In this document: piece by piece, positions 1 to 64,000 of the stretch
Numbering within the stretch: position 1 is the stretch's first letter
Layout: every line of letters starts with the position of its first letter
Assembly: GCF_025252405.1 (NCBI RefSeq)
Contig: NZ_CP104307.1
Location: forward strand, 2,790,001 to 2,854,000
Length of the DNA: 64,000 nt
Direction: 5' to 3'
Source of the DNA: Flavobacterium sp. TR2
Lineage (GTDB): Bacteria > Bacteroidota > Bacteroidia > Flavobacteriales > Flavobacteriaceae
Position numbers and translations under genes: made by a program
Notes under the pieces: model-generated
What the model saw: only the letters and a program-made list of their open reading frames with translations
What the model was told of the DNA's origin: nothing
Databases searched by the model: none

Positions 1-225
1 TGTTGTAAATCCTACATAGCTAAAAACTAAAGTTGCTCCTTCTTTTACTTTTATTCTAAAGTTGCCTTCAAAATCGGTAGAAACACCATTTGATGTCCCT
101 TTTTCGACAATATTTACACCCGGGAGCGGTGCGCCAGTCTTGTCTTTTACAATACCCGAGACCTCCTTTTGTGCAAAGATAAATGCTGAATTCAGCAGAA
201 ATAATAATAATGCAATCTTTTTCAT
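1..225 (-). CDS. SusC/RagA-type TonB-dependent receptor, N-terminal part (runs off the window)
   Basis: The reading frame starts at ATG 225-223 and stays open to base 1, giving 75 residues. It begins with a signal peptide (MKKIALLLFLLNSAFIFAQ) followed by a carboxypeptidase-regulatory-like domain with the motif GAPLPGVNIVEKGT and later FSYVGF. That is the standard N-terminus of SusC-family outer-membrane receptors, which import glycans or peptides with a SusD lipoprotein using TonB energy. A plain CarboxypepD_reg-like protein of another kind would look the same this far in. The plug and barrel lie outside the window. Confidence 0.82.
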   Translation of the reverse strand, partial: MKKIALLLFLLNSAFIFAQKEVSGIVKDKTGAPLPGVNIVEKGTSNGVSTDFEGNFRIKVKEGATLVFSYVGFTT

Positions 226-381
226 GTTAAAATGGTTTTTTTGGTTTTGTTTTTTTGTTTATCGGTTTTATAAAAGTAGTCTTTTTTAACAAAATATTAG
301 TAGGATGTTTAAAAAAATCATTGTGTATGTCAAAAATTATATTATTAGACATTTTTACTTCGTGCAAGAGCTATTAAATCT

Positions 382-389
382 TATATTTG
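382..389 (+). promoter_or_regulatory. Candidate -7 element upstream of ychF
   Basis: TATATTTG matches the Bacteroidota -7 consensus TAnnTTTG, 133 bases before the ychF start. No TTG sits at the expected upstream distance, so only half the promoter is seen. The rest of the roughly 300-base gap between the SusC-like gene and ychF is A/T-rich and shows no gene. Confidence 0.35.
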
Positions 390-522
390 CAAAATTTTAA
401 TGCTAAAAAATATTATTTTGGCATAAAATCGGAAATACAGATAAATCATAAAGCACTAAAAAACAATCTTTAGTGTTTGAGGTCTGAAAAAAAAGACCCA
501 ACAAATAAATAGAAACAAACAG

Positions 523-1617
523 ATGAAAGCAGGAATTGTAGGATTGCCAAATGTTGGAAAATCAACATTATTTAATTGTTTATCTAATGCAAAAGCGCAG
601 AGTGCAAACTTTCCGTTTTGTACAATCGAACCAAATATTGGTGTTGTAAACGTTCCAGATCCAAGAATCAACAAATTAGAAGAATTGGTAAAGCCAGAGC
701 GTGTTCAAATGGCAACTGTAGATATCGTAGATATTGCAGGTTTGGTAAAAGGAGCGAGCAAAGGTGAAGGTCTTGGAAATCAGTTTTTAGGAAACATTAG
801 AGAGTGTAATGCTATTATTCACGTTTTGCGTTGTTTTGACAATGATAATATTGTACACGTTGACGGAAACGTAAACCCAATTCGTGACAAAGAAACAATT
901 GATATCGAATTGCAGTTAAAAGATTTGGAAACAATCGAAAAACGTTTAGAAAAAGTAAAACGTGCTGCAAAAACTGGAAATAAAGAAGCTCAGGCAGAAG
1001 AAGCTTTATTAAATAGAATTAGAGAAGCTCTTTTACAGGCAAAATCTGCAAGAACAATTGTTCCTCAAAATAATGACGAAGAGGTTTTATTAGAAAGTTT
1101 TCAATTAATTACTGCAAAACCAGTTTTATATGTTTGCAACGTTGATGAAAGTTCTGCAGTAAGCGGAAACAAATATGTTGACCAAGTTCGCGAATTGGTA
1201 AAAGATGAAGATGCTGAAGTGATTGTGCTTTCAGTAGGAGCAGAGGCTGATATTACAGAATTGGAGAGTTACGAAGAGCGTCAGGTTTTCCTTGAAGATA
1301 TGGGATTAGAAGAGCCAGGAGCTTCAGTTTTAATTCGTGCAGCTTACAAATTATTAAAACAGCAGACTTATTTTACAGCTGGTGTAAAAGAAGTTCGCGC
1401 TTGGACAATCAATATTGGAGCAACTGCACCACAAGCTGCTGGAGTTATCCACACTGACTTCGAAAAAGGATTCATTCGTGCTGAGGTAATTTCATATGAA
1501 GATTACGTTCACTACGGTTCTGAGGCAAAAGCAAAAGAAGCTGGAAAATTCAGAGTTGAAGGAAAAGAATACGTGGTAAAAGATGGTGATGTAATGCATT
1601 TCCGTTTTAACGTTTAG
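523..1617 (+). CDS. ychF: Redox-regulated ATPase/GTPase YchF (OLA1 family)
   Basis: The 364-residue protein is full length for YchF/OLA1, a TRAFAC-class P-loop NTPase that binds ribosomes and prefers ATP in studied homologues. The P-loop GLPNVGKS is at residues 7-14, switch residues DIAGLVKGAS follow, and the C-terminus has the TGS-domain end (GVIHTDFEKGFIRAEVI). The ATG at 523 gives the canonical MKAGIVGLPNVGKS start. The gene stands alone, followed by a strong terminator hairpin, so it is probably monocistronic. Confidence 0.97.
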   Translation: MKAGIVGLPNVGKSTLFNCLSNAKAQSANFPFCTIEPNIGVVNVPDPRINKLEELVKPERVQMATVDIVDIAGLVKGASKGEGLGNQFLGNIRECNAIIHVLRCFDNDNIVHVDGNVNPIRDKETIDIELQLKDLETIEKRLEKVKRAAKTGNKEAQAEEALLNRIREALLQAKSARTIVPQNNDEEVLLESFQLITAKPVLYVCNVDESSAVSGNKYVDQVRELVKDEDAEVIVLSVGAEADITELESYEERQVFLEDMGLEEPGASVLIRAAYKLLKQQTYFTAGVKEVRAWTINIGATAPQAAGVIHTDFEKGFIRAEVISYEDYVHYGSEAKAKEAGKFRVEGKEYVVKDGDVMHFRFNV

Positions 1618-1654
1618 TCTTTTTCGAAAGATACTAGAAGAAAGATGATAGACT

Positions 1655-1684
1655 AAACTGCTGGAGAGATTCAGCAGTTTTTTT
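1655..1684 (+). terminator. Rho-independent terminator after ychF
   Basis: Perfect 9-bp arms AAACTGCTG (1655-1663) and CAGCAGTTT (1672-1680) with an 8-base loop run into a T stretch to 1684. It lies 37 bases past the ychF stop. Confidence 0.85.
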
Positions 1685-1710
1685 ATGCCTAAAAATGAAT
1701 AATCGCAAAG

Positions 1711-1869
1711 TTTGTTAGGCCGAGCGGAGACGAAGCCTTTTGTTTCTGAATCAGGTAATTAGATAAAGCCTCGTTTTGTCAGGCTGAGCGGAGTCGAAGC
1801 CCCCGTAAAGAGAATCGCCAATCTTTGACGAGTTCCGTGCCTGTCCTTCGACTCCGCTCAGGATGACAA
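1711..1869. repeat. Dispersed palindromic repeat, three copies in the ychF-DUF2459 gap
   Basis: The core CTGAGCGGAGTCGAAG occurs forward with variation near 1711-1738 and 1776-1802, and in reverse complement at 1843-1869. The second and third copies can pair into a long hairpin. Diverged copies recur at 24851-24913. A further oddity at about 1880-1940 contains CTTCGCGAAAGCG, another small hairpin. The roughly 400-base gap 1618-2016 has no gene. Closely similar words are common between genes of many bacteria, so this is a REP-like element rather than a gene-specific site. Confidence 0.7.
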
Positions 1870-2016
1870 TCCTTAATAAAAAATCCGTTCAAATCTGCAT
1901 CTTCGCGAAAGCGAATCCGTAAAATCTGCGGGCTATTTTCAGCAAGTAAAATTTTTGGCTTAAAAATTGGTTACAGAAAAATCAACCAATTACTAATCTA
2001 AAATCAACCAATCACA

Positions 2017-2694
2017 ATGCTAAAAAAGTCATTCAAAATTCTAGGCTGGACACTTTTCGGAATCTTTAGTTTTCTAGCGCTGTACATTTCTTCTGTTCTG
2101 ATTATTTCTAAAATTACAGTCAATTCAGATATTGCAAAAGTCGAAGAACAAGACGCAATTCCAATTTACATTCTTTCAAACGGAATCCATACGGATATCG
2201 TGGTTCCTGTTAAAAATGAAATTAAAGATTGGCGCAATGAAATTCAATTCAGTCAGACACAATCAAAAGATTCGCTAATGAATTATATCGCTTTTGGCTG
2301 GGGCGATAAAGGCTTTTATCTAGAAACGCCTGAGTGGTCAGATTTAAAGGCGAGTACAGCTTTCAAAGCCGCATTCGGAATTAGCTCGTCTGCTGTGCAC
2401 GCAACATTTTTTAAGCAGTTAAGAGAAGGAGAGGATTGCAAACGCATTTTAGTTTCTAAAGAAAACTACCAAAGTCTGGTGAATTATATTTCTAATAGTT
2501 TCAGCAATCCGCTTCATCCGCAATGGATTGAAGGCCACAGCTACGGAAAAAAAGATGCTTTTTATGAGGCAAAAGGGAGTTATAGCCTTTTTTATACTTG
2601 CAATACTTGGGCAAATAACGCCTTAAAAGCAGCCAATCAAAAAGCAAGTTTGTGGACGGTTTATGATAAAGGTATCTTCTGCCATTATAAATAA
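2017..2694 (+). CDS. DUF2459 (TIGR02117) family membrane-anchored protein
   Basis: The 225-residue protein has one N-terminal membrane segment (about residues 8-30) and a C-terminal domain. The conserved pieces of the DUF2459/TIGR02117 family are visible: SNGIHTDIVVPV, FGWGDKGFYLETP, HATFF and FYTCNTWANNAL. The function of the family is not established; the His, Asp and Cys residues in the conserved blocks hint at a papain-like or NlpC-like hydrolase fold, which is inference. The start at ATG 2017 follows a direct repeat AATCAACCAAT (1980-1990, 2002-2012). Confidence 0.85.
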   Translation: MLKKSFKILGWTLFGIFSFLALYISSVLIISKITVNSDIAKVEEQDAIPIYILSNGIHTDIVVPVKNEIKDWRNEIQFSQTQSKDSLMNYIAFGWGDKGFYLETPEWSDLKASTAFKAAFGISSSAVHATFFKQLREGEDCKRILVSKENYQSLVNYISNSFSNPLHPQWIEGHSYGKKDAFYEAKGSYSLFYTCNTWANNALKAANQKASLWTVYDKGIFCHYK

Positions 2695-2942
2695 AGTTTT
2701 AGATTAAAGTTCCTATGGGACAATTGTAGGGCTATTTTTTTGAGTTACCTAATATTAAATCTCTAATAGATTATTTTTTTAAAGGGTTAATTTAATCAGT
2801 TAATGCGTTGAATTTGAGAAATGGCATTTCATTAGGAATGCAATATCAGTAGATGGAAAAAATATAAAATTCCAGTAAAATCAGAGAAGAGCCAGCATTT
2901 CATTATTGATTAAATTTGAGTAAGTATCAAAAAGATCAGCAA

Positions 2943-3857
2943 ATGAAAAATCAAAATATCTTTTCAAAAACTTGGTATTTATTAAAGAGAACATTTTTAG
3001 AATTCAACGATGACAACGCCATAAAGTTAAGTGCGGCGTTATCTTATTATACCATTTTTGCTTTGCCTCCTTTACTGATTATTATAATTACCATTTGTGG
3101 CTTCTTTTTTGGGGAAGAGGCAGTCACAGGTCAGTTATATGGTCAAATAAATCGATTGGTTGGAAATAATGCTGCTGTACAAATTCAGGAGGCAATCAAA
3201 AATGTTCAACTATCAGACAGCAATGTGTTTGTAAGCGTATTTGGTGTTGTAATGCTTTTAATTGGAGCATCGGGAGTTTTTGCCGAAATTCAGAGCTCCA
3301 TCAATTACATTTGGGGGCTTCGAGCAAAACCCAATAAAGGGCTTCGCAAATTTATCCAAAACAGAATCATGTCATTTTCTATGATCGTTTCGGTTGGTTT
3401 TTTGATGCTGGTTAGTTTGATGCTCAATGCCACGCTCGATGTATTAAATGCACGTTTGAAACTTTATTTTCCAGATACAACGGTATATCTTTTTTATGTG
3501 GTAAATCTCGTGATTGTTTTTGCCAGTATTACATTGCTTTTTGCTATTATATTCCGAACTTTACCAGACGGAATTATCAGGTGGAAAGATGCTTTTATTG
3601 GAGCTTCCTGCACTGCGATTTTATTTATGATCGGTAAATTTGCAATCGGAGTCTATTTAGGAAATTCAACTGTTGCAAGTGTTTATGGCGCAGCGGGTTC
3701 TGTAATTATAATTTTGGTTTGGGTATATTATTCAGCAATTATTTTATATTTTGGAGCAGAATTTACTAAAGTCTATGCAAAAGCGTTTGGAGGAAGCATT
3801 TCACCAAATGATTATTCTGTAGAAATACAAAAAGAGATCTTCGAAATAGAATCATAA
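2943..3857 (+). CDS. YihY/virulence factor BrkB family inner-membrane protein
   Basis: The protein has about 304 residues and six predicted membrane segments. It has the family signature near the N-terminus (NAIKLSAALSYYTIFALPPL) and the later INYIWG and VYGAAGSVIIILVWVYYSA blocks. Family members are often annotated as RNase BN, but that activity belongs to another protein; the role of YihY/BrkB is unclear. A TTG nine codons upstream (2916) could also be the start; the ATG at 2943 is preferred because upstream residues are charged and unlike the family. The 248 bases before it show no other feature. Confidence 0.9.
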   Translation: MKNQNIFSKTWYLLKRTFLEFNDDNAIKLSAALSYYTIFALPPLLIIIITICGFFFGEEAVTGQLYGQINRLVGNNAAVQIQEAIKNVQLSDSNVFVSVFGVVMLLIGASGVFAEIQSSINYIWGLRAKPNKGLRKFIQNRIMSFSMIVSVGFLMLVSLMLNATLDVLNARLKLYFPDTTVYLFYVVNLVIVFASITLLFAIIFRTLPDGIIRWKDAFIGASCTAILFMIGKFAIGVYLGNSTVASVYGAAGSVIIILVWVYYSAIILYFGAEFTKVYAKAFGGSISPNDYSVEIQKEIFEIES

Positions 3858-3973
3858 ATAGATGAACCAAATAAGTAATATTAGTGCATTTAAAATTTGC
3901 TTTATTTTAATAAGGTAAAAACTTGAATTTTCTTGTATTCCTATATGCTTTAAAACAAACAAATACCACAAAT

Positions 3974-4498
3974 ATGAAAATAGTAGCCTTTGGAGGAAGC
4001 AACAGTACACAGTCGATCAACAAACGTTTAGCAACTTATGCATCTAGTTTATTCGAAAATGCTGATGTCGAAGTTTTAGATCTTAATGATTTTGCAATGC
4101 CGGTTTTTAGCGTAGATCTTGAAAAAGAAATTGGCCAGCATAAAGTAGCGCAGGAATTTTTGAATAAGCTTAAAGAAGCTGATATTCTGGTTGTTTCAAT
4201 GGCAGAAAATAACGGGAACTATTCTGTTGCTTTCAAGAATGTTTTCGATTGGAGTTCTCGAATTGAAAAAGACGTTTTTCAGCATAAGCCAATGCTATTA
4301 TTGGCAACTTCTCCAGGCGGAAGAGGCGGGGCATCGGTATTAGGAATTGCACAGAATCTTTTCCCGCGTTATGGAGCAGAAATTAAAGGAAGTTTCTCAT
4401 TGCCAGCATTTGGCTCGAATTTTGATTTACAGCAAAATAAAATCTCTAATCCTGAATTGGATCAAGAGCTGAAAGATATTATTAAATCAAATTTTTAA
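3974..4498 (+). CDS. NADPH-dependent FMN reductase family protein
   Basis: The 174-residue flavodoxin-like protein starts with MKIVAFGGSNSTQSINKRLA, the FMN phosphate-binding loop of the NADPH-dependent FMN reductase/azoreductase family. It continues with MAENNGNYSVAFKNVFDW and LLATSPGGRGGASVL, which are typical flavin-contacting loops. Members are cytoplasmic quinone or azo-dye reductases; the substrate here cannot be inferred. A longer frame from 3923 has no family match in its first 17 residues, so the ATG at 3974 is used. Its stop codon is immediately followed by the ATG of the next gene, indicating one transcript. Confidence 0.92.
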   Translation: MKIVAFGGSNSTQSINKRLATYASSLFENADVEVLDLNDFAMPVFSVDLEKEIGQHKVAQEFLNKLKEADILVVSMAENNGNYSVAFKNVFDWSSRIEKDVFQHKPMLLLATSPGGRGGASVLGIAQNLFPRYGAEIKGSFSLPAFGSNFDLQQNKISNPELDQELKDIIKSNF

Positions 4499-5479
4499 AT
4501 GCCACAAAAAAAGATTGCCCTTATTTTTCTTTTATTAAATATTCTTTTCATCAATTTTACTTTCGCTCAAAAAATTAGCGAAGTTGATAAAATAGTTGCA
4601 AAATATCCGAAAAGTTTCGATACGACTGAAAAATTGGCCGACAGAATCGAAGAAGATTTTGACTCAGATTATGATCGCGCACGTGCTATTTACAGCTGGA
4701 TTGCCTTCAATATAAGATACGATTATAATGCTTATTTGAATCCATCGCGTGTGCAAAGCTTCAGTTATTCTTCAGAAGCAGAAAAACAGCGAAAAATAAA
4801 GCAGTTAAATGATAATTTGATTCAGAAAGCTTTTAAATCTAAAAAAGCTGTCTGCGAAGGTTTTACGGCTTTGTATCAGCACTTGGCTGTTGCAATGGGA
4901 ATTAAATGCGAAATAATTCGTGGTGATTCTAAAATTTCAGTGAGAGATATTGGCCGAAAAACTACTTCATCGAATCATGCATGGAATATGGTTTTGATTG
5001 ATAAAAAATGGCGCTTAATTGATGTGACTTGGGGGCAAGGCTATTATGACAGCAGTAAAGGCAGAATGGTGAATGATTTTAACCCTGTGTATTTTGATAC
5101 AGATCCCGAATACTTTTTTGCGAAGCACTTTCCAGACTCAGGTTCGTATTTAGGGAATAGATTGAGTAAAGAAGATTTTCTAAACGGCCCTTTGATTTAC
5201 AATACGACAATCGAAAAAGATTATAAAATTAAATCGCCAGATTCTGGAATAATTGAAGCCAGAAATGGAGATAAAATTACAGTTGAAATTAAAAATCTCT
5301 CAAAATCAAACCAGGTTTTTTATTTAAATAAAAGAAATCAGCCAGTAAAAGTTCAAAATCCAAAAGAGAAGCGGGGAAGTTTAGAATTTCAGCTTCTAAT
5401 TGACAGCAATATAGGCGATTATATTACTGTTTTTGCAGATGGCAACAGTGTGGTTTCTTTTAAAGTGGTTTCAAAATAA
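4499..5479 (+). CDS. Secreted transglutaminase-like domain protein
   Basis: The 326-residue protein has a signal peptide (residues 1-23, cleaved near FTFAQ) and a transglutaminase-like core. The catalytic triad can be placed at Cys119 (KAVCEGFTALY), His160 (SSNHAWNMV) and Asp175 (WRLIDVTWGQG). Its layout resembles kyphoscoliosis-peptidase or YebA-like proteins. Residues after about 230 form a beta-rich C-terminal domain with no recognised match. The ATG abuts the stop of the FMN reductase gene with no gap, so translation is probably coupled. It is likely a periplasmic cysteine protease or amidotransferase; the substrate is unknown. Confidence 0.88.
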   Translation: MPQKKIALIFLLLNILFINFTFAQKISEVDKIVAKYPKSFDTTEKLADRIEEDFDSDYDRARAIYSWIAFNIRYDYNAYLNPSRVQSFSYSSEAEKQRKIKQLNDNLIQKAFKSKKAVCEGFTALYQHLAVAMGIKCEIIRGDSKISVRDIGRKTTSSNHAWNMVLIDKKWRLIDVTWGQGYYDSSKGRMVNDFNPVYFDTDPEYFFAKHFPDSGSYLGNRLSKEDFLNGPLIYNTTIEKDYKIKSPDSGIIEARNGDKITVEIKNLSKSNQVFYLNKRNQPVKVQNPKEKRGSLEFQLLIDSNIGDYITVFADGNSVVSFKVVSK

Positions 5480-5555
5480 AGGATAATGGATTCGGCAATT
5501 TTTATCTTTTCTGAAATTGCCGTATCTTAGCAAGAATGATCCGAATTTGAATGCT

Positions 5556-6731
5556 ATGGAAACAACTTTTCTGAAATCAATCCTAGACAATGATTTCTAC
5601 AAATTTACAATGCAGCACGCTGTAATTAAACTTTTTCCAAAAGCAAAAGTTCGGTATGGTTTTATAAATCGAGGCAAACATATTTTTCCGGAAGGGTTTG
5701 CCGATTTACTTCGAAAATCTGTAGACGCATTGTCTGAGCTTCGTTTAACAAAAGAAGAAAAGAATTATCTGGCTCATTATTGCCCATATCTCGATCCCAC
5801 TTATTTAGATTTTCTGCAAGGATATAGTTTTGATCCTTCTGAGGTTGAGATTAGCCAAGAAGGTTCAGAAATAAAAGTTACTGTTGAGGGATTTTGGTAC
5901 AGGACTATTTTGTGGGAAGTGCCTTTGATGGCTTTGATTTCGGAGCTTTTTTATAAATCGAATCATTTAATTCGTTTAAACGATGAAGCTGTAAAAAGTC
6001 TTACGAAAGAAAAAATACAGAATTATAATAGGCTTGGCGTTTCTATTTTAGAATTTGGCACAAGACGCCGTCACTCTTATGATGTGCAAAATCTTGTAAA
6101 TGAGACTTTGCAAATTTATGGAGGGCAAAGTTTTATAGGAACCAGCAATGTGCATTTTGCAATGGTAAATAACCGAAGGCCTTTGGGCACGCACGCCCAT
6201 GAGTGGTTTATGTTTCATGCGGCGCAATACGGTTTTCAGGTGGCAAATTTTATCAGTCTGGAAAACTGGACAAAAGTTTACGGCGGTGATCTCGGAATCG
6301 CTTTAACAGATACTTATACTACAGAAATATTTTTCAATCAGTTTGATAAAAAATATTCCAAACTTTTTGACGGCGTTCGGCATGACAGTGGCGATCCAAT
6401 TGAGTTTGCTCAAAAAGTAATTTCTCATTATAACAAATTGGGGATAGATCCAAAATCAAAGGTCATTGTTTTTTCAGATTCGCTCAATTACGAAAAAGTA
6501 GAAAAGATTGCCGATTTCTGTCATGACAAAATAAAAATGTCGTTTGGCATTGGAACAAATTTTACCAATGATGTTGGACTTCCAGCGATGAATATGGTTA
6601 TAAAATTAACAGATACAAAACCAGATAATATACATTGGCAAGGCGTTGTAAAACTTTCTGACGAAAAAAACAAAAATACGGGAACACCCGAAATGATTGC
6701 TTTAGCAAAAGAGGTGTTGGGAATCAAATAG
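5556..6731 (+). CDS. pncB: Nicotinate phosphoribosyltransferase
   Basis: The protein has 391 residues, normal for the bacterial PncB group. It forms nicotinate mononucleotide from nicotinate and PRPP in NAD salvage. Supporting sequence: LDNDFYKFTMQHAV at the N-terminus, EFGTRRRHSYD (phosphoribosyl site), GTHAHEWFMFHAA (the catalytic His region) and RHDSGDP, then VFSDSLN. The frame is open from a TTG at 5517, but the family begins at METTFLKSILDNDFY, so ATG 5556 is taken. TATCTTAG at 5523-5530 is a near match to the -7 element. Confidence 0.96.
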   Translation: METTFLKSILDNDFYKFTMQHAVIKLFPKAKVRYGFINRGKHIFPEGFADLLRKSVDALSELRLTKEEKNYLAHYCPYLDPTYLDFLQGYSFDPSEVEISQEGSEIKVTVEGFWYRTILWEVPLMALISELFYKSNHLIRLNDEAVKSLTKEKIQNYNRLGVSILEFGTRRRHSYDVQNLVNETLQIYGGQSFIGTSNVHFAMVNNRRPLGTHAHEWFMFHAAQYGFQVANFISLENWTKVYGGDLGIALTDTYTTEIFFNQFDKKYSKLFDGVRHDSGDPIEFAQKVISHYNKLGIDPKSKVIVFSDSLNYEKVEKIADFCHDKIKMSFGIGTNFTNDVGLPAMNMVIKLTDTKPDNIHWQGVVKLSDEKNKNTGTPEMIALAKEVLGIK

Positions 6732-6894
6732 TGTTTTTTTGCTGAAAAATCAGTTTTAGCGCCATTTTAGCGCCTGTTTTATTTTAAAATCAATTTAAAT
6801 AGATTTTGAACTGTTATTATTCATAACAAAAAGAAAATACGCTTTCATTTTTTGTTAAGAAATGGTACATTAGCAAAAAATCCTAAAATCATAT

Positions 6895-8763
6895 ATGCTA
6901 GAGCAAAATCAATATACCGAAGATAATATTCGTTCGCTTGATTGGAAAGAACATATCCGTATGCGTCCAGGGATGTATATCGGAAAACTTGGAGACGGAT
7001 CTGCGCCGGATGATGGTATTTACATTCTTCTAAAAGAGGTTTTAGACAACTGTATAGACGAGTTCGTAATGGGCTCTGGAAAAACTATTGAAGTAAGTAT
7101 CAAAGACAAAACGGTTACGGTTCGTGATTACGGCCGTGGAATTCCGTTAGGGAAAGTGGTCGATGTAGTTTCGAAAATGAATACAGGAGGAAAGTACGAT
7201 ACAAAAGCCTTCCAGAAATCAGTAGGTTTGAATGGGGTCGGAACAAAAGCGGTGAATGCACTTTCGACCTATTTTCGTGTAGAATCTGTTCGTGAGGACA
7301 AACAAAAAGCGGCAGAATTTTCGGCAGGAAATTTAGTTTCAGAAGAAGATATTATAGAAACTACAAAACGTAAAGGAACAAAAGTAACTTTTACGCCTGA
7401 TGAAACGATTTTTAAAAACTTTAAATTCCGTTTAGAATATGTTGTGAAAATGGTTAAAAACTATTGTTACTTAAACAATGGTTTGACAATTATTTTTAAC
7501 GGAGAAAAATATTATTCAGAAAACGGGCTTCGTGATTTGTTGGAAGAAACCATCAATGAAGAAGATTTAGAATATCCAATTATCCACCTGAAAGACCACG
7601 ACATTGAGGTAGCCTTAACGCACAGTAAAACTCAATATAGTGAAGAATACCATTCTTTCGTAAACGGTCAGAACACAACACAAGGGGGGACACACTTAGC
7701 GGCTTATCGTGAGGCAGTTGTAAAAACCATTCGTGAGTTTTACAATAAAAATTTCGACGCGTCAGATGTTCGTAAATCGATTGTAAGTGCGATTAGCATT
7801 AAAGTAATGGAACCGGTTTTTGAGTCTCAGACTAAAACAAAATTAGGTTCTACTGATATGGGTTCTGATGACGGAACACCAGCGGTTTCTGTTCGTACAT
7901 TCGTTAACGATTTCATCAAAACGAAACTGGACAACTACCTGCATAAAAATCCGCCGACAGCAGAAGCTTTATTGCGTAAAATTCTTCAGGCAGAGCGCGA
8001 AAGAAAAGAACTGTCAGGAATTAGAAAACTGGCGACAGACCGTGCTAAAAAAGCCAATCTTCACAATAAAAAATTACGAGATTGCCGTGCGCATCTTCCA
8101 GATACTAAAAACCCAAGAAACTTAGAAAGTACGCTTTTTATTACTGAGGGAGATTCGGCTTCTGGATCGATTACAAAGTCGCGTGACGTAAATACGCAAG
8201 CGGTTTTCAGTTTGCGTGGTAAACCGTTGAATTCATACGGAATGTCGAAAAAGATTGTGTATGAAAACGAAGAATTCAACTTACTTCAAGCAGCGCTTGA
8301 TATTGAAGACGGACTGGAAAAATTACGTTACAATAACATCGTAATCGCAACCGATGCCGATGTCGACGGAATGCACATTCGTTTGCTTTTAATTACTTTC
8401 TTTTTGCAGTTTTTCCCAGAATTAATCAAAGAAGGGCATTTGTATATTTTGCAGACACCGCTTTTCAGGGTTCGAAACAAAAAAGAAACGATTTATTGTT
8501 ACTCAGAAGAAGAAAGAAAAGACGCCATCGAAAAATTAAAACCAAAACCAGAGATCACCCGATTTAAAGGTTTGGGGGAGATTTCACCAGATGAGTTTAA
8601 AAACTTTATTGGAGACACCATTCGCCTTGATCCTGTTATGATGGATAAACATACTTCTATCGAGCAGTTGTTATCTTTCTACATGGGGAAAAACACACCG
8701 GATAGACAGGACTTTATTATCAAGAATCTGAAGGTTGAGATTGATGAGCTTGAGGAAGCTTAA
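6895..8763 (+). CDS. parE: DNA topoisomerase IV subunit B
   Basis: The 622-residue type IIA topoisomerase B subunit has a GHKL ATPase domain with [18 protein letters not shown] and [15 protein letters not shown]. It also has the TOPRIM domain EGDSASG (418-424) and DADVDG (487-492). The full gene, without the long GyrB insertions, and pairing with a parC-type A subunit two genes on support ParE over GyrB. ParE supplies ATP hydrolysis for decatenating daughter chromosomes. TACATTAG at 6866-6873 is a possible -7 box. The stop is 20 bases before the next GTG start. Confidence 0.95.
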
Positions 8764-8783
8764 AAGACAAATATTAAAGTATA

Positions 8784-9887
8784 GTGTCAGACGTCCTTCG
8801 AAATAAAGTTATTTTTCAACAGGTTGCCGAGTTATTGCAAAATGCCCGACAAGAGGTTTTGCGTACCGTAAATTCAACAATGACCATTACTTATTTTGAA
8901 ATAGGAAGAATTATAGTTGAAGAAGAACAAAATGGAAAAGATAGGGCTGAATATGGTAAACAGCTTTTAAAAGGGCTTTCTCAACAATTGACAAAGGAGT
9001 TTGGAAAAGGGTTTTCGATTAGAAATTTGGAACAAATAAGACAGTTCTATATGACTTTCTCAAAATCCGAGACACTGTCTCGGATTTTACAAATTCAAAA
9101 AGCGCAGACAGTGTCTGCGGAATTCAAATTTCAAAAAATGGAGTCAGTGTCTGCGAAATTTGATAAAGTAGATTATCAGACATTATCTTCGTTTTTTAAA
9201 TTGACATTTAGCCATTATGTCTTTTTAATGCGAATTGAAGATGAAAGAGAAAGACGGTTTTACAAAATTGAATCTGAAAAGAATAATTGGAGTGTTCGTG
9301 AACTAAAACGTCAGTATGATACAGCACTTTACACAAGACTAGCTTTAAGCCGAGATAAAGAAGGAATCTTAAAGCTTTCAGAACAAGGTCAGATTGTTGA
9401 GAAACCAAAAGATATTATTAAAGATCCTTATATTCTTGAGTTTTTGGGATTGCCTGAATTGCCTCAATATTCTGAATCGCAATTAGAAAAAGAAATTATA
9501 GGTAAATTAGAACATTTTCTATTAGAATTAGGACACGGTTTTACTTTTGTTGGTAGACAGGAAAGAATTACTTTTGATGATAAACATTTTAGGATTGATT
9601 TAGTTTTTTACAATAGGATATTAAAATGTTTTGTTCTTATAGATTTGAAAATTGGCGAATTAAAACATCAGGATTTAGGGCAAATGCAAATGTATGTGAA
9701 TTATTATGACAGAGAAATGCGATTGGAAGATGAAAATAAAACAATCGGAATTGTGCTTTGTCAGAATAAAAGTGAAGCTGTAGTAAAATATACGTTGCCA
9801 GAAAACAATGAACAAATTTTTGCCAGTAAGTATAAAACTGTTTTACCAAGTGTTGAAGCCTTAAAAGAACTGCTCGAAAACAAATAA
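8784..9887 (+). CDS. PDDEXK nuclease domain protein, YhcG/DUF1016 family
   Basis: The 367-residue protein has an N-terminal DUF1016_N domain (about residues 5-100, with EIGRIIVEEEQNG and GFSIRNLEQIRQFY). A C-terminal PDDEXK-type nuclease domain spans about residues 225-365, with RIDLVFYN and LIDLKIG carrying the catalytic Asp and D-x-K pattern. The family is often found with restriction-modification or other defence genes, but none is here. The start is GTG 8784. It sits between parE and parC with gaps of 20 and 22 bases, so it is co-transcribed with topoisomerase IV. The middle of the protein (residues 93-135) carries an unusual repeated stretch. Confidence 0.92.
   Translation: MSDVLRNKVIFQQVAELLQNARQEVLRTVNSTMTITYFEIGRIIVEEEQNGKDRAEYGKQLLKGLSQQLTKEFGKGFSIRNLEQIRQFYMTFSKSETLSRILQIQKAQTVSAEFKFQKMESVSAKFDKVDYQTLSSFFKLTFSHYVFLMRIEDERERRFYKIESEKNNWSVRELKRQYDTALYTRLALSRDKEGILKLSEQGQIVEKPKDIIKDPYILEFLGLPELPQYSESQLEKEIIGKLEHFLLELGHGFTFVGRQERITFDDKHFRIDLVFYNRILKCFVLIDLKIGELKHQDLGQMQMYVNYYDREMRLEDENKTIGIVLCQNKSEAVVKYTLPENNEQIFASKYKTVLPSVEALKELLENK
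9062..9155. repeat. Palindromic repeat cluster inside the yhcG-like coding region
   Basis: A perfect inverted repeat with 13-base arms and one central base lies at 9062-9088 (AAAATCCGAGACA and its complement). A second, with 8-base arms CGCAGACA/TGTCTGCG, lies at 9103-9119. The word CAGTGTCTGCG recurs at 9145-9155. All keep the frame open and encode repeated peptides of the type QTVSAEF and ESVSAKF between the two domains. Confidence 0.85.
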
Positions 9888-9909
9888 AATTATAATTAGA
9901 TATAATTAA

Positions 9910-12624
9910 ATGAAAGACGAAGAAGACGATAACATAATTCCAAACGACGACGAGAATAATCAAGATGAAAATCTAGATAACATTCAAGATGGAGATGATG
10001 ATGTGATTGATGGTGAAGGAAAACATTTTGAAGGAGCACATTTCTACGAAAATCAGGAAGAAGAAGGTGAAGATGTTATTACGAAGGTAACAGGAATGTA
10101 CAAAGACTGGTTCTTGGATTATGCTTCGTACGTGATTTTGGAACGTGCGGTTCCTGCTATCGAGGACGGATTTAAGCCTGTTCAACGTCGTATTATGCAC
10201 TCTTTAAAAGAGCTGGATGATGGACGTTATAATAAAGTTGCCAATGTTGTTGGTCACACCATGCAGTATCACCCACACGGAGATGCGAGTATTGGTGATG
10301 CAATGGTGCAAATTGGCCAGAAAGATTTATTGATTGACTGCCAAGGTAACTGGGGAAATATTTTAACTGGTGATGGTGCAGCAGCACCCCGTTATATCGA
10401 GGCACGTTTATCTAAATTTGCTTTGGAGGTCTTATATTCTCCAAAAATTACAGAATGGGGATTATCGTATGACGGTAGAAAAGCCGAACCAATCAATCTT
10501 CCTGTAAAATTCCCATTGCTTTTAGCGCAAGGTGCAGAAGGTATTGCGGTTGGACTTTCTACAAAAGTTTTGCCTCATAACTTTAACGAATTAATCGATG
10601 CTTCGATTAAAATCTTAAAAGGAAAGCCGTTTACGCTTTATCCTGATTTTATGACGCAGGGTATTGCTGACGTTTCCAACTACAACGACGGAATGCGTGG
10701 CGGACGTGTGCGTGTGCGTGCTAAAATTTCGCAGTTAGACAAAAATACATTGGTGATTACCCAGATTCCGTTTTCGACCAATACATCGAGTTTAATTGAC
10801 AGTATTTTGAAAGCCAACGAAAAAGGCAAAATCAAAATCAAGAAAATTGAAGACAATACTGCTGCAGATGTTGAAATTTTAATTCATCTTTTCCCAGGCG
10901 TTTCACCAGACAAAACTATTGACGCTTTGTTTGCATTTACAGCCTGCGAAACTTCTGTCGCGCCTTTAGGATGTGTTATCGAAGATAATAAACCGTTGTT
11001 TATAGGGGTTTCACAAATGCTGAAAATCTCAACTCAAAGAACAGTAGATTTACTTCGTCAGGAACTAGAAATTCAATTAGAAGAATTAAAAAATAAGTGG
11101 CACTTTTCTACTTTGGAGAAAATATTCATTCGTGAAGAAATGTATATCGACTTCAAATTATACGGAGATAGAGAATCACTTTACAAATATTTATATGATC
11201 GTTTTGAGCCTTTCAAAAAATCATTCGTCAGAGAAATCAATGATGATGATTTACAGCGTTTGACTCAAATCCCGATGATTCGTATTACCCGTTTCGACTC
11301 TGATAAAGCCGATGAATTGATTTCGAGGTTAGAAGAAGAAATGAAAGAGGTCGAATACAATTTAGAACATCTTACCGATTTTGCTATTGCATATTTTACA
11401 AAATTAAAGGAGAAATACGGAAAAGGACGCGAACGCCAGACAGAACTGCGTGTTTTTGATAACGTTGAAGCTACAAAAGTAGTTTTAAGAAACACAAAAC
11501 TTTATGTAAATCGTGAAGAAGGTTTCGTAGGAACAAGTTTAAAGAAAGATGAATATGTAGGCGATTGTTCTGATATTGATGATGTTATCGTGTTTTTGCG
11601 AGACGGAACCATGATGATTACAAAAGTAGATGCGAAGACCTTTATCGGGAAAGACATCATTCACGCGGCTGTTTTTGATAAAAACGATAAACGTACCATT
11701 TATAACATGATGTACCGAGATGGAAAATCAGGACCATCTTATATAAAACGTTTTAATGTTACTGGTGTAACGCGTGATAAGGCTTACGATTTAACAAACG
11801 GAACAAATGGTTCTCAGGTGGTTTATTTTTCGCATAATCCAAATGGAGAAGCTGAGGTTGTAACTATTTTATTGCGTCAGGTTGGAACTATTAAGAAACT
11901 GAAATTCGATATTGATTTTGCTAAATTAGCTATTAAAGGACGAGGTTCTAAAGGAAACTTGGTGACCAAATATCCAATTAAGAAAATTGAATTGAAAGAA
12001 AAAGGAATTTCGACTTTACTGCCAAGAAAAGTTTGGTTTGACGATACTGTAAAACGTTTGAATGTTGATGCAAGAGGTGAGCTGTTAGGAGAATTTAAAC
12101 CTACAGATAAAATCTTAGTAATTAGTCAATCAGGGAAATTGAAAGTAATCATTCCAGAGTTGTCAACTCATTTTGATGAAGACATGATTGTTTTGGAGAA
12201 ATGGAAACCTAAAAAACCAATTTCTGCGATTTATTATGATGGTGAAAAAGAGCGTTACTTCTTGAAGCGTTTCCTTGTAGAAAATGAAGGAAAAGAAGAA
12301 AGTTTTATTACAGACCATCCAAATTCGCAGCTGGAAATCGTTTCGACAGATTACCGCCCGGTAGCGCAATTGGTTTTTGCAAAAGTAAAAGGAGTTCAAA
12401 AAGACGACTTGCATATTGATGTAGAAGACTTTATAGCTGTAAAAGGTTTTAAAGCTTTAGGAAATCAATTGACAACTGATAAATTAAGACAAGTCAATTT
12501 ATTAGATCCGCTTCCTTATGAAGAGCCCGTGGAAGAAGTTCCAGAAAAACCAGAAATCCCAGAAGATGATCCTGTGGAGACAGAATTAGACGATGATGGC
12601 CAAATAGGTTTGGTTTTAGAATAA
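9910..12624 (+). CDS. parC: DNA topoisomerase IV subunit A
   Basis: The 904-residue A subunit cuts and rejoins DNA. The catalytic tyrosine is Tyr162 in PRYIEARLS, and the GyrA/ParC breakage-reunion domain runs from about 75 to 500 (VILERAVPAIEDGFKPVQRRI, YHPHGDASIGDAMV). A beta-propeller-type C-terminal domain follows; I see no canonical GyrA box, which fits ParC. The first 55 residues are a very acidic leader rich in Asp, Glu and Asn. It completes the operon begun by parE and is followed by a clear terminator. Confidence 0.95.
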   Translation: MKDEEDDNIIPNDDENNQDENLDNIQDGDDDVIDGEGKHFEGAHFYENQEEEGEDVITKVTGMYKDWFLDYASYVILERAVPAIEDGFKPVQRRIMHSLKELDDGRYNKVANVVGHTMQYHPHGDASIGDAMVQIGQKDLLIDCQGNWGNILTGDGAAAPRYIEARLSKFALEVLYSPKITEWGLSYDGRKAEPINLPVKFPLLLAQGAEGIAVGLSTKVLPHNFNELIDASIKILKGKPFTLYPDFMTQGIADVSNYNDGMRGGRVRVRAKISQLDKNTLVITQIPFSTNTSSLIDSILKANEKGKIKIKKIEDNTAADVEILIHLFPGVSPDKTIDALFAFTACETSVAPLGCVIEDNKPLFIGVSQMLKISTQRTVDLLRQELEIQLEELKNKWHFSTLEKIFIREEMYIDFKLYGDRESLYKYLYDRFEPFKKSFVREINDDDLQRLTQIPMIRITRFDSDKADELISRLEEEMKEVEYNLEHLTDFAIAYFTKLKEKYGKGRERQTELRVFDNVEATKVVLRNTKLYVNREEGFVGTSLKKDEYVGDCSDIDDVIVFLRDGTMMITKVDAKTFIGKDIIHAAVFDKNDKRTIYNMMYRDGKSGPSYIKRFNVTGVTRDKAYDLTNGTNGSQVVYFSHNPNGEAEVVTILLRQVGTIKKLKFDIDFAKLAIKGRGSKGNLVTKYPIKKIELKEKGISTLLPRKVWFDDTVKRLNVDARGELLGEFKPTDKILVISQSGKLKVIIPELSTHFDEDMIVLEKWKPKKPISAIYYDGEKERYFLKRFLVENEGKEESFITDHPNSQLEIVSTDYRPVAQLVFAKVKGVQKDDLHIDVEDFIAVKGFKALGNQLTTDKLRQVNLLDPLPYEEPVEEVPEKPEIPEDDPVETELDDDGQIGLVLE

Positions 12625-12628
12625 AAAG

Positions 12629-12661
12629 AAAACGCTAAGATTAATTTCTTAGCGTTTTTTT
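12629..12661 (+). terminator. Terminator of the topoisomerase IV operon
   Basis: Arms AAAACGCTAAG (12629-12639) and CTTAGCGTTTT (12648-12658) enclose an 8-base loop and end in a T run. The flanking A run on the left also lets it act on the minus strand, for the fragment that ends at 12671. Confidence 0.88.
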
Positions 12662-12670
12662 ATGGCTCAG

Positions 12671-13337
12671 CTAATTTTCAATAGGAATAGTTTCCTCTTT
12701 AACCCATTTTACTTCATTGTTTTCAATACGAACAGAAATTGTATCGCCGTCTTTTATTTCACCAGAAATTATTTTTTTAGCAAGAGGCCTTCTTAAATGA
12801 GTGCGAATAATGGTTTTAATGGGCCTTGCGCCATATTTAGCATTATAGCCATTTTCTGCAAGATAGAGTTTGGCTTCCATTGGAATTTCTACTTTAACAT
12901 TGATATTCTTTAATAAATCCATGAATTCCTTTTTAAGATGAATCTCGAATATTTTTAAAGCATTTTCTTTGCTAATAGGCGCAAAAGGTATGATTTCAGT
13001 TAAACGCCCTAAAAATTCAGGACGGAAATAATTTGCCATAATTTCCATCAAAGAGCTTGAAGTTGGGATTTCATTATTATTGAATGTAGCAACAATATGA
13101 TCTGCGCCGATATTTGACGTAAAAAGAATAATGGCATTAGAGAAGTCGCCTTCTTTGCCTAAACGATCGTGCAGTTTTCCTTCATCCATAATCTGCAGAA
13201 AAACATCAAAGACAGAAGGATGCGCTTTTTCGATTTCATCAAATAAAACAATAGAGTAGGGTTTTTGTCTAATCTTGTTTACCAGCAAGCCCCCCTCTTC
13301 ATACCCCACATAGCCAGGAGGCGCACCATTGAGCAGC
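12671..13337 (-). pseudogene. C-terminal remnant of a ClpB/TssH (ClpV)-type AAA+ ATPase
   Basis: About 222 codons remain, beginning abruptly inside the second AAA+ module just before GAPPGYVGYEEGG. They include the Walker B stretch VLFDEIEKAH, sensor-1 LFTSNIGAD, the arginine-finger region FRPEFLGRLTEII and the D2-small domain GARPIKTIIRT. Everything upstream (N-domain, D1 and D2 Walker A, some 600 residues in the family) is absent, so the product cannot be an active unfoldase. The frame opens at a TTG that is unlikely to be a real start. The neighbour points to TssH (ClpV) of a type VI secretion locus; a housekeeping ClpB copy is the alternative. Confidence 0.82.
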
Positions 13338-13879
13338 AAGCCAAGGAAAGCAGCTTTTCTAAAAATAATGATCCTTACCTGATGATTAAACCCAAAGTGG
13401 GAGAATTAAAAGGGAAAAAGTTTACAATAAATTATTGGTCAACGTGCACTGAAAACGGAAATGATATAAAAGCAGGAACAGTTTTAGAATGTAAAGATTC
13501 GTTTTTTATAAGTAAGAGCGCGACACTTATGACAAATACTGTTGGAGGACTAAATAGGCAAAACAATAAAGACAGAATCCTAGCCTACAGAAATGCCTTG
13601 CTGACACGCGGGAGAATTGTAACTTTTGCCGATATTAAAGCTTTTGGATTTAATCATTTTAAAAGTTCGATTGAAGATATCAGAATCGAAAAAGGCACGC
13701 GAAAAGAAATCTCTGTCAAAGCAGGTTTTAGCAGAACGGTTGATATATACATCAAGACAAATCCTGATGAAAAGCAGCATTTGTCAGATTCGGAGTGGAA
13801 TTATTTGTGCGATAGCTTTGCAAAAAACTTAAAAAATAGATCTTCAAATGTGTTTCCGTATCGCGTATTTGTGGATTAA
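13338..13879 (+). pseudogene. C-terminal remnant of a probable type VI secretion baseplate protein (TssF-like)
   Basis: About 180 codons remain, from ESSFSKNNDPYLMIKPKVG to the stop. The stretch RNALLTRGRIVTFADIKAF and the ending FPYRVFVD look like the C-terminal part of TssF-like baseplate proteins of Bacteroidota type VI systems; this is from memory and less certain than the ATPase call. The frame continues upstream to 13265 only as antisense of the AAA+ fragment, so no genuine start exists. It points away from the ATPase fragment, and both lost their 5' ends at the same spot near 13330-13345. Confidence 0.62.
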
Positions 13880-13884
13880 AATCT

Positions 13885-13913
13885 AAAACGCCGAAAAGTT
13901 TTTTCGGCGTTTT
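13885..13913. terminator. Bidirectional terminator between the TssF-like fragment and the cytochrome peroxidase gene
   Basis: Perfect 13-bp arms AAAACGCCGAAAA (13885-13897) and TTTTCGGCGTTTT (13901-13913) enclose a 3-base loop. The A/T-rich ends serve both strands. It lies 6 bases past the plus-strand stop and 26 bases past the minus-strand stop. Confidence 0.87.
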
Positions 13914-13938
13914 GGTTTAATTGAGATTTATTTTGGTT

Positions 13939-15723
13939 TTACTGGTATTTTTTATCCGTAAGCGCTTTCATAAAGGCAACAATCGCTTTTTCTTCTTTTA
14001 CTGTTAAATTGAGTTTATCAAAAGGAAGCGTCTGATTTTCTACTTGGTAACCTAAACCAATTCCGCCGCCTTTATTGTAAAAAGAAACGACTTCTTCCAG
14101 TGTTCTGAAAACTCCATTATGCATATACGGAGCTGTGACAGCTGCATTTCTTACCGTTGGCGTTTTAAAAGCACCAACCAATTGAGGCATCTGATTGTAT
14201 ATGTAACGTCCTTTATCTGAGCTTAAAGATTTTCCAGAAGGCTCATTTGGAGTTCCTATAACTTCATGCTCAGTTTTAGAATAACTTGGAGGAACTGTTC
14301 CGTTAAACAAGGGAGTAAAATGGCAGGTGGCACATTTTGCTTTTCCCATAAACAGATTCATTCCTTCAATTTCCTCTTGGGTTAGAGCATTTTTATTTCC
14401 TCTCATATATTCATCAAATCTCGAGTCAAAAGCATTTAAGGAACGTACATAACTCGCAATAGCATTTTGAATCTGCCAAGCTTCTGGTTTGGTGGTTTTT
14501 GGATAAGCTTTTTTGAACAGCTTTACATATTCTTTATCCAATTGGATTTTAGCATGAATATTTTCCATAGAACCATGCATTTCATCTTTATTCTGGATCA
14601 CATCGACGCTTTGTTTTTCCAAATCCAGCTGACGCATATCCCAAAACTGTGCATTTTGCAGCGAAGCATAAGTTAGAGTAGGAGTGTTTCTTGGCAAATT
14701 TATTCCAGTTAATGAAATATTAGTTTTCATTCCATCTGTAAAAGCTTTTTCAGGATTATGACAAGTTGCACAGCTTCGGTCATTGTTTTTAGAAAGGCTT
14801 TTGTCATAAAACAATTTCTCTCCTAAAATGGCTTTTTCTTTAGTGAAATTATATTCTTTAGAAAGTACAAAAGCATTTACATCAAAAGCATCTTTGTCAA
14901 ATAAAGTTTCAATTGTTGGTTTTAGCGGACTGCTTTTCTTTACATTTTTAATGTTTTCTTCTTGCTGAAAAGCTTTCAGTTTTTTCGAAATAGGATTTAG
15001 ATATTCTGTTATAAAAATAGCGCGATTGAAAGCATTGAAATTATTATTTTCAGTGCAATATTTTTGTGCGTTTCTCGTCAATTGTTTTAATTGAGACACT
15101 GATTTATTTTGTGGATTAATCTTTTCAAGCGTTTCTGGAATTGAAGTTAAACTTTCTCCAGCTTCTGGAATTGAAGATTGTAAAATTGGACTGTCAAACC
15201 CTGTGATTCCTAAAGCAATAACTCTAAAGACATTCTGCTGAATGGCATCCAGAACGTAATCATCACTAATCGTAATAACCTCAAAAGTGCTTTTTAACTG
15301 TTTGATATTAGATTGAAAAATATTCAATTCCCTTATTAAATCCTCTTTACTCTCAGAAGTATATTCAGGATAAATCATTTCTTCCATCACCTGAAAGCCA
15401 TGAGGCTCAAAAGATCTGTTTTCTTCCAATTCCATTTCGTCCAAAGCAGGGCCATTCATAAATCTGGCTGTTTCTGGAATAAAATATTCAATCGCCCATT
15501 CGACCTTTTTGTAAGCTAAGCGAGATTTTTTGAATTGTGATATAATTTCTTTTTGTGCTGAATTTTGGCTGACCAATTGCTGAAATTGGGCAATTTCATT
15601 ATTTAGTTTAGTCAAATCTATAAGTAGCTCTTGTTTGACAGTTGCTTTTGAAACTTCATTTTTTTGGCATGAAAAGGAAAAACAAAGCAGTAAGAACAGG
15701 AAAGTAAAATGTTTTAATTTCAT
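13939..15723 (-). CDS. Di-heme cytochrome c peroxidase (CCP/MauG family) lipoprotein with a helical N-terminal extension
   Basis: The 594-residue protein has a lipoprotein signal peptide ending at Cys19 (FSFSC). Residues 30-270 form a mostly helical domain (ARFMNGPALDEMELEEN region) that recalls imelysin-like folds, though I am not sure. The C-terminal half is a di-heme CCP/MauG domain with heme-binding CxxCH motifs at Cys318-His322 (CATCHNPEKAF) and Cys464-His468 (CATCHFTPLF). Such proteins reduce peroxide or oxidise a protein partner in the periplasm. At 594 residues it is far longer than a standard CCP (about 330-350). It lies 69 bases downstream of the PhoX-like gene, so the two are probably co-transcribed. 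Confidence 0.92.
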   Translation of the reverse strand: MKLKHFTFLFLLLCFSFSCQKNEVSKATVKQELLIDLTKLNNEIAQFQQLVSQNSAQKEIISQFKKSRLAYKKVEWAIEYFIPETARFMNGPALDEMELEENRSFEPHGFQVMEEMIYPEYTSESKEDLIRELNIFQSNIKQLKSTFEVITISDDYVLDAIQQNVFRVIALGITGFDSPILQSSIPEAGESLTSIPETLEKINPQNKSVSQLKQLTRNAQKYCTENNNFNAFNRAIFITEYLNPISKKLKAFQQEENIKNVKKSSPLKPTIETLFDKDAFDVNAFVLSKEYNFTKEKAILGEKLFYDKSLSKNNDRSCATCHNPEKAFTDGMKTNISLTGINLPRNTPTLTYASLQNAQFWDMRQLDLEKQSVDVIQNKDEMHGSMENIHAKIQLDKEYVKLFKKAYPKTTKPEAWQIQNAIASYVRSLNAFDSRFDEYMRGNKNALTQEEIEGMNLFMGKAKCATCHFTPLFNGTVPPSYSKTEHEVIGTPNEPSGKSLSSDKGRYIYNQMPQLVGAFKTPTVRNAAVTAPYMHNGVFRTLEEVVSFYNKGGGIGLGYQVENQTLPFDKLNLTVKEEKAIVAFMKALTDKKYQ

Positions 15724-15741
15724 AATAGGATTGTAATAGCA

Positions 15742-15769
15742 ACAACCCTTATCGCAAAATAAGGGTTGT
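15742..15769. other. Intercistronic hairpin between the PhoX-like gene and the cytochrome peroxidase gene
   Basis: Arms ACAACCCTTAT (15742-15752) and ATAAGGGTTGT (15759-15769) with a 6-base loop fill the short gap. No T run follows on the minus strand, so it is more likely an RNA-processing or partial attenuation element than a full terminator. Confidence 0.6.
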
Positions 15770-15792
15770 CAAATAGATTTTGGCTGTGATTG

Positions 15793-17268
15793 TTATCGTT
15801 GTACGTTTCTGATAATTACAGTTTGCCCTCCCTCTTTATTAGTTTGAGTACCAGAGCCATCAGCATTTTTGAATGCATCACTCTGCCAAGTATGAGGGTG
15901 AATATTTACTGTGAAAGTATCTGGAACACCTATGATATCTGAAATATCTTGCATTGCGCCAAACTCCCAGCTTCCAAATCTCATTTCGCCAGTTTGGTTG
16001 TAAAGCGTATTCCAAGCTGTGTCTGTTCTCTTGTGGTTCATGTTTAACCACGCTTTGTTTTGTTTTGTAGCAATATTATATTGCCAGATATACGAATCGT
16101 GTTTTGCATCGGCGTAGTAGCTATCGCCATCTTCCTGAATGTAAACGTAGTTTTCTGTTACGCATAAATTATCAGGATTGATGATTCCGGTTCCTGGAGT
16201 GCTGTCGCCTTCAACAGCCAATTCTAAAGTTCCTTTTAATGGGTTTGTTGCATCCAATTTTAGTTTATAAACTCTTCCCCACATAGTATATCCTTCAACA
16301 GGAGCATTGTTGGTTGCTTGACCTGTAGCTGTAAAATAAATTTCTCTATTGTTGCTTGCGCTTCCTTTTCTGTAATCTACGTCTTCAACTCTAGAAAAAC
16401 GAATCGCTTTTAAATCATTAACTGTTGTATTGATAACAGCTCCAGTTAAATTTTTAGCATTAGGAATTTCAACAAATTCAACAGGATATGAACTATTTAG
16501 AGTCATAGACTTTTCAACCTGATTTCCGTCTGTTCTTTTTAAAGCGTATAATTTTCCGTTAGATAAATCACCAACTGTGCTTACATACATAATTAATTGA
16601 CCAGCGCTTACGTGAGAAGTTGCATACGATTGATCTTCTCCGATTAGAATTACAGTTTTCCCAGGATAAGCTTCTTTAGGAAGCGGAACCGCATTTTCCA
16701 TACTTGCTTTTCCTAAAGCTGGCAAAACTCTATCAGTTCTCGCTTTGTCAGAAGATAATCCTAGCGGATTGATTCCGTGAACCATACTTTCCTGACCGCT
16801 TTCTCCAGCAGTTAAAAAGATTGGTCCAAATCCGTGGATTTCTGGAGTTGCTAAAGTTGCAGAACATAAACGAGTTAGACCTCCAACACCATCAACGATA
16901 TAATCTCCTTTTACAGGTTTGAAAGTTTTATCTAGATAAACTCTTGATACAGATTGAATAATTTCATGGTTTGTAATCATAATGTATCCATCGCCATTTG
17001 GATCTTTCATTAATCCAGCTCCGTCTGGCTGTGCCCCGTAAACAAAAGAAGGTGAATTTGGAAGAACATCTGCACTTGAAATTAAAGTGCTGATTTTTAA
17101 GTTTTCAAAACCGCTCATTGCATAAACAAAAGGTGGCACTTTTGATTGTGAAGTAAAATCTATACTAGCATTTACGCTATTTGAATCTTTGTCGTCATTT
17201 TGACAGCTTATTGCAGAAAGACCTGCAATTCCAAGCAAGGTAATCGATTTTAAAAAGTTAGCTTTCAT
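15793..17268 (-). CDS. PhoX-like (DUF839) lipoprotein
   Basis: The 491-residue protein has a lipoprotein signal (AGLSAISC, Cys23). Its body resembles the PhoX/DUF839 family: GYIMITNHE near residue 95, FSRVEDVDYR, NPDNLCVTENYVYIQED and WEFGAMQDIS. PhoX enzymes are calcium- and iron-dependent phosphatases with a six-bladed beta-propeller. The metal-binding Cys of characterised PhoX is not obvious here, so phosphatase activity is only likely. It is the first gene of a probable two-gene unit with the cytochrome peroxidase and has a good Bacteroidota promoter just upstream. Confidence 0.82.
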   Translation of the reverse strand: MKANFLKSITLLGIAGLSAISCQNDDKDSNSVNASIDFTSQSKVPPFVYAMSGFENLKISTLISSADVLPNSPSFVYGAQPDGAGLMKDPNGDGYIMITNHEIIQSVSRVYLDKTFKPVKGDYIVDGVGGLTRLCSATLATPEIHGFGPIFLTAGESGQESMVHGINPLGLSSDKARTDRVLPALGKASMENAVPLPKEAYPGKTVILIGEDQSYATSHVSAGQLIMYVSTVGDLSNGKLYALKRTDGNQVEKSMTLNSSYPVEFVEIPNAKNLTGAVINTTVNDLKAIRFSRVEDVDYRKGSASNNREIYFTATGQATNNAPVEGYTMWGRVYKLKLDATNPLKGTLELAVEGDSTPGTGIINPDNLCVTENYVYIQEDGDSYYADAKHDSYIWQYNIATKQNKAWLNMNHKRTDTAWNTLYNQTGEMRFGSWEFGAMQDISDIIGVPDTFTVNIHPHTWQSDAFKNADGSGTQTNKEGGQTVIIRNVQR

Positions 17269-17296
17269 AAATTGTTTTTTATTTTTTTGATTGAGG

Positions 17297-17325
17297 CAAA
17301 GCTATCTCTCTAAAACAAAGTACAA
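17297..17325 (-). promoter_or_regulatory. Promoter of the phoX-like gene
   Basis: Read on the minus strand this is TTG-N18-TAGCTTTG: the -33 TTG is the complement of 17323-17325 and the -7 TAGCTTTG of 17297-17304. Both spacing and sequence fit the Bacteroidota sigma-A consensus. The start codon is 28 bases downstream. Confidence 0.65.
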
Positions 17326-17431
17326 GTTATGTTAATTTTTTCTTAATGCTAATAATTGTAAGTCTTGTATTATGAAAAGGTAAATTGAAAGTTTCGAATG
17401 TAAATTTAAGACTCATAAAAAAGTTTTCAAA

Positions 17432-18061
17432 TTACTTAAAGAGCTGATTTAGACTGACCGATTTCTTTTCTTTTAGCTTTTTTACAATCTTAAGAAAGGC
17501 AATCGCAGTAATGTACGCATCACCCAAAGCAGTATGACGGTCTTTTTTTGAAATATCAAATTTATCAGCCAGATCGTCTAGGGTATAATGATCTTTTCGC
17601 TCAAATAAATGCGATTGAATTAAAGTCTTTTTGTATAAATATGCCGTATCTAAAGTTTTGTTTTGCAATTGAGGCAGTCCATTACGTTCTAAAGCTTTAT
17701 TGATCATCATAACATCAAAAATGGTATGATGTGCAATGATTATAGAATCTCCTAAAAAATCTAAAAACTGCTGTAAAGCTTCTAGTTCAGTCGGACGTTT
17801 GATAAGCAGATCTTTTAAAATGCCATGAATTTGAGCTGTCGATTTATCATAATGATCTTGTTCCAAATAAACCTCAAAAGTTTCCTGAATATTAATAGAC
17901 CCGTTTTGAAGAACCAGTGCTCCAATGCACAAAATGCGGTCGTTATCGTAGTCAAATCCTGTAGTTTCGGTATCTAGAACTACAAAACGAGTCTCTTCGA
18001 TGGTAACACTTTCATCGAACAGATTATTTTCTTCTTTCTTCCAAAAATTGAATAAACTCAT
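17432..18061 (-). CDS. DEDDh 3'-5' exonuclease (DNA polymerase III epsilon-like)
   Basis: The 209-residue protein has the DEDDh motifs: VVLDTETTGFD (Exo I), HHTIFDVMMINKAL (Exo II) and HTALGDAYITA (Exo III with the His). It is a stand-alone exonuclease rather than a polymerase subunit of known partnership. Its ATG overlaps the TAA of the upstream cNMP/CBS/DUF294 gene by one base, so translation is coupled. Homologous pairs of this kind recur in other bacteria, which suggests a shared nucleotide-signalling role; that is inference. Confidence 0.92.
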   Translation of the reverse strand: MSLFNFWKKEENNLFDESVTIEETRFVVLDTETTGFDYDNDRILCIGALVLQNGSINIQETFEVYLEQDHYDKSTAQIHGILKDLLIKRPTELEALQQFLDFLGDSIIIAHHTIFDVMMINKALERNGLPQLQNKTLDTAYLYKKTLIQSHLFERKDHYTLDDLADKFDISKKDRHTALGDAYITAIAFLKIVKKLKEKKSVSLNQLFK

Positions 18062-19980
18062 TATACCAGATTTGAGATATTAAAACGAACCGAAATCAGT
18101 TCCTGAAGCTCTTTAATAGTTTTAAAAGTACGTTTCAGCTTAATTTTTTCCATTTTGGTTAAAGATTCCAGCTCGATAAACTGTCCAGAGTCATGATGCA
18201 GCAATCCTTGTTTGGTTCTAAATTTTAATAGCGCCTTAAACGAATAAGAGCATGACAAATACAGTTCTCTATTATTTGGTTCCAATTCGGCTAATTTTTC
18301 AAAACGTTCTGCCGTATTGCTGATTCCTTTTATCGAATGAGATAAAATTAAAACGCGCGCTGCGTCGGTTAAAGGCATTAAAGCTCTTCGTTTAATATCA
18401 AAATTATCTTTATTGGCACCGTCTTGTTCAACCAAGAATTGTCTGAAGAAACCAGTTGGAGAAGGACTTTGCAAAGCACCGCTAACCAAATGCATATAAA
18501 AAATCGGATTTGCTTTCACGTTTTCGAAAATAGATTCAGACAGTTCATTAACGATTTCTGAATCACCATAAGTTTTGCTGTAATCGAAGAAAATGAATGA
18601 AAGCAGGACTTCATTTTTTCCAGGATTTGTAATCCAATGATGTACCTGAGCTTTCCATTCGTCCAAACTCATGCACCATTTCGGACTTGAAGCCATCATA
18701 TCGGCTGGGCAATAATCGTAGCCAATTTCAAAAAGGCCTTTGTTTACAAGCCTAGCAAATTTTAAGAAATAAATTTTAGTTTCTTCTTTAAAAACTTCGT
18801 TTACATTTTCATAAACAATCGCATTATCCTGATCAGTATGCAGCATCTGCTCACCGCGCCCTTGGCTTCCGAGCGCGAGCCAAGCAAATTTTACAGGCGG
18901 CGGACTGCTCATTTTTTCCAGACAGATTTCTATAACTCGAGTAGTGCAGGCTTCATTCAATTCTGTAATGATTTTGGTAATCAATGTCATCGGAATATTT
19001 TGATCCAAATAACCTTGAAGAAGCTGCATGATTCGGTTACGAATTGGTTTTATTTCTTTGATTTTTTTAGTGCGTTTCAGAGCCTTTATCAAAACTGCTG
19101 GATTATTTCCGAGCGCTACCATCACGTCATGTTTCGATAAAATTCCTACTGCTTTTGTGTTTACGGTTCCGTCCTTGGTCAAACACAAATGACTGATATT
19201 GCTTTTCATCATAGCCATCTGCGCCTCTGTGACCGTCATTTTTTTTGGATACGTAATAACAGGTTTTATCATTATCGTTTCGGCGGTTGTGGTTATCGGA
19301 AAATCGCCGGTAACAATTTTGTTTCGAAGGTCTTTATCCGTCAAAATGCCAATTGGAAGCATTTCATCTACAATCAAAATAGCTCCCACTTTTTTCTTAT
19401 TCATGATTTTTGCAATATCCTTAACGGTTGTTGACGGACTGCAGGTTACGATTTTTTTCGAATATTTGATAGGTGCCAAATCAAAAGAATGATTGCTAGA
19501 ATGCAGATTTTCATTCAGCTGATCGTCGCCATATAATTTATCTTTATGAATATCTGAATAGGGGTTTCGGGTATTAGAAGCGTAACTTTCAATCAGGAAA
19601 TTGCCGACATTTCTATTTTCAAGCGCATAAGGCTTAAAAACGGCAATAGGAATGGCGTACAAAATACTCTCTTCATGCGCCACTGCTTCCATAACATAAT
19701 TTTCCTGTGCCAAAAGCGGACGAAGTCCAAAAATGTCGCCTTCATCGCACATATCTAAAACGGTGTTTTTGGTGCTTTTTTTGAGGGCAACAGCACCTTT
19801 ATGCACGACATAAAAAGAGTCATGCGTTTTGTCGTTCTCGGCAAAAATTACAGCATCTTTTTCTTTATATAGAATTGAAATTTGTTCAGACAGCTTTTCT
19901 AAATCTCTCTGATGCAGAAAATTAAACGGCGGAAAACCCTTTAAAAAGTCAGCAACTCTCTGCGAAATGGTATTTTTCAT
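18061..19980 (-). CDS. cNMP-binding, CBS and DUF294 putative nucleotidyltransferase
   Basis: The 639-residue soluble protein has four modules. A cyclic-nucleotide-binding fold covers about residues 15-130 (FAENDKTHDSFYVVHKG). Two CBS domains cover about 170-290 (VGAILIVDEMLPIGILTDKDLR, VGILSKHDV). A DUF294 nucleotidyltransferase core covers about 310-470, with LGSQGRGEQMLHTDQDNA holding the GS...D-x-D pattern. DUF294_C covers about 490-630. The arrangement parallels GlnD-like signalling nucleotidyltransferases, but the target is unknown. It is the first gene of a coupled pair with the exonuclease. Confidence 0.9.
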   Translation of the reverse strand: MKNTISQRVADFLKGFPPFNFLHQRDLEKLSEQISILYKEKDAVIFAENDKTHDSFYVVHKGAVALKKSTKNTVLDMCDEGDIFGLRPLLAQENYVMEAVAHEESILYAIPIAVFKPYALENRNVGNFLIESYASNTRNPYSDIHKDKLYGDDQLNENLHSSNHSFDLAPIKYSKKIVTCSPSTTVKDIAKIMNKKKVGAILIVDEMLPIGILTDKDLRNKIVTGDFPITTTAETIMIKPVITYPKKMTVTEAQMAMMKSNISHLCLTKDGTVNTKAVGILSKHDVMVALGNNPAVLIKALKRTKKIKEIKPIRNRIMQLLQGYLDQNIPMTLITKIITELNEACTTRVIEICLEKMSSPPPVKFAWLALGSQGRGEQMLHTDQDNAIVYENVNEVFKEETKIYFLKFARLVNKGLFEIGYDYCPADMMASSPKWCMSLDEWKAQVHHWITNPGKNEVLLSFIFFDYSKTYGDSEIVNELSESIFENVKANPIFYMHLVSGALQSPSPTGFFRQFLVEQDGANKDNFDIKRRALMPLTDAARVLILSHSIKGISNTAERFEKLAELEPNNRELYLSCSYSFKALLKFRTKQGLLHHDSGQFIELESLTKMEKIKLKRTFKTIKELQELISVRFNISNLV

Positions 19981-20040
19981 TTGGTTAGATTAAAGTTCTA
20001 ATGTACTATTTAAAATAGAAATGTAAAAGAAACACATTCT

Positions 20041-20145
20041 TTTTTTAGCTACAAAGGAACAAAGGTGCAGAGTTGCAAAGTCTTTAAAAATGAGAATAAA
20101 AATACTTTGTGCCTTAGCGGCTTCGGGCATAAAAAAAGCCCCAAA
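20041..20145. repeat. Intergenic repeat of CTTTG/AAAGG words
   Basis: The sequence carries short related words such as ACAAAGG, AAAGGTGCAGAG and CTTTGTGCCTTAGCGG on both sides of an A-rich centre. The two sides can pair imperfectly. The same vocabulary recurs at 27995-28170, 29130-29268, 34312-34410 and 40560-40660, always between genes. The rest of 19981-20175 holds nothing else I can identify. Confidence 0.55.
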
Positions 20146-20175
20146 ACTGGAGCCTTCACTATTTTAAATTAAGTC

Positions 20176-20547
20176 TTAATCAACTTTGTAAACGGTTCCT
20201 CTTTGCTTTTCCTCAGAACCAACCAAGCCAAACTCAAAAGTATAAGAATCTTTAGAAGTCGTTAGAATTTTCATGCTGATGGCTTTTTCTTCAGCCATAT
20301 TTTTTGGATGTTTTTTCTGCAGCACATATTCGCAGTCACTTACCCAGCGAATAGTTGCCGTATCTGTTTTGCCTTCAAAAGTTTCGATTTCAATATCGTC
20401 TTTGCGTTCAAAAAAAGTTGTTTTTTTTACGCCATTGACCTCTGTTTCAAATTTGAATTTTCCAGTTTTAAAATCTTTGCAATTGTGTTCGGTATTATAA
20501 CAAGATACTAAAGCCAGTACCGGAAATAAGAATAGTATTTTTTTCAT
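20176..20547 (-). CDS. Small putative lipoprotein of unknown function
   Basis: The 123-residue protein has a lipoprotein signal MKKILFLFPVLALVSC with the lipid-modified Cys at 16. The remainder is beta-rich (KFETEVNGVKKTTFFERKDD, TATIRWVSDCEYVLQKKHPK). I recall similar flavobacterial proteins being mislabelled as DNA topoisomerase IV; nothing in this sequence supports that. It is probably an outer-membrane or periplasmic lipoprotein. The upstream 296 bases (20548-20843) hold only an imperfect hairpin near 20608-20638 and no gene. Confidence 0.8.
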   Translation of the reverse strand: MKKILFLFPVLALVSCYNTEHNCKDFKTGKFKFETEVNGVKKTTFFERKDDIEIETFEGKTDTATIRWVSDCEYVLQKKHPKNMAEEKAISMKILTTSKDSYTFEFGLVGSEEKQRGTVYKVD

Positions 20548-20843
20548 TTTAATTAAGTTGTTTTTTTAGGAGCTGATTCCTGCTGTCTGCTGTATTCCCT
20601 GTAAACAAAAACTACGGCTAAAAAGCCTTGTTTTTATAAATCGGAAAATGCCGCTTCCATCAGGGCTAGAATATTAAGATATAAGAAGAATTGTTCCAAT
20701 TGAGACAAAAATGATATTTATAAAACAAAGAAAAAATAAATTTCGCCTTTTGTTTATATCAGCTTGTTCATCAGACAATTTTGTTTGACAGAATTTAATT
20801 AAAATCCAGTAACAAAAACCTCCCATATTAGCATGATATTCGA

Positions 20844-21419
20844 TCATTTGAGCTTCTTCAATTCATCATCGGTAAAGTTCTTGATTTCTTTTTCTTTGGC
20901 AAACTTTTCAGCATTATAATTTGCAGATTTATTCCTCGGAATCGATAAGCTATTCCATTCGCTGTTTTTCAATTGTTTGGCATAAAAAACAATCTGTCCG
21001 ACATGATAAGGATAGTGTGCCAACTGACGATTTATGGCCTCAATAACCGTGTGTCCTTCGTTTCTAATATAAATGATGTCAGAAAGCTGTTCGGGTTGTA
21101 AACTTTCTAGAGCATTTTCTAGGCAAATCCAGCCTTTATTCCAAACATCTATAACCTCTTCTTTAGATTGCAAATCGTTTTCAAATTCGGCATCACGGTT
21201 TCGCCATTCTTTTTCTCCATCTGAAGTTAAAAAATCTGTCCAGCGCGAAAGCATATTGCCCGAAATGTGTTTTACGATAGTAGCAATGCTATTGGTATCA
21301 TCATTAAAAGAAACAAAAAGCTGTGGAGGTTCGAGCTGATCGATAGCTTTTTCGCCAAGCATTTTGTAATATAAAAATTGCTTTTTTACACTTTCTAGGT
21401 AAGATTTATCAGCTTTCAT
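20844..21419 (-). CDS. DUF1572 family protein (DinB-like fold)
   Basis: The 191-residue protein matches DUF1572 in the DinB/YfiT superfamily: NSIATIVKHISGNMLSRWTDFLTSDGE, then AINRQLAHYPYHVGQIVFYAK. The conserved histidines (HISGN, HYPYHVGQ) suggest a metal site; the superfamily includes thiol-dependent transferases. The start lies 11 bases after the stop of the HxlR regulator gene, so the pair forms an operon. Confidence 0.88.
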   Translation of the reverse strand: MKADKSYLESVKKQFLYYKMLGEKAIDQLEPPQLFVSFNDDTNSIATIVKHISGNMLSRWTDFLTSDGEKEWRNRDAEFENDLQSKEEVIDVWNKGWICLENALESLQPEQLSDIIYIRNEGHTVIEAINRQLAHYPYHVGQIVFYAKQLKNSEWNSLSIPRNKSANYNAEKFAKEKEIKNFTDDELKKLK

Positions 21420-21430
21420 GATCTGCTATT

Positions 21431-21781
21431 TTAAGATTGAAGTTCGATTTTGTTTTCCTGAATTAAAATTTTTCCCCAGTCATTTAGTTTCCAAAGAATC
21501 TCTACCAATTGTTTTCCAGTTTCGGTCAAAGTATATTCAACTCGTGGAGGAAGTTCGTTAAACGAATGTTTTATCAATATACCATCTTCCACCATCTCAT
21601 TTAGCTGCTGATTTAAAACACGTCGATCCACTTTTGCAATGCCGCGCAAAAATTCGCTAGGTCTTTTTTTGCCATCATTTATCTGCCAGACAATCGGAAT
21701 TTTCCATTTTCCGCTAATGGAATTTACAGCAATTTCTAGTGGACAAATTTTATTTTCGGCTTTTCGTTCCTTTGTTTGCAT
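21431..21781 (-). CDS. HxlR family winged-helix transcriptional regulator
   Basis: The 116-residue protein has the HxlR pattern CPLEIAVNSISGKWKIPIVWQ, then VDRRVLNQQLNEMVEDGIL and a wing VEYTLTETGKQL. The N-terminal Cys13 is the position where redox- or aldehyde-sensing members react. It probably regulates itself and the downstream DUF1572 gene, and perhaps the divergent repair gene. A near-palindrome lies 14 bases upstream of the start. Confidence 0.92.
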   Translation of the reverse strand: MQTKERKAENKICPLEIAVNSISGKWKIPIVWQINDGKKRPSEFLRGIAKVDRRVLNQQLNEMVEDGILIKHSFNELPPRVEYTLTETGKQLVEILWKLNDWGKILIQENKIELQS

Positions 21782-21795
21782 AAAATTGACTTTTA

Positions 21796-21810
21796 TATCC
21801 CTATGGGGTA
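21796..21810. promoter_or_regulatory. Candidate HxlR operator
   Basis: TATCCCTATGGGGTA is an inverted repeat (TATCCC/GGGGTA with one mismatch around TAT) between the HxlR gene and the divergent alkylation-repair gene. Close by, TATTGCCAG is repeated directly at 21822-21830 and 21831-21839. Location and symmetry fit an autoregulatory operator; binding is inference. Confidence 0.4.
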
Positions 21811-21912
21811 AAAATATGCGGTATTGCCAGTATTGCCAGGCTTTCCGATCTTTACAAAAATAATCAAAATTTTAAGCATAATAAACGATTGGGTGAATCA
21901 AAGTAAAAAACT

Positions 21913-22716
21913 ATGGAAGATATAAAACGTAAAGGGGCTAGGTCTGCAAAAGAGATTCCAGCTTCTGTTTTAGAACAGCTCAATAAAGGAGAAATTGAAA
22001 CAGCAAACTTGGTTGAATGGCTTGCAGTTAATCAAATTCTACTTTTAGAAAATATATTGAAGGAGTCTAATCGGACTCAATATCTGGAACCTATCATAAC
22101 AGATATTAGAAATTTGAAAAAACAAACCGTAAACACTATAAATGAAGCAATTGGAACAGGAATATTAACAGAATCAATTCTTAACAACGATTCTGATATA
22201 CTTTCAATAATGGCGACACACAAATCGGATGTGGTGAGATGCTGGTCTGCTTATACAATTGGAAAAAATCAAGAACTTAAGATTAAAGAAATTTTAAAGA
22301 AAATACAGTTTCTGTCGGCCGATAAACATTTTGGTGTCAGAGAAATTTCATGGTTAGCAATTCGATCCAACATCATAAGCAATTTAGAAGAAAGCCTTGA
22401 AATTTTACTGGAATGGACTTTTAGTAAAGATGAAAATATAAGGCGTTTCGCCACTGAAGCAACCCGGCCAAGAGGAGTTTGGTGCGAGCATATCCAAAAA
22501 CTTAAACAAGAACCAGAATTAGCTTTAAAGATTCTAGATTCTTTAAAAAGTGATCCTTCAAAATATGTGCAAGACAGTGTTGGAAACTGGCTGAATGATG
22601 CCAGTAAAACTAGGCCAGATTTTGTTATAGATTTATGCCAAAAGTGGAAAAAGGAAAATCCGACAAAAGAAACTCTTTTTATTATTAAAAAAGCGATGCG
22701 AACAATTGAAAAATAA
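21913..22716 (+). CDS. DNA alkylation repair protein, AlkD-like HEAT-repeat family
   Basis: The 267-residue all-helical protein carries the family block FGVREISWLAIRSN, DENIRRFATEATRPRGVWCEHI and SDPSKYVQDSVGNWLNDASKTRPDF. These are typical of HEAT-like repeat DNA glycosylases (AlkC/AlkD) that remove bulky or positively charged alkylated bases. The subgroup (AlkC or AlkD) cannot be fixed by eye. It is divergent from the HxlR regulator gene and may respond to it. Confidence 0.87.
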   Translation: MEDIKRKGARSAKEIPASVLEQLNKGEIETANLVEWLAVNQILLLENILKESNRTQYLEPIITDIRNLKKQTVNTINEAIGTGILTESILNNDSDILSIMATHKSDVVRCWSAYTIGKNQELKIKEILKKIQFLSADKHFGVREISWLAIRSNIISNLEESLEILLEWTFSKDENIRRFATEATRPRGVWCEHIQKLKQEPELALKILDSLKSDPSKYVQDSVGNWLNDASKTRPDFVIDLCQKWKKENPTKETLFIIKKAMRTIEK

Positions 22717-22811
22717 GGTTTGTTTTAGCCTCGAATTCAATGATTTCCACCAATTATAATTTCAATCATTTTATGCTGAAGTATAAAAACCAAAAATCGT
22801 GGCTAAAAAAT

Positions 22812-23384
22812 CTATACTATTTTAATGTCATATTTATCTAATAATCCAACAATTCCCTCGGTAGAAAACTGTGCTTTTTTCATTGGGTTGAACTCAGGGT
22901 CAATTTTATAATTGTAAGCCGTTTTAAAATTAACTCCTGCCAATTGCGTTTCATTAAAAATAGCGCCGTCAAGGTCGCAGTTATCAAAAATAGAACTCGT
23001 TAAATTCGTTCCTATAAAAGTCACTTCGCGTACAGAGGAATTGATAAACTTGGTTTTAGGCATTTTTTTATTCGAAAAAAGCGCATAATCCAGAACGCAA
23101 TCTTCAAAATATACTTGGAATAAAAAATCGTCACATTCGTTAAAAGCGATTCCGAGAAGTTTACAGTTCTTAAAAGTTACATTTTTGAGACTCGTTCCAG
23201 CCAAACTAGTCATAGACAAATTGCAGTCAATAAATTCGCAGTCTAAAAAAGTATTTGAGCCAAAATTACTGCTAGAAAAATCACAATTTTTAAACACGCA
23301 GTCTTCAAACTCCCGATTGTTTATTCGTTTATCGATGTAAACAACTTTTTCAAATGTTTTCTGAATGTGAATTAGACTTTCCAT
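22812..23384 (-). CDS. Pentapeptide repeat protein
   Basis: The 190-residue protein consists of A(D/N)LxX-type five-residue repeats, for example FEDCVFKNCDFSSSNF, FLDCEFIDCNL and IFDNCDLDGAIF. Such repeats form a right-handed quadrilateral beta-helix. MfpA, McbG and Qnr proteins share length and repeats and mimic DNA to protect gyrase. A role on the topoisomerases here is possible but unproven, and many pentapeptide proteins do other things. Cys is frequent at repeat centres. Confidence 0.9.
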   Translation of the reverse strand: MESLIHIQKTFEKVVYIDKRINNREFEDCVFKNCDFSSSNFGSNTFLDCEFIDCNLSMTSLAGTSLKNVTFKNCKLLGIAFNECDDFLFQVYFEDCVLDYALFSNKKMPKTKFINSSVREVTFIGTNLTSSIFDNCDLDGAIFNETQLAGVNFKTAYNYKIDPEFNPMKKAQFSTEGIVGLLDKYDIKIV

Positions 23385-23411
23385 ATTTATTTAGTTTAAA
23401 AAATCGAATGA

Positions 23412-23440
23412 AACCCGACGGGTTTTTAAAACCTGTCGAG
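23412..23440. repeat. Palindromic intergenic element
   Basis: An imperfect palindrome built on CGACGGGTTTTTAAAACC followed by TGTCG lies between the pentapeptide and DUF6095 genes. One base pair is mismatched. It resembles REP-like hairpins seen between flavobacterial genes. Confidence 0.5.
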
Positions 23441-23459
23441 TCTATTTTAGAAGACTAAT

Positions 23460-23681
23460 TTAGTCATTAAATATACCTTTCATAATGATTTTCAATCCCA
23501 AAAAGATCAAAAGCATAGAAGAGAGACAAGCCACAATTCCGATTCCTAAAACAAGGTAATGCCAGTTGTTGCCTTGATTCTGAAAAGCATTATAAATCAT
23601 TGTTGGACCAAGAAACATCAGAGGCAGAGCGCCCGATAAATATTTCACGCCTTTTTTTAGTAATTCTTTATTTGTAGCCAT
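23460..23681 (-). CDS. DUF6095 family small membrane protein
   Basis: The 73-residue protein has two membrane segments (about residues 13-30 and 42-66) and the pattern KGVKYLSGALPLMFLGPTMIYNAF. It resembles the DUF6095 family of Flavobacteriia, with no known function. The frame extends upstream by six lysine-rich codons to 23699; ATG at 23681 is taken as start. It lies just upstream of the pentapeptide gene on the same strand and downstream of murQ. Confidence 0.8.
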   Translation of the reverse strand: MATNKELLKKGVKYLSGALPLMFLGPTMIYNAFQNQGNNWHYLVLGIGIVACLSSMLLIFLGLKIIMKGIFND

Positions 23682-23757
23682 TTCTTTTTTTTTTTTCAAG
23701 TTTTCTTCGTTTCAAGTTATAGTTTGAAAGAACATTTCAAATTTTACAGAAAACTTT

Positions 23758-24570
23758 TTACTTTTTATAATTATCAACAGCATTTCTCACGCTGCCGTAT
23801 TTTTTTAATAATTCAGAAGCTTCTTCGTAAGAAACCGAAATTTCGTCCATAATCATTTTTACGCCGCGGTCAACGAGTTTCACATTGCTTAACTGCATAT
23901 CGACCATCTTGTTTCCTCTTACTTTTCCAAGCTGAATCATCGCAGCGGTCGAAATCATATTTAAAACCAATTTCTGTGCAGTTCCAGCCTTCATTCTAGA
24001 GCTCCCAGTTACAAACTCTGGCCCAACTACAACTTCAATAGGAAATTGTGCAGTCAATGCGAGCGGACTACCTGCATTGCAAGTTATGCATCCTGTAATG
24101 ATATTATTTTTATTGCAAGCTTCTAAACCGCTTATAACATAAGGAGTTGTGCCAGAAGCAGCGATTCCAATTACAACATCGGTTGAGGTGATTTTATGAT
24201 TTTGAAGATCAATCCAAGCATTTGTGGTGCTGTCTTCAGCGTTTTCTACAGCACGTCTTATAGCTGTATCACCACCGGCAATAATGCCATTTACTAAATC
24301 AAAAGGAACGCCAAAAGTGGGCGGACACTCTGAAGCATCGACAACACCAAGACGGCCAGAAGTTCCTGCCCCAATATAAAACAATCTGCCTCCCAGTCTT
24401 AATTTCTCGACAATCTGCGGAATCAAAGCTTCTATTTGTGGCAAAGCTTTTTCTACTGCGTAAGGAACAGTTTTGTCTTCTTGGTTAATATTAGATAACA
24501 ATTCATGAACAGACATTTTCTCTAAATGTTCATATTTTGATGCTTGTTCAGTAGTTTTCGTAAATGTCAT
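23758..24570 (-). CDS. murQ: N-acetylmuramic acid 6-phosphate etherase
   Basis: The 270-residue SIS-domain protein matches MurQ: GGRLFYIGAGTSGRLGVVDASECPPTF, GIAASGTTPYV, and EFVTGSSRMKAGTAQKLVLNM. MurQ cleaves the lactyl ether of MurNAc-6-phosphate to give GlcNAc-6-phosphate and D-lactate in peptidoglycan recycling. The frame begins at a TTG (24594) but the ATG at 24570 gives the usual N-terminus. The 590-base space upstream contains only repeats and the candidate RNA. Confidence 0.96.
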   Translation of the reverse strand: MTFTKTTEQASKYEHLEKMSVHELLSNINQEDKTVPYAVEKALPQIEALIPQIVEKLRLGGRLFYIGAGTSGRLGVVDASECPPTFGVPFDLVNGIIAGGDTAIRRAVENAEDSTTNAWIDLQNHKITSTDVVIGIAASGTTPYVISGLEACNKNNIITGCITCNAGSPLALTAQFPIEVVVGPEFVTGSSRMKAGTAQKLVLNMISTAAMIQLGKVRGNKMVDMQLSNVKLVDRGVKMIMDEISVSYEEASELLKKYGSVRNAVDNYKK

Positions 24571-24850
24571 TTTATAGTTATTTAGACTCGTCAAAATTAA
24601 TATATTTTATCTCAATCTCGCAAAGTTCAAAGCTTTATAATCTTCATTTTCTTTTAATTTTTTTTGAATGAAGACGCTTCATTGCCATCATTGTTACATA
24701 AACTAAAATATTATGATTGTTTAATATTCATGAAAGATAAACGGACAAATTAGATTTACTACAGGGAATTGCTCGAATTTCTGTTTTCGTTTCCCTATTA
24801 AAGGCATTTTTTCGGGTTACTGTTAAAACATTATGCTTTAATTTTATTGA

Positions 24851-24913
24851 TGTCACTCTGAGTAAAGTAGAAGAGTGCAACGTAATGGGCTTCGACTTCA
24901 CTCAGCCTGACAT
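24851..24913. repeat. Diverged copies of the CTGAGCGGAGTCGAAG repeat, facing each other
   Basis: A degenerate forward copy (24851-24875) and a reverse copy (24888-24913, containing CTTCGACTTCACTCAG) can fold into one hairpin. They match the group at 1711-1869. The bases from 24571 to 24850 hold no gene or recognised element. Confidence 0.6.
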
Positions 24914-24946
24914 GGTAAAGAGAACTTCTAATATGAAATTTCAAAC

Positions 24947-25036
24947 CTGATCCCGAAGCTTCGAGAGAAACTTGATCTCGAAGCTTCGGGAGAAACATGA
25001 AACTTTCTCCCGAAGCTTCGGGAGAAACATGAAACG
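24947..25036. repeat. Three tandem copies of a palindromic unit (TCCCGAAGCTTCGGGA core)
   Basis: Cores lie at 24951, 24976 and 25008. The last (25008-25023) is a perfect 16-base palindrome; the other two carry single changes. Each core is followed by GAGAAAC or GAAACATGAAAC. A fourth copy lies at 40796-40828. Confidence 0.85.
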
Positions 25037-25041
25037 TTTTT

Positions 25042-25155
25042 GCGTGAGGGATAGGAGCTGGTTACCGAAGTAGCGCGGATAGCCCGACAGCGTCCCGATA
25101 AGAGGGCGAATAACCTCAAAGTAAATTTGCCCTCTTATCGGGATGGTGGCACGCC
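25042..25155 (+). ncRNA. Candidate structured RNA
   Basis: Bases 25042-25092 (GCGTGAGGG, then GGAGCTGG, GCGCGGATAGCCCGAC) resemble a conserved intergenic block I recall from flavobacterial genomes. They are followed by a strong hairpin, TCCCGATAAGAGGGC (25093-25107) with its exact complement at 25129-25143. GCGTG at 25042-25046 can pair with CACGC (25150-25154) and close the whole element. It ends 5 bases before the 3' end of the ZIP gene, so on the other strand it would be that gene's 3' UTR. Strand and identity are inference; the Flavo-1 motif is one family to compare. Confidence 0.45.
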
Positions 25156-25159
25156 CAAA

Positions 25160-25828
25160 TTATAAAAAGAATGCCAAAAGGATTCCGAGAACGATCATAG
25201 AAACTTTGGCAACATTGAATTTATGACCTTCGCTGCTTTCAAAAATAATCGTTGAGGAGATGTGGAATAAAATACCAATTACGATTGCCGTTATTTCGGT
25301 GTAATATTTACTTAAAAAAGGCAAATATTCAGAAGCCACAGTTCCTAGAGGCGTCATAATGGCAAATGTAAGCATGAACACAAAAATGGCTTTTTTATTT
25401 AAATCGGCATTGATGAAAAAGGTCGTTAAGATTACCGCAATCGGCAGGTGATGGATAGCGATTCCGACAGCCAAACCGTGATGGTGGCTTACTGGGAAAC
25501 CTTCTAAAAAGGCGTGAATGCAAAGGCTGATGAACAACAGCCACGGAATCTGAGACATTTTTGCGTGTCCGTGAACGTGTCCGTGTTCGGCGCCTTTAGA
25601 GAAAAATTCGAGAACGATCTGGAATAAAATTCCGACCATTATAAAGATTCCGATATTATGATTGTGCGATTCGTAAACTTCTGGAAGAAGATGCATTACG
25701 GTTAAAGACAATAAAAAAGAACCGCTGAAAGCCAGCAGTAATTTTAAATTGGTTTTGTTTTCGGGTTTTATAAACAAAGCCGCGCTATATCCTAAAAGTA
25801 CAGAAAATAAGGGTAATAAATAGTTCAT
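25160..25828 (-). CDS. ZIP family metal transporter
   Basis: The 222-residue protein has about seven membrane segments. The metal-site stretches HAFLEGFPV and GIAIHHLPIA match transmembrane helices 4 and 5 of ZIP transporters, and a His-rich loop (GAEHGHVHGHAK) sits between helices 3 and 4. ZIP proteins bring zinc or other divalent metals into the cytoplasm. No metal regulator gene is nearby and the substrate is unassigned. Confidence 0.92.
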   Translation of the reverse strand: MNYLLPLFSVLLGYSAALFIKPENKTNLKLLLAFSGSFLLSLTVMHLLPEVYESHNHNIGIFIMVGILFQIVLEFFSKGAEHGHVHGHAKMSQIPWLLFISLCIHAFLEGFPVSHHHGLAVGIAIHHLPIAVILTTFFINADLNKKAIFVFMLTFAIMTPLGTVASEYLPFLSKYYTEITAIVIGILFHISSTIIFESSEGHKFNVAKVSMIVLGILLAFFL

Positions 25829-25835
25829 CTGTTTG

Positions 25836-25915
25836 TTTAATCGTTAATTTGTTTAATTGTTTAATCGGTTTTTTTAGTCAATTTGTTCTGGCGATTAAAC
25901 AAATTAACGGTTAAA
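25836..25915. repeat. Long intergenic inverted repeat
   Basis: A 22-base arm at 25836-25857 pairs with 25894-25915 with one mismatch. Both arms are built from short words such as TTTAATCGTTAAT. It fills the gap between the ZIP and methyltransferase genes and may end transcription of the upstream gene, although no plain T run follows. Confidence 0.7.
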
Positions 25916-25925
25916 CGATTAAACG

Positions 25926-26690
25926 CTATTTAAAAATCATGATTAATCTTTCGCTTTCGGTTTTATGGAATTTTTTGAGTTTGTAGTCTCCAAAAATATC
26001 CAGAAGGAAAATTCCAGCTTCGTCCATTAAATCCTGAAAGTCTTTCAAAGTTAGTGCTTTTACTTTTTCTGTAAAATGATATTTTCTGCCTTTGTCTTCA
26101 AAATCGATTTCTTTGAAAATGTGCCCATCTTCAACGTATCTTTTGATGTGAAAATCAATTTCGTCAACTGTTTTTATTTCTTCCGGCACAAGGTTTTCTA
26201 TCACATTTGTCACGTTCATGAAATCGATAACAGCAAAGCCATATTCAGACAGACTTTCCTTAATCGCCTTCAAGGTAGTCAGATTGTCGTCGTCGCTTTC
26301 AAAGTAGCCAAAACTGGTGAAAAGGTTGAAAATAGCATCAAACTTTTCGTCAAATGGCTCACGCATATCGTGCACTTTAAAATGCAGTGTTTTATTGCTG
26401 TTTATGCTGGCTTCGGCAATACTGTTTTCAGACAAATCTGCTCCTAAAACATCATAGCCCAGCTGATTTAAATAAATAGAATGACGGCCTTTTCCGCACG
26501 CTAAATCCAATACTTTTGCTTTCTCAGGCAAGTTAAGGTAATGCGTTAAATTGTCCATGAAAATCTGAGCTTCACGATAATTACGATCCTTATAAAGAAT
26601 GTGATAATATGGCGTATCAAACCATGAAGAATACCAGTTTTGATTATCGTCTTCTTGGTTTGGGGTTGATGCGTTATGTTCTTCAGACAT
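25926..26690 (-). CDS. Class I SAM-dependent methyltransferase
   Basis: The 254-residue protein has a Rossmann-type SAM fold with motif I KVLDLACGKGRHSIYL (about residues 59-74) and DVLGADLSENSI after it, then FDAIFNLFTSFGYF (motif IV). The substrate is not evident; the C-terminal half (KALTLKDFQDLMDEAGIFLLDIFGDY) resembles small-molecule methyltransferases. It is divergent from the rRNA methyltransferase gene with overlapping promoter elements in between. Confidence 0.88.
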   Translation of the reverse strand: MSEEHNASTPNQEDDNQNWYSSWFDTPYYHILYKDRNYREAQIFMDNLTHYLNLPEKAKVLDLACGKGRHSIYLNQLGYDVLGADLSENSIAEASINSNKTLHFKVHDMREPFDEKFDAIFNLFTSFGYFESDDDNLTTLKAIKESLSEYGFAVIDFMNVTNVIENLVPEEIKTVDEIDFHIKRYVEDGHIFKEIDFEDKGRKYHFTEKVKALTLKDFQDLMDEAGIFLLDIFGDYKLKKFHKTESERLIMIFK

Positions 26691-26720
26691 TTATTCTATT
26701 TCAATTAATTCAAAGTCCGG

Positions 26721-26739
26721 CAAATTTAGTGTATTTTTG
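26721..26739. promoter_or_regulatory. Back-to-back -7 elements of the divergent methyltransferase genes
   Basis: TAAATTTG on the minus strand (complement of 26721-26728) and TATTTTTG on the plus strand (26732-26739) both match TAnnTTTG and lie three bases apart. No well-placed TTG was found for either, so these are partial predictions. Confidence 0.4.
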
Positions 26740-26826
26740 CCGAAAAATAACTATTTCGCTTCGATACGTATTTATACCAGTATAATAAAATGTTATGGCG
26801 ATTGGCTTTTTTTAATTAAAAAAGAA

Positions 26827-27990
26827 ATGGAAGAAAATTTTAAAATGATTGCCAAATGTTTTTTTGGCTTTGAAGAAATATTAGAAAAAGAATTGCGCAC
26901 ACTTGGAGCTCAGGATGTTGAAAAAGGAGTGAGAATGGTGAGCTTTAAAGGTGATAAAGGTTTTATGTATAAAGCCAATCTTTCTTTGCGTACGGCTCTT
27001 AAAGTCTTAAAGCCAATTTATTCTTTTAGAGCCAATAACGAACAGGCTTTATACAAAGGCATTTCGGGTTTAAATTGGTCAAAATATTTAAATGCGAATC
27101 AGACTTTTGTGATTGATACAACTGTGCATTCTACTTATTTCAATCATTCTGAATTTGTTTCTCAGAAATGTAAAGATGCAATTGTAGACCAATTTAGAGA
27201 GAGAACAGGCCAAAGGCCAAGCATAGATAAGCAATATCCAGATTTGCGTATTAATATTCATATCGATAAAGATCAGGTTTCTGTAGCTTTAGATACTTCT
27301 GGAGCTTCGCTTCATCAGCGCGGTTACAGAACGGCTACTAATATTGCGCCAATTAATGAAGTTTTAGCAGCTGGAATCCTTTTATTGTCAGGATGGGAAG
27401 GGCAAAGCCATTTTCTTGATCCAATGTGCGGTTCGGGAACTTTCTTGGCAGAAGCGGCTATGATTGCCTGCAATATTCCTGCAAACATCAATAGAAAAGA
27501 ATTTGCTTTTGAAAAATGGAAAGATTGGGATAATGATTTGTTTGATAAGATTGTGGATAGTTTAATGAAAAAGACAAGAGAATTTCATTATACGATTAAA
27601 GGTTTTGATAAAGCCCCTAGTGCAGTTAGCAAAGCAAAAGATAATATCAGAAATGCCAATTTAGAGGATTACATTAAAGTTTATGAAGAAAATTTCTTTG
27701 ATACGGAAAAAGAAACAGAAGGAAAACTTCATATCGTTTTCAATCCGCCTTATGATGAGCGTTTAGATATCCACATGGAAAGATTCTATGCTAATATTGG
27801 AGATACTTTAAAGAAAAATTATCCAGGAACAAACGCTTGGTTTATCACAGCAAATTTAGAAGCTTTAAAATTTGTCGGATTAAAACCGTCAAGAAAAATC
27901 AAACTTTTCAACGGAAGCCTTGAAGCACGTTTGGTGAAATACGAAATGTACGAAGGAAGCAAGAGAACGAAATTTCAAGTTTCTGAATAG
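26827..27990 (+). CDS. THUMP-domain rRNA guanine-N2 methyltransferase (RlmL-type)
   Basis: The 387-residue protein has an N-terminal ferredoxin-like/THUMP part (MIAKCFFGFEEILEKELR) and a Rossmann methyltransferase with DPMCGSGTFLAEAAMIA and the catalytic NPPYDERLD. These fit the N-terminal half of RlmL, which modifies G2445 of 23S rRNA, as a free-standing protein typical of Bacteroidota. The frame is open from 26737 but the family start is MEENFKMIAK at 26827. Confidence 0.92.
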   Translation: MEENFKMIAKCFFGFEEILEKELRTLGAQDVEKGVRMVSFKGDKGFMYKANLSLRTALKVLKPIYSFRANNEQALYKGISGLNWSKYLNANQTFVIDTTVHSTYFNHSEFVSQKCKDAIVDQFRERTGQRPSIDKQYPDLRINIHIDKDQVSVALDTSGASLHQRGYRTATNIAPINEVLAAGILLLSGWEGQSHFLDPMCGSGTFLAEAAMIACNIPANINRKEFAFEKWKDWDNDLFDKIVDSLMKKTREFHYTIKGFDKAPSAVSKAKDNIRNANLEDYIKVYEENFFDTEKETEGKLHIVFNPPYDERLDIHMERFYANIGDTLKKNYPGTNAWFITANLEALKFVGLKPSRKIKLFNGSLEARLVKYEMYEGSKRTKFQVSE

Positions 27991-27994
27991 TTGC

Positions 27995-28170
27995 AAAGTA
28001 ACAAAGGTTCAAAAGGACAAAGGGAAATTCTTTGTCGTTTTTGAAAACTTAAACTTTTGCCTTCAAAAGAGTATTAAAAGTATAATTATATTACCTGTTC
28101 AAGCTGCAAAGCTTTAAAAGTGCAAAGAAAAACTTTGTCCCTATGAGCCTTTGCGACTTTGAACCTTAAA
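27995..28170. repeat. Intergenic repeat of CTTTG/AAAGG words
   Basis: AACAAAGGTTCAAAAGGACA at the left and GCGACTTTGAACCTT at the right can pair across the gap. The right-hand word also ends the repeat at 34312-34410. No gene is present in 27991-28179. Confidence 0.6.
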
Positions 28171-28179
28171 AATAAAAAA

Positions 28180-28416
28180 ATGTCAAAACTACAACTACGA
28201 GCTTTTTTATACCAATTGGCAGCTTTTGCAATCCTATTTCTTGCATTTAGATATTTGATTGCTGCTTACACAGGACTAACTGGAATTTGGATTCCGATGA
28301 CGGCATTTGTAATTGGAACTATTGTTGGGCCTAAATTTCAAGCTGTGAGAACTAAAGACGGCGAAAAGCTTTTTATGAAATGGCTTTTTGTAAAAGGAAT
28401 CAAAGAAATTCAGTAA
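28180..28416 (+). CDS. Small membrane protein of unknown function
   Basis: The 78-residue protein has two membrane segments (about residues 10-27 and 35-52) and a basic, soluble C-terminus (KDGEKLFMKWLFVKGIKEIQ). I do not recognise a named family. It starts at ATG 28180 (MSKLQLRAFL); the upstream in-frame part to 28159 is repeat sequence. It precedes the racemase gene by 15 bases, so they are probably one transcript. Confidence 0.75.
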   Translation: MSKLQLRAFLYQLAAFAILFLAFRYLIAAYTGLTGIWIPMTAFVIGTIVGPKFQAVRTKDGEKLFMKWLFVKGIKEIQ

Positions 28417-28431
28417 TTTAAAAATGGCTAT

Positions 28432-29124
28432 ATGAGGAAAATTGGACTTATTGGAGGAATCAGCTGGGTTTCTACATCAGATTATTACACTTTAATTAAT
28501 AAAGGAATTAATGAAAAACTCGGCGGACTAAATTTCTCTGAATGTTTGATTTACTCTTTTAATTATGCCGATATTAAAAAGAATAACGATGCCAACGATT
28601 GGGATTCGACTTTTAATATGCTTTTTAAAGCTGCAGAAGTTTTAAAATCGGGTGGGGCAGAAGCAATTCTTTTATGCGCCAATACCATGCATTTAATTGC
28701 AGATAGATTGCAGCAGGCCATTGAGATTCCTCTTATTCATATCGCAGAAGAAACCGCGGTTGAAATTGAGAAAAAACAGCTGAAAAAAGTAGGTCTGCTG
28801 GGAACAAAATTTACAATGGAATTGGATTTCTTTAAAGATAAACTTGCTGAAAAAGGAATTGAAGCGATAATTCCTGCAAGCGAGGATGTTAAAGATTTTA
28901 TTCATTATACTATTTTTGAAGAGTTAGGAAGAGGAATCGCGACAGAGGAAACAAAAAAACGTTACTTAGAAATTGCAAATGAATTGATTAAAAACGGAGC
29001 AGAAGGAATCATTTTAGGATGTACTGAAATTCCGCTAGTCATAAAAGAAGGCGACTTAAACGTTCCAATTTTTGATACTACGCTAATACACACGCAAGCA
29101 GCGATTAATTTTCAATTATTATAA
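28432..29124 (+). CDS. Aspartate/glutamate racemase family protein
   Basis: The 230-residue protein has the two-Cys active site of cofactor-independent racemases: LLCANTMHLIA (Cys83) and LGCTEIPLV (Cys near 197). It begins MRKIGLIGGISWVST, as in the YgeA-type amino-acid racemases. The substrate, probably aspartate or a related amino acid, is not assured. The start has no competing ATG. Confidence 0.92.
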   Translation: MRKIGLIGGISWVSTSDYYTLINKGINEKLGGLNFSECLIYSFNYADIKKNNDANDWDSTFNMLFKAAEVLKSGGAEAILLCANTMHLIADRLQQAIEIPLIHIAEETAVEIEKKQLKKVGLLGTKFTMELDFFKDKLAEKGIEAIIPASEDVKDFIHYTIFEELGRGIATEETKKRYLEIANELIKNGAEGIILGCTEIPLVIKEGDLNVPIFDTTLIHTQAAINFQLL

Positions 29125-29129
29125 GCTGC

Positions 29130-29268
29130 TAAGCTTCTAAGATACTGAGCTTCTAAGTTGCTAAGGTTCGTAACTTCAATAAAAAAGCGATAAATTCAAT
29201 CTGAATTTATCGCTTTTTTAACTTAGAGCCTTAGTAATCTTAGAAGCTCAGAAACTTAGCAGCTAAAA
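29130..29268. repeat. Long inverted repeat around the racemase terminator
   Basis: GCTGCTAAGCTTCTAAGATA at the left pairs with the words CTTAGAAGCTCAG and AACTTAGCAGC at the right (29238-29266), leaving the terminator hairpin in the middle. Related words occur in the other CTTTG/AAAGG elements. Confidence 0.7.
29181..29219. terminator. Bidirectional terminator between the racemase and DUF6048 genes
   Basis: The 18-bp arms at 29181-29198 and 29202-29219 (A-run, GCGATAAATTCA, complement, T-run) with a 3-base loop serve both converging transcripts. Confidence 0.9.
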
Positions 29269-29272
29269 AAAA

Positions 29273-30112
29273 CTATTTTTTCTTCTTAGGCTCTTCTTTC
29301 TTTACAGTTTCAGAAGCCATTGTTTTTTTCTTGTAAATCGGGATAAAGTACGAAACGGTGTAATTGAAACCAATTCCGAAACTTCCGTCATAAGTTCTGT
29401 TGAATCCCGGAATGTAAAGATTCTCGAAATTATTTGGTTCTTTATTGGTAGCCAAAAGTTTCAGCTGAACGCCAAAACCAACAAATACATTATTGAAAAC
29501 TTTAGCTTTTAATCCCATTGCAACCTCAATCCATGTTGCCGTAAGACCACTGTATTTTTGATCTGTGGCTATTGGAGGCAATTCTCCCCAATACGGATTA
29601 GGGTTATAGATTTTATAGTTATGCAATTCTTGGCTAAAAGTGCTGAAACCGCCACGCATTCCTATCGTGATAAGATTCTCCATGTCCAGCCAGTTTTGAT
29701 AAAAATTATAGTCAAAACCTGCTTTAATATAAGTTCCATTAGCCGAAGAAGTTAAGCGGTCATCTTCTGTAGTTTTATCCTCGTAGCCTAATTCTGCAGC
29801 GATATAGTATTTTTTGGTCAAGCGCCAGTCTCCAACAAATTCCACTCCTTTATAATTTTTGTCATAAAGTCCGCGTGTTAGTTTGTACAGGTCAACACCT
29901 ACTCGAAGTCCGTAGCGGTCTGTTTTTACAACACTGTCTTTTGGAGCTTCCTGAATTACTGGTTTTGCCGTCTTTGCAGTTTTTTCTGTTTGAGGCTTTT
30001 TAGTCGTTAATGTGTCTTTATTTTTAGAAATCTCAGGCACATCCTGAGCAAAACCTAAAAACATTGAAAACAATAATGAAAGACTAAAAATAAACTTTAA
30101 TGTGTGTTTCAT
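29273..30112 (-). CDS. DUF6048 family outer-membrane beta-barrel protein
   Basis: The 279-residue protein has a signal peptide (about residues 1-22, ending GFAQ). A Lys/Pro/Thr-rich linker follows, then repeated amphipathic beta-strands (YGLRVGVDLYKLTRGL, WRLTKKYYIAAELGYEDK). It ends in a Lys-rich tail. It fits DUF6048 of Flavobacteriia, function unknown. Its ATG lies inside the 3' end of the upstream DUF6452 gene (29-base overlap), so the two are translationally coupled. Confidence 0.83.
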   Translation of the reverse strand: MKHTLKFIFSLSLLFSMFLGFAQDVPEISKNKDTLTTKKPQTEKTAKTAKPVIQEAPKDSVVKTDRYGLRVGVDLYKLTRGLYDKNYKGVEFVGDWRLTKKYYIAAELGYEDKTTEDDRLTSSANGTYIKAGFDYNFYQNWLDMENLITIGMRGGFSTFSQELHNYKIYNPNPYWGELPPIATDQKYSGLTATWIEVAMGLKAKVFNNVFVGFGVQLKLLATNKEPNNFENLYIPGFNRTYDGSFGIGFNYTVSYFIPIYKKKTMASETVKKEEPKKKK

Positions 30113-30623
30113 TTTCAAATTCAATGTTAGGGTTTTCTAAATCAACTTCGGTCATCCAGATACTACCGTCTGGATCAGTTTGAACAACAGGTAAGGTGCT
30201 TCTTAGCTGAAAAGTAGTTTTGAAGCCACAGGCTCTCGAAACATATACATTTTGTGTGCTATAGTTAAATTTAAGCACATCTGTATTAATTGTTGTAGGC
30301 GTTTCGCTTAAAGAGTTGTAAATAAACTTGAAGGTTGTTGTGGTGTCGTTTACTTTTAAAGGAATCATAACGCTGCTTCCGTTGGTTACATATCTCAACG
30401 GATCATCTACAGCAAGACTTTCATTAAAAACAATTCCCTGATCCATTCCTTCGCCAATAACTTTTAAGTTACTCACATTTCTAGTTTTCGTAGGATTGGA
30501 AATATCATAAAACGTAATAACCAATCTAGGAGTAGTTGGCGTATTGGCGTCGCAGATATCGTCTTTCTCGCAGCTAGACAAGCCAAAAGTAAAGAGCAGT
30601 AAAAGAGAGATTAGTTTTTTCAT
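30084..30623 (-). CDS. DUF6452 family lipoprotein
   Basis: The 179-residue protein has a lipoprotein signal (LLLFTFGLSSC, Cys18) followed by a beta-rich domain with ICDANTPTTPRLVITFYD and SRACGFKTTFQL. This matches DUF6452 as I recall it; its role is unknown but it habitually neighbours DUF6048. It overlaps the DUF6048 start and lies 6 bases downstream of rlmD, so rlmD-DUF6452-DUF6048 form one operon. Confidence 0.82.
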   Translation of the reverse strand: MKKLISLLLLFTFGLSSCEKDDICDANTPTTPRLVITFYDISNPTKTRNVSNLKVIGEGMDQGIVFNESLAVDDPLRYVTNGSSVMIPLKVNDTTTTFKFIYNSLSETPTTINTDVLKFNYSTQNVYVSRACGFKTTFQLRSTLPVVQTDPDGSIWMTEVDLENPNIEFENETHIKVYF

Positions 30624-30629
30624 CTATTT

Positions 30630-32042
30630 TTATCGAAGTTCTAAAAGTACAACATTTTCAACATGATGTGTCTGCGGGAACATATCTACAGGTCGCACAC
30701 GCGTCACTTTGTATTTTTCGTCCATTAAAGCTAAATCACGTGCTTGAGTTGCAGAATTACAGCTTACATAAACGACTCTTTTTGGCGCAATCTTTAAGAT
30801 TTGCTCCACAACATCTTTATGCATTCCGTCACGAGGCGGATCTGTAATAATAACGTCAGGTTTTCCGTGCTGTGCTATAAAAGCTTCATTAAAGACTACT
30901 TTCATGTCACCAACAAAAAACTCACAATTTGTAATATTATTGCGTTCTGCATTGGCTTTAGCATCAATAATAGCTTCAGGAACGCTTTCTACTCCGATTA
31001 CTTTTTTTGCTTTTTTAGAAACGAACTGAGCAATCGTTCCCGTTCCTGTATATAAATCATAAACAGTCTCGTTTCCTGTAAGGCCAGCAAAATCTCTAGT
31101 TATTTTGTATAATTCGTAAGCTTGATCAGAATTGGTCTGGTAAAAAGATTTTGCATTAATGCTGAATTTTAAACCTTCCATTTCTTCCAAGATGTAATCT
31201 CTTCCTTTGTAAAGAACAACATCCTGATCGTAAATTGTATCATTTTGCTTTCCGTTTACCACATATTGCAATGAAGTAATTTGCGGAAATTTCTCGTGTA
31301 AATGGTTCAGGATTAATTCTCTGTTTTCTTGGTCATCTTCAAAAAACTGAATTAAAACCATAATTTCTCCAGTAGAAACAGTACGAATCATAACAGTTCT
31401 CAATAATCCAGAATGTTCTCTCGGATTAAAAAAAGCTAAATTATGCTCGTTTGCAAATGCTCTTATTTCGTTGCGAATAGCATTTGAAGGATCTTCCTGC
31501 AAGTGACATTTGTTGATGTCTAGAATTTTATCCCACATTTTCGGAATATGAAAACCTAGAGCGTTTCTATTTCCTAAATCTTCAGTGCTTCCAATTTCTT
31601 TTTCTGTTAGCCAACGGCTGTTAGAAAAAGAAAATTCCATTTTATTTCTATAAAAAAACTGTTTCTCAGAACCTAAAATATCTTCAAATTCTGGAAGTTC
31701 AATTTTTCCTATTCTTTGCAAGTGGTTTTTAACTTCATTTTGTTTGAATGCAAGCTGTTGGCTGTATTTCATATTCTGCCATTTGCAGCCGCCGCACACT
31801 CCAAAATGTTCGCAGATTGGATCTACTCTGTATTCAGATAATTCGTGAAATTTTACAGCTTTACCTTCGTAATAAGCCTTTCTCTTTTTTAATGTCTGTA
31901 CGTCTACAACATCTCCAGGTACCACATTCGGAATAAAGATTACTTTTCCGTCAGGTGCTTTGGCTACTGATACGCCTTTTGCACCAGCATCAAGAACTTG
32001 AATTTGATGAAAGACAATTTTGTCTGTATTTTTTCTTCCCAT
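30630..32042 (-). CDS. rlmD: 23S rRNA (uracil-5-)-methyltransferase RlmD
   Basis: The 470-residue protein has an N-terminal TRAM-like domain and an iron-sulfur cluster motif (Cys77, Cys83, Cys86 in ICEHFGVCGGCKW, with a later Cys in INKCHLQ). The methyltransferase domain has VYDLYTGTGTIAQF, TDPPRDG and the catalytic VSCNSATQARD. RlmD/RumA methylates U1939 in E. coli 23S rRNA. It leads the operon with DUF6452 and DUF6048 and has a good promoter immediately upstream with almost no leader. Confidence 0.95.
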   Translation of the reverse strand: MGRKNTDKIVFHQIQVLDAGAKGVSVAKAPDGKVIFIPNVVPGDVVDVQTLKKRKAYYEGKAVKFHELSEYRVDPICEHFGVCGGCKWQNMKYSQQLAFKQNEVKNHLQRIGKIELPEFEDILGSEKQFFYRNKMEFSFSNSRWLTEKEIGSTEDLGNRNALGFHIPKMWDKILDINKCHLQEDPSNAIRNEIRAFANEHNLAFFNPREHSGLLRTVMIRTVSTGEIMVLIQFFEDDQENRELILNHLHEKFPQITSLQYVVNGKQNDTIYDQDVVLYKGRDYILEEMEGLKFSINAKSFYQTNSDQAYELYKITRDFAGLTGNETVYDLYTGTGTIAQFVSKKAKKVIGVESVPEAIIDAKANAERNNITNCEFFVGDMKVVFNEAFIAQHGKPDVIITDPPRDGMHKDVVEQILKIAPKRVVYVSCNSATQARDLALMDEKYKVTRVRPVDMFPQTHHVENVVLLELR

Positions 32043-32046
32043 AGCG

Positions 32047-32075
32047 CAAAAATAAGCCTTTGAAAACTTTTACAA
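32047..32075 (-). promoter_or_regulatory. Promoter of rlmD
   Basis: On the minus strand it reads TTG-N18-TATTTTTG; the TTG is the complement of 32073-32075 and the -7 box of 32047-32054. The -7 box ends only 4 bases from the ATG, so the transcript should be leaderless or nearly so. Confidence 0.65.
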
Positions 32076-32201
32076 ATTTAATTTTTGAAAAAATTTAGAA
32101 ATTATTCAAAATATTAGTTTAATTGGGTATAAAAGTTAATTTTGTTTTTGCAATGACCCCAACAAAAACAGCTATTAACCTACGCTTATTCCTCGCTTTT
32201 T

Positions 32202-33251
32202 ATGAAGTTGTATCATAAACTCTCGCAAATCGGTTTCCTAAAAAAAAGTTATGCTTTTAAATTTCTATTTGTCGCTTTTATCGGCATCCATATTCCTTTA
32301 ATTGGGATTCTGTTTTTTGTTTTATTTTTTGAACATGAAGTTTCATCGGCTTCCATTCTTGTTTTTTCTTTGATCATGACATTGCTGGCAACTGCCGTAA
32401 CACTTTTGGTTTTAAACAAGCTTATCAGACCAATTGCAACAGCTTCAAAAGCTTTAGATGACTACAGAAATTCGAGAAAATTGTCTGCCCTCCCAACAGA
32501 ATATACTGATGAAGCGGGACTGCTTTTGTGCAACATACAGGAATCTATCAATGAAGCTGAGAACTTTATTAATGAAAAGCAGGATTTGATCTATATGCTT
32601 TCGCACGATTTGAAGAATTTTGCTGGAAATCCGCAAGGCTTGGCTCAATTGATTATAAGCGAAAATCCATCAGAATCGGTTAAAAACCTTGCCGAATTAA
32701 TTTGCGAATCAACTGATCTTCAGTTTAGGTATATCGAAAATTTTATCAAGCTGCTGAAGGAACAGGACAAAATAGAAAAAACAAATCAAGAGGCTAGAAT
32801 AATTTCGTTTTCTAATATTCTTCCTTTTATAAATGAACAAGTCGAGCAGCGCTTATTGGATAAAAATATAAGGCTGGATGTGATTTTAGAATCTTCAGAA
32901 GCCAAACTGAAAATAGACGAGGGACTTTTGATTCAGGTTTTGGTAAATCTAATCAGTAACGCAGTTAAGTTTTCTTATTTTGAAAGTGAAATAAAAGTTA
33001 GAATCTTTTCAGAAAATTCAAAATTGATCGTAACGGTAAGGGACAAAGGGATAGGCTTTGATAAAAACCAGATTGAAGAATTATTTAAAAAATTCACTAA
33101 AATGAGCCGACTTGGAACTGCAAGTGAAGGTTCGACGGGAATTGGGCTTTATTTGTGCAAAAAGATCATTGAAAGAAATAAAGGACGATTGACCGCATCG
33201 AGCGAAGGAAAGAATAAAGGTGCAGAATTCAGGGTTGAATTTGACATATAA
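32202..33251 (+). CDS. Sensor histidine kinase
   Basis: The 349-residue protein has two membrane helices (about 20-43 and 49-71), a HAMP-like linker (NKLIRPIATASKAL), a HisKA dimer domain with the phospho-accepting His135 (LSHDLKNF) and a HATPase domain (LVNLISNAVKFS, VRDKGIGFD, GSTGIGLYLCKKI). The extracytoplasmic loop is very short, so the signal is probably sensed in the membrane. No response regulator is adjacent; the partner is unknown. TAATTTTG at 32137-32144 is a possible -7 box. Confidence 0.93.
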   Translation: MKLYHKLSQIGFLKKSYAFKFLFVAFIGIHIPLIGILFFVLFFEHEVSSASILVFSLIMTLLATAVTLLVLNKLIRPIATASKALDDYRNSRKLSALPTEYTDEAGLLLCNIQESINEAENFINEKQDLIYMLSHDLKNFAGNPQGLAQLIISENPSESVKNLAELICESTDLQFRYIENFIKLLKEQDKIEKTNQEARIISFSNILPFINEQVEQRLLDKNIRLDVILESSEAKLKIDEGLLIQVLVNLISNAVKFSYFESEIKVRIFSENSKLIVTVRDKGIGFDKNQIEELFKKFTKMSRLGTASEGSTGIGLYLCKKIIERNKGRLTASSEGKNKGAEFRVEFDI

Positions 33252-33255
33252 AAAG

Positions 33256-33294
33256 AAGGGTTATTAAGATTTACAAAAACTTAATAACCCTTTT
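33256..33294. terminator. Terminator between the histidine kinase and aldo/keto reductase genes
   Basis: Arms AAGGGTTATTAAG (33256-33268) and CTTAATAACCCTT (33280-33292) pair perfectly around an 11-base loop, with flanking A and T runs for both strands. Confidence 0.88.
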
Positions 33295-33311
33295 ATGATT
33301 TTCTTTATGTG

Positions 33312-34298
33312 CTACCAAAGCTGATGTACTGATGGCTTGATTAGATCGCTGTAGATTTTATTCATGGCTGCAATCTGTTCTGAAGTTAATTTCGGAGTAT
33401 CATAAACTGATAAATTAGATAAAATATGCTCTGTTTTTGATGCTCCCGGAATAATGCAGCTTACTTCGTTAAAGCTTAAAATCCACTGAAGGGCAATGGC
33501 AGCCAGATTTTTCGATTCAGGAAATAACGCTTTTAATTCATCAACCGCCTTTAATCCCAATTCATAATCAATTCCAGAGAAAGTCTCACCTTTATCAAAC
33601 GCTTCTCCGTTACGATTAAAATTACGGTGATCCTGAGGTTCAAAAGTGGTTTTTGAATCAAATTTACCTGTTAAAAGCCCGCTAGCCAACGGAACTCTTG
33701 CGATGATTCCAATGTCTTTCTTTTTGGCTTCTGAGAAAAACAATTCAGACGGACGCTGACGAAACAGATTGAAAATAATCTGAACCGTGGTCACATTAGA
33801 ATATTCCATAGCTTTTAATGCCTCCTCAACTTTTTCAACGCTTACTCCAAGATTAAGAATTTTCCCCTGATCTTTTAGTCGGTCAAAAAGTTCGAATATT
33901 TCTGGGCGATAATAAACTTCTGTTGGGGGGCAATGCAGCTGAATCAGGTCAAGCGTTTCTAAACCAGTTCTTTTTAAACTCTCTTCAACAAATTTTTGAA
34001 GTACTTTCGGAGTATATCCTTCATTAACGTGAGGATTTATCTGGCGGCCGCATTTTGTGGCAACAAAAATTCTTTCAGAACGAGAACGAACCACTCTTCC
34101 AACAGCAGTTTCGCTTAATCCATTTTCATAAACATCCGCAGTGTCAATAAAGTTTACGCCGTTGTCAATAGCCGTATTCAAAAGTTCGTCGGCCTTTTTA
34201 TCATCAAAACCCGATCCCCATTTTCCGCCAACCTGCCAAGTGCCAAGCGAGATCTCTGAGATCGTAAAGTTTGTTTTTCCTAGTTTTCTGTAGTTCAT
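33312..34298 (-). CDS. Aldo/keto reductase
   Basis: The 328-residue TIM-barrel oxidoreductase has the signature FIDTADVYENGLSE with the catalytic Asp and Tyr, VATKCGRQ and IQLHCPP (His), and the NADPH-binding IIPGASKTEHI. Start taken at MNYRKLGKTNFTISE (ATG 34298); the preceding seven codons are Lys/Asn-rich leader. Substrate unknown. It is followed by the shared terminator at 33256-33294. Confidence 0.93.
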   Translation of the reverse strand: MNYRKLGKTNFTISEISLGTWQVGGKWGSGFDDKKADELLNTAIDNGVNFIDTADVYENGLSETAVGRVVRSRSERIFVATKCGRQINPHVNEGYTPKVLQKFVEESLKRTGLETLDLIQLHCPPTEVYYRPEIFELFDRLKDQGKILNLGVSVEKVEEALKAMEYSNVTTVQIIFNLFRQRPSELFFSEAKKKDIGIIARVPLASGLLTGKFDSKTTFEPQDHRNFNRNGEAFDKGETFSGIDYELGLKAVDELKALFPESKNLAAIALQWILSFNEVSCIIPGASKTEHILSNLSVYDTPKLTSEQIAAMNKIYSDLIKPSVHQLW

Positions 34299-34311
34299 TT
34301 TTTTCTTTTTG

Positions 34312-34410
34312 AGGTTCAAAGGTTCAGAGGCTTAAAGTGGCAAAGGTTTCTTTAGAGAAGTTTTAAAAAAAAACTTTGCGCCTCTGCATCTTTGCGACTT
34401 TGAACCTTAA
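34312..34410. repeat. Intergenic inverted repeat of CTTTG/AAAGG words
   Basis: AAGGTTCAGAGGCTTAAAG style words (left) pair with AACTTTGCGCCTCTGCATC and CTTTGAACCTT (right). It fills the gap between the aldo/keto reductase and cysM genes. Confidence 0.65.
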
Positions 34411-34414
34411 AGGA

Positions 34415-35302
34415 TTAATCAAACAAATCCGAAGACAAATAGCGATCGCCTCTATCGCAGATTACGGCAACTAAAACTCCAGATTCTAGTTGTTCTGCAA
34501 TTTTAAGGGCAACAGCTACAGAACCGCCGCTGCTCATTCCAGCAAAAACGCCTTCTTCAAGCGCTAGTCTTTTGGTCATGGCGCGTGCTTCTTCTTCGCT
34601 TACATCGATAACCGTATCCACTTTAGAAGCATCAAATATTTTTGGAAGATATTCTTGCGGCCATTTACGGATACCTGGAATCTGCGAACCATCACTAGGC
34701 TGTGCACCAATAATCTGAACATTTGGATTCTTTTCTTTCAAGTAAGTCGAAGTTCCAATAATGGTTCCAGTTGTTCCCATAGCAGAAACAAAATGGGTTA
34801 CTGTTCCGTCAGTATCATTCCATATTTCAGGCCCTGTTGTTTTGTAGTGTGCTTTCCAGTTGTCATCATTGGCAAACTGATTTAGCATCAAATATCCGCC
34901 TTGCGCCACTTTTTTATCGGCATAATCTCTAGAGCCAATAATTCCTTCGCTCGCAGGCGTAAGGATCACTGTCGCGCCATAAGCACGCATGGTCTGAGTG
35001 CGTTCTTTGGTTGAGTCTTCTGGCAAAACCAATTCGATCTCGATGCCAAAAAGCTGCGCGATCATTGCTAAAGCAATTCCAGTGTTTCCGCTGGTTGCTT
35101 CAATCAATTTATCGCCTTTTTTGATGTCGCCTCTTTCTAATGCAGAAGCAATCATATTGTATGCAGCCCTGTCTTTTACACTTCCTCCCGGATTATTTCC
35201 TTCCAGTTTCAGTAAAAGTTTTACATTTTTATTTTTAACTAGATTGACCGTTTCCATTAGCGGAGTATTGCCAATTAGGTTTAATAATTTATGTGAATTC
35301 AT
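34415..35302 (-). CDS. cysM: Cysteine synthase B (O-acetylserine sulfhydrylase)
   Basis: The 295-residue PLP enzyme makes cysteine from O-acetylserine and sulfide or thiosulfate. The cofactor lysine is Lys43 in NNPGGSVKDRAAYNM, the phosphate loop is TSGNTGIALA, and the Asn/Thr substrate loop is present. The length (about 300) and the Arg-rich GIRKWPQEYLP loop favour CysM over CysK. The ATG is one base after the cysE stop, indicating a cysE-cysM operon. Confidence 0.94.
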   Translation of the reverse strand: MNSHKLLNLIGNTPLMETVNLVKNKNVKLLLKLEGNNPGGSVKDRAAYNMIASALERGDIKKGDKLIEATSGNTGIALAMIAQLFGIEIELVLPEDSTKERTQTMRAYGATVILTPASEGIIGSRDYADKKVAQGGYLMLNQFANDDNWKAHYKTTGPEIWNDTDGTVTHFVSAMGTTGTIIGTSTYLKEKNPNVQIIGAQPSDGSQIPGIRKWPQEYLPKIFDASKVDTVIDVSEEEARAMTKRLALEEGVFAGMSSGGSVAVALKIAEQLESGVLVAVICDRGDRYLSSDLFD

Positions 35303-35303
35303 T

Positions 35304-36095
35304 TTATTTTTTTTCTTTTATTTTAACTTCAGTAGTAGTGGTGTTTAAAACGATAGAATCTTCTGGAATCGATTTTGTAATCCAGGCATTTCCTCCAACA
35401 ATACTGTTTTTGCCAATTACAGTTTCTCCTCCCAAAATTGTGGCGTTGGCATAAATGCAGACATTGGCTTCTACAGTCGGATGTCTTTTAGCGTTTTTCA
35501 TTTCTTTGCTTACGCTCAAAGCGCCAAGTGTAACACCTTGATAGATTTTTACGTGTTTTTTAATAACGGTAGTCTCTCCAATTACAATGCCCGTTGCGTG
35601 ATCGATAAAAAACGGCGATGCAATATCGGCTCCTGCGTGAATATCTGTACCCGTAATTCTATGCGCATATTCGCTCATCAATCGGGAAAAAAGCAATAAA
35701 TCGAGGTGATATAATTCGTGGCTCAATCTGTAAATAGCGATTGCATAAAATCCCGGATATCCCAAGTACACTTCATCAATGCTGTTTGAAGCGGGATCGT
35801 TTTCAAGAATATACTCTGCATCTTGATTTAGCTTTTCTAAAACTCCAGGAAGTTTTTCTAAAAAGCGGTCCCAAATAGATTCGCATAAATTTTGAGGCTT
35901 TTTGCAGGCCAAAACAGCAATTTCTTTAAAACGAAACTCTAGTTCGTCAATGCTTTCGTCTAGCGCCGCATTCGAATCAAATAGCGTATAAAAAAGCTTT
36001 TCTGTAAAGTCTTCCGTTTTGGTTTTAATGCCGTAATTTATGTGTGAATGGCTCTTTAAAGCTCTTATATTTTGTATGATATTGTCTTTTGTCAC
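35304..36095 (-). CDS. cysE: Serine O-acetyltransferase (CysE/EpsC-type)
   Basis: The 263-residue left-handed beta-helix acetyltransferase supplies O-acetylserine to the adjacent cysM. Conserved stretches: FFIDHATGIVIGETTVI and GVTLGAL, then HPTVEANVCIYANATILGG. The catalytic His and Asp sit in IHAGADIA and IDHATG. Open frame continues upstream to 36161, but homologues begin at the GTG at 36095 (VTKDNIIQNI, made as Met). Confidence 0.9.
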   Translation of the reverse strand: MTKDNIIQNIRALKSHSHINYGIKTKTEDFTEKLFYTLFDSNAALDESIDELEFRFKEIAVLACKKPQNLCESIWDRFLEKLPGVLEKLNQDAEYILENDPASNSIDEVYLGYPGFYAIAIYRLSHELYHLDLLLFSRLMSEYAHRITGTDIHAGADIASPFFIDHATGIVIGETTVIKKHVKIYQGVTLGALSVSKEMKNAKRHPTVEANVCIYANATILGGETVIGKNSIVGGNAWITKSIPEDSIVLNTTTTEVKIKEKK

Positions 36096-36286
36096 AATGG
36101 TAAAAATGAGTGAGTAATTTTGGAACGTTAAAAGTAAGGCGTTTTTTGGAAATAAAATCACGATTTAACGAAAGAAATTTTCTTTGTGAAGTTTGATTTG
36201 TGATAAAAAATGAATTGCAAACTGTTCTTTTTTATGCAATGCTTAAGAAGTTTATTGCGTAAATTAGCTTTTAAAAGATATTAAAA

Positions 36287-36988
36287 ATGAAAAACAACCA
36301 AACATTTAAAAGTGACATTTCAGGGATTTCTTTTCCTGAAAATGAGAAAATATACGGAAGAGCAATTCATGACCCTATTTTGGGATTAATCAAGAAGGAA
36401 TATCCTGATTTTAGTACTGAGGACTGCATTTCTATAAATGAATTAAATGTTTACCGCCAAAAATATATTTCAAATTATCTTTCTAGCGAAATTGGAGCGC
36501 TTTCTGCGATGGAGAAGAACGTTATTTCTTCACTGAAAGAAGATAAATCGATAGTAAGCATTGTCGAGGATGAAGAAGAAATCAGGAGCATAGGGCAAAA
36601 AGTAGCCGATAAAGTAGCTGATTTTGGAGGAAGCTGGACGTTTATCATTTCTTTCGTGGTTTTTATTTCGATTTGGATCGTTGCAAACGTTTATATTTTT
36701 TTAAATAAAGGTTTTGACCCGTATCCATTTATTCTCTTAAACCTAATTCTGTCTTGCGTTGCAGCCTTACAGGCGCCTGTTATTATGATGAGCCAAAACC
36801 GTCAGGAAGAAAAAGACCGCAATCGAGCTAAAAAAGATTATATGATCAATCTGAAATCAGAATTGGAGATTAGGTTAATTCATGATAAAATTGATCATTT
36901 AATTATGCATCAGCAGCAAGAGCTAATCGAAATTCAGAAAGTTCAAATCGAAATGATGAATGATATTTTGAATCAGATTAAAAAATAA
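36287..36988 (+). CDS. DUF1003 family membrane protein
   Basis: The 233-residue protein has two close membrane helices (about 122-145 and 152-172) with the DUF1003 signature WTFIISFVVFISIWIVAN, then YPFILLNLILSCVAALQAP and a basic segment NRQEEKDRNRAKKDY. A soluble N-terminal domain and a coiled C-terminus flank it. Function unknown. TAAATTAG at about 36255-36262 may be a -7 box. Confidence 0.9.
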   Translation: MKNNQTFKSDISGISFPENEKIYGRAIHDPILGLIKKEYPDFSTEDCISINELNVYRQKYISNYLSSEIGALSAMEKNVISSLKEDKSIVSIVEDEEEIRSIGQKVADKVADFGGSWTFIISFVVFISIWIVANVYIFLNKGFDPYPFILLNLILSCVAALQAPVIMMSQNRQEEKDRNRAKKDYMINLKSELEIRLIHDKIDHLIMHQQQELIEIQKVQIEMMNDILNQIKK

Positions 36989-37027
36989 AAGTTTTTAAAA
37001 TTCCAAAAGGAGCAAAGCGACTTTTAT

Positions 37028-37080
37028 AAAATCTAAAATCTAAAATCTAAAATCTAAAATCTAAAATCTAAAATCTAAAA
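37028..37080. repeat. Seven perfect tandem copies of the heptamer AAAATCT
   Basis: The array 37028-37076 (plus AAAA) lies between converging genes, and its last unit supplies the stop codon of the DUF2752 gene (complement of CTA at 37075-37077). Tandem 7-mers are unstable and may vary between strains. Confidence 0.95.
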
Positions 37081-37359
37081 ATAAAAGTGTTTGAAATAAT
37101 AGCCGCCAAGCATAAAAAATAGATTTATGATGGCCATTCTCCAGATTAGCTTTTTGTAATTTCTCGATTTGTCTAAGAAATGAAATGCTGAAAAAATGAA
37201 GAGCAGAAGACAGGTATAAATCGCCGGGTACATTTTAAAAGCGGCTAAAAAATCGCCTTGAAAAAGTAAGAATAATGAGCGCTGAAAACCGCACCCTAAA
37301 CAGTCATAACCAAATATGGTTTTGAACATACAGGGGATCATATATTTCTCTAAATTCAT
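37075..37359 (-). CDS. DUF2752 family membrane protein
   Basis: The 94-residue protein begins MNLEKYMIPCMFKTIFGYDCLGCGFQRS, where the Cys-rich GYDCLGCGFQRSL signature of DUF2752 is clear, followed by two membrane segments (about 35-55 and 62-82). The family function is unknown. The start is set at this ATG rather than the in-frame 37377. The stop codon lies within the heptamer repeat. Confidence 0.88.
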   Translation of the reverse strand: MNLEKYMIPCMFKTIFGYDCLGCGFQRSLFLLFQGDFLAAFKMYPAIYTCLLLFIFSAFHFLDKSRNYKKLIWRMAIINLFFMLGGYYFKHFYF

Positions 37360-37467
37360 GGCAGATCTTTTTTGCAATTTTACTAAAAAAATATGACAAA
37401 CGTTTAGCGCAGTATGGAAGTGCTATATGAAAGTTTTATATTTTTGAAATCTAAAAACAAAGGAGAG

Positions 37468-37641
37468 ATGAAGACTTTTAAAATTATAATAATGATTCTT
37501 GCAATTTCTGTTGCGCTGTACGAACAGGTTTCGGAAGAAAAGAATATTTATATCATGATTGCTGCAATAGTAGTTTTCATGTTCGGAATGATGCAGCTGA
37601 GTGCAAAAACACCAAGTAAAAATAACGACAAAGAAGAGTAG
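37468..37641 (+). CDS. Small membrane protein (57 residues), unknown function
   Basis: The product is one or two hydrophobic stretches (IIIMILAISVALYEQ and IYIMIAAIVVFMFGM) with a charged tail. AGGAGAG lies directly before the ATG at 37468 and could serve as a ribosome site. The ATG of the Smr-domain gene follows its stop after one base, so the two are co-translated. Confidence 0.6.
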   Translation: MKTFKIIIMILAISVALYEQVSEEKNIYIMIAAIVVFMFGMMQLSAKTPSKNNDKEE

Positions 37642-37642
37642 G

Positions 37643-38194
37643 ATGCTGGCAAAAGGAGATAAGGTTTCGGTACTTGACGAAGCCATAAACGGAACGGTAG
37701 TTTCGGTTAAAAACAATGAGGTTTTGATTGAAACTGAGGATGGTTTTATGATGACATTTTTAGTCAACGAACTTATTAAAATTCAAGAAACCAGTAATTT
37801 AATGAATTCTATTAAAAGAATTAATTTAGATGAAGTTTCAAAAGAGAAAGCCGAAACAAAACCAAGAAGTTTTGTCAAAGAAAAGAAAGAAAAACGGGAT
37901 GTTGGCGTTCCAGAATTTGATCTGCACATCGAAAAATTGGTTCCTAATAAACGCGGAATGTCAAACTATGATATTTTGACGCTGCAGACAGAAACGGCAA
38001 AAAGACACATCGAATTTGCGATCAGAAATCGCATTCCTAAAATTGTTTTTATACATGGTGTCGGAGAAGGAATTTTAAAAGCGGAACTTGATTTTTTGTT
38101 AGGCCGTTATGACGGAATTGATTTTCAGGATGCCAATTATCAGAAATATGGTCTAGGAGCCACCGAAGTTTATATAAGGCAAAACAATAAATAA
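37643..38194 (+). CDS. DUF2027/Smr domain protein
   Basis: The 183-residue protein has an N-terminal SH3-like DUF2027 part (GDKVSVLDEAINGTVVSV) and a C-terminal Smr domain (EFDLHIEKLVPNKRGM, IPKIVFIHGVGEGILKAEL, YGLGATEVYI), the small MutS-related domain that nicks nucleic acid in some proteins. It is often annotated as MutS2 by similarity but lacks the ATPase. The start MLAKGDKV follows the small membrane gene by one base. Confidence 0.87.
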   Translation: MLAKGDKVSVLDEAINGTVVSVKNNEVLIETEDGFMMTFLVNELIKIQETSNLMNSIKRINLDEVSKEKAETKPRSFVKEKKEKRDVGVPEFDLHIEKLVPNKRGMSNYDILTLQTETAKRHIEFAIRNRIPKIVFIHGVGEGILKAELDFLLGRYDGIDFQDANYQKYGLGATEVYIRQNNK

Positions 38195-38236
38195 TTCAAG
38201 CTTTTTTTTAAGTGCTAAAGCTTCAATTTAAAGCAT

Positions 38237-38301
38237 AAAAAAACGTCTGTTTTCTGTTATGATTTAGTCCAAAAATCATTTCAAAAAACAGACGTTTTTT
38301 T
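38237..38301. terminator. Bidirectional terminator after the Smr gene
   Basis: A 17-bp stem with ACGTCTGTTTT in one arm and AAAACAGACGT in the other joins 38237-38253 to 38285-38301; a small inner hairpin (ATGATTT/AAAATCAT) occupies the loop. A and T runs lie on the outside. Confidence 0.82.
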
Positions 38302-38344
38302 GTAAGAATTATTTCGGTTGGTTTCTTTTCAGAAATCTATTTTT

Positions 38345-39343
38345 TTAGTTGGTTGCTTGCCTGTCAATTTTTCCAAGAACGAAGCTGTTTCCAAGTTTAA
38401 AACTGCTATTCCCTTTTTCTAAAATTACATTTCGGAGCACGATTGTATGCGTATAAACTTGTCCTGTTAGCGTAGTGGTTACTTCTATAATACCGCTTTC
38501 ATTTGGTTTGCCAAGCTGGCCTGTCCATGTTTCTTCAATTATTGGAGAAGTTGGCTGTATTTTAGAGCAAACATAAAGAGGCGTAATCGAACCGGTTTCT
38601 GCTTTTGCCGTTCTGTAGAATACTTTATTTTGTGTTGCTGTTATTAAACTTGTACGCGGCTGGTTGCTCGGAGTAACAACATTCACAAGCAATGCTGGAT
38701 CAATATCATCAATAGATAAATAGAACGAATTGTTGTAATTGTAAACTCTTTTAACTTCATCACACTCGTAAGCAGAACCATTCGGATTTGTTTTAAAAGT
38801 CAGATCGGCTGGTGTTACGGTAGTGTTAAATGTTCCAAACACAAATTCTTTCTCTGTTTGTTTTCCTGCAGGTTTCATAAACGTGATGTTTCTAAAAACG
38901 ATACTGTGCTCGTAACCGGTAATTCGGGTTCCTCCATCATTATTAGTATTGGCTGGATCTATTTGTGTAGTCACAATCTCTATTTGTCCTTCAACTCCAA
39001 GCCATTCTTCAGTTACTTTTGGAATGCTTGGCGGAATTACTCCGCAAATATTTTCTTTTGTTACAGCTCCATCATAAGCTCTATAAACCACTCGATACGA
39101 GCCTGTGCCATTTGCATCTATTGTGTATGTCTTAGTGCCATTATCATTGATAATTGCTCCTTGTGGCATTTGAAGTAAAAGAGCTTCCTGAGTTTTTAAT
39201 TTATAAATCAAAGTATTGGTTGTAGGATCACAGGCTTGAGACTCTTTAACATCTGCAAAGTCTATTTCATCTACAGTCAAATCTCCATCATCGCATCCGT
39301 TAAGGAAAAGTGCAAATAATAGGAGGGCAGCATATTTTTTCAT
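38345..39343 (-). CDS. Lipoprotein with two copies of an unknown domain
   Basis: The 332-residue protein has a lipoprotein signal (LLLFALFLNGC, Cys17) and two copies of a roughly 150-residue unit. Each copy has a Cys-rich start (CDPTTNTLIYKL, CDEVKRVYNYNN), a stretch VTEEWLGVEGQIEIVTT in one and IEETWTGQLG in the other, then IVFRNITF or IVLRNVIL. It ends with FVFGTF or FVLGKI. I know no family; it looks like a secreted beta-sandwich duplication. The start at MKKYAALLLF (39343) is chosen over the longer frame at 39406. Confidence 0.78.
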   Translation of the reverse strand: MKKYAALLLFALFLNGCDDGDLTVDEIDFADVKESQACDPTTNTLIYKLKTQEALLLQMPQGAIINDNGTKTYTIDANGTGSYRVVYRAYDGAVTKENICGVIPPSIPKVTEEWLGVEGQIEIVTTQIDPANTNNDGGTRITGYEHSIVFRNITFMKPAGKQTEKEFVFGTFNTTVTPADLTFKTNPNGSAYECDEVKRVYNYNNSFYLSIDDIDPALLVNVVTPSNQPRTSLITATQNKVFYRTAKAETGSITPLYVCSKIQPTSPIIEETWTGQLGKPNESGIIEVTTTLTGQVYTHTIVLRNVILEKGNSSFKLGNSFVLGKIDRQATN

Positions 39344-39417
39344 CGTAAAATTTATTTGCGTCAAAAATAGTGAAAAAAATGCCAAATGATATTTAAGATT
39401 TGACAATTGATATTTCT

Positions 39418-39425
39418 TAACTTTG
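39418..39425 (+). promoter_or_regulatory. Candidate -7 element of the cysteine desulfurase gene
   Basis: TAACTTTG ends 5 bases before the ATG at 39431, so the mRNA would begin at or near the start codon. A TTG at 39400-39402 is 15 bases upstream, a little short for the usual spacing. Confidence 0.45.
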
Positions 39426-39430
39426 CAGCA

Positions 39431-40555
39431 ATGAAAAAAGTATATCTAGATAATGCCTCGACAACAGCAATGCGTCCTGAAGTAATTCAGGAAATGACGA
39501 AAATAATGCTTGAGGATTACGGAAATCCGTCGTCTACACATAGTTTTGGGCGAAACGGCAAAACAATTTTAGAACTTTCAAGAAAGAGTATTGCCAAACA
39601 CCTAAATTGCACTGCTCAGGAAATTATTTTCACTTCTGGCGGGACTGAATCCGACAACTGGATTTTGCGCTCTGCTGTTGAAGATTTGAAAGTCGAAAGA
39701 ATCATTACCTCTAAAATAGAACATCATGCTGTTCTGCATACCGTGTGGGCATTGCAGGAAGAATACGGCATTCAGGTTGATTATGTTACGGTAAATGCAG
39801 ACGGAAGCTTAGACTTAACGCATTTGTCTAATTTATTGGCTGAGGAACAAAAGACTTTGGTTAGCTTGATGCATATAAATAACGAAACAGGAACTGTTTT
39901 AGATTTGGAGCGCGTAAGTTTGATTTGCAAGCAGTATAATGCTTTGTTTCATTCAGATACTGTCCAGTCTGTAGGGAAGACAGAAATCGACCTTCAAAAG
40001 GCTCCTGTTGATTTTATTTTGGCCAGTGCGCATAAATTTCACGGACCAAAAGGAATTGGATTTGCTTTTATCCGAAAAAATTCTGGTTTGCAGCCATTGC
40101 TTTTTGGCGGTGAGCAAGAAAAAGGCCTTCGCGCAGGAACCGAAGCCGTGCATCAGATTGCTGGAATGGCAAAAGCTTTGGCTCTTTCGTATGAAAAACT
40201 GGATGAGGAAAGAGCTTATATCTTAGGATTAAAAAATTATCTGATAGAGCAATTGGAAATTCATTTTCCGGATTTTAGAATCAACGGAAAGAAAGATGAT
40301 TTTTATAATATCATCAATATCATTTTGCCATTTTCATCAGACAAAACTTCAATGCTGCTTTTTAGTTTGGATATGAAAGGAATTGCAGTTTCTAGAGGAA
40401 GCGCCTGCCAGTCTGGAAGCATAAAGCCTTCTCATGTCTTAAATGAAATGCTTTCGGAGACCGATTTGAAATTGCCAAATCTCCGAATTTCATTTAGCCA
40501 TTATAATACCAAAGAAGATATCGATTGGCTGATTGAGAGTTTGAAAACGGTCTAA
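39431..40555 (+). CDS. Cysteine desulfurase (NifS/IscS-like)
   Basis: The 374-residue PLP enzyme has Lys202 in SAHKFHGPKG (Schiff base), the His-rich SKIEHHAVLHT, and the catalytic Cys326 in SRGSACQSGS. It removes sulfur from cysteine for iron-sulfur clusters or tRNA thiolation. The neighbours do not include an Isu scaffold or SufBCD, so the exact pathway is open. Start at MKKVYLDNASTTAMRPE. Confidence 0.93.
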   Translation: MKKVYLDNASTTAMRPEVIQEMTKIMLEDYGNPSSTHSFGRNGKTILELSRKSIAKHLNCTAQEIIFTSGGTESDNWILRSAVEDLKVERIITSKIEHHAVLHTVWALQEEYGIQVDYVTVNADGSLDLTHLSNLLAEEQKTLVSLMHINNETGTVLDLERVSLICKQYNALFHSDTVQSVGKTEIDLQKAPVDFILASAHKFHGPKGIGFAFIRKNSGLQPLLFGGEQEKGLRAGTEAVHQIAGMAKALALSYEKLDEERAYILGLKNYLIEQLEIHFPDFRINGKKDDFYNIINIILPFSSDKTSMLLFSLDMKGIAVSRGSACQSGSIKPSHVLNEMLSETDLKLPNLRISFSHYNTKEDIDWLIESLKTV

Positions 40556-40654
40556 GTTTTTTGCTAAGGTTCTGAGATTCTAAGCTTTCTTAATTGTAGA
40601 ACTTTTTAAGAATTACGCAAAGGCCGCTAAGAATTTTTTAAAGCCATTAAAAAT

Positions 40655-40701
40655 AAAAAAGTTCGCAAAGCTTATTTTGATAAAGCTTTGCGAACTTTTT
40701 T
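40655..40701. terminator. Terminator after the cysteine desulfurase gene
   Basis: A 19-bp perfect stem, GTTCGCAAAGCTT with flanking A run and its complement (40655-40673 and 40683-40701), with a 9-base loop and T run. Upstream 40560-40650 is more of the CTTTG/AAAGG repeat vocabulary. Confidence 0.88.
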
Positions 40702-40795
40702 AACTATTTGGATTCTCAACAAAAGTTTCTTTGCCACCTTTGTTTTATTCTTTGTATACTTTGCGGTAAAAACGCTACTCAAAGTTTTTCAAAAA

Positions 40796-40828
40796 CCTGA
40801 TCCCGAGGCTTCGGGAGAAACCTGAAAC
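40796..40828. repeat. Fourth copy of the TCCCGAAGCTTCGGGA-type unit
   Basis: CTGATCCCGAGGCTTCGGGA followed by GAAACCTGAAAC; the palindrome core has one changed base. It lies 5 bases past the end of tsaC. Confidence 0.85.
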
Positions 40829-40833
40829 AAAAA

Positions 40834-41394
40834 CTACTTACGAATAACTTTTACCTGAGAATCTTTGGTTAACTTGATAATCGTCGAAGATTTTCCGTTG
40901 ACTTTGTCTTGGTTTAATTTTACCACATAATCTACGCCATTGATGATTTCTGGGCTGATGTCTTTGAAACTTTGCGGTGTTGGCTGTCCTGAAATATTTG
41001 CAGAAGTAGAGACCAAAGGTTTTTTCATTCTTTCCATCAATTTGTAGCAGAAAGGTTCTTTTACTAACCTAACTCCCAAAGATTTGTCTGCGGCAATAAT
41101 ATTTGGCGCCACGTTTCTGGCATCGTCAAGAATCAGAGTAGTTGGTTTTTCAGATAAATCCATAATCTGCCATGCAACTTCTGGAATGTCCTTAAAAACG
41201 TTGTACATCATTTTTTCGCTGTTCATTAAAACAATCATGCTTTGAGTTTCTGCGCGTTGTTTTAGTTTGTAGATTTTAGCAACAGCTTCTGCATTTGTGG
41301 CATCGCATCCAATTCCCCAAACAGTGTCTGTCGGGTACAAGATTATGCCTCCATTTTTAATTACTTCGTATGCGTTGATGATTTCTTCGTTCAT
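40834..41394 (-). CDS. L-threonylcarbamoyladenylate synthase (TsaC/Sua5 type)
   Basis: The 186-residue YrdC-domain protein has LYPTDTVWGIGCDA at the N-terminus, YKLKQRAETQSMIV, LGVRLVKEPFC and VSTSANISGQPTP. It makes threonylcarbamoyl-AMP for the t6A modification of tRNA. There is no Sua5 C-terminal domain, so it is the TsaC form. An in-frame TTG five codons upstream exists; the ATG at 41394 is preferred. TAACTTTG (complement of 41419-41426) is a possible -7 box. Confidence 0.93.
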   Translation of the reverse strand: MNEEIINAYEVIKNGGIILYPTDTVWGIGCDATNAEAVAKIYKLKQRAETQSMIVLMNSEKMMYNVFKDIPEVAWQIMDLSEKPTTLILDDARNVAPNIIAADKSLGVRLVKEPFCYKLMERMKKPLVSTSANISGQPTPQSFKDISPEIINGVDYVVKLNQDKVNGKSSTIIKLTKDSQVKVIRK

Positions 41395-41497
41395 TTTAAT
41401 AATGCTCAATTAAGATTGCAAAGTTATGCATTTTACTTGTAATTGTTTGCCAATACAAAAACGTGAAGTTTTTAGAAACCGTTTATAAAATTAGGGC

Positions 41498-42661
41498 TTA
41501 TGATTTTGTAGAAGCAGATTTTAATTTCAGTTTTGCCATTTCCATCAGCGGATGCTCAATGTATTTGAATGTCAGCTGACTGATGAGAATTAACGGAAAA
41601 ACAGATAATGCGATGATAGACCAGAATTCAAACTCAGTCAAATTCTTGGCTCTTTCAAATCCGATAACGAAATTGAAAAGAACGAATAGCAAAATGCCGT
41701 GAAGCAAATAAATGCTATATGTTATTTGTCCAAATTTTCGTGAAAAGGCGCTTGATAGAATCCCGAAAAAGTTATTTCCAGAAGCAATTATGATAAATGC
41801 AATTGTAGTGATAATGATCGGAATTGGTTTTCTCCCGCTATTAAAGAAGTAAACAGAGCAAGCAAGCAGAAAAATAGCGAGAAGCGTATATTTTTTTTGT
41901 TTTAAAACCGTGCTAAAAGTGCCTTTATTGATTACTAATGCGGCGATAATTCCCCCAATAAAAGGCAAGAAATGTCTCAATGAAGCCCCATTTATAACCA
42001 TTACAAGAGCAGCTGAAGCTGTAAATAATAGCAAAGTTTTGTAATTTACCTTGATTTTAAAAAATAAAGCGATAAGAGGCAATAAAAAATAAAAAGCCCA
42101 TTCGTAAGGCAGTGTCCATGTTACGCCGGCATTTAGCAGGAAACTATCTTCTAAACCATTAATGTTTAGCCCTTTTTTAACGTTGAAAAAGATCCATGAA
42201 AGTATGCTTACTGCATTTTCTGAAAAAGGAACTTGTGGTTTGAAATCAGTCAGATAGCCGGCAATAAAAAATATAATTCCAACAGAAAAAAGATATGCAG
42301 GAAAAAGTCTGTACACGCGTGCAGTGATGTAGCCCCTCCAATCGATTGTTTTGTTTTTGCTATGTATTAATTTTAAAGTGAATAAAAAAGCAGTAATCAC
42401 AAAGAAAAAAGCAACGGTAGTTTGCCCAAAATGATTAAACAAATTTGCCTTAGGTTCTTCCCATTTGCCATTTTTAAGGAAAAAACGCCAAATATAGCTA
42501 TGATGCAAAAAGACAAAAAATGCGAGATACCCTCTTAATCCGTCAATTTCAGGATAACGAATTTCTTGCAGATCGATTTTTACTATTTTATTGGTCAATA
42601 TTACCGAAATAACTAAAGCTAATAGAATGAGTAAAAAACAAATAAAGAAAGTGGACGTCAT
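41498..42661 (-). CDS. Acyltransferase family 3 membrane protein (OafA/YrhL-like)
   Basis: The 387-residue protein has ten or so membrane helices, the family motif EIDGLRGYLAFFVFLHHSYIWRF (active His in FLHHS, residue near 53) and VTWTLPYEWAFYFLLPLIALF. Such enzymes acetylate surface sugars. It begins a gene cluster for LPS or surface polysaccharide. Which sugar is modified is not shown. Confidence 0.9.
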   Translation of the reverse strand: MTSTFFICFLLILLALVISVILTNKIVKIDLQEIRYPEIDGLRGYLAFFVFLHHSYIWRFFLKNGKWEEPKANLFNHFGQTTVAFFFVITAFLFTLKLIHSKNKTIDWRGYITARVYRLFPAYLFSVGIIFFIAGYLTDFKPQVPFSENAVSILSWIFFNVKKGLNINGLEDSFLLNAGVTWTLPYEWAFYFLLPLIALFFKIKVNYKTLLLFTASAALVMVINGASLRHFLPFIGGIIAALVINKGTFSTVLKQKKYTLLAIFLLACSVYFFNSGRKPIPIIITTIAFIIIASGNNFFGILSSAFSRKFGQITYSIYLLHGILLFVLFNFVIGFERAKNLTEFEFWSIIALSVFPLILISQLTFKYIEHPLMEMAKLKLKSASTKS

Positions 42662-42817
42662 TTTTGAGGGATAGCTTGTATTGTTGTGTTTGACAGATTT
42701 TTAAACTTTTGCAAAAATAGAAAACACATTCTAATTGCAAAATAATAGGGTTAAAATTATCTTAAACAGAAAGTGAGTCCTTACAGGGCAAAAGATGTTT
42801 TTTAGCGTTTGTTCTAA

Positions 42818-43777
42818 CTAAGAATTGCCTTGAAAAATAACACGATTTGTCCAGCCTTTTAATGTGTATTGATTTAATATGGAATCTGGAATTTTTTCAT
42901 ATTCATTTTCGAAAAATGATACCGGAATAATTGGATCTTTTTCGTCAATGATTAAAATATTATTTGGGTTGTAAAAATCGTAGTTTTTAATATCTGCATT
43001 GGTTGTGATGAGTTTCTTTTCTAAACCTAAACTTTCAAAAACCCTAAAAGTAAGCCCAATTTGACCAAGACGGTTAATGTCTAAAAGCACTTTTGAACGA
43101 GTGATGTAATCGTTTACTTCGCTTAAAGGCATATGGCTTTTTATATATGTGATGTTTTTATCATTGTCTTTCTGCTTTTTGTCATAAACAATGAATTTGA
43201 ATTTTGAACCCTGCGAAGCCAAATTTGCCGCAATTTTTTTTAGTATCGGAAGCCTTTTGTCAATGGAGCTGATATTGAAAACATCGTATTCGAATGCGCT
43301 GTTTTTAGTCGGGTTTTCTGAATTGTAAATCCAGTTTGGAGCAAATTTTAAATTGAATTTCTCGCAGTCTTCTTTTTCAAATGAAAAAACCTCATCAAAG
43401 CAATGAAGAACCCGTTTGATTTTTGGACAGCGATACGTGTTGTCATTAAAAAAACCGATTGATTTTTTGGTGTATTTTTTAAATTCTAAAATGCTTTGAG
43501 GAGTTATAAAATCTCCTTTAATGGTCAAAATCACATCTTGAATATGATCATTTTTCTTTAACTCATTAATAATTTCTTTTCCGTAATGCTGATGCTTTAG
43601 ATTTGTTTTGAAAAACGTTTTTAGTAGAACATTATAGGCTTTATGAAATACAGAAGGGTATTTATATTTGAAAGCATTGAAATCGATATGGCGTACTGTA
43701 TGTCCTTGTTTTTCTAAGTCTGCAGCGATATGTTTGTTTAGTCCCCAGTTGTCTAAACTTATAAGAGTAATATGCAT
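42818..43777 (-). CDS. Glycosyltransferase-like protein (RfaS/CgeB-like)
   Basis: The 319-residue protein opens MHITLISLDNWGLNKHIAADL with a GT-B-like nucleotide fold and ends with SKVLLDINRLGQIGLTFRVFESLGLEKKLITTNADIKNYDFY, a typical C-terminal donor-site block. Similar flavobacterial proteins are labelled lipopolysaccharide core protein RfaS; the label is weak. It is divergent from the Kdo-kinase-like gene and lies within the glycan cluster. Confidence 0.7.
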   Translation of the reverse strand: MHITLISLDNWGLNKHIAADLEKQGHTVRHIDFNAFKYKYPSVFHKAYNVLLKTFFKTNLKHQHYGKEIINELKKNDHIQDVILTIKGDFITPQSILEFKKYTKKSIGFFNDNTYRCPKIKRVLHCFDEVFSFEKEDCEKFNLKFAPNWIYNSENPTKNSAFEYDVFNISSIDKRLPILKKIAANLASQGSKFKFIVYDKKQKDNDKNITYIKSHMPLSEVNDYITRSKVLLDINRLGQIGLTFRVFESLGLEKKLITTNADIKNYDFYNPNNILIIDEKDPIIPVSFFENEYEKIPDSILNQYTLKGWTNRVIFQGNS

Positions 43778-43837
43778 TATCTTCGAAATAGTTTTTATTA
43801 GTTGGTAAAACTAGCTAAATTTGCTGAAACAATTTTT

Positions 43838-44605
43838 ATGATTTTAAGATTAAATCGCGGATATGAAAAATTTGAAAATATTCTTCTTGAATATATTCGT
43901 TTTTTCAATACAAAAGGAGAGGACTTTGTAATTGGCCAGCGCAATCAGATAAAACTTTTTGATTTAGACGATAAAAAAATAAATATAAAGTCGTTTAAAG
44001 TTCCGCACTTGATCAATAAAATTGCTTACAAATACTTCAGAAAATCCAAAGCAAAACGCTCTTTTGAGTTTGCAAACAAATTGCTGGAATTGGGCGTAGG
44101 AACTCCAAAACCTATTGCATTTGCTGAATTTTCGTCGATATTGGGTTTAGAAAAAAGTTTTTACGTGAGCGAGCAGCTGGAATGTGACCTTACTTATAGA
44201 GAATTGGTAGAAATACCCGATTTTCCAGACCGAGAAAATATCTTAAGACAGTTCACTAAATTCAGTTTTGACCTTCACGAAAAAGGAATTGAGTTCTTAG
44301 ATCATTCGCCAGGAAATACTTTAATAAAAAAGAATGCCAACGGAAATTACGATTTCTTTCTGGTAGATTTAAACAGAATGGAATTTCACGATTCGATGTC
44401 TTTTGAAATGCGTATGAAAAACCTGTGCCGTTTAACGCCATTAGAAGAAATGGTTGCGGTAATGAGCAATGAATATGCTAAATATTATAAAGAAGAATCT
44501 GAAGAGAAGATTTTTGATACTTTATGGAAATATACGTCAGATTTTCAAGAGCAATTTTACAGAAAAAAACGCTTGAAAAAGAAACTTAAATTCTGGAAGA
44601 AGTAA
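43838..44605 (+). CDS. Kdo/lipopolysaccharide kinase-like protein
   Basis: The 255-residue protein has an RIO/APH-like kinase pattern: GIEFLDHSPGNTLIKK (catalytic Asp and Asn) and FFLVDLNRM (the metal-binding Asp). RKSKAKRSFEFANKLLELGVGTPKPIAF fits Kdo kinase (KdkA) and other LPS-core kinases. It probably phosphorylates an inner-core sugar. Frame is open from TTG 43802, but homologues start near MILRLNRGYEKF (ATG 43838). Its 3' end overlaps the 3' end of the converging GT2 gene by 20 bases. Confidence 0.8.
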   Translation: MILRLNRGYEKFENILLEYIRFFNTKGEDFVIGQRNQIKLFDLDDKKINIKSFKVPHLINKIAYKYFRKSKAKRSFEFANKLLELGVGTPKPIAFAEFSSILGLEKSFYVSEQLECDLTYRELVEIPDFPDRENILRQFTKFSFDLHEKGIEFLDHSPGNTLIKKNANGNYDFFLVDLNRMEFHDSMSFEMRMKNLCRLTPLEEMVAVMSNEYAKYYKEESEEKIFDTLWKYTSDFQEQFYRKKRLKKKLKFWKK

Positions 44606-45356
44606 TTTTTCTTAATTCTTTATATCGAATGTAAACGCTGTAAGCATTCAAATAACAAATGATTACGCCTTTTTTACCGTCCAGAAAACCTAAACGGATG
44701 ATAAACTGATACAAGAAGGTATATAACGGATGGAGAAACAGCAGTAAAAAATAAGGTTTTACTCCTTTTGCAAATTTTTCATTGGCTTTAAGAATGCCAT
44801 AATGGTACATTTTAGATTTGTAATCGTTATACGAAGCGTACGAAAAATGTATGATTTTGTTTTTTAAAGTGTCAATTCGCCCGTTTACGATTAATTTTTC
44901 ATGAACAGTTCTTTCCTCATTGTATCGACACTTTGATTTGTCAAAAAGTCTGAAAATCTTATCAGTCTGCCAGCCGCTAAAATTCAGTCTGCTATTTTTG
45001 AACATAAAAGTGCGATAGATAAAATAAGCACTTGCTGTACTTTTAGAACCAATTGTGGCTGCAATTTCAGATTTTAATTCAGGCGTCAATCTTTCATCAG
45101 CATCAATAAATAAAACCCACGAGTTTTTGGCCTGGTCTAAGGCGAAATTTCGTTGGGTAGTGTAATCTGCAAAAGGATTCTGAATTAATTTTACATTTTT
45201 GAAAGACTCAACAATGCTTACTGTTTTATCGGTACTGTAGGAATCAACAACAATGATCTCGTCAGCAAAATCAATGTCTTCAAGAAGCGATTTTATGTGC
45301 TGTTCTTCGTTAAGCGTAATAATCAGGACTGATAATTTTTGCCTTTCACTATTCAT
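44586..45356 (-). CDS. Family 2 glycosyltransferase (WaaE/KdtX-like)
   Basis: The 256-residue GT-A enzyme has LSVLIITLNEEQHI and the DxD site FIDADERLTPEL, then a TrpGln block (NFSGWQTDKIFRLF). It resembles LPS-core beta-glucosyltransferases of the WaaE group. Acceptor unknown. It converges with the kinase gene, and is transcribed with the GT9 gene, starting 22 bases after that gene ends. Confidence 0.88.
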   Translation of the reverse strand: MNSERQKLSVLIITLNEEQHIKSLLEDIDFADEIIVVDSYSTDKTVSIVESFKNVKLIQNPFADYTTQRNFALDQAKNSWVLFIDADERLTPELKSEIAATIGSKSTASAYFIYRTFMFKNSRLNFSGWQTDKIFRLFDKSKCRYNEERTVHEKLIVNGRIDTLKNKIIHFSYASYNDYKSKMYHYGILKANEKFAKGVKPYFLLLFLHPLYTFLYQFIIRLGFLDGKKGVIICYLNAYSVYIRYKELRKITSSRI

Positions 45357-45378
45357 TGGAGATGCCTTTTGCTTTTTT

Positions 45379-46443
45379 TCAATTTTTATATTCTTGAAAA
45401 TAAGTTTCTAGTTTTTGAAGCATTAATTCCAATGGATATTCAGCATAATATTCAAAAGTATGTTCTTTTATGTATTGTTCTGTATGCTTTTCGTAGATTT
45501 CAGGTTTTAAGTCTTTTAAATGAATAGAAACGTTTTTTGCTTCATTTTCAAATATTTGCCATGTTTCTTTTCTTACAGAAGGAGTAAAAATAGAGAAAGT
45601 CGGAACTTCAAGTGCTTTTGCCATATTTACTGCGCCTCCTTCATTTCCAATTAGCATCTCACATTGAGAAAGAATGGCCAAAAATTCTCGTAAATCGGTA
45701 GCGTATAAATCGAAAACAATATGTCTTTTAGTTTCTTCAGAACAATGATTGTAAACCTCTAAGGCTTGCTCTTTTTGGTTCGGAATATAATTAAAGAGAA
45801 TAGTCGCATTTGTTTTTGCCACTGTAAAATCAATAATTTTTGCCATTCCGTCCAGCGGATATGTTTTATAATGTTCGCTTCCTAAAATTCCAAACATGAT
45901 CAACGGTTTTTGAGGATCTACGTTGTAGCTGTTTAAAGTGTTTTTAGCCGCTGCAATTTCAGATTCTTTTAAAAAGATTTTCGGTTTTACGTTTGTTATC
46001 TTTTCAGAGAAGAATGGCTTTAGCAACATTAATCTGTTTTCAATTGCCAAACCAAATTCTGATTTTACGGCATCAAGACGTTTGTAGCTATAATTGTAAA
46101 AGATATTAGAGTACCATTTGTGGTAAGAAACTTTATATTTTGCTCCAGAAAAAAACGTGATTAAACTAGTTCCCAGTTTGCTGTAAACGTCTATTACTGC
46201 ATCATATTTTTTTCTTCGAATCTCAAAAATGAATTTAATGAACTCAAAAGTCGATTTTCGAATTTTATTAGTCACCGGTATAATGTTGTCGATATTCGGA
46301 TTTTCTATCAGTACATCAATCGAATTGGGATAACACATATAGTCAATTGTAGAATCTGGAAACTTGGTTTTAAGATTGTTGCAGATAATTGTGCTTGTTA
46401 AAACGTCTCCAATCCTTTTTTGCTGAATGACTAATATTCTCAT
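45379..46443 (-). CDS. Family 9 glycosyltransferase (heptosyltransferase-like)
   Basis: The 354-residue GT-B protein begins MRILVIQQKRIGDVLTSTII, the N-terminal signature of the WaaC/WaaF/GT9 group, and has IGNEGGAVNMAKALEVPTF, the donor-phosphate block. It probably adds a sugar to the LPS inner core. Start chosen at the MRILV ATG; five codons upstream are in frame. It precedes the GT2 gene on the same strand. Confidence 0.88.
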   Translation of the reverse strand: MRILVIQQKRIGDVLTSTIICNNLKTKFPDSTIDYMCYPNSIDVLIENPNIDNIIPVTNKIRKSTFEFIKFIFEIRRKKYDAVIDVYSKLGTSLITFFSGAKYKVSYHKWYSNIFYNYSYKRLDAVKSEFGLAIENRLMLLKPFFSEKITNVKPKIFLKESEIAAAKNTLNSYNVDPQKPLIMFGILGSEHYKTYPLDGMAKIIDFTVAKTNATILFNYIPNQKEQALEVYNHCSEETKRHIVFDLYATDLREFLAILSQCEMLIGNEGGAVNMAKALEVPTFSIFTPSVRKETWQIFENEAKNVSIHLKDLKPEIYEKHTEQYIKEHTFEYYAEYPLELMLQKLETYFQEYKN

Positions 46444-46570
46444 TTTTTTTCTGTTCAATTTAGAAGGCTAAAGTACAAACTATTTTATGAAGTGTACAAG
46501 TGATGGTATTAATTAAGAGTAAACTAAATTAAAAGTTTTATTTTTGCAGTTAAGAAATTAAAAATTGACA

Positions 46571-47320
46571 ATGGGAATTAGCGGTTTGGTTATTACTTTC
46601 AATGAAGAAAAAAACATTGGAAAATGTATAGATGCTTTATTTAAAGTTTGTGACGAAGTTATTATTGTAGACTCTTTCAGTAAAGATCGTACAGTAGAAA
46701 TAGCTAAAGAAAAAGGAGCACAGGTTATTCAGCAGGTATTTTTAGGAGATGGTCCGCAGCGCACGCACGGATTGCCTTTTTGTAAAAATGACTGGATCTT
46801 AAATCTTGATGCGGATGAATTTTTGGATAAAGATGCAGAGAAATTCATTCTGAATAAAAAATATCTGGAAGGAAATTATGATGCTTTCAGTTTTAGGGTA
46901 AAAAACTTTTTAGCAGATAAATTGATTGATTTCTCGGGATGGTACCCAGATCATAAAGTTCGTTTTTTTAATAAGCAAACGGCACATCCTTCAGATTCTA
47001 AAGTGCATCAGAAAATTGTAACTCAAAATGAAAAAAAAGTTGCCGTACACATTCTTCATTACGGTTGGGATTCTTTAGACCAAATTATTGCAAAGAAGAA
47101 CCAGTATTCTGGATGGCACGCGCAACAGCTATTTGATCAAGGAAAAAGAATAAATGCTTTTAAACCTGTTCTTAACGGAACTGTGGCTTTCATTCGTTGC
47201 TATTTCTTTAAAAAAGGAATTTTTAATGGACTTGACGGACTGTCAATCGCAATGATTCAGGCTTTTTTCTCTTATATGAAATATGCCAAGCTTTTGAAAC
47301 TTCAAAAAAAGCTAAAATAA
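46571..47320 (+). CDS. Family 2 glycosyltransferase, copy A of a paralogous pair
   Basis: The 249-residue protein has ISGLVITFNEEKNIGKCIDALF, LNLDADEFLDKDAE (DxD), FSGWYPDHKVRFFNK and NGTVAFIRCYFFKKG. Copy B at 48339 has the same motifs and length, so the two arose by duplication. The ATG at 46571 is taken; an upstream TTG exists. TATTTTTG at 46539-46546 is a possible -7 box. Confidence 0.9.
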   Translation: MGISGLVITFNEEKNIGKCIDALFKVCDEVIIVDSFSKDRTVEIAKEKGAQVIQQVFLGDGPQRTHGLPFCKNDWILNLDADEFLDKDAEKFILNKKYLEGNYDAFSFRVKNFLADKLIDFSGWYPDHKVRFFNKQTAHPSDSKVHQKIVTQNEKKVAVHILHYGWDSLDQIIAKKNQYSGWHAQQLFDQGKRINAFKPVLNGTVAFIRCYFFKKGIFNGLDGLSIAMIQAFFSYMKYAKLLKLQKKLK

Positions 47321-47615
47321 AAATACAAAACACGGATATTTATTTTTTTTGCTTAACTGAGCGCTTTTTTGGTTGGGCAAAAAAATAAGTGTTTTTGAGA
47401 CGCTTTTTTATTTCTTCTAAAAAAGAGTTTTTGACTGCAATTATGTAATATTTACTTAATGTGTGATTGTGTTTTAATTGATTGAGAATCAACTATTTTA
47501 AAGGATTATAAAGCAAAAAATATCATGTATTTTATTGTAATATTATTTTTTGCTTAATTTTTTATTTTCTCATTAAACCATACTATTTATCTTATAGATT
47601 TGTAAGGAAAAAAGT

Positions 47616-48329
47616 ATGTCAAAGTTGCCCATTTTAATGTATCATAACGTAGTTCAAGATGAAGCCCAATCTTTGAACTTAAGTATTTCTGTGTCAAAAT
47701 TAGAGTCGCAATTAAAGTTTCTTAGCGACAATAATTACACAACATTTCATTTTAAGGATTTGGAGAATTTAAATCGTCTCCCTTCCAAAAGCATCATTAT
47801 AACTTTTGATGATGTTACAGAATGTCAGCTTACATACGCAGTGCCTTTGCTTGAAAAATATAAACTCAAAGCTTCTTTTTTTGTGCCTTTTTCTTTCGTA
47901 GGAAATTTTGATTACTGGATTGAAGGGAAAGAAAAAATAATGAGCATTGAGCAATTGAAAGGGCTAAATAACAATTTAATTGAGTTGGGATACCATTCTT
48001 TTGAACATAAAAGATATAGTTCGTTATCAAAAGAAGAATTGGAAGCAGACTTTATTAAATCAAATAGCTTTATTAGAGAGCATCAATTAGATATAAAACC
48101 TGTTTTGGCATATCCTTTTGGCAATTACGCAAAGAAAGACGCCGAGTTTCAGGTTTTTGAAAAAATTATGCGCGAAAACGGCATAAACTATGGTTTGAGA
48201 ATTGGAAACAGAGTAAATAAATTTCCTTTTAAAAATAATTATTTAGTCAAAAGAATTGATATTAAAGGGGAAGACAGTTTGTTTAGATTCAGGTTAAAAT
48301 TAAAGGTTGGTAAACTTAAATTATTTTGA
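47616..48329 (+). CDS. Polysaccharide deacetylase family protein
   Basis: The 237-residue protein has the NodB-like motifs IIITFDDVTECQLTYAVPLL (TFDD), LGYHSFEHKRYSSLS (the His motif) and YPFGNYA. It probably removes acetyl groups from a surface or LPS sugar. It lies between the two GT2 paralogues, 9 bases before copy B. TAGATTTG at 47595-47602 matches the -7 consensus and leaves a leader of only a few bases. The 295 bases before it hold no gene. Confidence 0.9.
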   Translation: MSKLPILMYHNVVQDEAQSLNLSISVSKLESQLKFLSDNNYTTFHFKDLENLNRLPSKSIIITFDDVTECQLTYAVPLLEKYKLKASFFVPFSFVGNFDYWIEGKEKIMSIEQLKGLNNNLIELGYHSFEHKRYSSLSKEELEADFIKSNSFIREHQLDIKPVLAYPFGNYAKKDAEFQVFEKIMRENGINYGLRIGNRVNKFPFKNNYLVKRIDIKGEDSLFRFRLKLKVGKLKLF

Positions 48330-48338
48330 GAATTAAGC

Positions 48339-49088
48339 ATGGAAATCAGTGGATTAGTTATTGCCTATAATGAGGAAAAAAATATAGGGAAATGTATAGA
48401 TGCTCTGTTTAGAATTTGTGATGAAGTAATTGTTATAGATTCATTGAGTGCCGATAATACAGTAAAAATTGCAGAAGAAAAAGGCGCGAGAGTTATCTCT
48501 CAAGCGTTTTTAGGAGATGGACCTCAAAGAATTCATGGACTACAGTATTGTAAAAATGACTGGATTCTAAATCTGGATGCTGACGAGATTTTGGCCGAAG
48601 ATGCCGAGAATTTTATATTGTCTGGAAAGTATAAAAATGAAAGTTTTGATGTTTTTACTTTTAGACTGTATAATTATTTAGGAAGAAAGAAAATCGATTT
48701 TGCGGGTTGGTATCCTGATAAAACAGCACGCTTTTTTAATAAAAAAACAGCTTCTCCTTCAAAAGACAGAGTGCATCAAAAGGTTTCGGGTAACCATAAG
48801 GCACACTTAAAAGTACATATACATCACTATGCGTGGGACAGTTTTGAGCAGTTTATTAGTAAGAAAAACTTATATTCGACTTGGCACGCCCAACAGCTTT
48901 ACGACCAAGGCAAAAGAGTAAGTGGTTTTAAGCCCGTATTGAATGGAACGGTATCTTTTGTAAGATGTTATTTCTTTAAGAAGGGTTTTTTAAACGGATT
49001 GGATGGATTTACATTTTCGATGATGCAAGCCTCTTTCTCGTATATGAAATATGCCAAGCTCATAAAACTTCAAAAAAACAACAATTAA
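48339..49088 (+). CDS. Family 2 glycosyltransferase, copy B of a paralogous pair
   Basis: The 249-residue protein matches copy A over its whole length (EISGLVIAYNEEKNIGKCI, LNLDADEILAEDAE, FAGWYPDKTARFFNK, NGTVSFVRCYFFKKG). Differences are scattered. It follows the deacetylase gene by 9 bases and probably shares its transcript, so the duplicated enzymes may act on sequential residues. Confidence 0.9.
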   Translation: MEISGLVIAYNEEKNIGKCIDALFRICDEVIVIDSLSADNTVKIAEEKGARVISQAFLGDGPQRIHGLQYCKNDWILNLDADEILAEDAENFILSGKYKNESFDVFTFRLYNYLGRKKIDFAGWYPDKTARFFNKKTASPSKDRVHQKVSGNHKAHLKVHIHHYAWDSFEQFISKKNLYSTWHAQQLYDQGKRVSGFKPVLNGTVSFVRCYFFKKGFLNGLDGFTFSMMQASFSYMKYAKLIKLQKNNN

Positions 49089-49090
49089 AA

Positions 49091-49122
49091 AAATCCAAAT
49101 TCCGGCTGGAATTTGGATTTTT
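49091..49122. terminator. Bidirectional terminator between the GT2 copy B and dapD
   Basis: Arms AAATCCAAATTCC (49091-49103) and GGAATTTGGATTT (49108-49120) with a GGCT loop and A/T runs on both sides; it starts 2 bases past the GT2 stop. Confidence 0.9.
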
Positions 49123-49143
49123 AATTTTAGGATTTTTTAAAAT

Positions 49144-49959
49144 CTATACCGCAACATCGTACTCACGAAGTGCATTGTTTAAAGAAGTTTTTAAATCTGT
49201 AGACGGTTTGCGAGTTCCTATAATCAATGCGCAAGGAACTTGATATTCTCCTGCAGCAAATTTCTTAGTGTAGCTTCCAGGAATAACTACAGAACGAGCA
49301 GGCACATAACCTTTCATTTCAACTGGCTCATCACCTGTAACGTCGATAATTTTAGTAGATGCTGTCAGACATACATTAGCTCCAAGAACGGCTTCTTTAC
49401 CAACATGAACACCTTCAACAACAATACAGCGAGAACCGATAAAAGCCCCGTCTTCAATAATTACTGGAGCAGCTTGCAATGGCTCAAGAACACCGCCAAT
49501 ACCAACACCACCGCTTAAGTGCACGTTTTTACCAATTTGAGCACAGCTTCCTACAGTTGCCCAAGTGTCAACCATTGTTCCTTCATCTACATACGCTCCA
49601 ATGTTTACGTAGCTTGGCATTAAGATTACACCGCTTGAGATGTATGCGCCATAGCGAGCAACAGCATTTGGCACCACACGAATTCCTTTTTCAGCATAAT
49701 TTCTTTTTAGCAACATTTTATCATGGTACTCAAAAATACCAGATTCCCATGTTTCCATTTTCTGAATCGGGAAATACATTACAACTGCTTTCTTAACCCA
49801 TTCGTTTACCTGCCATTTGTCACCAACTGGTTCAGCAACACGTAATTTTCCTGCGTCTACCAATTCGATCACTTCTCTAATGGCATCAGTAGTTGTAGTT
49901 TCTTGCAATAAAGCTCTGTTTTCCCAAGCTTGTTCAATTATAGTCTGTAAAGAATTCAT
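49144..49959 (-). CDS. dapD: 2,3,4,5-Tetrahydropyridine-2,6-dicarboxylate N-succinyltransferase
   Basis: The 271-residue left-handed beta-helix enzyme succinylates tetrahydrodipicolinate in lysine and diaminopimelate synthesis. Supporting blocks: RVVPNAVARYGAYISSGVIL, YVDEGTMVDTWATVGSCAQIG and GVGIGGVLEPLQAAPVIIED. The length is normal. It stands alone with a good promoter. Confidence 0.96.
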   Translation of the reverse strand: MNSLQTIIEQAWENRALLQETTTTDAIREVIELVDAGKLRVAEPVGDKWQVNEWVKKAVVMYFPIQKMETWESGIFEYHDKMLLKRNYAEKGIRVVPNAVARYGAYISSGVILMPSYVNIGAYVDEGTMVDTWATVGSCAQIGKNVHLSGGVGIGGVLEPLQAAPVIIEDGAFIGSRCIVVEGVHVGKEAVLGANVCLTASTKIIDVTGDEPVEMKGYVPARSVVIPGSYTKKFAAGEYQVPCALIIGTRKPSTDLKTSLNNALREYDVAV

Positions 49960-49975
49960 ACGTTTAATTTTTTGG

Positions 49976-50003
49976 CAAAGATAACGTATTTGTAGAAATG
50001 CAA
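49976..50003 (-). promoter_or_regulatory. Promoter of dapD
   Basis: Minus-strand TTG-N17-TATCTTTG (TTG complement 50001-50003, -7 complement 49976-49983) matches both consensus elements with normal spacing. The 5' leader would be about 10-15 bases. Confidence 0.7.
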
Positions 50004-50223
50004 AAAAGCAAAACAGCCTGAAAATGTTACAAATTTAACTTTTTGTTTCTTATTTGTAGAAATGGATAAAATGCATAAGGGTTTTTAATTAATATAACTA
50101 CCATTAAAGGTTTTTTTATATCATAATATGACAAAAGTCAGGATTTCTGTTTTTTCTTCACTTTAATTTCGCACTGTTGATCAACACACCATTCCATAAA
50201 TAAAATCATATAAGCAGTAAAAT

Positions 50224-50856
50224 ATGAATCAAGAAAATCACCTTCAAAACAGAGTTATTATAGACAAAGAAGTAAGCTGGGATAAAACTCAGGTTATCAT
50301 GAGTAAAACAAATGCATATGGCATTATAGAATATGCCAACGAAGTGTTTGTAGATGTTTGTGGTTATGAAGACTATGAATTAATGGGACAGCCTCATAAT
50401 ATCATACGTCACCCGGATATGCCAAAAGTAATCTTTAAAGTGCTTTGGGAAAATCTTAAAAATGGGAAAAACTTCCATGCTATTGTAAAAAACCTTGCAA
50501 AATCGGGAAGATACTATTGGGTAATTACAGATTTTGAAATTGCTCGAGACGAAAACGACGTTATTGTAAATTATTTCGGAAGAAGACAAGCAGTGCCGCA
50601 AGAAGTAATTGCGATGCACATTGAACCTTTGTATAAAAAATTATTGCAGATCGAAGCAGCAAGCGGAGTAGAATTTAGCGAAAAGTACTTGATCGGATTC
50701 TTAGAAGAGAGAAAGAGGACTTACGTCGAATATATTAAGGAGCTGATTTACGAGCATGAAAAGTCACAATCTAAGTTTGCTAATTATTCTGAAGAAGAGG
50801 ATGGAGGAGAGGAAGAAGAACACAGAGGTTTTTTCAGCCGTTTGTTCGGAAGATAA
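50224..50856 (+). CDS. PAS domain protein (Aer-like)
   Basis: The 210-residue protein has one PAS domain (about residues 20-125) with KTNAYGIIEYANEVFVDVCGY, IIRHPDMPKVIFKVLWENL and YYWVITDFEIARDENDVI. The pattern is that of the redox/flavin PAS of Aer receptors, but there is no membrane, signalling or output domain. The C-terminus is coiled and ends in an acidic stretch and FFSRLFGR. The partner is unknown. A weak -7-like word TAATTTCG lies upstream in the 264-base gap. Confidence 0.85.
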   Translation: MNQENHLQNRVIIDKEVSWDKTQVIMSKTNAYGIIEYANEVFVDVCGYEDYELMGQPHNIIRHPDMPKVIFKVLWENLKNGKNFHAIVKNLAKSGRYYWVITDFEIARDENDVIVNYFGRRQAVPQEVIAMHIEPLYKKLLQIEAASGVEFSEKYLIGFLEERKRTYVEYIKELIYEHEKSQSKFANYSEEEDGGEEEEHRGFFSRLFGR

Positions 50857-51031
50857 ATTGAGTTATTTTTTAGGTTTGAATATTTGGATAAAAGTCCGTC
50901 TTGAGTTTTCAGGGCGGATTTTTTTATTTCTTGATTTAAGAAAGCTCGAGGGGAATATTAAATTAAGTGATTGTTCAGTACAATATAATAGGTTGAAAAG
51001 GTTTATATTTGTATTGTAAAATGAAAGCGTT

Positions 51032-51265
51032 ATGGAAGCAATTAGATTAGAATTTCTGCCAGAAATCAGAGAGAAAGTGCTTAAGTTATTAAGTGAGTTT
51101 TCTCCTAGCGAATTGACAATTATAGAAGAAGATTCTGATTTTGAAAATGATAAAAGTAAAGTGCAGGCAGCTTATGCTAAATTAAAAAGTGGCAATGAAA
51201 AGTTGTATTCAATTGATGAAGTAGATTCAATTTTAGACGATACATTTTCTCAATATGACAATTAG
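51032..51265 (+). CDS. Putative antitoxin of a ParE/RelE-type pair
   Basis: The 77-residue acidic protein ends with LYSIDEVDSILDDTFSQYDN, a tail typical of antitoxins that fold onto ParE/RelE toxins. Its stop overlaps the toxin start by 11 bases. No clear DNA-binding domain is seen. A -7-like TATATTTG lies at 51004-51011. Confidence 0.7.
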   Translation: MEAIRLEFLPEIREKVLKLLSEFSPSELTIIEEDSDFENDKSKVQAAYAKLKSGNEKLYSIDEVDSILDDTFSQYDN

Positions 51266-51536
51266 AATTTCGAATGAATTTTTAAAATTATTAAAAGAAC
51301 AAGTTCATTATATTTATAAAGATAAACCTAAAGCAGCGCTAAAGTTTAGGAAAGATTTGCTTAGAAATATTAAAAAAGATTTAAAACATCCCTTTCTTTT
51401 TAAAAAATCAAGATATTTTGATAATGAAAACATTAGGGATTATGTTTTTAAAGGTTACGTTTCTGTTTATGAGATTAATATCGATAAAAACATTGTTTTT
51501 ATTTTCGGTTTTATAAAATATAGAGACTCCATTTAA
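51255..51536 (+). CDS. Putative ParE/RelE-type toxin
   Basis: The 93-residue basic protein has the ParE-like pattern with KAALKFRKDLLRNIKKDL and a YVFKGYVSVYEI-INIDKNIVFIFGF core (the usual strand series with an Arg/Tyr end, KYRDSI). It shares 11 bases with the antitoxin and is translated after it. Which target (gyrase or ribosome) is unknown. Confidence 0.75.
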   Translation: MTIRISNEFLKLLKEQVHYIYKDKPKAALKFRKDLLRNIKKDLKHPFLFKKSRYFDNENIRDYVFKGYVSVYEINIDKNIVFIFGFIKYRDSI

Positions 51537-51581
51537 AGATTAAAATTTCACTTTTTAATCTTTATATAAAAACTTCACACC

Positions 51582-51995
51582 ATGCCAAGAATCCTTTCCA
51601 TAGATTACGGACAAAAACGCACAGGAATTGCAGTGACAGACGAAATGCAGATTATTGCTTCGGGCTTAACCACAATTCCGACCCATACTTTGATTGACTT
51701 TTTGAAAGATTATTTTGCTAAAGAAAAAGTTGAAGCGGTTTTGATTGGCGAACCAAAACAAATGAACGGCCAGCCATCTGAAAGTGCTTCTGTGATTAAT
51801 GGTTTTGCAAAGCATTTTTCGAATATCTTTCCAGATATGAAAGTGATTCGCGTTGACGAGCGTTTTACTTCAAAAATGGCATTTCAAACCATGATCGACA
51901 GCGGTTTAAGTAAAAAACAGCGTCAGAATAAAGGTTTAATAGACGAAATTTCCGCCACAATTTTGCTTCAAGATTATCTTTCCGCAAAAAAATAG
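51582..51995 (+). CDS. ruvX: Putative pre-16S rRNA nuclease / Holliday junction resolvase RuvX
   Basis: The 137-residue RNase H-fold protein has SIDYGQKRTGIAVTDEM (the first catalytic Asp), VLIGEPKQMNGQPSE and VDERFTSKMA, then DEISATILLQDYL. YqgF/RuvX processes the 5' end of 16S rRNA; the RuvX name was given for presumed Holliday junction work. The gene is 45 bases past the toxin stop. Confidence 0.93.
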   Translation: MPRILSIDYGQKRTGIAVTDEMQIIASGLTTIPTHTLIDFLKDYFAKEKVEAVLIGEPKQMNGQPSESASVINGFAKHFSNIFPDMKVIRVDERFTSKMAFQTMIDSGLSKKQRQNKGLIDEISATILLQDYLSAKK

Positions 51996-52091
51996 CGCTG
52001 TTCACCGTATTTTTTATTTATAATTTAATGGTTTTTAGAAAATCCTAACTTTTATCATCTAAAAATTAGTTTTTTTTTGCAATTAAAAAAG

Positions 52092-52099
52092 TACCTTTG
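52092..52099 (+). promoter_or_regulatory. Candidate -7 element of mqo
   Basis: TACCTTTG exactly matches TAnnTTTG, 22 bases before the mqo ATG at 52122. The nearest TTG (52077-52079) is only 12 bases upstream, so a -33 box is not assigned. Confidence 0.5.
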
Positions 52100-52121
52100 C
52101 ACTTTAAATAAAAATACTGTT

Positions 52122-53615
52122 ATGCCTGACGAAACCATACGTTCAAATAGTGATGTAGTACTCATTGGCGCTGGAATAATGAGTGCCACTCTCGGAGTAA
52201 TTTTGAAAGAATTACAACCAGATATAAAAATTGAAATTTACGAAAGATTAGATGTTGCTGCAGCAGAAAGCTCTGATGCTTGGAATAATGCAGGAACTGG
52301 ACACTCTGCTTTTTGTGAACTAAATTATACTCCAGAAAAGGCAGACGGAAGCATAGATCCTAAAAAAGCAATAAGCATAGCAGAATCATTTGAGATTTCT
52401 CGCCAGTTTTGGTCTTACTTAGTACAGCAGAATAAAGTGCCGTCTCCGGATAATTTTATTAAAAGCGTGCCTCATATGAGTTTTGTGTGGGGAGATAAAA
52501 ACGTAAATTATTTAAAAAAGAGGTTTGAAGCGCTTCAAAGCAACCCAATCTTTGCTGACATGACTTTTAGCACCGATTTTGAACAGCTTCAAAAATGGAT
52601 GCCATTAGTTATGGAAGGAAGAACTGCTGACGAAAAATTAGCAGCAACACATATGGAAATTGGTACCGATGTTAATTTTGGTGCTTTAACAAGAAGTATG
52701 TTTAATTATTTAGAAAAACTAGACGGCGTTTCTCTGTTCTTCAATCACGAAGTTAAAAAGCTAAAACAGCGCGAAGACAAATCTTGGAGAATTAAAATTA
52801 AAGATTTATCGACAGGAAAAACTCGTAAAGCTTATACAAAATTTGTGTTTATTGGTGCAGGAGGGGGTTCTCTTCCTTTATTGGAAAAAGCCAATGTTCC
52901 AGAAGGAAATGGATATGGAGGTTTCCCTGTAAGCGGGCAATGGCTGAAATGCACCAACCCAGAAGTAATCGCAAAACACCAGGCAAAAGTGTACGGAAAA
53001 GCAAGTGTTGGAGCTCCTCCAATGTCTGTTCCGCATATAGATACACGTGTAATTGATGGAGAAAAAGCGCTTCTTTTTGGACCATTTGCAGGATTCTCAA
53101 CGCGTTTCCTTAAAAACGGTTCTTATTTAGATTTGCCAATGTCTATTAAGCCTAATAACTTAATTCCGATGCTTGCTGCAGGATATCATAATATTCCATT
53201 AACGAAATATTTGATCGAGCAAGTGCGTCAGTCTCCAAAAGACAGAATGAAGGCATTACGCGAATATCTTCCAACAGCTCGCTCAAAAGACTGGAAATTA
53301 GAAAAAGCAGGACAGCGTGTTCAGGTTATTAAAAAAGATGAAAAAGAAGGTGGAGTTTTAGAATTTGGTACAGAAGTGATCAATACGCACGACGGAACTT
53401 TAGCAGTTTTATTAGGTGCTTCTCCAGGTGCTTCTACAGCTGTAGCAATTATGGTTGATTTGGTAAGCAGATGTTTTACTCATCAAATTAAATCGCCAGA
53501 ATGGCAGGCAAAATTAAAAACAATGATTCCGTCTTACGGGCAGACGTTAAATGATAAGCCAGAGCTTTTAGAAAAATTAAGAAAACAAACAGCAGAAGTT
53601 TTAAAATTAAAGTAA
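52122..53615 (+). CDS. mqo: Malate:quinone oxidoreductase
   Basis: The 497-residue FAD protein has [21 protein letters not shown] (dinucleotide fold), [20 protein letters not shown] and [15 protein letters not shown], then [13 protein letters not shown]. It oxidises malate to oxaloacetate and passes electrons to quinone, at the membrane. A 15-codon upstream extension (to 52077) is unlike the family; ATG 52122 is taken. Confidence 0.95.
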
Positions 53616-53638
53616 GCTTCAATATTGAATATAAAAAA

Positions 53639-53670
53639 AACAAATCCAGATGAATTAATCTGGATTTGTT
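53639..53670. terminator. Terminator overlapping the end of the FUSC gene
   Basis: Arms AACAAATCCAGA (53639-53650) and TCTGGATTTGTT (53659-53670) around an 8-base loop. The right arm holds the last codons of the FUSC frame and the loop its stop. It serves FUSC strongly (a run of eight T follows on the minus strand) and mqo weakly. Confidence 0.75.
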
Positions 53671-55877
53671 GCTTTTAAGTCGGTTGTGTTTTTTAGAATT
53701 TTTTCTGCCAGATTGCTCATCCAGATTAATTGCTCGATTACCATTTGCGCTTCTTGCATTTTTGCCTGGCGGGTTTCTTTATCCAAATCATCATCCTCAG
53801 CCAAACGCGTAAAATGTTTGCGCTTTAATTCTTCAAATTGTAAAGTCACATCTTCTTTTTCAAAAAAAGTATCCTGTACCACAACTTCGTTTCTTAAAAC
53901 AGAAATAGAATGATCCAAATTGGCTAGAATAGTTTTAATGATATAATTAAAAGAATCTGATGCAGAAGTAGTCTGATGCGACTGAATATAAGTTGACAAC
54001 GATGCTAAAGCAGATAACAGAGAATGATTTAAAACTACTAGTTTGTTTACCAAAGGCATTGTTTTTTGCTTTGATTTTGGTTCCTGCATCATACGCTGAA
54101 AAGAGGTCATTAAATTTCCTATTTCGACAAAAGCGTTTTTTCGTGCTAAACGATACGAAGTAGGAACTTCTCCTTTTTTATTATAAAAATCTGCAATTTC
54201 TTTTAGGTAATTTCTATTGGCCCGAATGGTATTCTCAATATGAATGGGCGTATTGATAAATTCCCAAGCTGGCCATAAAAACTGATTGGCAATAAAAGCC
54301 AAAATTGCTCCAGCAAGCGAATCTAATATTCTGTATTGAATTACCTCATTCACATCAGGAGTCAGAATTCCGTAGATAAAAACGACATACATCGTAACAA
54401 ATGTTGCACTGATCTTATAATTGATTTGGGTAAATGAAATTCCCAAAAGCATACATATAATAGAGAAAATACTCAGCGCTACGTGATTTTGAATAACAGA
54501 TACAATTCCAAAAGCAATAATCCCTCCCAGAACAGTACCGAACATTCTGTTGTAGGAGCGCTCTTTTGTCAGTCCATAACCAGGGCGCATAATTACGACA
54601 ATCGTGAGCAGGATCCAATACACATTTTGGAATGGCAAAACTTGTCCGAGAAAAAAACCGATCAAAATGGTAATGGTCAATCGTATCGAATGCCTGAAAA
54701 TGGAAGATGAATAGCTTAAGTTTTCAATTAAAGTTCTAAGCGGATAATATTGTGGCGTAAGAAATTTTTCGAGCTCCTTATCTTTGTCTTTCAATTTATA
54801 AGACTGCATTGCTAAAGAAAGCGCTCGCTGTATCGTTTTTATTTTGCCAACCTGATTTTTAGCATATTTCAGCATATTGGTCAGCATAAGTACGCCTTCT
54901 GCGGCTTCTTCTTTTCCTAAAGTTTTTTCATAATCAAATATGGCAAACTCTAGAGCATCCAATTCATTTTTCAAATCATGCTTGTCAACATAGGTGCTAA
55001 TGTGATTAACGTTTTTGGATAGCTTTTTGAGCGTCGAAGCCAGTTTGTAGGCAACATTTTGATACGTTCTTAAAACGTCAGGATGTTTAGCAAATTTTTG
55101 ATGAAGTTTGCTATGATCAAAAGAAGTGTATAGTGCCAATTCTTGAATTTCAACCAGCGTAATAAAAACCAAAAGCATTTTTCGGTTCTGGCTTGTAGTT
55201 CCAGATGTGTTTTGGTTTCCAATCAGCATTTTTCTTAAATCTTCATGAATAAGATTCAATTCTACCTGTACAGCCAGCTGTTTTTCTATAATTGTCTGTC
55301 TTTTGGCTTCAGGACTCCACAAATCGCCTCTTAATTTGAGATATTTGGCAGTAAGTTTTATTCCCTCGGCAATTTGCAATTCCACATATTTATATGGCTG
55401 TACAAAATGAAAAACCAGAGACACTATTAAATATAGGATACCTCCAATAAAAATAAAACCTGAGTATTCAAAAGCCTCCCAGCCTTCGTGCAAATGACCA
55501 AAAGATAGAGAAATGGATAATAAGGCAGAGAAAGATATTAAAGTGGCTCGCTGTCCGTAAACTGAAATCATAGAACATAAAAACAGAAGAAAGCCTAAAA
55601 AAATATAAAATAGAAAAGGAAACGGATAAACGAGATTCACCAAAAGATTTACGCCCGAAACAATAAAAGAAGCCGCAATTAATCCTTTTATTTTATGGCT
55701 GAGAGAACTCGGAATATCGCTGGGATAGGTATAAAAAGCGCCAAGTGCAATAGTAAAACCTATTTCAAAATGACCTAAAAAATTTAAAACTAAAACAGGA
55801 ACAACAGAAGCAATAGTTACTTTAGAGGCATTTAGAAAGGAAGTACTGTTGGTAAATTTCGAAATCTTATCAATCAT
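53655..55877 (-). CDS. FUSC family inner-membrane protein (YccS/YhfK-like)
   Basis: The 740-residue protein has two bundles of membrane helices, at about residues 18-160 and 365-500, each followed by a helical cytoplasmic region. VLLFPFQNVYWILLTIVVIMRPGYG-like FUSC text is seen as LPFQNVYWILLTIVVIMRPG. These are putative aromatic-acid or fusaric-acid efflux proteins; transport is assumed. The frame extends to 55994; ATG 55877 (MIDKISKFTNSTSF) is the family start. Confidence 0.87.
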   Translation of the reverse strand: MIDKISKFTNSTSFLNASKVTIASVVPVLVLNFLGHFEIGFTIALGAFYTYPSDIPSSLSHKIKGLIAASFIVSGVNLLVNLVYPFPFLFYIFLGFLLFLCSMISVYGQRATLISFSALLSISLSFGHLHEGWEAFEYSGFIFIGGILYLIVSLVFHFVQPYKYVELQIAEGIKLTAKYLKLRGDLWSPEAKRQTIIEKQLAVQVELNLIHEDLRKMLIGNQNTSGTTSQNRKMLLVFITLVEIQELALYTSFDHSKLHQKFAKHPDVLRTYQNVAYKLASTLKKLSKNVNHISTYVDKHDLKNELDALEFAIFDYEKTLGKEEAAEGVLMLTNMLKYAKNQVGKIKTIQRALSLAMQSYKLKDKDKELEKFLTPQYYPLRTLIENLSYSSSIFRHSIRLTITILIGFFLGQVLPFQNVYWILLTIVVIMRPGYGLTKERSYNRMFGTVLGGIIAFGIVSVIQNHVALSIFSIICMLLGISFTQINYKISATFVTMYVVFIYGILTPDVNEVIQYRILDSLAGAILAFIANQFLWPAWEFINTPIHIENTIRANRNYLKEIADFYNKKGEVPTSYRLARKNAFVEIGNLMTSFQRMMQEPKSKQKTMPLVNKLVVLNHSLLSALASLSTYIQSHQTTSASDSFNYIIKTILANLDHSISVLRNEVVVQDTFFEKEDVTLQFEELKRKHFTRLAEDDDLDKETRQAKMQEAQMVIEQLIWMSNLAEKILKNTTDLKATNPD

Positions 55878-56079
55878 AAAAAGAGGTTTACTAACAAAGG
55901 TAAGAATTGTAGGAGTGATTTTGGCATAATTATAGATGAGTTTTTTGAGTAGCTTGTAAAAAATACGATATAATGTAGCATAAGAATTATTCATTGACTA
56001 TTTTTTACTATTTTTGCCAGCTGAAATATCAGAACTTAAATTCTGATTTTGCAGCACATTAAAACATAAATAAAAACAA

Positions 56080-56670
56080 ATGATTTTACCAATTGTAGGA
56101 TACGGTGATCCTGTTTTAAGAAAAGTAGGGCAGGATATTACACCAGAATATCCAAACCTAAAAGAAACGATCGCAAATATGTACGAGACGATGTACAATG
56201 CGTATGGAGTTGGACTTGCAGCACCGCAGGTTGGACTGCCAATTCGTTTGTTTGTGATAGATACAACGCCTTTTAGTGATGATGAGGATCTTCCTTCAGA
56301 GGAGCAAAAAGATTTAGATGGCTTTAAGAAGACTTTTATCAATGCTAAAATCGTTAAAGAAGAAGGAGAAGAGTGGGGATTTAATGAAGGCTGTTTGAGT
56401 ATTCCTGATGTGCGTGAAGACGTTTACAGAAAACCAACCGTTACAATCGAATATTGTGAAGAAGATTTTGTAATGAAAACGGAAGTATTCGACGGATTAA
56501 TCGCAAGAGTTATTCAGCATGAATACGACCACATTGAAGGAATCTTGTTTACAGATAAAATATCATCTCTAAAAAAGCGTTTGATCCAAAAGAAATTGAA
56601 AAATATTACTGAAGGTAAAACATCTCAGGAATATAGAATGAAATTTTACGCAGCTAAAAAAGCAAGATAA
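56080..56670 (+). CDS. def: Peptide deformylase
   Basis: The 196-residue metal enzyme removes the formyl group from new proteins. The three motifs are visible: GVGLAAPQVGL (residues 43-53), EGCLSIP (metal Cys105) and HEYDH (His147, Glu148, His151). A loop at 63-85 (SDDEDLPSEEQKD) is an acidic insert found in Bacteroidota forms. TATTTTTG at 56009-56016 is a possible -7 box. Confidence 0.96.
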   Translation: MILPIVGYGDPVLRKVGQDITPEYPNLKETIANMYETMYNAYGVGLAAPQVGLPIRLFVIDTTPFSDDEDLPSEEQKDLDGFKKTFINAKIVKEEGEEWGFNEGCLSIPDVREDVYRKPTVTIEYCEEDFVMKTEVFDGLIARVIQHEYDHIEGILFTDKISSLKKRLIQKKLKNITEGKTSQEYRMKFYAAKKAR

Positions 56671-56730
56671 GTTTTCTAAATGCTTAGAAACAAAAAATAA
56701 ATAAAATTCTTAATACTAATTTTAATAAAA

Positions 56731-57216
56731 ATGAATTTAACGAAAATTTTAGCCATTTCAGGAAAACCAGGTTTATACGAATTAAAAGTACAAACTCGTA
56801 CAGGTTTTGTGGCGGAATCATTAATTGATGGGAAGAAGATTACTGTAAATCTAAAAAGCAATGTAAGTTTATTGTCTGAAATTTCGATTTATACATATGA
56901 AGGCGAAAAACCGTTAACTGAAGTAATGCAGCAGATTGCCGTTAAAGAAAATAAAGGACAAGCGATCTCTCATAAAGAAGATAACGCTACTCTGTCTGCT
57001 TATTTTAAACAAATTCTTCCTGATTACGATGAAGAAAGAGTTTATCCATCAGATATCAAAAAAGTATTAAGCTGGTACAACACGCTTCAAGCAAAAGGTT
57101 TGGTTACAGATTTGGCTCCTGCAGCTGAAGAACCAAAAGAAGAAGCTCCAGTTGCTGCTGAAAAACCTAAAAAAGCTCCAGCAGCTAAAAAAGCAAAAGC
57201 TAAAAAAGAAGAATAG
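56731..57216 (+). CDS. DUF5606 family protein
   Basis: The 161-residue protein begins MNLTKILAISGKPGLYELKVQ, a marker of DUF5606 as I recall it. The folded part runs to about residue 118 and the rest is a low-complexity Ala/Lys/Pro/Glu tail (EEPKEEAPVAAEKPKKAP). Function unknown. It follows def by 60 bases and mazG comes next, so the three may be one operon. Confidence 0.85.
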   Translation: MNLTKILAISGKPGLYELKVQTRTGFVAESLIDGKKITVNLKSNVSLLSEISIYTYEGEKPLTEVMQQIAVKENKGQAISHKEDNATLSAYFKQILPDYDEERVYPSDIKKVLSWYNTLQAKGLVTDLAPAAEEPKEEAPVAAEKPKKAPAAKKAKAKKEE

Positions 57217-57239
57217 TCTTTTTTCTTTAAACATAAAAT

Positions 57240-57274
57240 AATCCTGTTAAGATGTTTTCTTGACAGGATTTTTT
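57240..57274 (+). terminator. Terminator after the DUF5606 gene
   Basis: Arms AATCCTGTTAAG (57240-57251) and CTTGACAGGATT (57259-57270), one G-T pair, 7-base loop, then T run. It suggests mazG has its own promoter. Confidence 0.8.
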
Positions 57275-57314
57275 AATTTTACAAAATCGAGTTTAAATCA
57301 AAAGAAACTTCAAA

Positions 57315-58085
57315 ATGAGTAGAGAAAACCAGTTAAAAGCATTTGAAAGATTATTAAATATCATGGATGAACTTCGTGAACAATGTCCGTGGGATAAAAA
57401 GCAGACCCTTCAGACGTTAAGGCATTTAACAATCGAAGAGACCTACGAGCTGGGAGATGCTATTTTGGATAATGATTTAAATGAAGTTAAAAAAGAATTA
57501 GGAGACTTACTCCTTCATATTGTTTTTTATGCTAAAATAGGCAGTGAGACAAACGATTTTGACATTGCAGATGTTTGCAATGAAATCTGTGAAAAATTGA
57601 TTCACCGTCACCCGCATATTTATGGAGATGTGAAGGTAGAAAATGAGGAAGAAGTAAAACAAAATTGGGAAAAACTAAAGCTCAAAGAAGGCAAGAAATC
57701 GGTTTTAGAAGGCGTTCCTAGAAGTCTTCCGGCAATGGTTAAGGCGAGCCGTATTCAAGACAAAGTAAAAGGAGTAGGGTTTGATTGGGAAGAACCTCAT
57801 CAGGTTTGGGATAAAGTGCAAGAAGAATTGCAGGAATTGGAAGACGAAGTAAAAACAGGAGATCAGGATAAAATTGAAGACGAGTTTGGAGATGTCTTGT
57901 TTTCTATGATTAATTACGCTCGATTTTTGAATGTAAACCCAGAAGATGCGTTAGAAAGAACCAATAAAAAGTTTATAAAACGTTTTCAGTACTTGGAAAG
58001 CAAAGCAAACGAATTAGGAAAGCCATTAATGGATATGACCCTTACAGAAATGGATGTTTTCTGGAATGAAGCTAAGAAACTCTAG
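57315..58085 (+). CDS. mazG: Nucleoside triphosphate pyrophosphohydrolase MazG
   Basis: The 256-residue protein has two MazG repeats. The first has CPWDKKQTLQTLRHLTIEETYELGDAI and ELGDLLLHIVFYAKI (the EExxE..ExxD metal pattern), and the second EEPHQVWDKVQEELQELEDEV and EFGDVLFSMINYAR. It hydrolyses NTPs to NMP and pyrophosphate. The stop shares four bases (CTAG) with the stop of the converging Crp/Fnr gene. Confidence 0.95.
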   Translation: MSRENQLKAFERLLNIMDELREQCPWDKKQTLQTLRHLTIEETYELGDAILDNDLNEVKKELGDLLLHIVFYAKIGSETNDFDIADVCNEICEKLIHRHPHIYGDVKVENEEEVKQNWEKLKLKEGKKSVLEGVPRSLPAMVKASRIQDKVKGVGFDWEEPHQVWDKVQEELQELEDEVKTGDQDKIEDEFGDVLFSMINYARFLNVNPEDALERTNKKFIKRFQYLESKANELGKPLMDMTLTEMDVFWNEAKKL

Positions 58086-58765
58086 TTGTCGGCCAATTTC
58101 TTTAAAGCGCGAACATCTTTAAGCATAATTTTTTTACCGACTAATTCTATTAATCCCAGTTTGTTAAAATCAGATAATAGACGAATACAGCTTTCTGTTG
58201 CCGTGCCAATAATGCCGGCTAGCTCTTCTCTTGTTAGCTGTACTTTAAGTGTTTTATCGGTGTCTTCGCCAAATTCATCGTGCAGGTGCAGCAAAGTTTC
58301 GGCAAGCCTCTGCTTAACCGTTTTTTGAACTAAGGCAATTTTTTCGTTCTCAGATTCCTTTAAATCTTCGCAGACAGACTGCATCATATTTAAAGAAAAC
58401 TGATTGTTATTATTAAAGAAATTGATGATTTCAGTTTTAGGAATAAAACAAACTTCCATGTCGGCAATTGCTTTTGCAGTCAAATTTGCAGGCTCATTGC
58501 TAATCATAGAACGCTGTCCAAGAAGTTCGCCAGATTTTACCAATTTTACAATTTGGTCTTTTCCGTTTGCACTCAGTTTTGAAAGTTTTCCAACACCGTC
58601 TTTTACGCAGAAAACACCATTGGTTACTTCGCCTTCTTCAAAAAGAGCTTCACCTTTTTTAATTTTGTAAGTTGTTTTACTGCTGGCTAATTTAATAACT
58701 TCTTCTTTATTAAGGGCTTTTAATGAGCTTAGCTGGCGTACAATGCATTGATCACATTTACTCAT
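58082..58765 (-). CDS. Crp/Fnr family transcriptional regulator
   Basis: The 227-residue protein has a cNMP-like sensor domain (about residues 20-130, KKGEALFEEGEVTNGVFCVKDG) and a winged-helix domain with the recognition helix TATESCIRLLSDF, which keeps the Glu and Arg that read TGA half-sites. It has Cys4 and Cys7 (CDQC) plus Cys53, Cys106 and Cys132; whether they bind an iron-sulfur cluster is not shown. Genes for cbb3 oxidase and copper ATPase follow divergently with FNR-like boxes. CAAAAATA (58784-58791, complement TATTTTTG) is a possible -7 box. Confidence 0.9.
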   Translation of the reverse strand: MSKCDQCIVRQLSSLKALNKEEVIKLASSKTTYKIKKGEALFEEGEVTNGVFCVKDGVGKLSKLSANGKDQIVKLVKSGELLGQRSMISNEPANLTAKAIADMEVCFIPKTEIINFFNNNNQFSLNMMQSVCEDLKESENEKIALVQKTVKQRLAETLLHLHDEFGEDTDKTLKVQLTREELAGIIGTATESCIRLLSDFNKLGLIELVGKKIMLKDVRALKKLADN

Positions 58766-58903
58766 GACAATATTTGTTTGCTGCAAAAATAAGGATATTT
58801 AGGGGTTTTAACCATCATTATAAGGTAAATTTATTATAAATTAGGGTCAGCGCTCTTTTGAGCTTTTTATTTTATAAATTTAGTATTCCAATTTCAAAAT
58901 AAT

Positions 58904-58917
58904 ATGACAATTATCAT
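58904..58917. promoter_or_regulatory. FNR-like box upstream of ccoI
   Basis: ATGACAATTATCAT is one base from the perfect palindrome ATGATAATTATCAT. TGAT-N4-ATCA is the spacing of the FNR box. It lies 50 bases before the ccoI start and in the region divergent from the Crp/Fnr gene. Confidence 0.65.
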
Positions 58918-58967
58918 CTTAATAATTGTGCTTTAATTGGAAATTTGTGACAAATAAAAACAAGTTT

Positions 58968-61355
58968 ATGAGGGAGCAAAGCTGTTTTCATTGTGGTTTG
59001 ACTATTGAACAAAATGAAGAAATTGATTTTGATGATAAAAAGTTTTGTTGTACTGGCTGTAAAACAGTTTACGAAATTTTCAGTAGCAACGACCTGACAT
59101 CTTATTATGATTTTGAAAAGTCTCCTGGAGCCACACCGCAAGATATCAAAGGGAAATATGATTTTTTGGACAATGAAGCTATATTGGCAAAGGTTTTGGA
59201 ATTTCAGGAAGGAAACACTTCAATTGCTTCGTTGAATATTCCGCATATCCATTGCAGTTCTTGCATCTGGATTTTAGAAAACCTAAATCGTCTTCAGCCC
59301 GGAATTAGCATTTCTCAAGTTAATTTTCACGAAAAGAAAGTTAGAATTACCTTTAATTCTGATGTGGTCTCTTTAAAAGAAATCGTATATCTCTTAAGTT
59401 CGATAGGCTATGAGCCCTATATTAGTTTAGAAAATTATGGAACTGCAAAAGCAAAAGTAGACAGAAGTCTAACCTATAAATTGGGTGTTGCTTTTTTTTG
59501 CTTTGGGAATATTATGCTGCTTTCATTTCCAGAATATTTCGAAATGAAAGAATTCTGGCTCGATAGCTACAAACCGTTTTTCAGACTGCTTATTTTTCTT
59601 TTAGCCTTACCAAGCTTCTTGTATTCGGCAAGCGGATATTATGTTTCTGCGTATCATAGTATTAAAACCAGAATGCTCAATATTGATATTCCGATCGCTT
59701 TAGGAATTATCGTGATGTTTGTGCGCAGCACCTATGATATGGTCATGGATCACGGTCCTGGTTTTTTTGACAGTTTGGCCAGTTTAGTATTCTTTATGCT
59801 TCTCGGTAAAATGTTTCAAACTAAAACTTATAGTTTTTTAAGTTTCGAAAGAGATTTTAAATCCTATTTCCCGATTGCCGTTACAAAAATCAATAAAAAT
59901 GCATCAGAAGAAAATGTTGCGATTTATGACGTATTAAAGGGAGACCGATTGCTAATAAGAAATCAGGAGCTTATTCCTGTTGACGGAATTCTCATTAGCG
60001 AAAGCGCAGAAATTGATTATAGTTTTGTTACTGGAGAGGCGGTGCCAATTACCAAGAAATCTGGAGATAAAGTCTTTGCAGGAGGAAAACAGATTGGTAA
60101 AGTCATAGAAATGGAAGTGTTGAATTCTGTTTCTCAAAGTTACTTAACCCAATTATGGAGCAACGAAATTTTTCAGAAAAAAGTAGACCAAAAACACAAA
60201 ACCATAACAGATGCAATAAGTCGATATTTTACCCCCATTTTATTGCTCATTGCATTTGCTGGTTTTGGCTATTGGATTTTTATAGATGCCAATATTGCTT
60301 TTAACGTTTTTACGGCAGTATTGATCGTTGCTTGTCCGTGCGCATTGGCTCTAACTGCTCCTTTTACTTTTGGAAACATATTGCGAATTTTGGGCAAAAA
60401 GAAATTTTATTTAAAAAATGCTATTGTAATTGAGCAGCTTGCCAAAGTTGATACTATTGTTTTTGATAAAACAGGAACCATTACAACCAACAAAAAATCT
60501 AATATAATGTATGAAGGAAACCCTATTTCAGATTCAGATATTGTATTGATTAAAAATGTATTGAGAGGCTCAAATCATCCGTTAAGCCGAATGCTTTATG
60601 ATTTTCTGCCTGAAGCAAAACGCATCAATATAGAAGACTTTCAGGAAATTACAGGAAAAGGAATTTTGGCAATTGCTGAAAATAAAGAAATTAAAGTTGG
60701 TTCTGGACAATTCGTAGATGATATAGTTGCAGATGGTTCGGAAATTGAAAAAACAGCATTACACATTAAGATAGGAGGCATTTATTTTGGAAAATTTACT
60801 TTCCAGAATCAATATCGAGAAGGTTTAGAAGCGCTTTTTGCAAAGCTGAGCAAAGATTACCAAATCAAAGTGCTCTCTGGCGATAATGATGGCGAAAGAT
60901 TAAATTTAGAAGCCATTTTGCCAAAAGGCACCGAATTGATATTCAATCAAAAGCCAGAGCAAAAGCTCGAATATATAAAAAAGCTTCAGGAAAAAGGACA
61001 AAATGTAATGATGGTCGGTGATGGACTCAATGATGCTGGAGCGCTCGCTCAAAGTAATGTTGGGGTTTCCATATCTGAAAATGTGAATGTCTTTTCGCCT
61101 GCTTGTGATGCAATCTTAGACGCAGCAGAATTTTCGCGCCTCAATTACTTTTTAAAACTTTCCCATAAAGCCATTTTGATCATAAAAATGAGTTTTGCTT
61201 TGTCATTGCTTTATAACGTTGTTGGGCTTGCTTTTGCGGTTACAGGAAATCTTCTTCCGCTGGTTGCTGCGATCATCATGCCATTGAGTACAATTACCAT
61301 TGTGAGTTTTGTGACTTTTATGTCTAACTATTTCAGTAACAGAAATTTAGAATGA
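58968..61355 (+). CDS. ccoI: Copper-transporting P1B-ATPase CcoI/FixI-type with ferredoxin-like N-terminus
   Basis: The 795-residue membrane ATPase has an N-terminal Cys-rich module (Cys6, Cys9 and CCTGC about 27-31), a HMA domain with HIHCSSCIW, eight membrane helices, the metal site CPC (456-458), the phosphorylated Asp500 in DKTGT and GDGLNDAGALAQ. It delivers copper for cbb3 oxidase. The downstream ccoS and ccoNO support this over CopA. The start at MREQSCFHCG is chosen (the frame opens at 58926). The gap to ccoS has the second FNR box. Confidence 0.93.
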   Translation: MREQSCFHCGLTIEQNEEIDFDDKKFCCTGCKTVYEIFSSNDLTSYYDFEKSPGATPQDIKGKYDFLDNEAILAKVLEFQEGNTSIASLNIPHIHCSSCIWILENLNRLQPGISISQVNFHEKKVRITFNSDVVSLKEIVYLLSSIGYEPYISLENYGTAKAKVDRSLTYKLGVAFFCFGNIMLLSFPEYFEMKEFWLDSYKPFFRLLIFLLALPSFLYSASGYYVSAYHSIKTRMLNIDIPIALGIIVMFVRSTYDMVMDHGPGFFDSLASLVFFMLLGKMFQTKTYSFLSFERDFKSYFPIAVTKINKNASEENVAIYDVLKGDRLLIRNQELIPVDGILISESAEIDYSFVTGEAVPITKKSGDKVFAGGKQIGKVIEMEVLNSVSQSYLTQLWSNEIFQKKVDQKHKTITDAISRYFTPILLLIAFAGFGYWIFIDANIAFNVFTAVLIVACPCALALTAPFTFGNILRILGKKKFYLKNAIVIEQLAKVDTIVFDKTGTITTNKKSNIMYEGNPISDSDIVLIKNVLRGSNHPLSRMLYDFLPEAKRINIEDFQEITGKGILAIAENKEIKVGSGQFVDDIVADGSEIEKTALHIKIGGIYFGKFTFQNQYREGLEALFAKLSKDYQIKVLSGDNDGERLNLEAILPKGTELIFNQKPEQKLEYIKKLQEKGQNVMMVGDGLNDAGALAQSNVGVSISENVNVFSPACDAILDAAEFSRLNYFLKLSHKAILIIKMSFALSLLYNVVGLAFAVTGNLLPLVAAIIMPLSTITIVSFVTFMSNYFSNRNLE

Positions 61356-61408
61356 TTATAAATTATTTAAAGAATATATTTTATTAAATTTAACATATTC
61401 TTTTCTCT

Positions 61409-61422
61409 ATGATAATTATCAT
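61409..61422. promoter_or_regulatory. Perfect FNR-like box upstream of ccoS
   Basis: ATGATAATTATCAT is a perfect 14-base palindrome containing TGAT-N4-ATCA. It lies in the 115-base gap between ccoI and ccoS and is centred 55 bases before the ccoS start. Confidence 0.75.
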
Positions 61423-61470
61423 ATTTTATGCGCCCTTAACGAAGTAATTTTGTTAATATAAATCTAAGGT

Positions 61471-61662
61471 ATGAGTGTTATTTATCTTTTAATTTCAGTA
61501 AGTATTTTTGTGGCAATCTGTTTCTTTATTGCCTTTATTGCGGCTGTCAAATCTGGACAGTACGATGATGATTATACTCCTTCAGTCAGAATTCTTTTTG
61601 ATGACGAAACAAAAATTAATTCCCAAAATAATAATTCACCAATCGAAGAAAAACAAGTATAA
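61471..61662 (+). CDS. ccoS: Cytochrome cbb3 oxidase maturation protein CcoS
   Basis: The 63-residue protein has one membrane segment (LLISVSIFVAICFFIAFIAA) and the tail KSGQYDDDYTPSVRILFDDE, which is the CcoS/FixS signature. It helps insert cofactors in cbb3 oxidase. The ATG of ccoN follows its stop after two bases. Confidence 0.92.
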   Translation: MSVIYLLISVSIFVAICFFIAFIAAVKSGQYDDDYTPSVRILFDDETKINSQNNNSPIEEKQV

Positions 61663-61664
61663 TT

Positions 61665-63848
61665 ATGGAAATGGAACAGTTTTATTACGACAACAAAATT
61701 GTAAAAAAATTCATTTATGCCACAATTCTTTTTGGAGTTGTAGGTATGTTAGTGGGGCTTACCCTGGCGGTAATGTACCTTTTTCCCAACCTTACAGATG
61801 GGATTTCGTGGCTGAGTTACGGACGTCTAAGACCGTTGCACACCAATGCGGTAATTTTTGCCTTTGTGGGTAATGCCTTTTTTGCCGGTATGTATTACTC
61901 GCTGCAACGATTATTAAAAGCCAGAATGTTTAGTGATTTTCTTAGCAATCTTCACTTCTGGGGGTGGCAGTTGATTATTGTGGCTGCCGCAATTACACTT
62001 CCTCTAGGTTATACTTCTTCTAAAGAATATGCAGAGTTGGAGTGGCCAATTGATATTACAATCGCTTTAATTTGGGTTGTAATGGGAATTAATATGATTG
62101 GAACCATGCTGCGTCGTAGAGAGCGTCACCTGTATGTTGCAATCTGGTTTTATCTAGCCACATTTGTAACAGTAGCGGTGTTGCATATCTTTAACAATAT
62201 AGAAATTCCAGTTTCAGGTTTAAAAAGCTACTCAGTATATGCAGGTGTTCAAGATGCGCTTGTACAATGGTGGTACGGGCACAACGCGGTGGCATTCTTC
62301 CTTACAACTCCGTTCTTAGGATTAATGTATTATTTCGTTCCAAAAATAGCAAACAGACCTGTTTACTCTTATAGATTATCTATTATTCACTTTTGGTCTT
62401 TAATCTTTATATATATCTGGGCTGGGCCACACCACTTATTGTATTCTGCATTGCCAAACTGGGCTCAGAATCTTGGGGTTGCATTCTCAGTTATGCTAAT
62501 TGCTCCGTCTTGGGGAGGTATGATCAACGGTCTTCTTACATTAAGAGGAGCTTGGGATAAAGTTCGTGAAGAGCCAGTTTTAAAATTCTTCGTAGTAGCA
62601 ATTACAGGTTATGGTATGGCAACTTTTGAAGGGCCGATGCTATCTTTAAAAAATGTAAATGCTATTGCGCACTATACAGACTGGATCGTAGCGCACGTTC
62701 ACGTAGGGGCTTTGGCTTGGAATGGTTTCATGTCGTTTGGTATTATCTATTGGCTGATTCCAAGAATGACAAAATCGGAGTTGTTCTCTAAGAAATTAGC
62801 AAACTTCCATTTCTGGATTGGCACTTTAGGTATTATCGTTTATACAATTCCATTATATGTGGCAGGTTTCCAGCAAGCATCTATGTGGAAACAGTTTAAT
62901 CCAGACGGTACTTTAACTTATGGAAACTTTCTTGAAACAGTAACTGCTATTATGCCAATGTATTGGATGAGAGCTATCGGTGGTACTTTGTATCTAGTAG
63001 GAATGCTGACATTGGTTTATAATATCATTATGACAGTAAAAGCTGGTAATACAATCGAAGATGAATTGGCTCAGGCTCCAGCATTGCAAACAATAAAAAG
63101 TGGTAGATTAAGTGGAGAAAAATTCCACTCTTGGTTAGAGAGAAAACCAATTCAGCTAACTATTCTAGCTACAATTGCAATTTTAATTGGAGGTATCATT
63201 CAGATTGTTCCAACGATTATGGTAAAATCAAATATTCCTACCATTTCAAGCGTAAAACCTTATACGCCTTTAGAACTTGAAGGACGTGACTTGTATATCA
63301 GAGAAGGTTGTGTAGGATGCCACTCGCAATCAGTACGTCCATTTAGAAGTGAAGTGGAGCGTTATGGAGTTCAGTCAAAAGCAGGAGAATTTGTTTACGA
63401 TCACCCATTCTTGTGGGGATCAAAACGTACAGGGCCAGACTTATTGAGAGTAGGTGGCAAATACAATGATAATTGGCATTTTAACCATATGTGGAATCCG
63501 CAAAGTACATCTGCAGGATCAATTATGCCAGGTTACAAATGGCTGTTTGATAACAAACCGATGGACATTTCATTGACTCAAAAGAAAATGCAGGCCATGA
63601 TTTCATTAGGTGTGCCATATTCTCAAGAAGATGTTGCAAATGCACAGAAAACGTTAAGAGAGCAGGCAGTTAAGATAGAGAAAAGCTTAGAAAGCGATCC
63701 TGATTTTGTTAAGAGTTACGAAGACAGCCGTAAAAAAGCTGAAGCAAAAGGCGAGAAATTCATTCCGATGAACGAAAGAGAAATCGTTGCTTTGATCGCT
63801 TATATTCAAAGACTTGGTACTGATATTAAAGTAAAAGAAACTAAATAG
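61665..63848 (+). CDS. ccoNO: Cytochrome cbb3 oxidase, fused CcoN-CcoO subunits
   Basis: The 727-residue protein joins the catalytic subunit I (about residues 1-480, with the heme and copper ligand His in RPLHTNAV, WYGHNAVAFF, AGPHHLLYS and IVAHVHVGALAW) to a CcoO-type mono-heme domain (Cys549-His553, REGCVGCHSQSVRPF). The fusion is usual in Bacteroidota. It is the oxygen-reducing, high-affinity terminal oxidase used at low oxygen. ccoQ follows by 7 bases. Confidence 0.96.
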   Translation: MEMEQFYYDNKIVKKFIYATILFGVVGMLVGLTLAVMYLFPNLTDGISWLSYGRLRPLHTNAVIFAFVGNAFFAGMYYSLQRLLKARMFSDFLSNLHFWGWQLIIVAAAITLPLGYTSSKEYAELEWPIDITIALIWVVMGINMIGTMLRRRERHLYVAIWFYLATFVTVAVLHIFNNIEIPVSGLKSYSVYAGVQDALVQWWYGHNAVAFFLTTPFLGLMYYFVPKIANRPVYSYRLSIIHFWSLIFIYIWAGPHHLLYSALPNWAQNLGVAFSVMLIAPSWGGMINGLLTLRGAWDKVREEPVLKFFVVAITGYGMATFEGPMLSLKNVNAIAHYTDWIVAHVHVGALAWNGFMSFGIIYWLIPRMTKSELFSKKLANFHFWIGTLGIIVYTIPLYVAGFQQASMWKQFNPDGTLTYGNFLETVTAIMPMYWMRAIGGTLYLVGMLTLVYNIIMTVKAGNTIEDELAQAPALQTIKSGRLSGEKFHSWLERKPIQLTILATIAILIGGIIQIVPTIMVKSNIPTISSVKPYTPLELEGRDLYIREGCVGCHSQSVRPFRSEVERYGVQSKAGEFVYDHPFLWGSKRTGPDLLRVGGKYNDNWHFNHMWNPQSTSAGSIMPGYKWLFDNKPMDISLTQKKMQAMISLGVPYSQEDVANAQKTLREQAVKIEKSLESDPDFVKSYEDSRKKAEAKGEKFIPMNEREIVALIAYIQRLGTDIKVKETK

Positions 63849-63855
63849 CAGCATT

Positions 63856-64000
63856 ATGTTTGAACAGATAAAACACAATATGGAAACGATATCGGGTATA
63901 GAAATTTACCCGATTATTTCCCTCTTAATTTTCTTCTTATTCTTCGTAGGATTAGGCATTTGGGTGTTCTCTTACAGAAAAGAAAAAATTCAAGAAATGA
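63856..64000 (+). CDS. ccoQ: CcoQ-like subunit, start only
   Basis: From ATG 63856 the frame is open to the window end (48 codons): MFEQIKHNMETISGIEIYPI, then a membrane helix (ISLLIFFLFFVGLGIWVF) and the start of a charged tail YRKEKIQEM. Size, position and hydrophobic profile fit CcoQ; the 3' end is outside the window. Confidence 0.8.
   Translation, partial: MFEQIKHNMETISGIEIYPIISLLIFFLFFVGLGIWVFSYRKEKIQEM

Follow-up and report, generated by a model that had tools for sequence, protein, structure and literature searches.

The window, a stretch of 64,000 nucleotides from Flavobacterium sp. TR2 (contig NZ_CP104307.1, positions 2,790,001 to 2,854,000), contains a locus at which two truncated reading frames lie back to back, both pointing outward. 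Its main features are as follows, with residues numbered after the full-length proteins of a related genome, G062.

9910..12624, plus strand: presumably parC (topoisomerase IV subunit A), named after a preliminary description of this DNA; flanks intact and deleted loci alike on the left
12629..12658, no strand: terminator-like hairpin from a hairpin scan, between parC and the clpV remnant (found on the minus strand)
12671..13327, minus strand: tssH/clpV remnant, the last 218 codons and the stop, starting at the GAPPGYVG codon (residue 603)
13325..13333, no strand: deletion junction, with clpV codon 603 (13325-13327), ATT (13328-13330) and tssF codon 429, GAG (13331-13333)
13331..13879, plus strand: tssF remnant, the last 182 codons and the stop (residues 429-611)
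13883..13915, no strand: bidirectional terminator-like hairpin from the same scan, between the tssF remnant and the peroxidase gene
13939..15723, minus strand: cytochrome-c-peroxidase-type gene, named after the preliminary description; right flank of intact and deleted loci

The codons of the clpV remnant run from 13327 down to 12674, with the stop at 12671-12673, and those of the tssF remnant from 13331 to 13876, with the stop at 13877-13879. The spacer between the two coding pieces is three bases long (13328-13330), of which AT is probably derived from clpV and T from tssF. The open reading frame list gives a minus frame of 12671-13339 and a plus frame of 13265-13879; the TTG starts at 13339 and 13265 are mechanical, and both sit across the junction. 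The preliminary description had noted two outward gene ends of about 220 and 180 codons, which the counts of 218 and 182 confirm, and had placed the junction at 13330-13345, at most two bases off the real one at 13328-13330. Its outer terminators (12629-12661 and 13885-13913) were recovered as the two hairpins listed; the scan for hairpins with T-runs found three sites on both strands, with 0.9 expected in shuffles. A gene for a YhcG/DUF1016 PDDEXK nuclease is located at 8784-9887, between the two topoisomerase IV genes.

The intact cluster in related genomes

In G062, a T6SSiii cluster of about 30 kb lies between the same parC and peroxidase genes, whose products are 98% and 89% identical to those of the window, respectively. 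The outward ends of the cluster are ClpV on the minus strand and TssF on the plus strand. The minus strand encodes an 820-aa Clp ATPase adjoining a PKD-domain protein that is like TssP, and the plus-strand run encodes TssG, TssN, a DUF4280 protein (presumably PAAR-like), two TssD, VgrG and, lastly, the 612-aa TssF. A 456-aa gene with no NCBIfam match presumably encodes TssC, judging by its position. Family models match TssN (PF17555, 265.8 bits; cut-off 30.3), Hcp/TssD (PF17642, 167.2 and 148.9 bits), VgrG (PF04717, 79.9 bits; PF05954, 59.7 bits), TssG (PF06996, 34.5 bits; cut-off 24.6) and TssF (PF05947, 28.0 bits; cut-off 25), the latter at residues 26-318 only. TssK shows weak similarity below the curated cut-offs (20 of 100 and 11.8 of 23.4 bits). 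TssH/ClpV also scores below its cut-off (508.7 of 884.95 bits), with a higher value for the ClpB model (579.9 of 1232.1 bits); the T6SS identity of the ATPase rests on its position in the cluster.

The two fragments of the window correspond to the ends of this cluster, with protein identities of 85% for clpV and 78% for tssF. The minus fragment also matches AAA_2 at 126.5 bits and ClpB_D2-small at 67.4 bits, and these matches together with the identities exclude a chance origin of the fragments. The minus piece, earlier read as the second half of a ClpB/TssH module, is the C-terminal part of the T6SS ATPase; a TssH/ClpV model does not single it out, ClpB scoring higher even for the full-length protein. 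The plus piece, earlier read as the C-terminus of TssF, matches the last gene of the intact cluster. No family model matches it above cut-off, the weak hits being Rad52 (14 bits of 20.3) and another at E 0.22. The preliminary description had held the lack of a TssF-model match to speak against its assignment, yet the full-length G062 orthologue matches PF05947, and the model is blind to the window fragment because it covers residues 26-318, while the fragment keeps 429-611. With an intact cluster of the expected orientation found in relatives between parC and the peroxidase gene, the fragments are indeed the outward-reading ends of a lost T6SS cluster, and the scar proposed in the preliminary description is supported as real and correctly read.

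The window genome (5.1 Mb, two contigs, 99.97% complete) has no TssF-model match, no second tssF piece and no TssC match, so the cluster is gone rather than moved. The comparison with intact relatives shows the window locus to be the scar of one deletion, which took out about 30 kb between a point within tssH/clpV and one within tssF, and the T6SSiii apparatus with it.

Relatives of the tssF fragment occur in 26 of 101 genomes of the genus, many in frames of about 610-630 codons. One genome (G056; loci L027, L028 and L158) has three full-length TssF genes, two of them on small contigs and with 64% identity to the G062 TssF. The T6SS cluster is apparently located at different places in the chromosome: several genomes have intact clusters with no parC within the stretch fetched (L135, L136, L140, L141, L146 and L100), and the same holds for the scar of G374.

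Recurrent scars and their end points

Beyond the single locus covered by the preliminary description, loss at fixed end points recurs throughout the genus. We counted at least 52 scar loci in relatives, 35 in a sample of 398 genomes of the genus (one per species) and 17 new ones among the best 80 of 471 loci in named genomes; these 17 are all from named Flavobacterium, except L177 (Flavobacteriaceae). In the 398-genome sample the full TssF query matched 102 genomes and the ClpV C-terminus query 98 at E 1e-60 or better; a scar is present in 35 genomes, and a full-length TssC with at least 90% identity to that of G062 in 31. A TssC match is absent from 32 of the 35 scar genomes, and is truncated within the scar in G178, belongs to another T6SS lineage in G313 and is a fragment elsewhere in G344. 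This last piece (L244, G344:C17:110500-115173) comes from a more distant T6SS; it is an isolated C-terminal TssC fragment at a different locus and also begins at a Gly codon. Among the matches to the ClpV C-terminus, codon-603 scars are absent from the more divergent T6SS lineages of the genus, where ClpV frames have 811-856 codons except in G148, G300 and G295 (of these, the G295 junction was read). Left out of the 52 loci are G342, whose TssF match is marginal, the rearranged G149, and G295, which has a clpV piece only. The G149 locus (L105) has a short decayed tssF piece beside an intact clpV and a second truncated tssF further along. Scars are scattered among intact relatives, and they are not purely an artefact of culture, since one was found in a metagenome-assembled genome (G390, locus L226).

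The left end lies at clpV codon 603 (GAPPG) in 35 of the 52 scars (34 junction strings and L225; L177, placed by coordinates only, agrees) and at codon 500 in G006, G008, G229, L168 and G178. Single cases lie near codons 797, 770, 680, 275, 197 and 31, and five scars (G059, G303, G311, G313 and G322) have a left partner other than clpV, that of G059 being uncertain, as are both end points of G322. The right end lies at tssF codon 584 in 20 of the 52, 24 in six, 390 in six, 420 in five, 346 in four, 429 in two (the window and L205, F. ustbae) and 424 in two, with single cases at 378, 51, 339 and about 183. Outside tssF, it falls once each in TssD (G393), TssC (G178) and a transposase gene (L173). 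In L173 (F. phragmitis), clpV codon 603 is joined to the C-terminal part of this gene, which is presumably IS200-like, judging by its motif. In L122 (G313) a double scar was observed, in which tssF starts from codon 390 and then jumps to 584, and a terminator-like stretch replaces clpV on the left.

The two sides pair freely, codon 603 with nine right partners and codon 584 with at least five left partners. In codon-603 junctions, the gap that separates clpV codon 603 from the next codon kept is two (18 scars) or three bases long, in L173 maybe four. The junction strings vary within types: 14 distinct strings occur among the 15 C603/T584 scars, and the two or three junction bases themselves differ. 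Prediction of the spacer bases from the nearest intact relatives, as a check on their descent from the parent genes, succeeded for 17 of 32 and 12 of 32, a weak test because third codon positions are saturated. The junction strings read are direct joins with no insertion sequence, except for the transposase-like fragment of L173, and no run shared by both ends, as expected for a site-specific recombination element, was found. The same junctions recur in the scars of G374 and L206, for which no parC lies in the stretch fetched; the chromosomal site is therefore an unlikely cause.

Among 23 distinct end points, a list compiled by eye from which G322 and G295 were excluded, 17 are located one or two bases before a GRN codon (Gly/Glu/Asp), compared with 20.7% of the codons in ClpV, TssF and TssC (binomial 6.5e-8; only the codon frequency and the binomial were computed). 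Four of the eight distinct clpV end points are not at such codons. The rule is not absolute, because tssF codon 420 is CAA instead of GAA in G229 and L199. A motif search around the end points, in which several residue numbers were entered off by one to four codons (corrected from the sequence in the end-point list), gave no convincing extended motif, and no enzyme or guide was found.

Independence, age and origin of the deletions

The parC tree comprises 65 loci (20 intact and 45 scars), with 17 of its 62 inner branches open. With midpoint rooting it contains 23 scar-only clades. For each scar type, the fewest changes equal the number of carriers (C603/T584, 15/15; C603/T24, 5/5; C603/T390, 4/4; C603/T346, 4/4; C500/T420, 4/4; C603/T429, 2/2), that is, a shared type saves no changes, although a single shared origin in G266 and G304 is possible at equal cost. 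If reversion of loss is allowed, 14 intact/scar changes suffice. Well-supported sister pairs of a scar and an intact locus are G264/G078 and G206/G108. The trees point to independent deletions, with separate losses of this machine apparently in dozens of related species.

Each scar type could instead have a single ancient origin and have passed from species to species by transformation, donor DNA with the scar recombining in the clpV and tssF arms and replacing the intact cluster. Such a spread would account for identical end points with no cutting enzyme, and recombination is likely common here, given that clpV and tssF distances track parC weakly in intact and scarred genomes alike; in G201, for instance, the clpV side is like that of its sisters and the tssF side is not. 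However, same-type scars are no closer beside the junction than scars of different types. The mean distance over ClpV 604-660 is 0.167 within types (134 pairs) vs 0.169 between them (686 pairs), and for the first 30 tssF codons the respective values are 0.153 vs 0.160 (T24), 0.228 vs 0.215 (T390), 0.270 vs 0.266 (T346) and 0.207 vs 0.196 (T420); ClpV 661-810, further from the junction, is slightly closer within types (0.175 vs 0.184). Moreover, the nearest neighbours near the junction are in most cases intact relatives or scars that belong to a different type, and incongruence with parC is no greater for scars than for intact loci (smallest p 0.096). The differing junction bases within types also speak against a single origin. 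We therefore consider such a spread unlikely.

The fragments are well preserved. Stops occur in one of 44 scar clpV pieces (residues 604-810; L206) and in none of 32 tssF pieces (431-582), and the tssF piece of G357 is frameshifted. The tssF pieces of G047, G053, G303, G396 and G311 have one stop each, which, judging by the frame lengths, probably lies at the junction edge. To the nearest intact relative, dN/dS is 0.051 in scars vs 0.037 in intact genes for ClpV and 0.104 vs 0.082 for TssF (some rows of the stop and dN/dS comparison include G149, outside the 52). The Walker B stretch differs at 14/1540 residues in scars vs 11/1330 in intact genes, ClpV 604-625 at 43/968 vs 15/836, and ClpV 721-810 at 350/3960 vs 185/3420; the higher ClpV divergence may stem from partners that are more distant or from some scars being older. 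With a median parC end branch of 0.073, fragments as old as the species should show more broken frames. The trees and the preservation of the fragments suggest that most deletions are young, and because scars are common but little decayed, deleted lineages seem to be either short-lived or easily arising.

The low dN/dS and the Walker B region, whose conservation matches that of intact genes, would also fit two functional genes under selection, with break points marking where viable fragments begin. This explanation is very improbable: the retained TssF length ranges from 28 to about 588 residues, no conserved start codon was seen by eye in the junction strings, the ClpV piece is without the Walker A part, the G357 and L206 pieces are disrupted as noted above, and sharing a type saves no tree changes.

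Ordinary illegitimate deletion at short repeats is equally hard to credit. The clpV side of G062 has GTAGA in common with the codon-429 site and AGAGT in common with the codon-584 site. Yet across 31 intact genomes, the runs matched between ten tssF sites and the clpV-603 flank averaged 0.2-1.7 bases (two registers), a result equalled or bettered by 47-93% of tssF codons on average. The short repeats envisaged at the junction in the preliminary description were not borne out, the microhomology between the ends being no better than for other tssF codons.

The positions are thus shown to be fixed, both sides to be reused independently, and homology not to be required. We propose that a putative DNA-cutting activity would break clpV at codon 603 or 500 and tssF at codon 24, 346, 390, 420, 429 or 584, as a rule one or two bases ahead of a Gly/Glu/Asp codon. 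The two outer ends would then be joined directly, probably with no need for homology. Topoisomerase cleavage, CRISPR, and homing and restriction enzymes were also considered as possible causes. To the reading as a whole, that is, a one-deletion scar in the window, many independent and mostly recent losses at fixed positions with independent sides, and breaks by a candidate agent followed by direct joining, we assign a probability of about 0.75. More tentatively, a dedicated break-and-join process, aware of sequence and coding frame, might remove the T6SS at high frequency, with weaponless cells continually made and purged in a one-way, deletion-based phase variation; we regard this extension as possible but doubtful.

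Several other candidates were rejected. Reverse-transcribed copies found no support in the window genome, which has no RVT_1 match. The YhcG/DUF1016 nuclease gene beside parC is present at 14 of the 40 scar loci and 9 of the 19 intact ones and shows no link to scars (59 loci with more than 600 bases upstream of parC, 23 positive; some of these stretches are too short for the whole gene). No viral carrier of tssF pieces was found in viral contigs; a degenerate junction pattern hit 40 viral loci, which are pattern matches only.

Comparison with known systems

When secretion systems are lost, the process is usually seen as one of rare and random decay. A lone scar of the kind found in the window would be ordinary, but not one that recurs at fixed end points in many species. 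With 35 genomes that have lost a 30-kb weapon by nearly the same deletion, at positions that recur from species to species, and 31 others that keep the T6SS, one can test directly how fast and by what mechanism the T6SS is lost; the pattern also points to a source of targeted bacterial deletions that has gone unrecognised. In the literature searched, mainly titles and abstract openings with subscription papers outside its scope, we found no description of recurrent fixed end points of T6SS deletion.

The T6SSiii of Bacteroidota has a membrane complex TssNQOPR and a patchy presence in Flavobacterium, according to excerpts of PMC10781749. The intact relative locus agrees with this system in having TssN, TssG, TssF, TssD, VgrG and a TssP-like PKD-domain protein, whereas the window keeps only the tssH and tssF ends. 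The intact GA3 T6SS locus of Bacteroides fragilis is likewise not present in all strains, a patchy loss among close relatives similar to that seen here, but fixed end points are not mentioned in these excerpts (PMC10781749).

Bacterial non-homologous end joining with Ku resembles the proposed process in joining ends directly without homology, and Ku is encoded in the window genome. Ku as a requirement was, however, rejected: it has a match in 23 of the 35 scar genomes and 16 of the 31 intact ones, and seven of the 12 scar genomes with no Ku match have typical junctions. Excision of the nifD element in cyanobacteria is a programmed DNA rearrangement, and it is similar to the T6SS losses in that a defined segment is lost with repeated end points. 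In contrast to that element, the T6SS scars have no core repeat common to both ends and no identified recombinase, and they use several alternative end points on each side.
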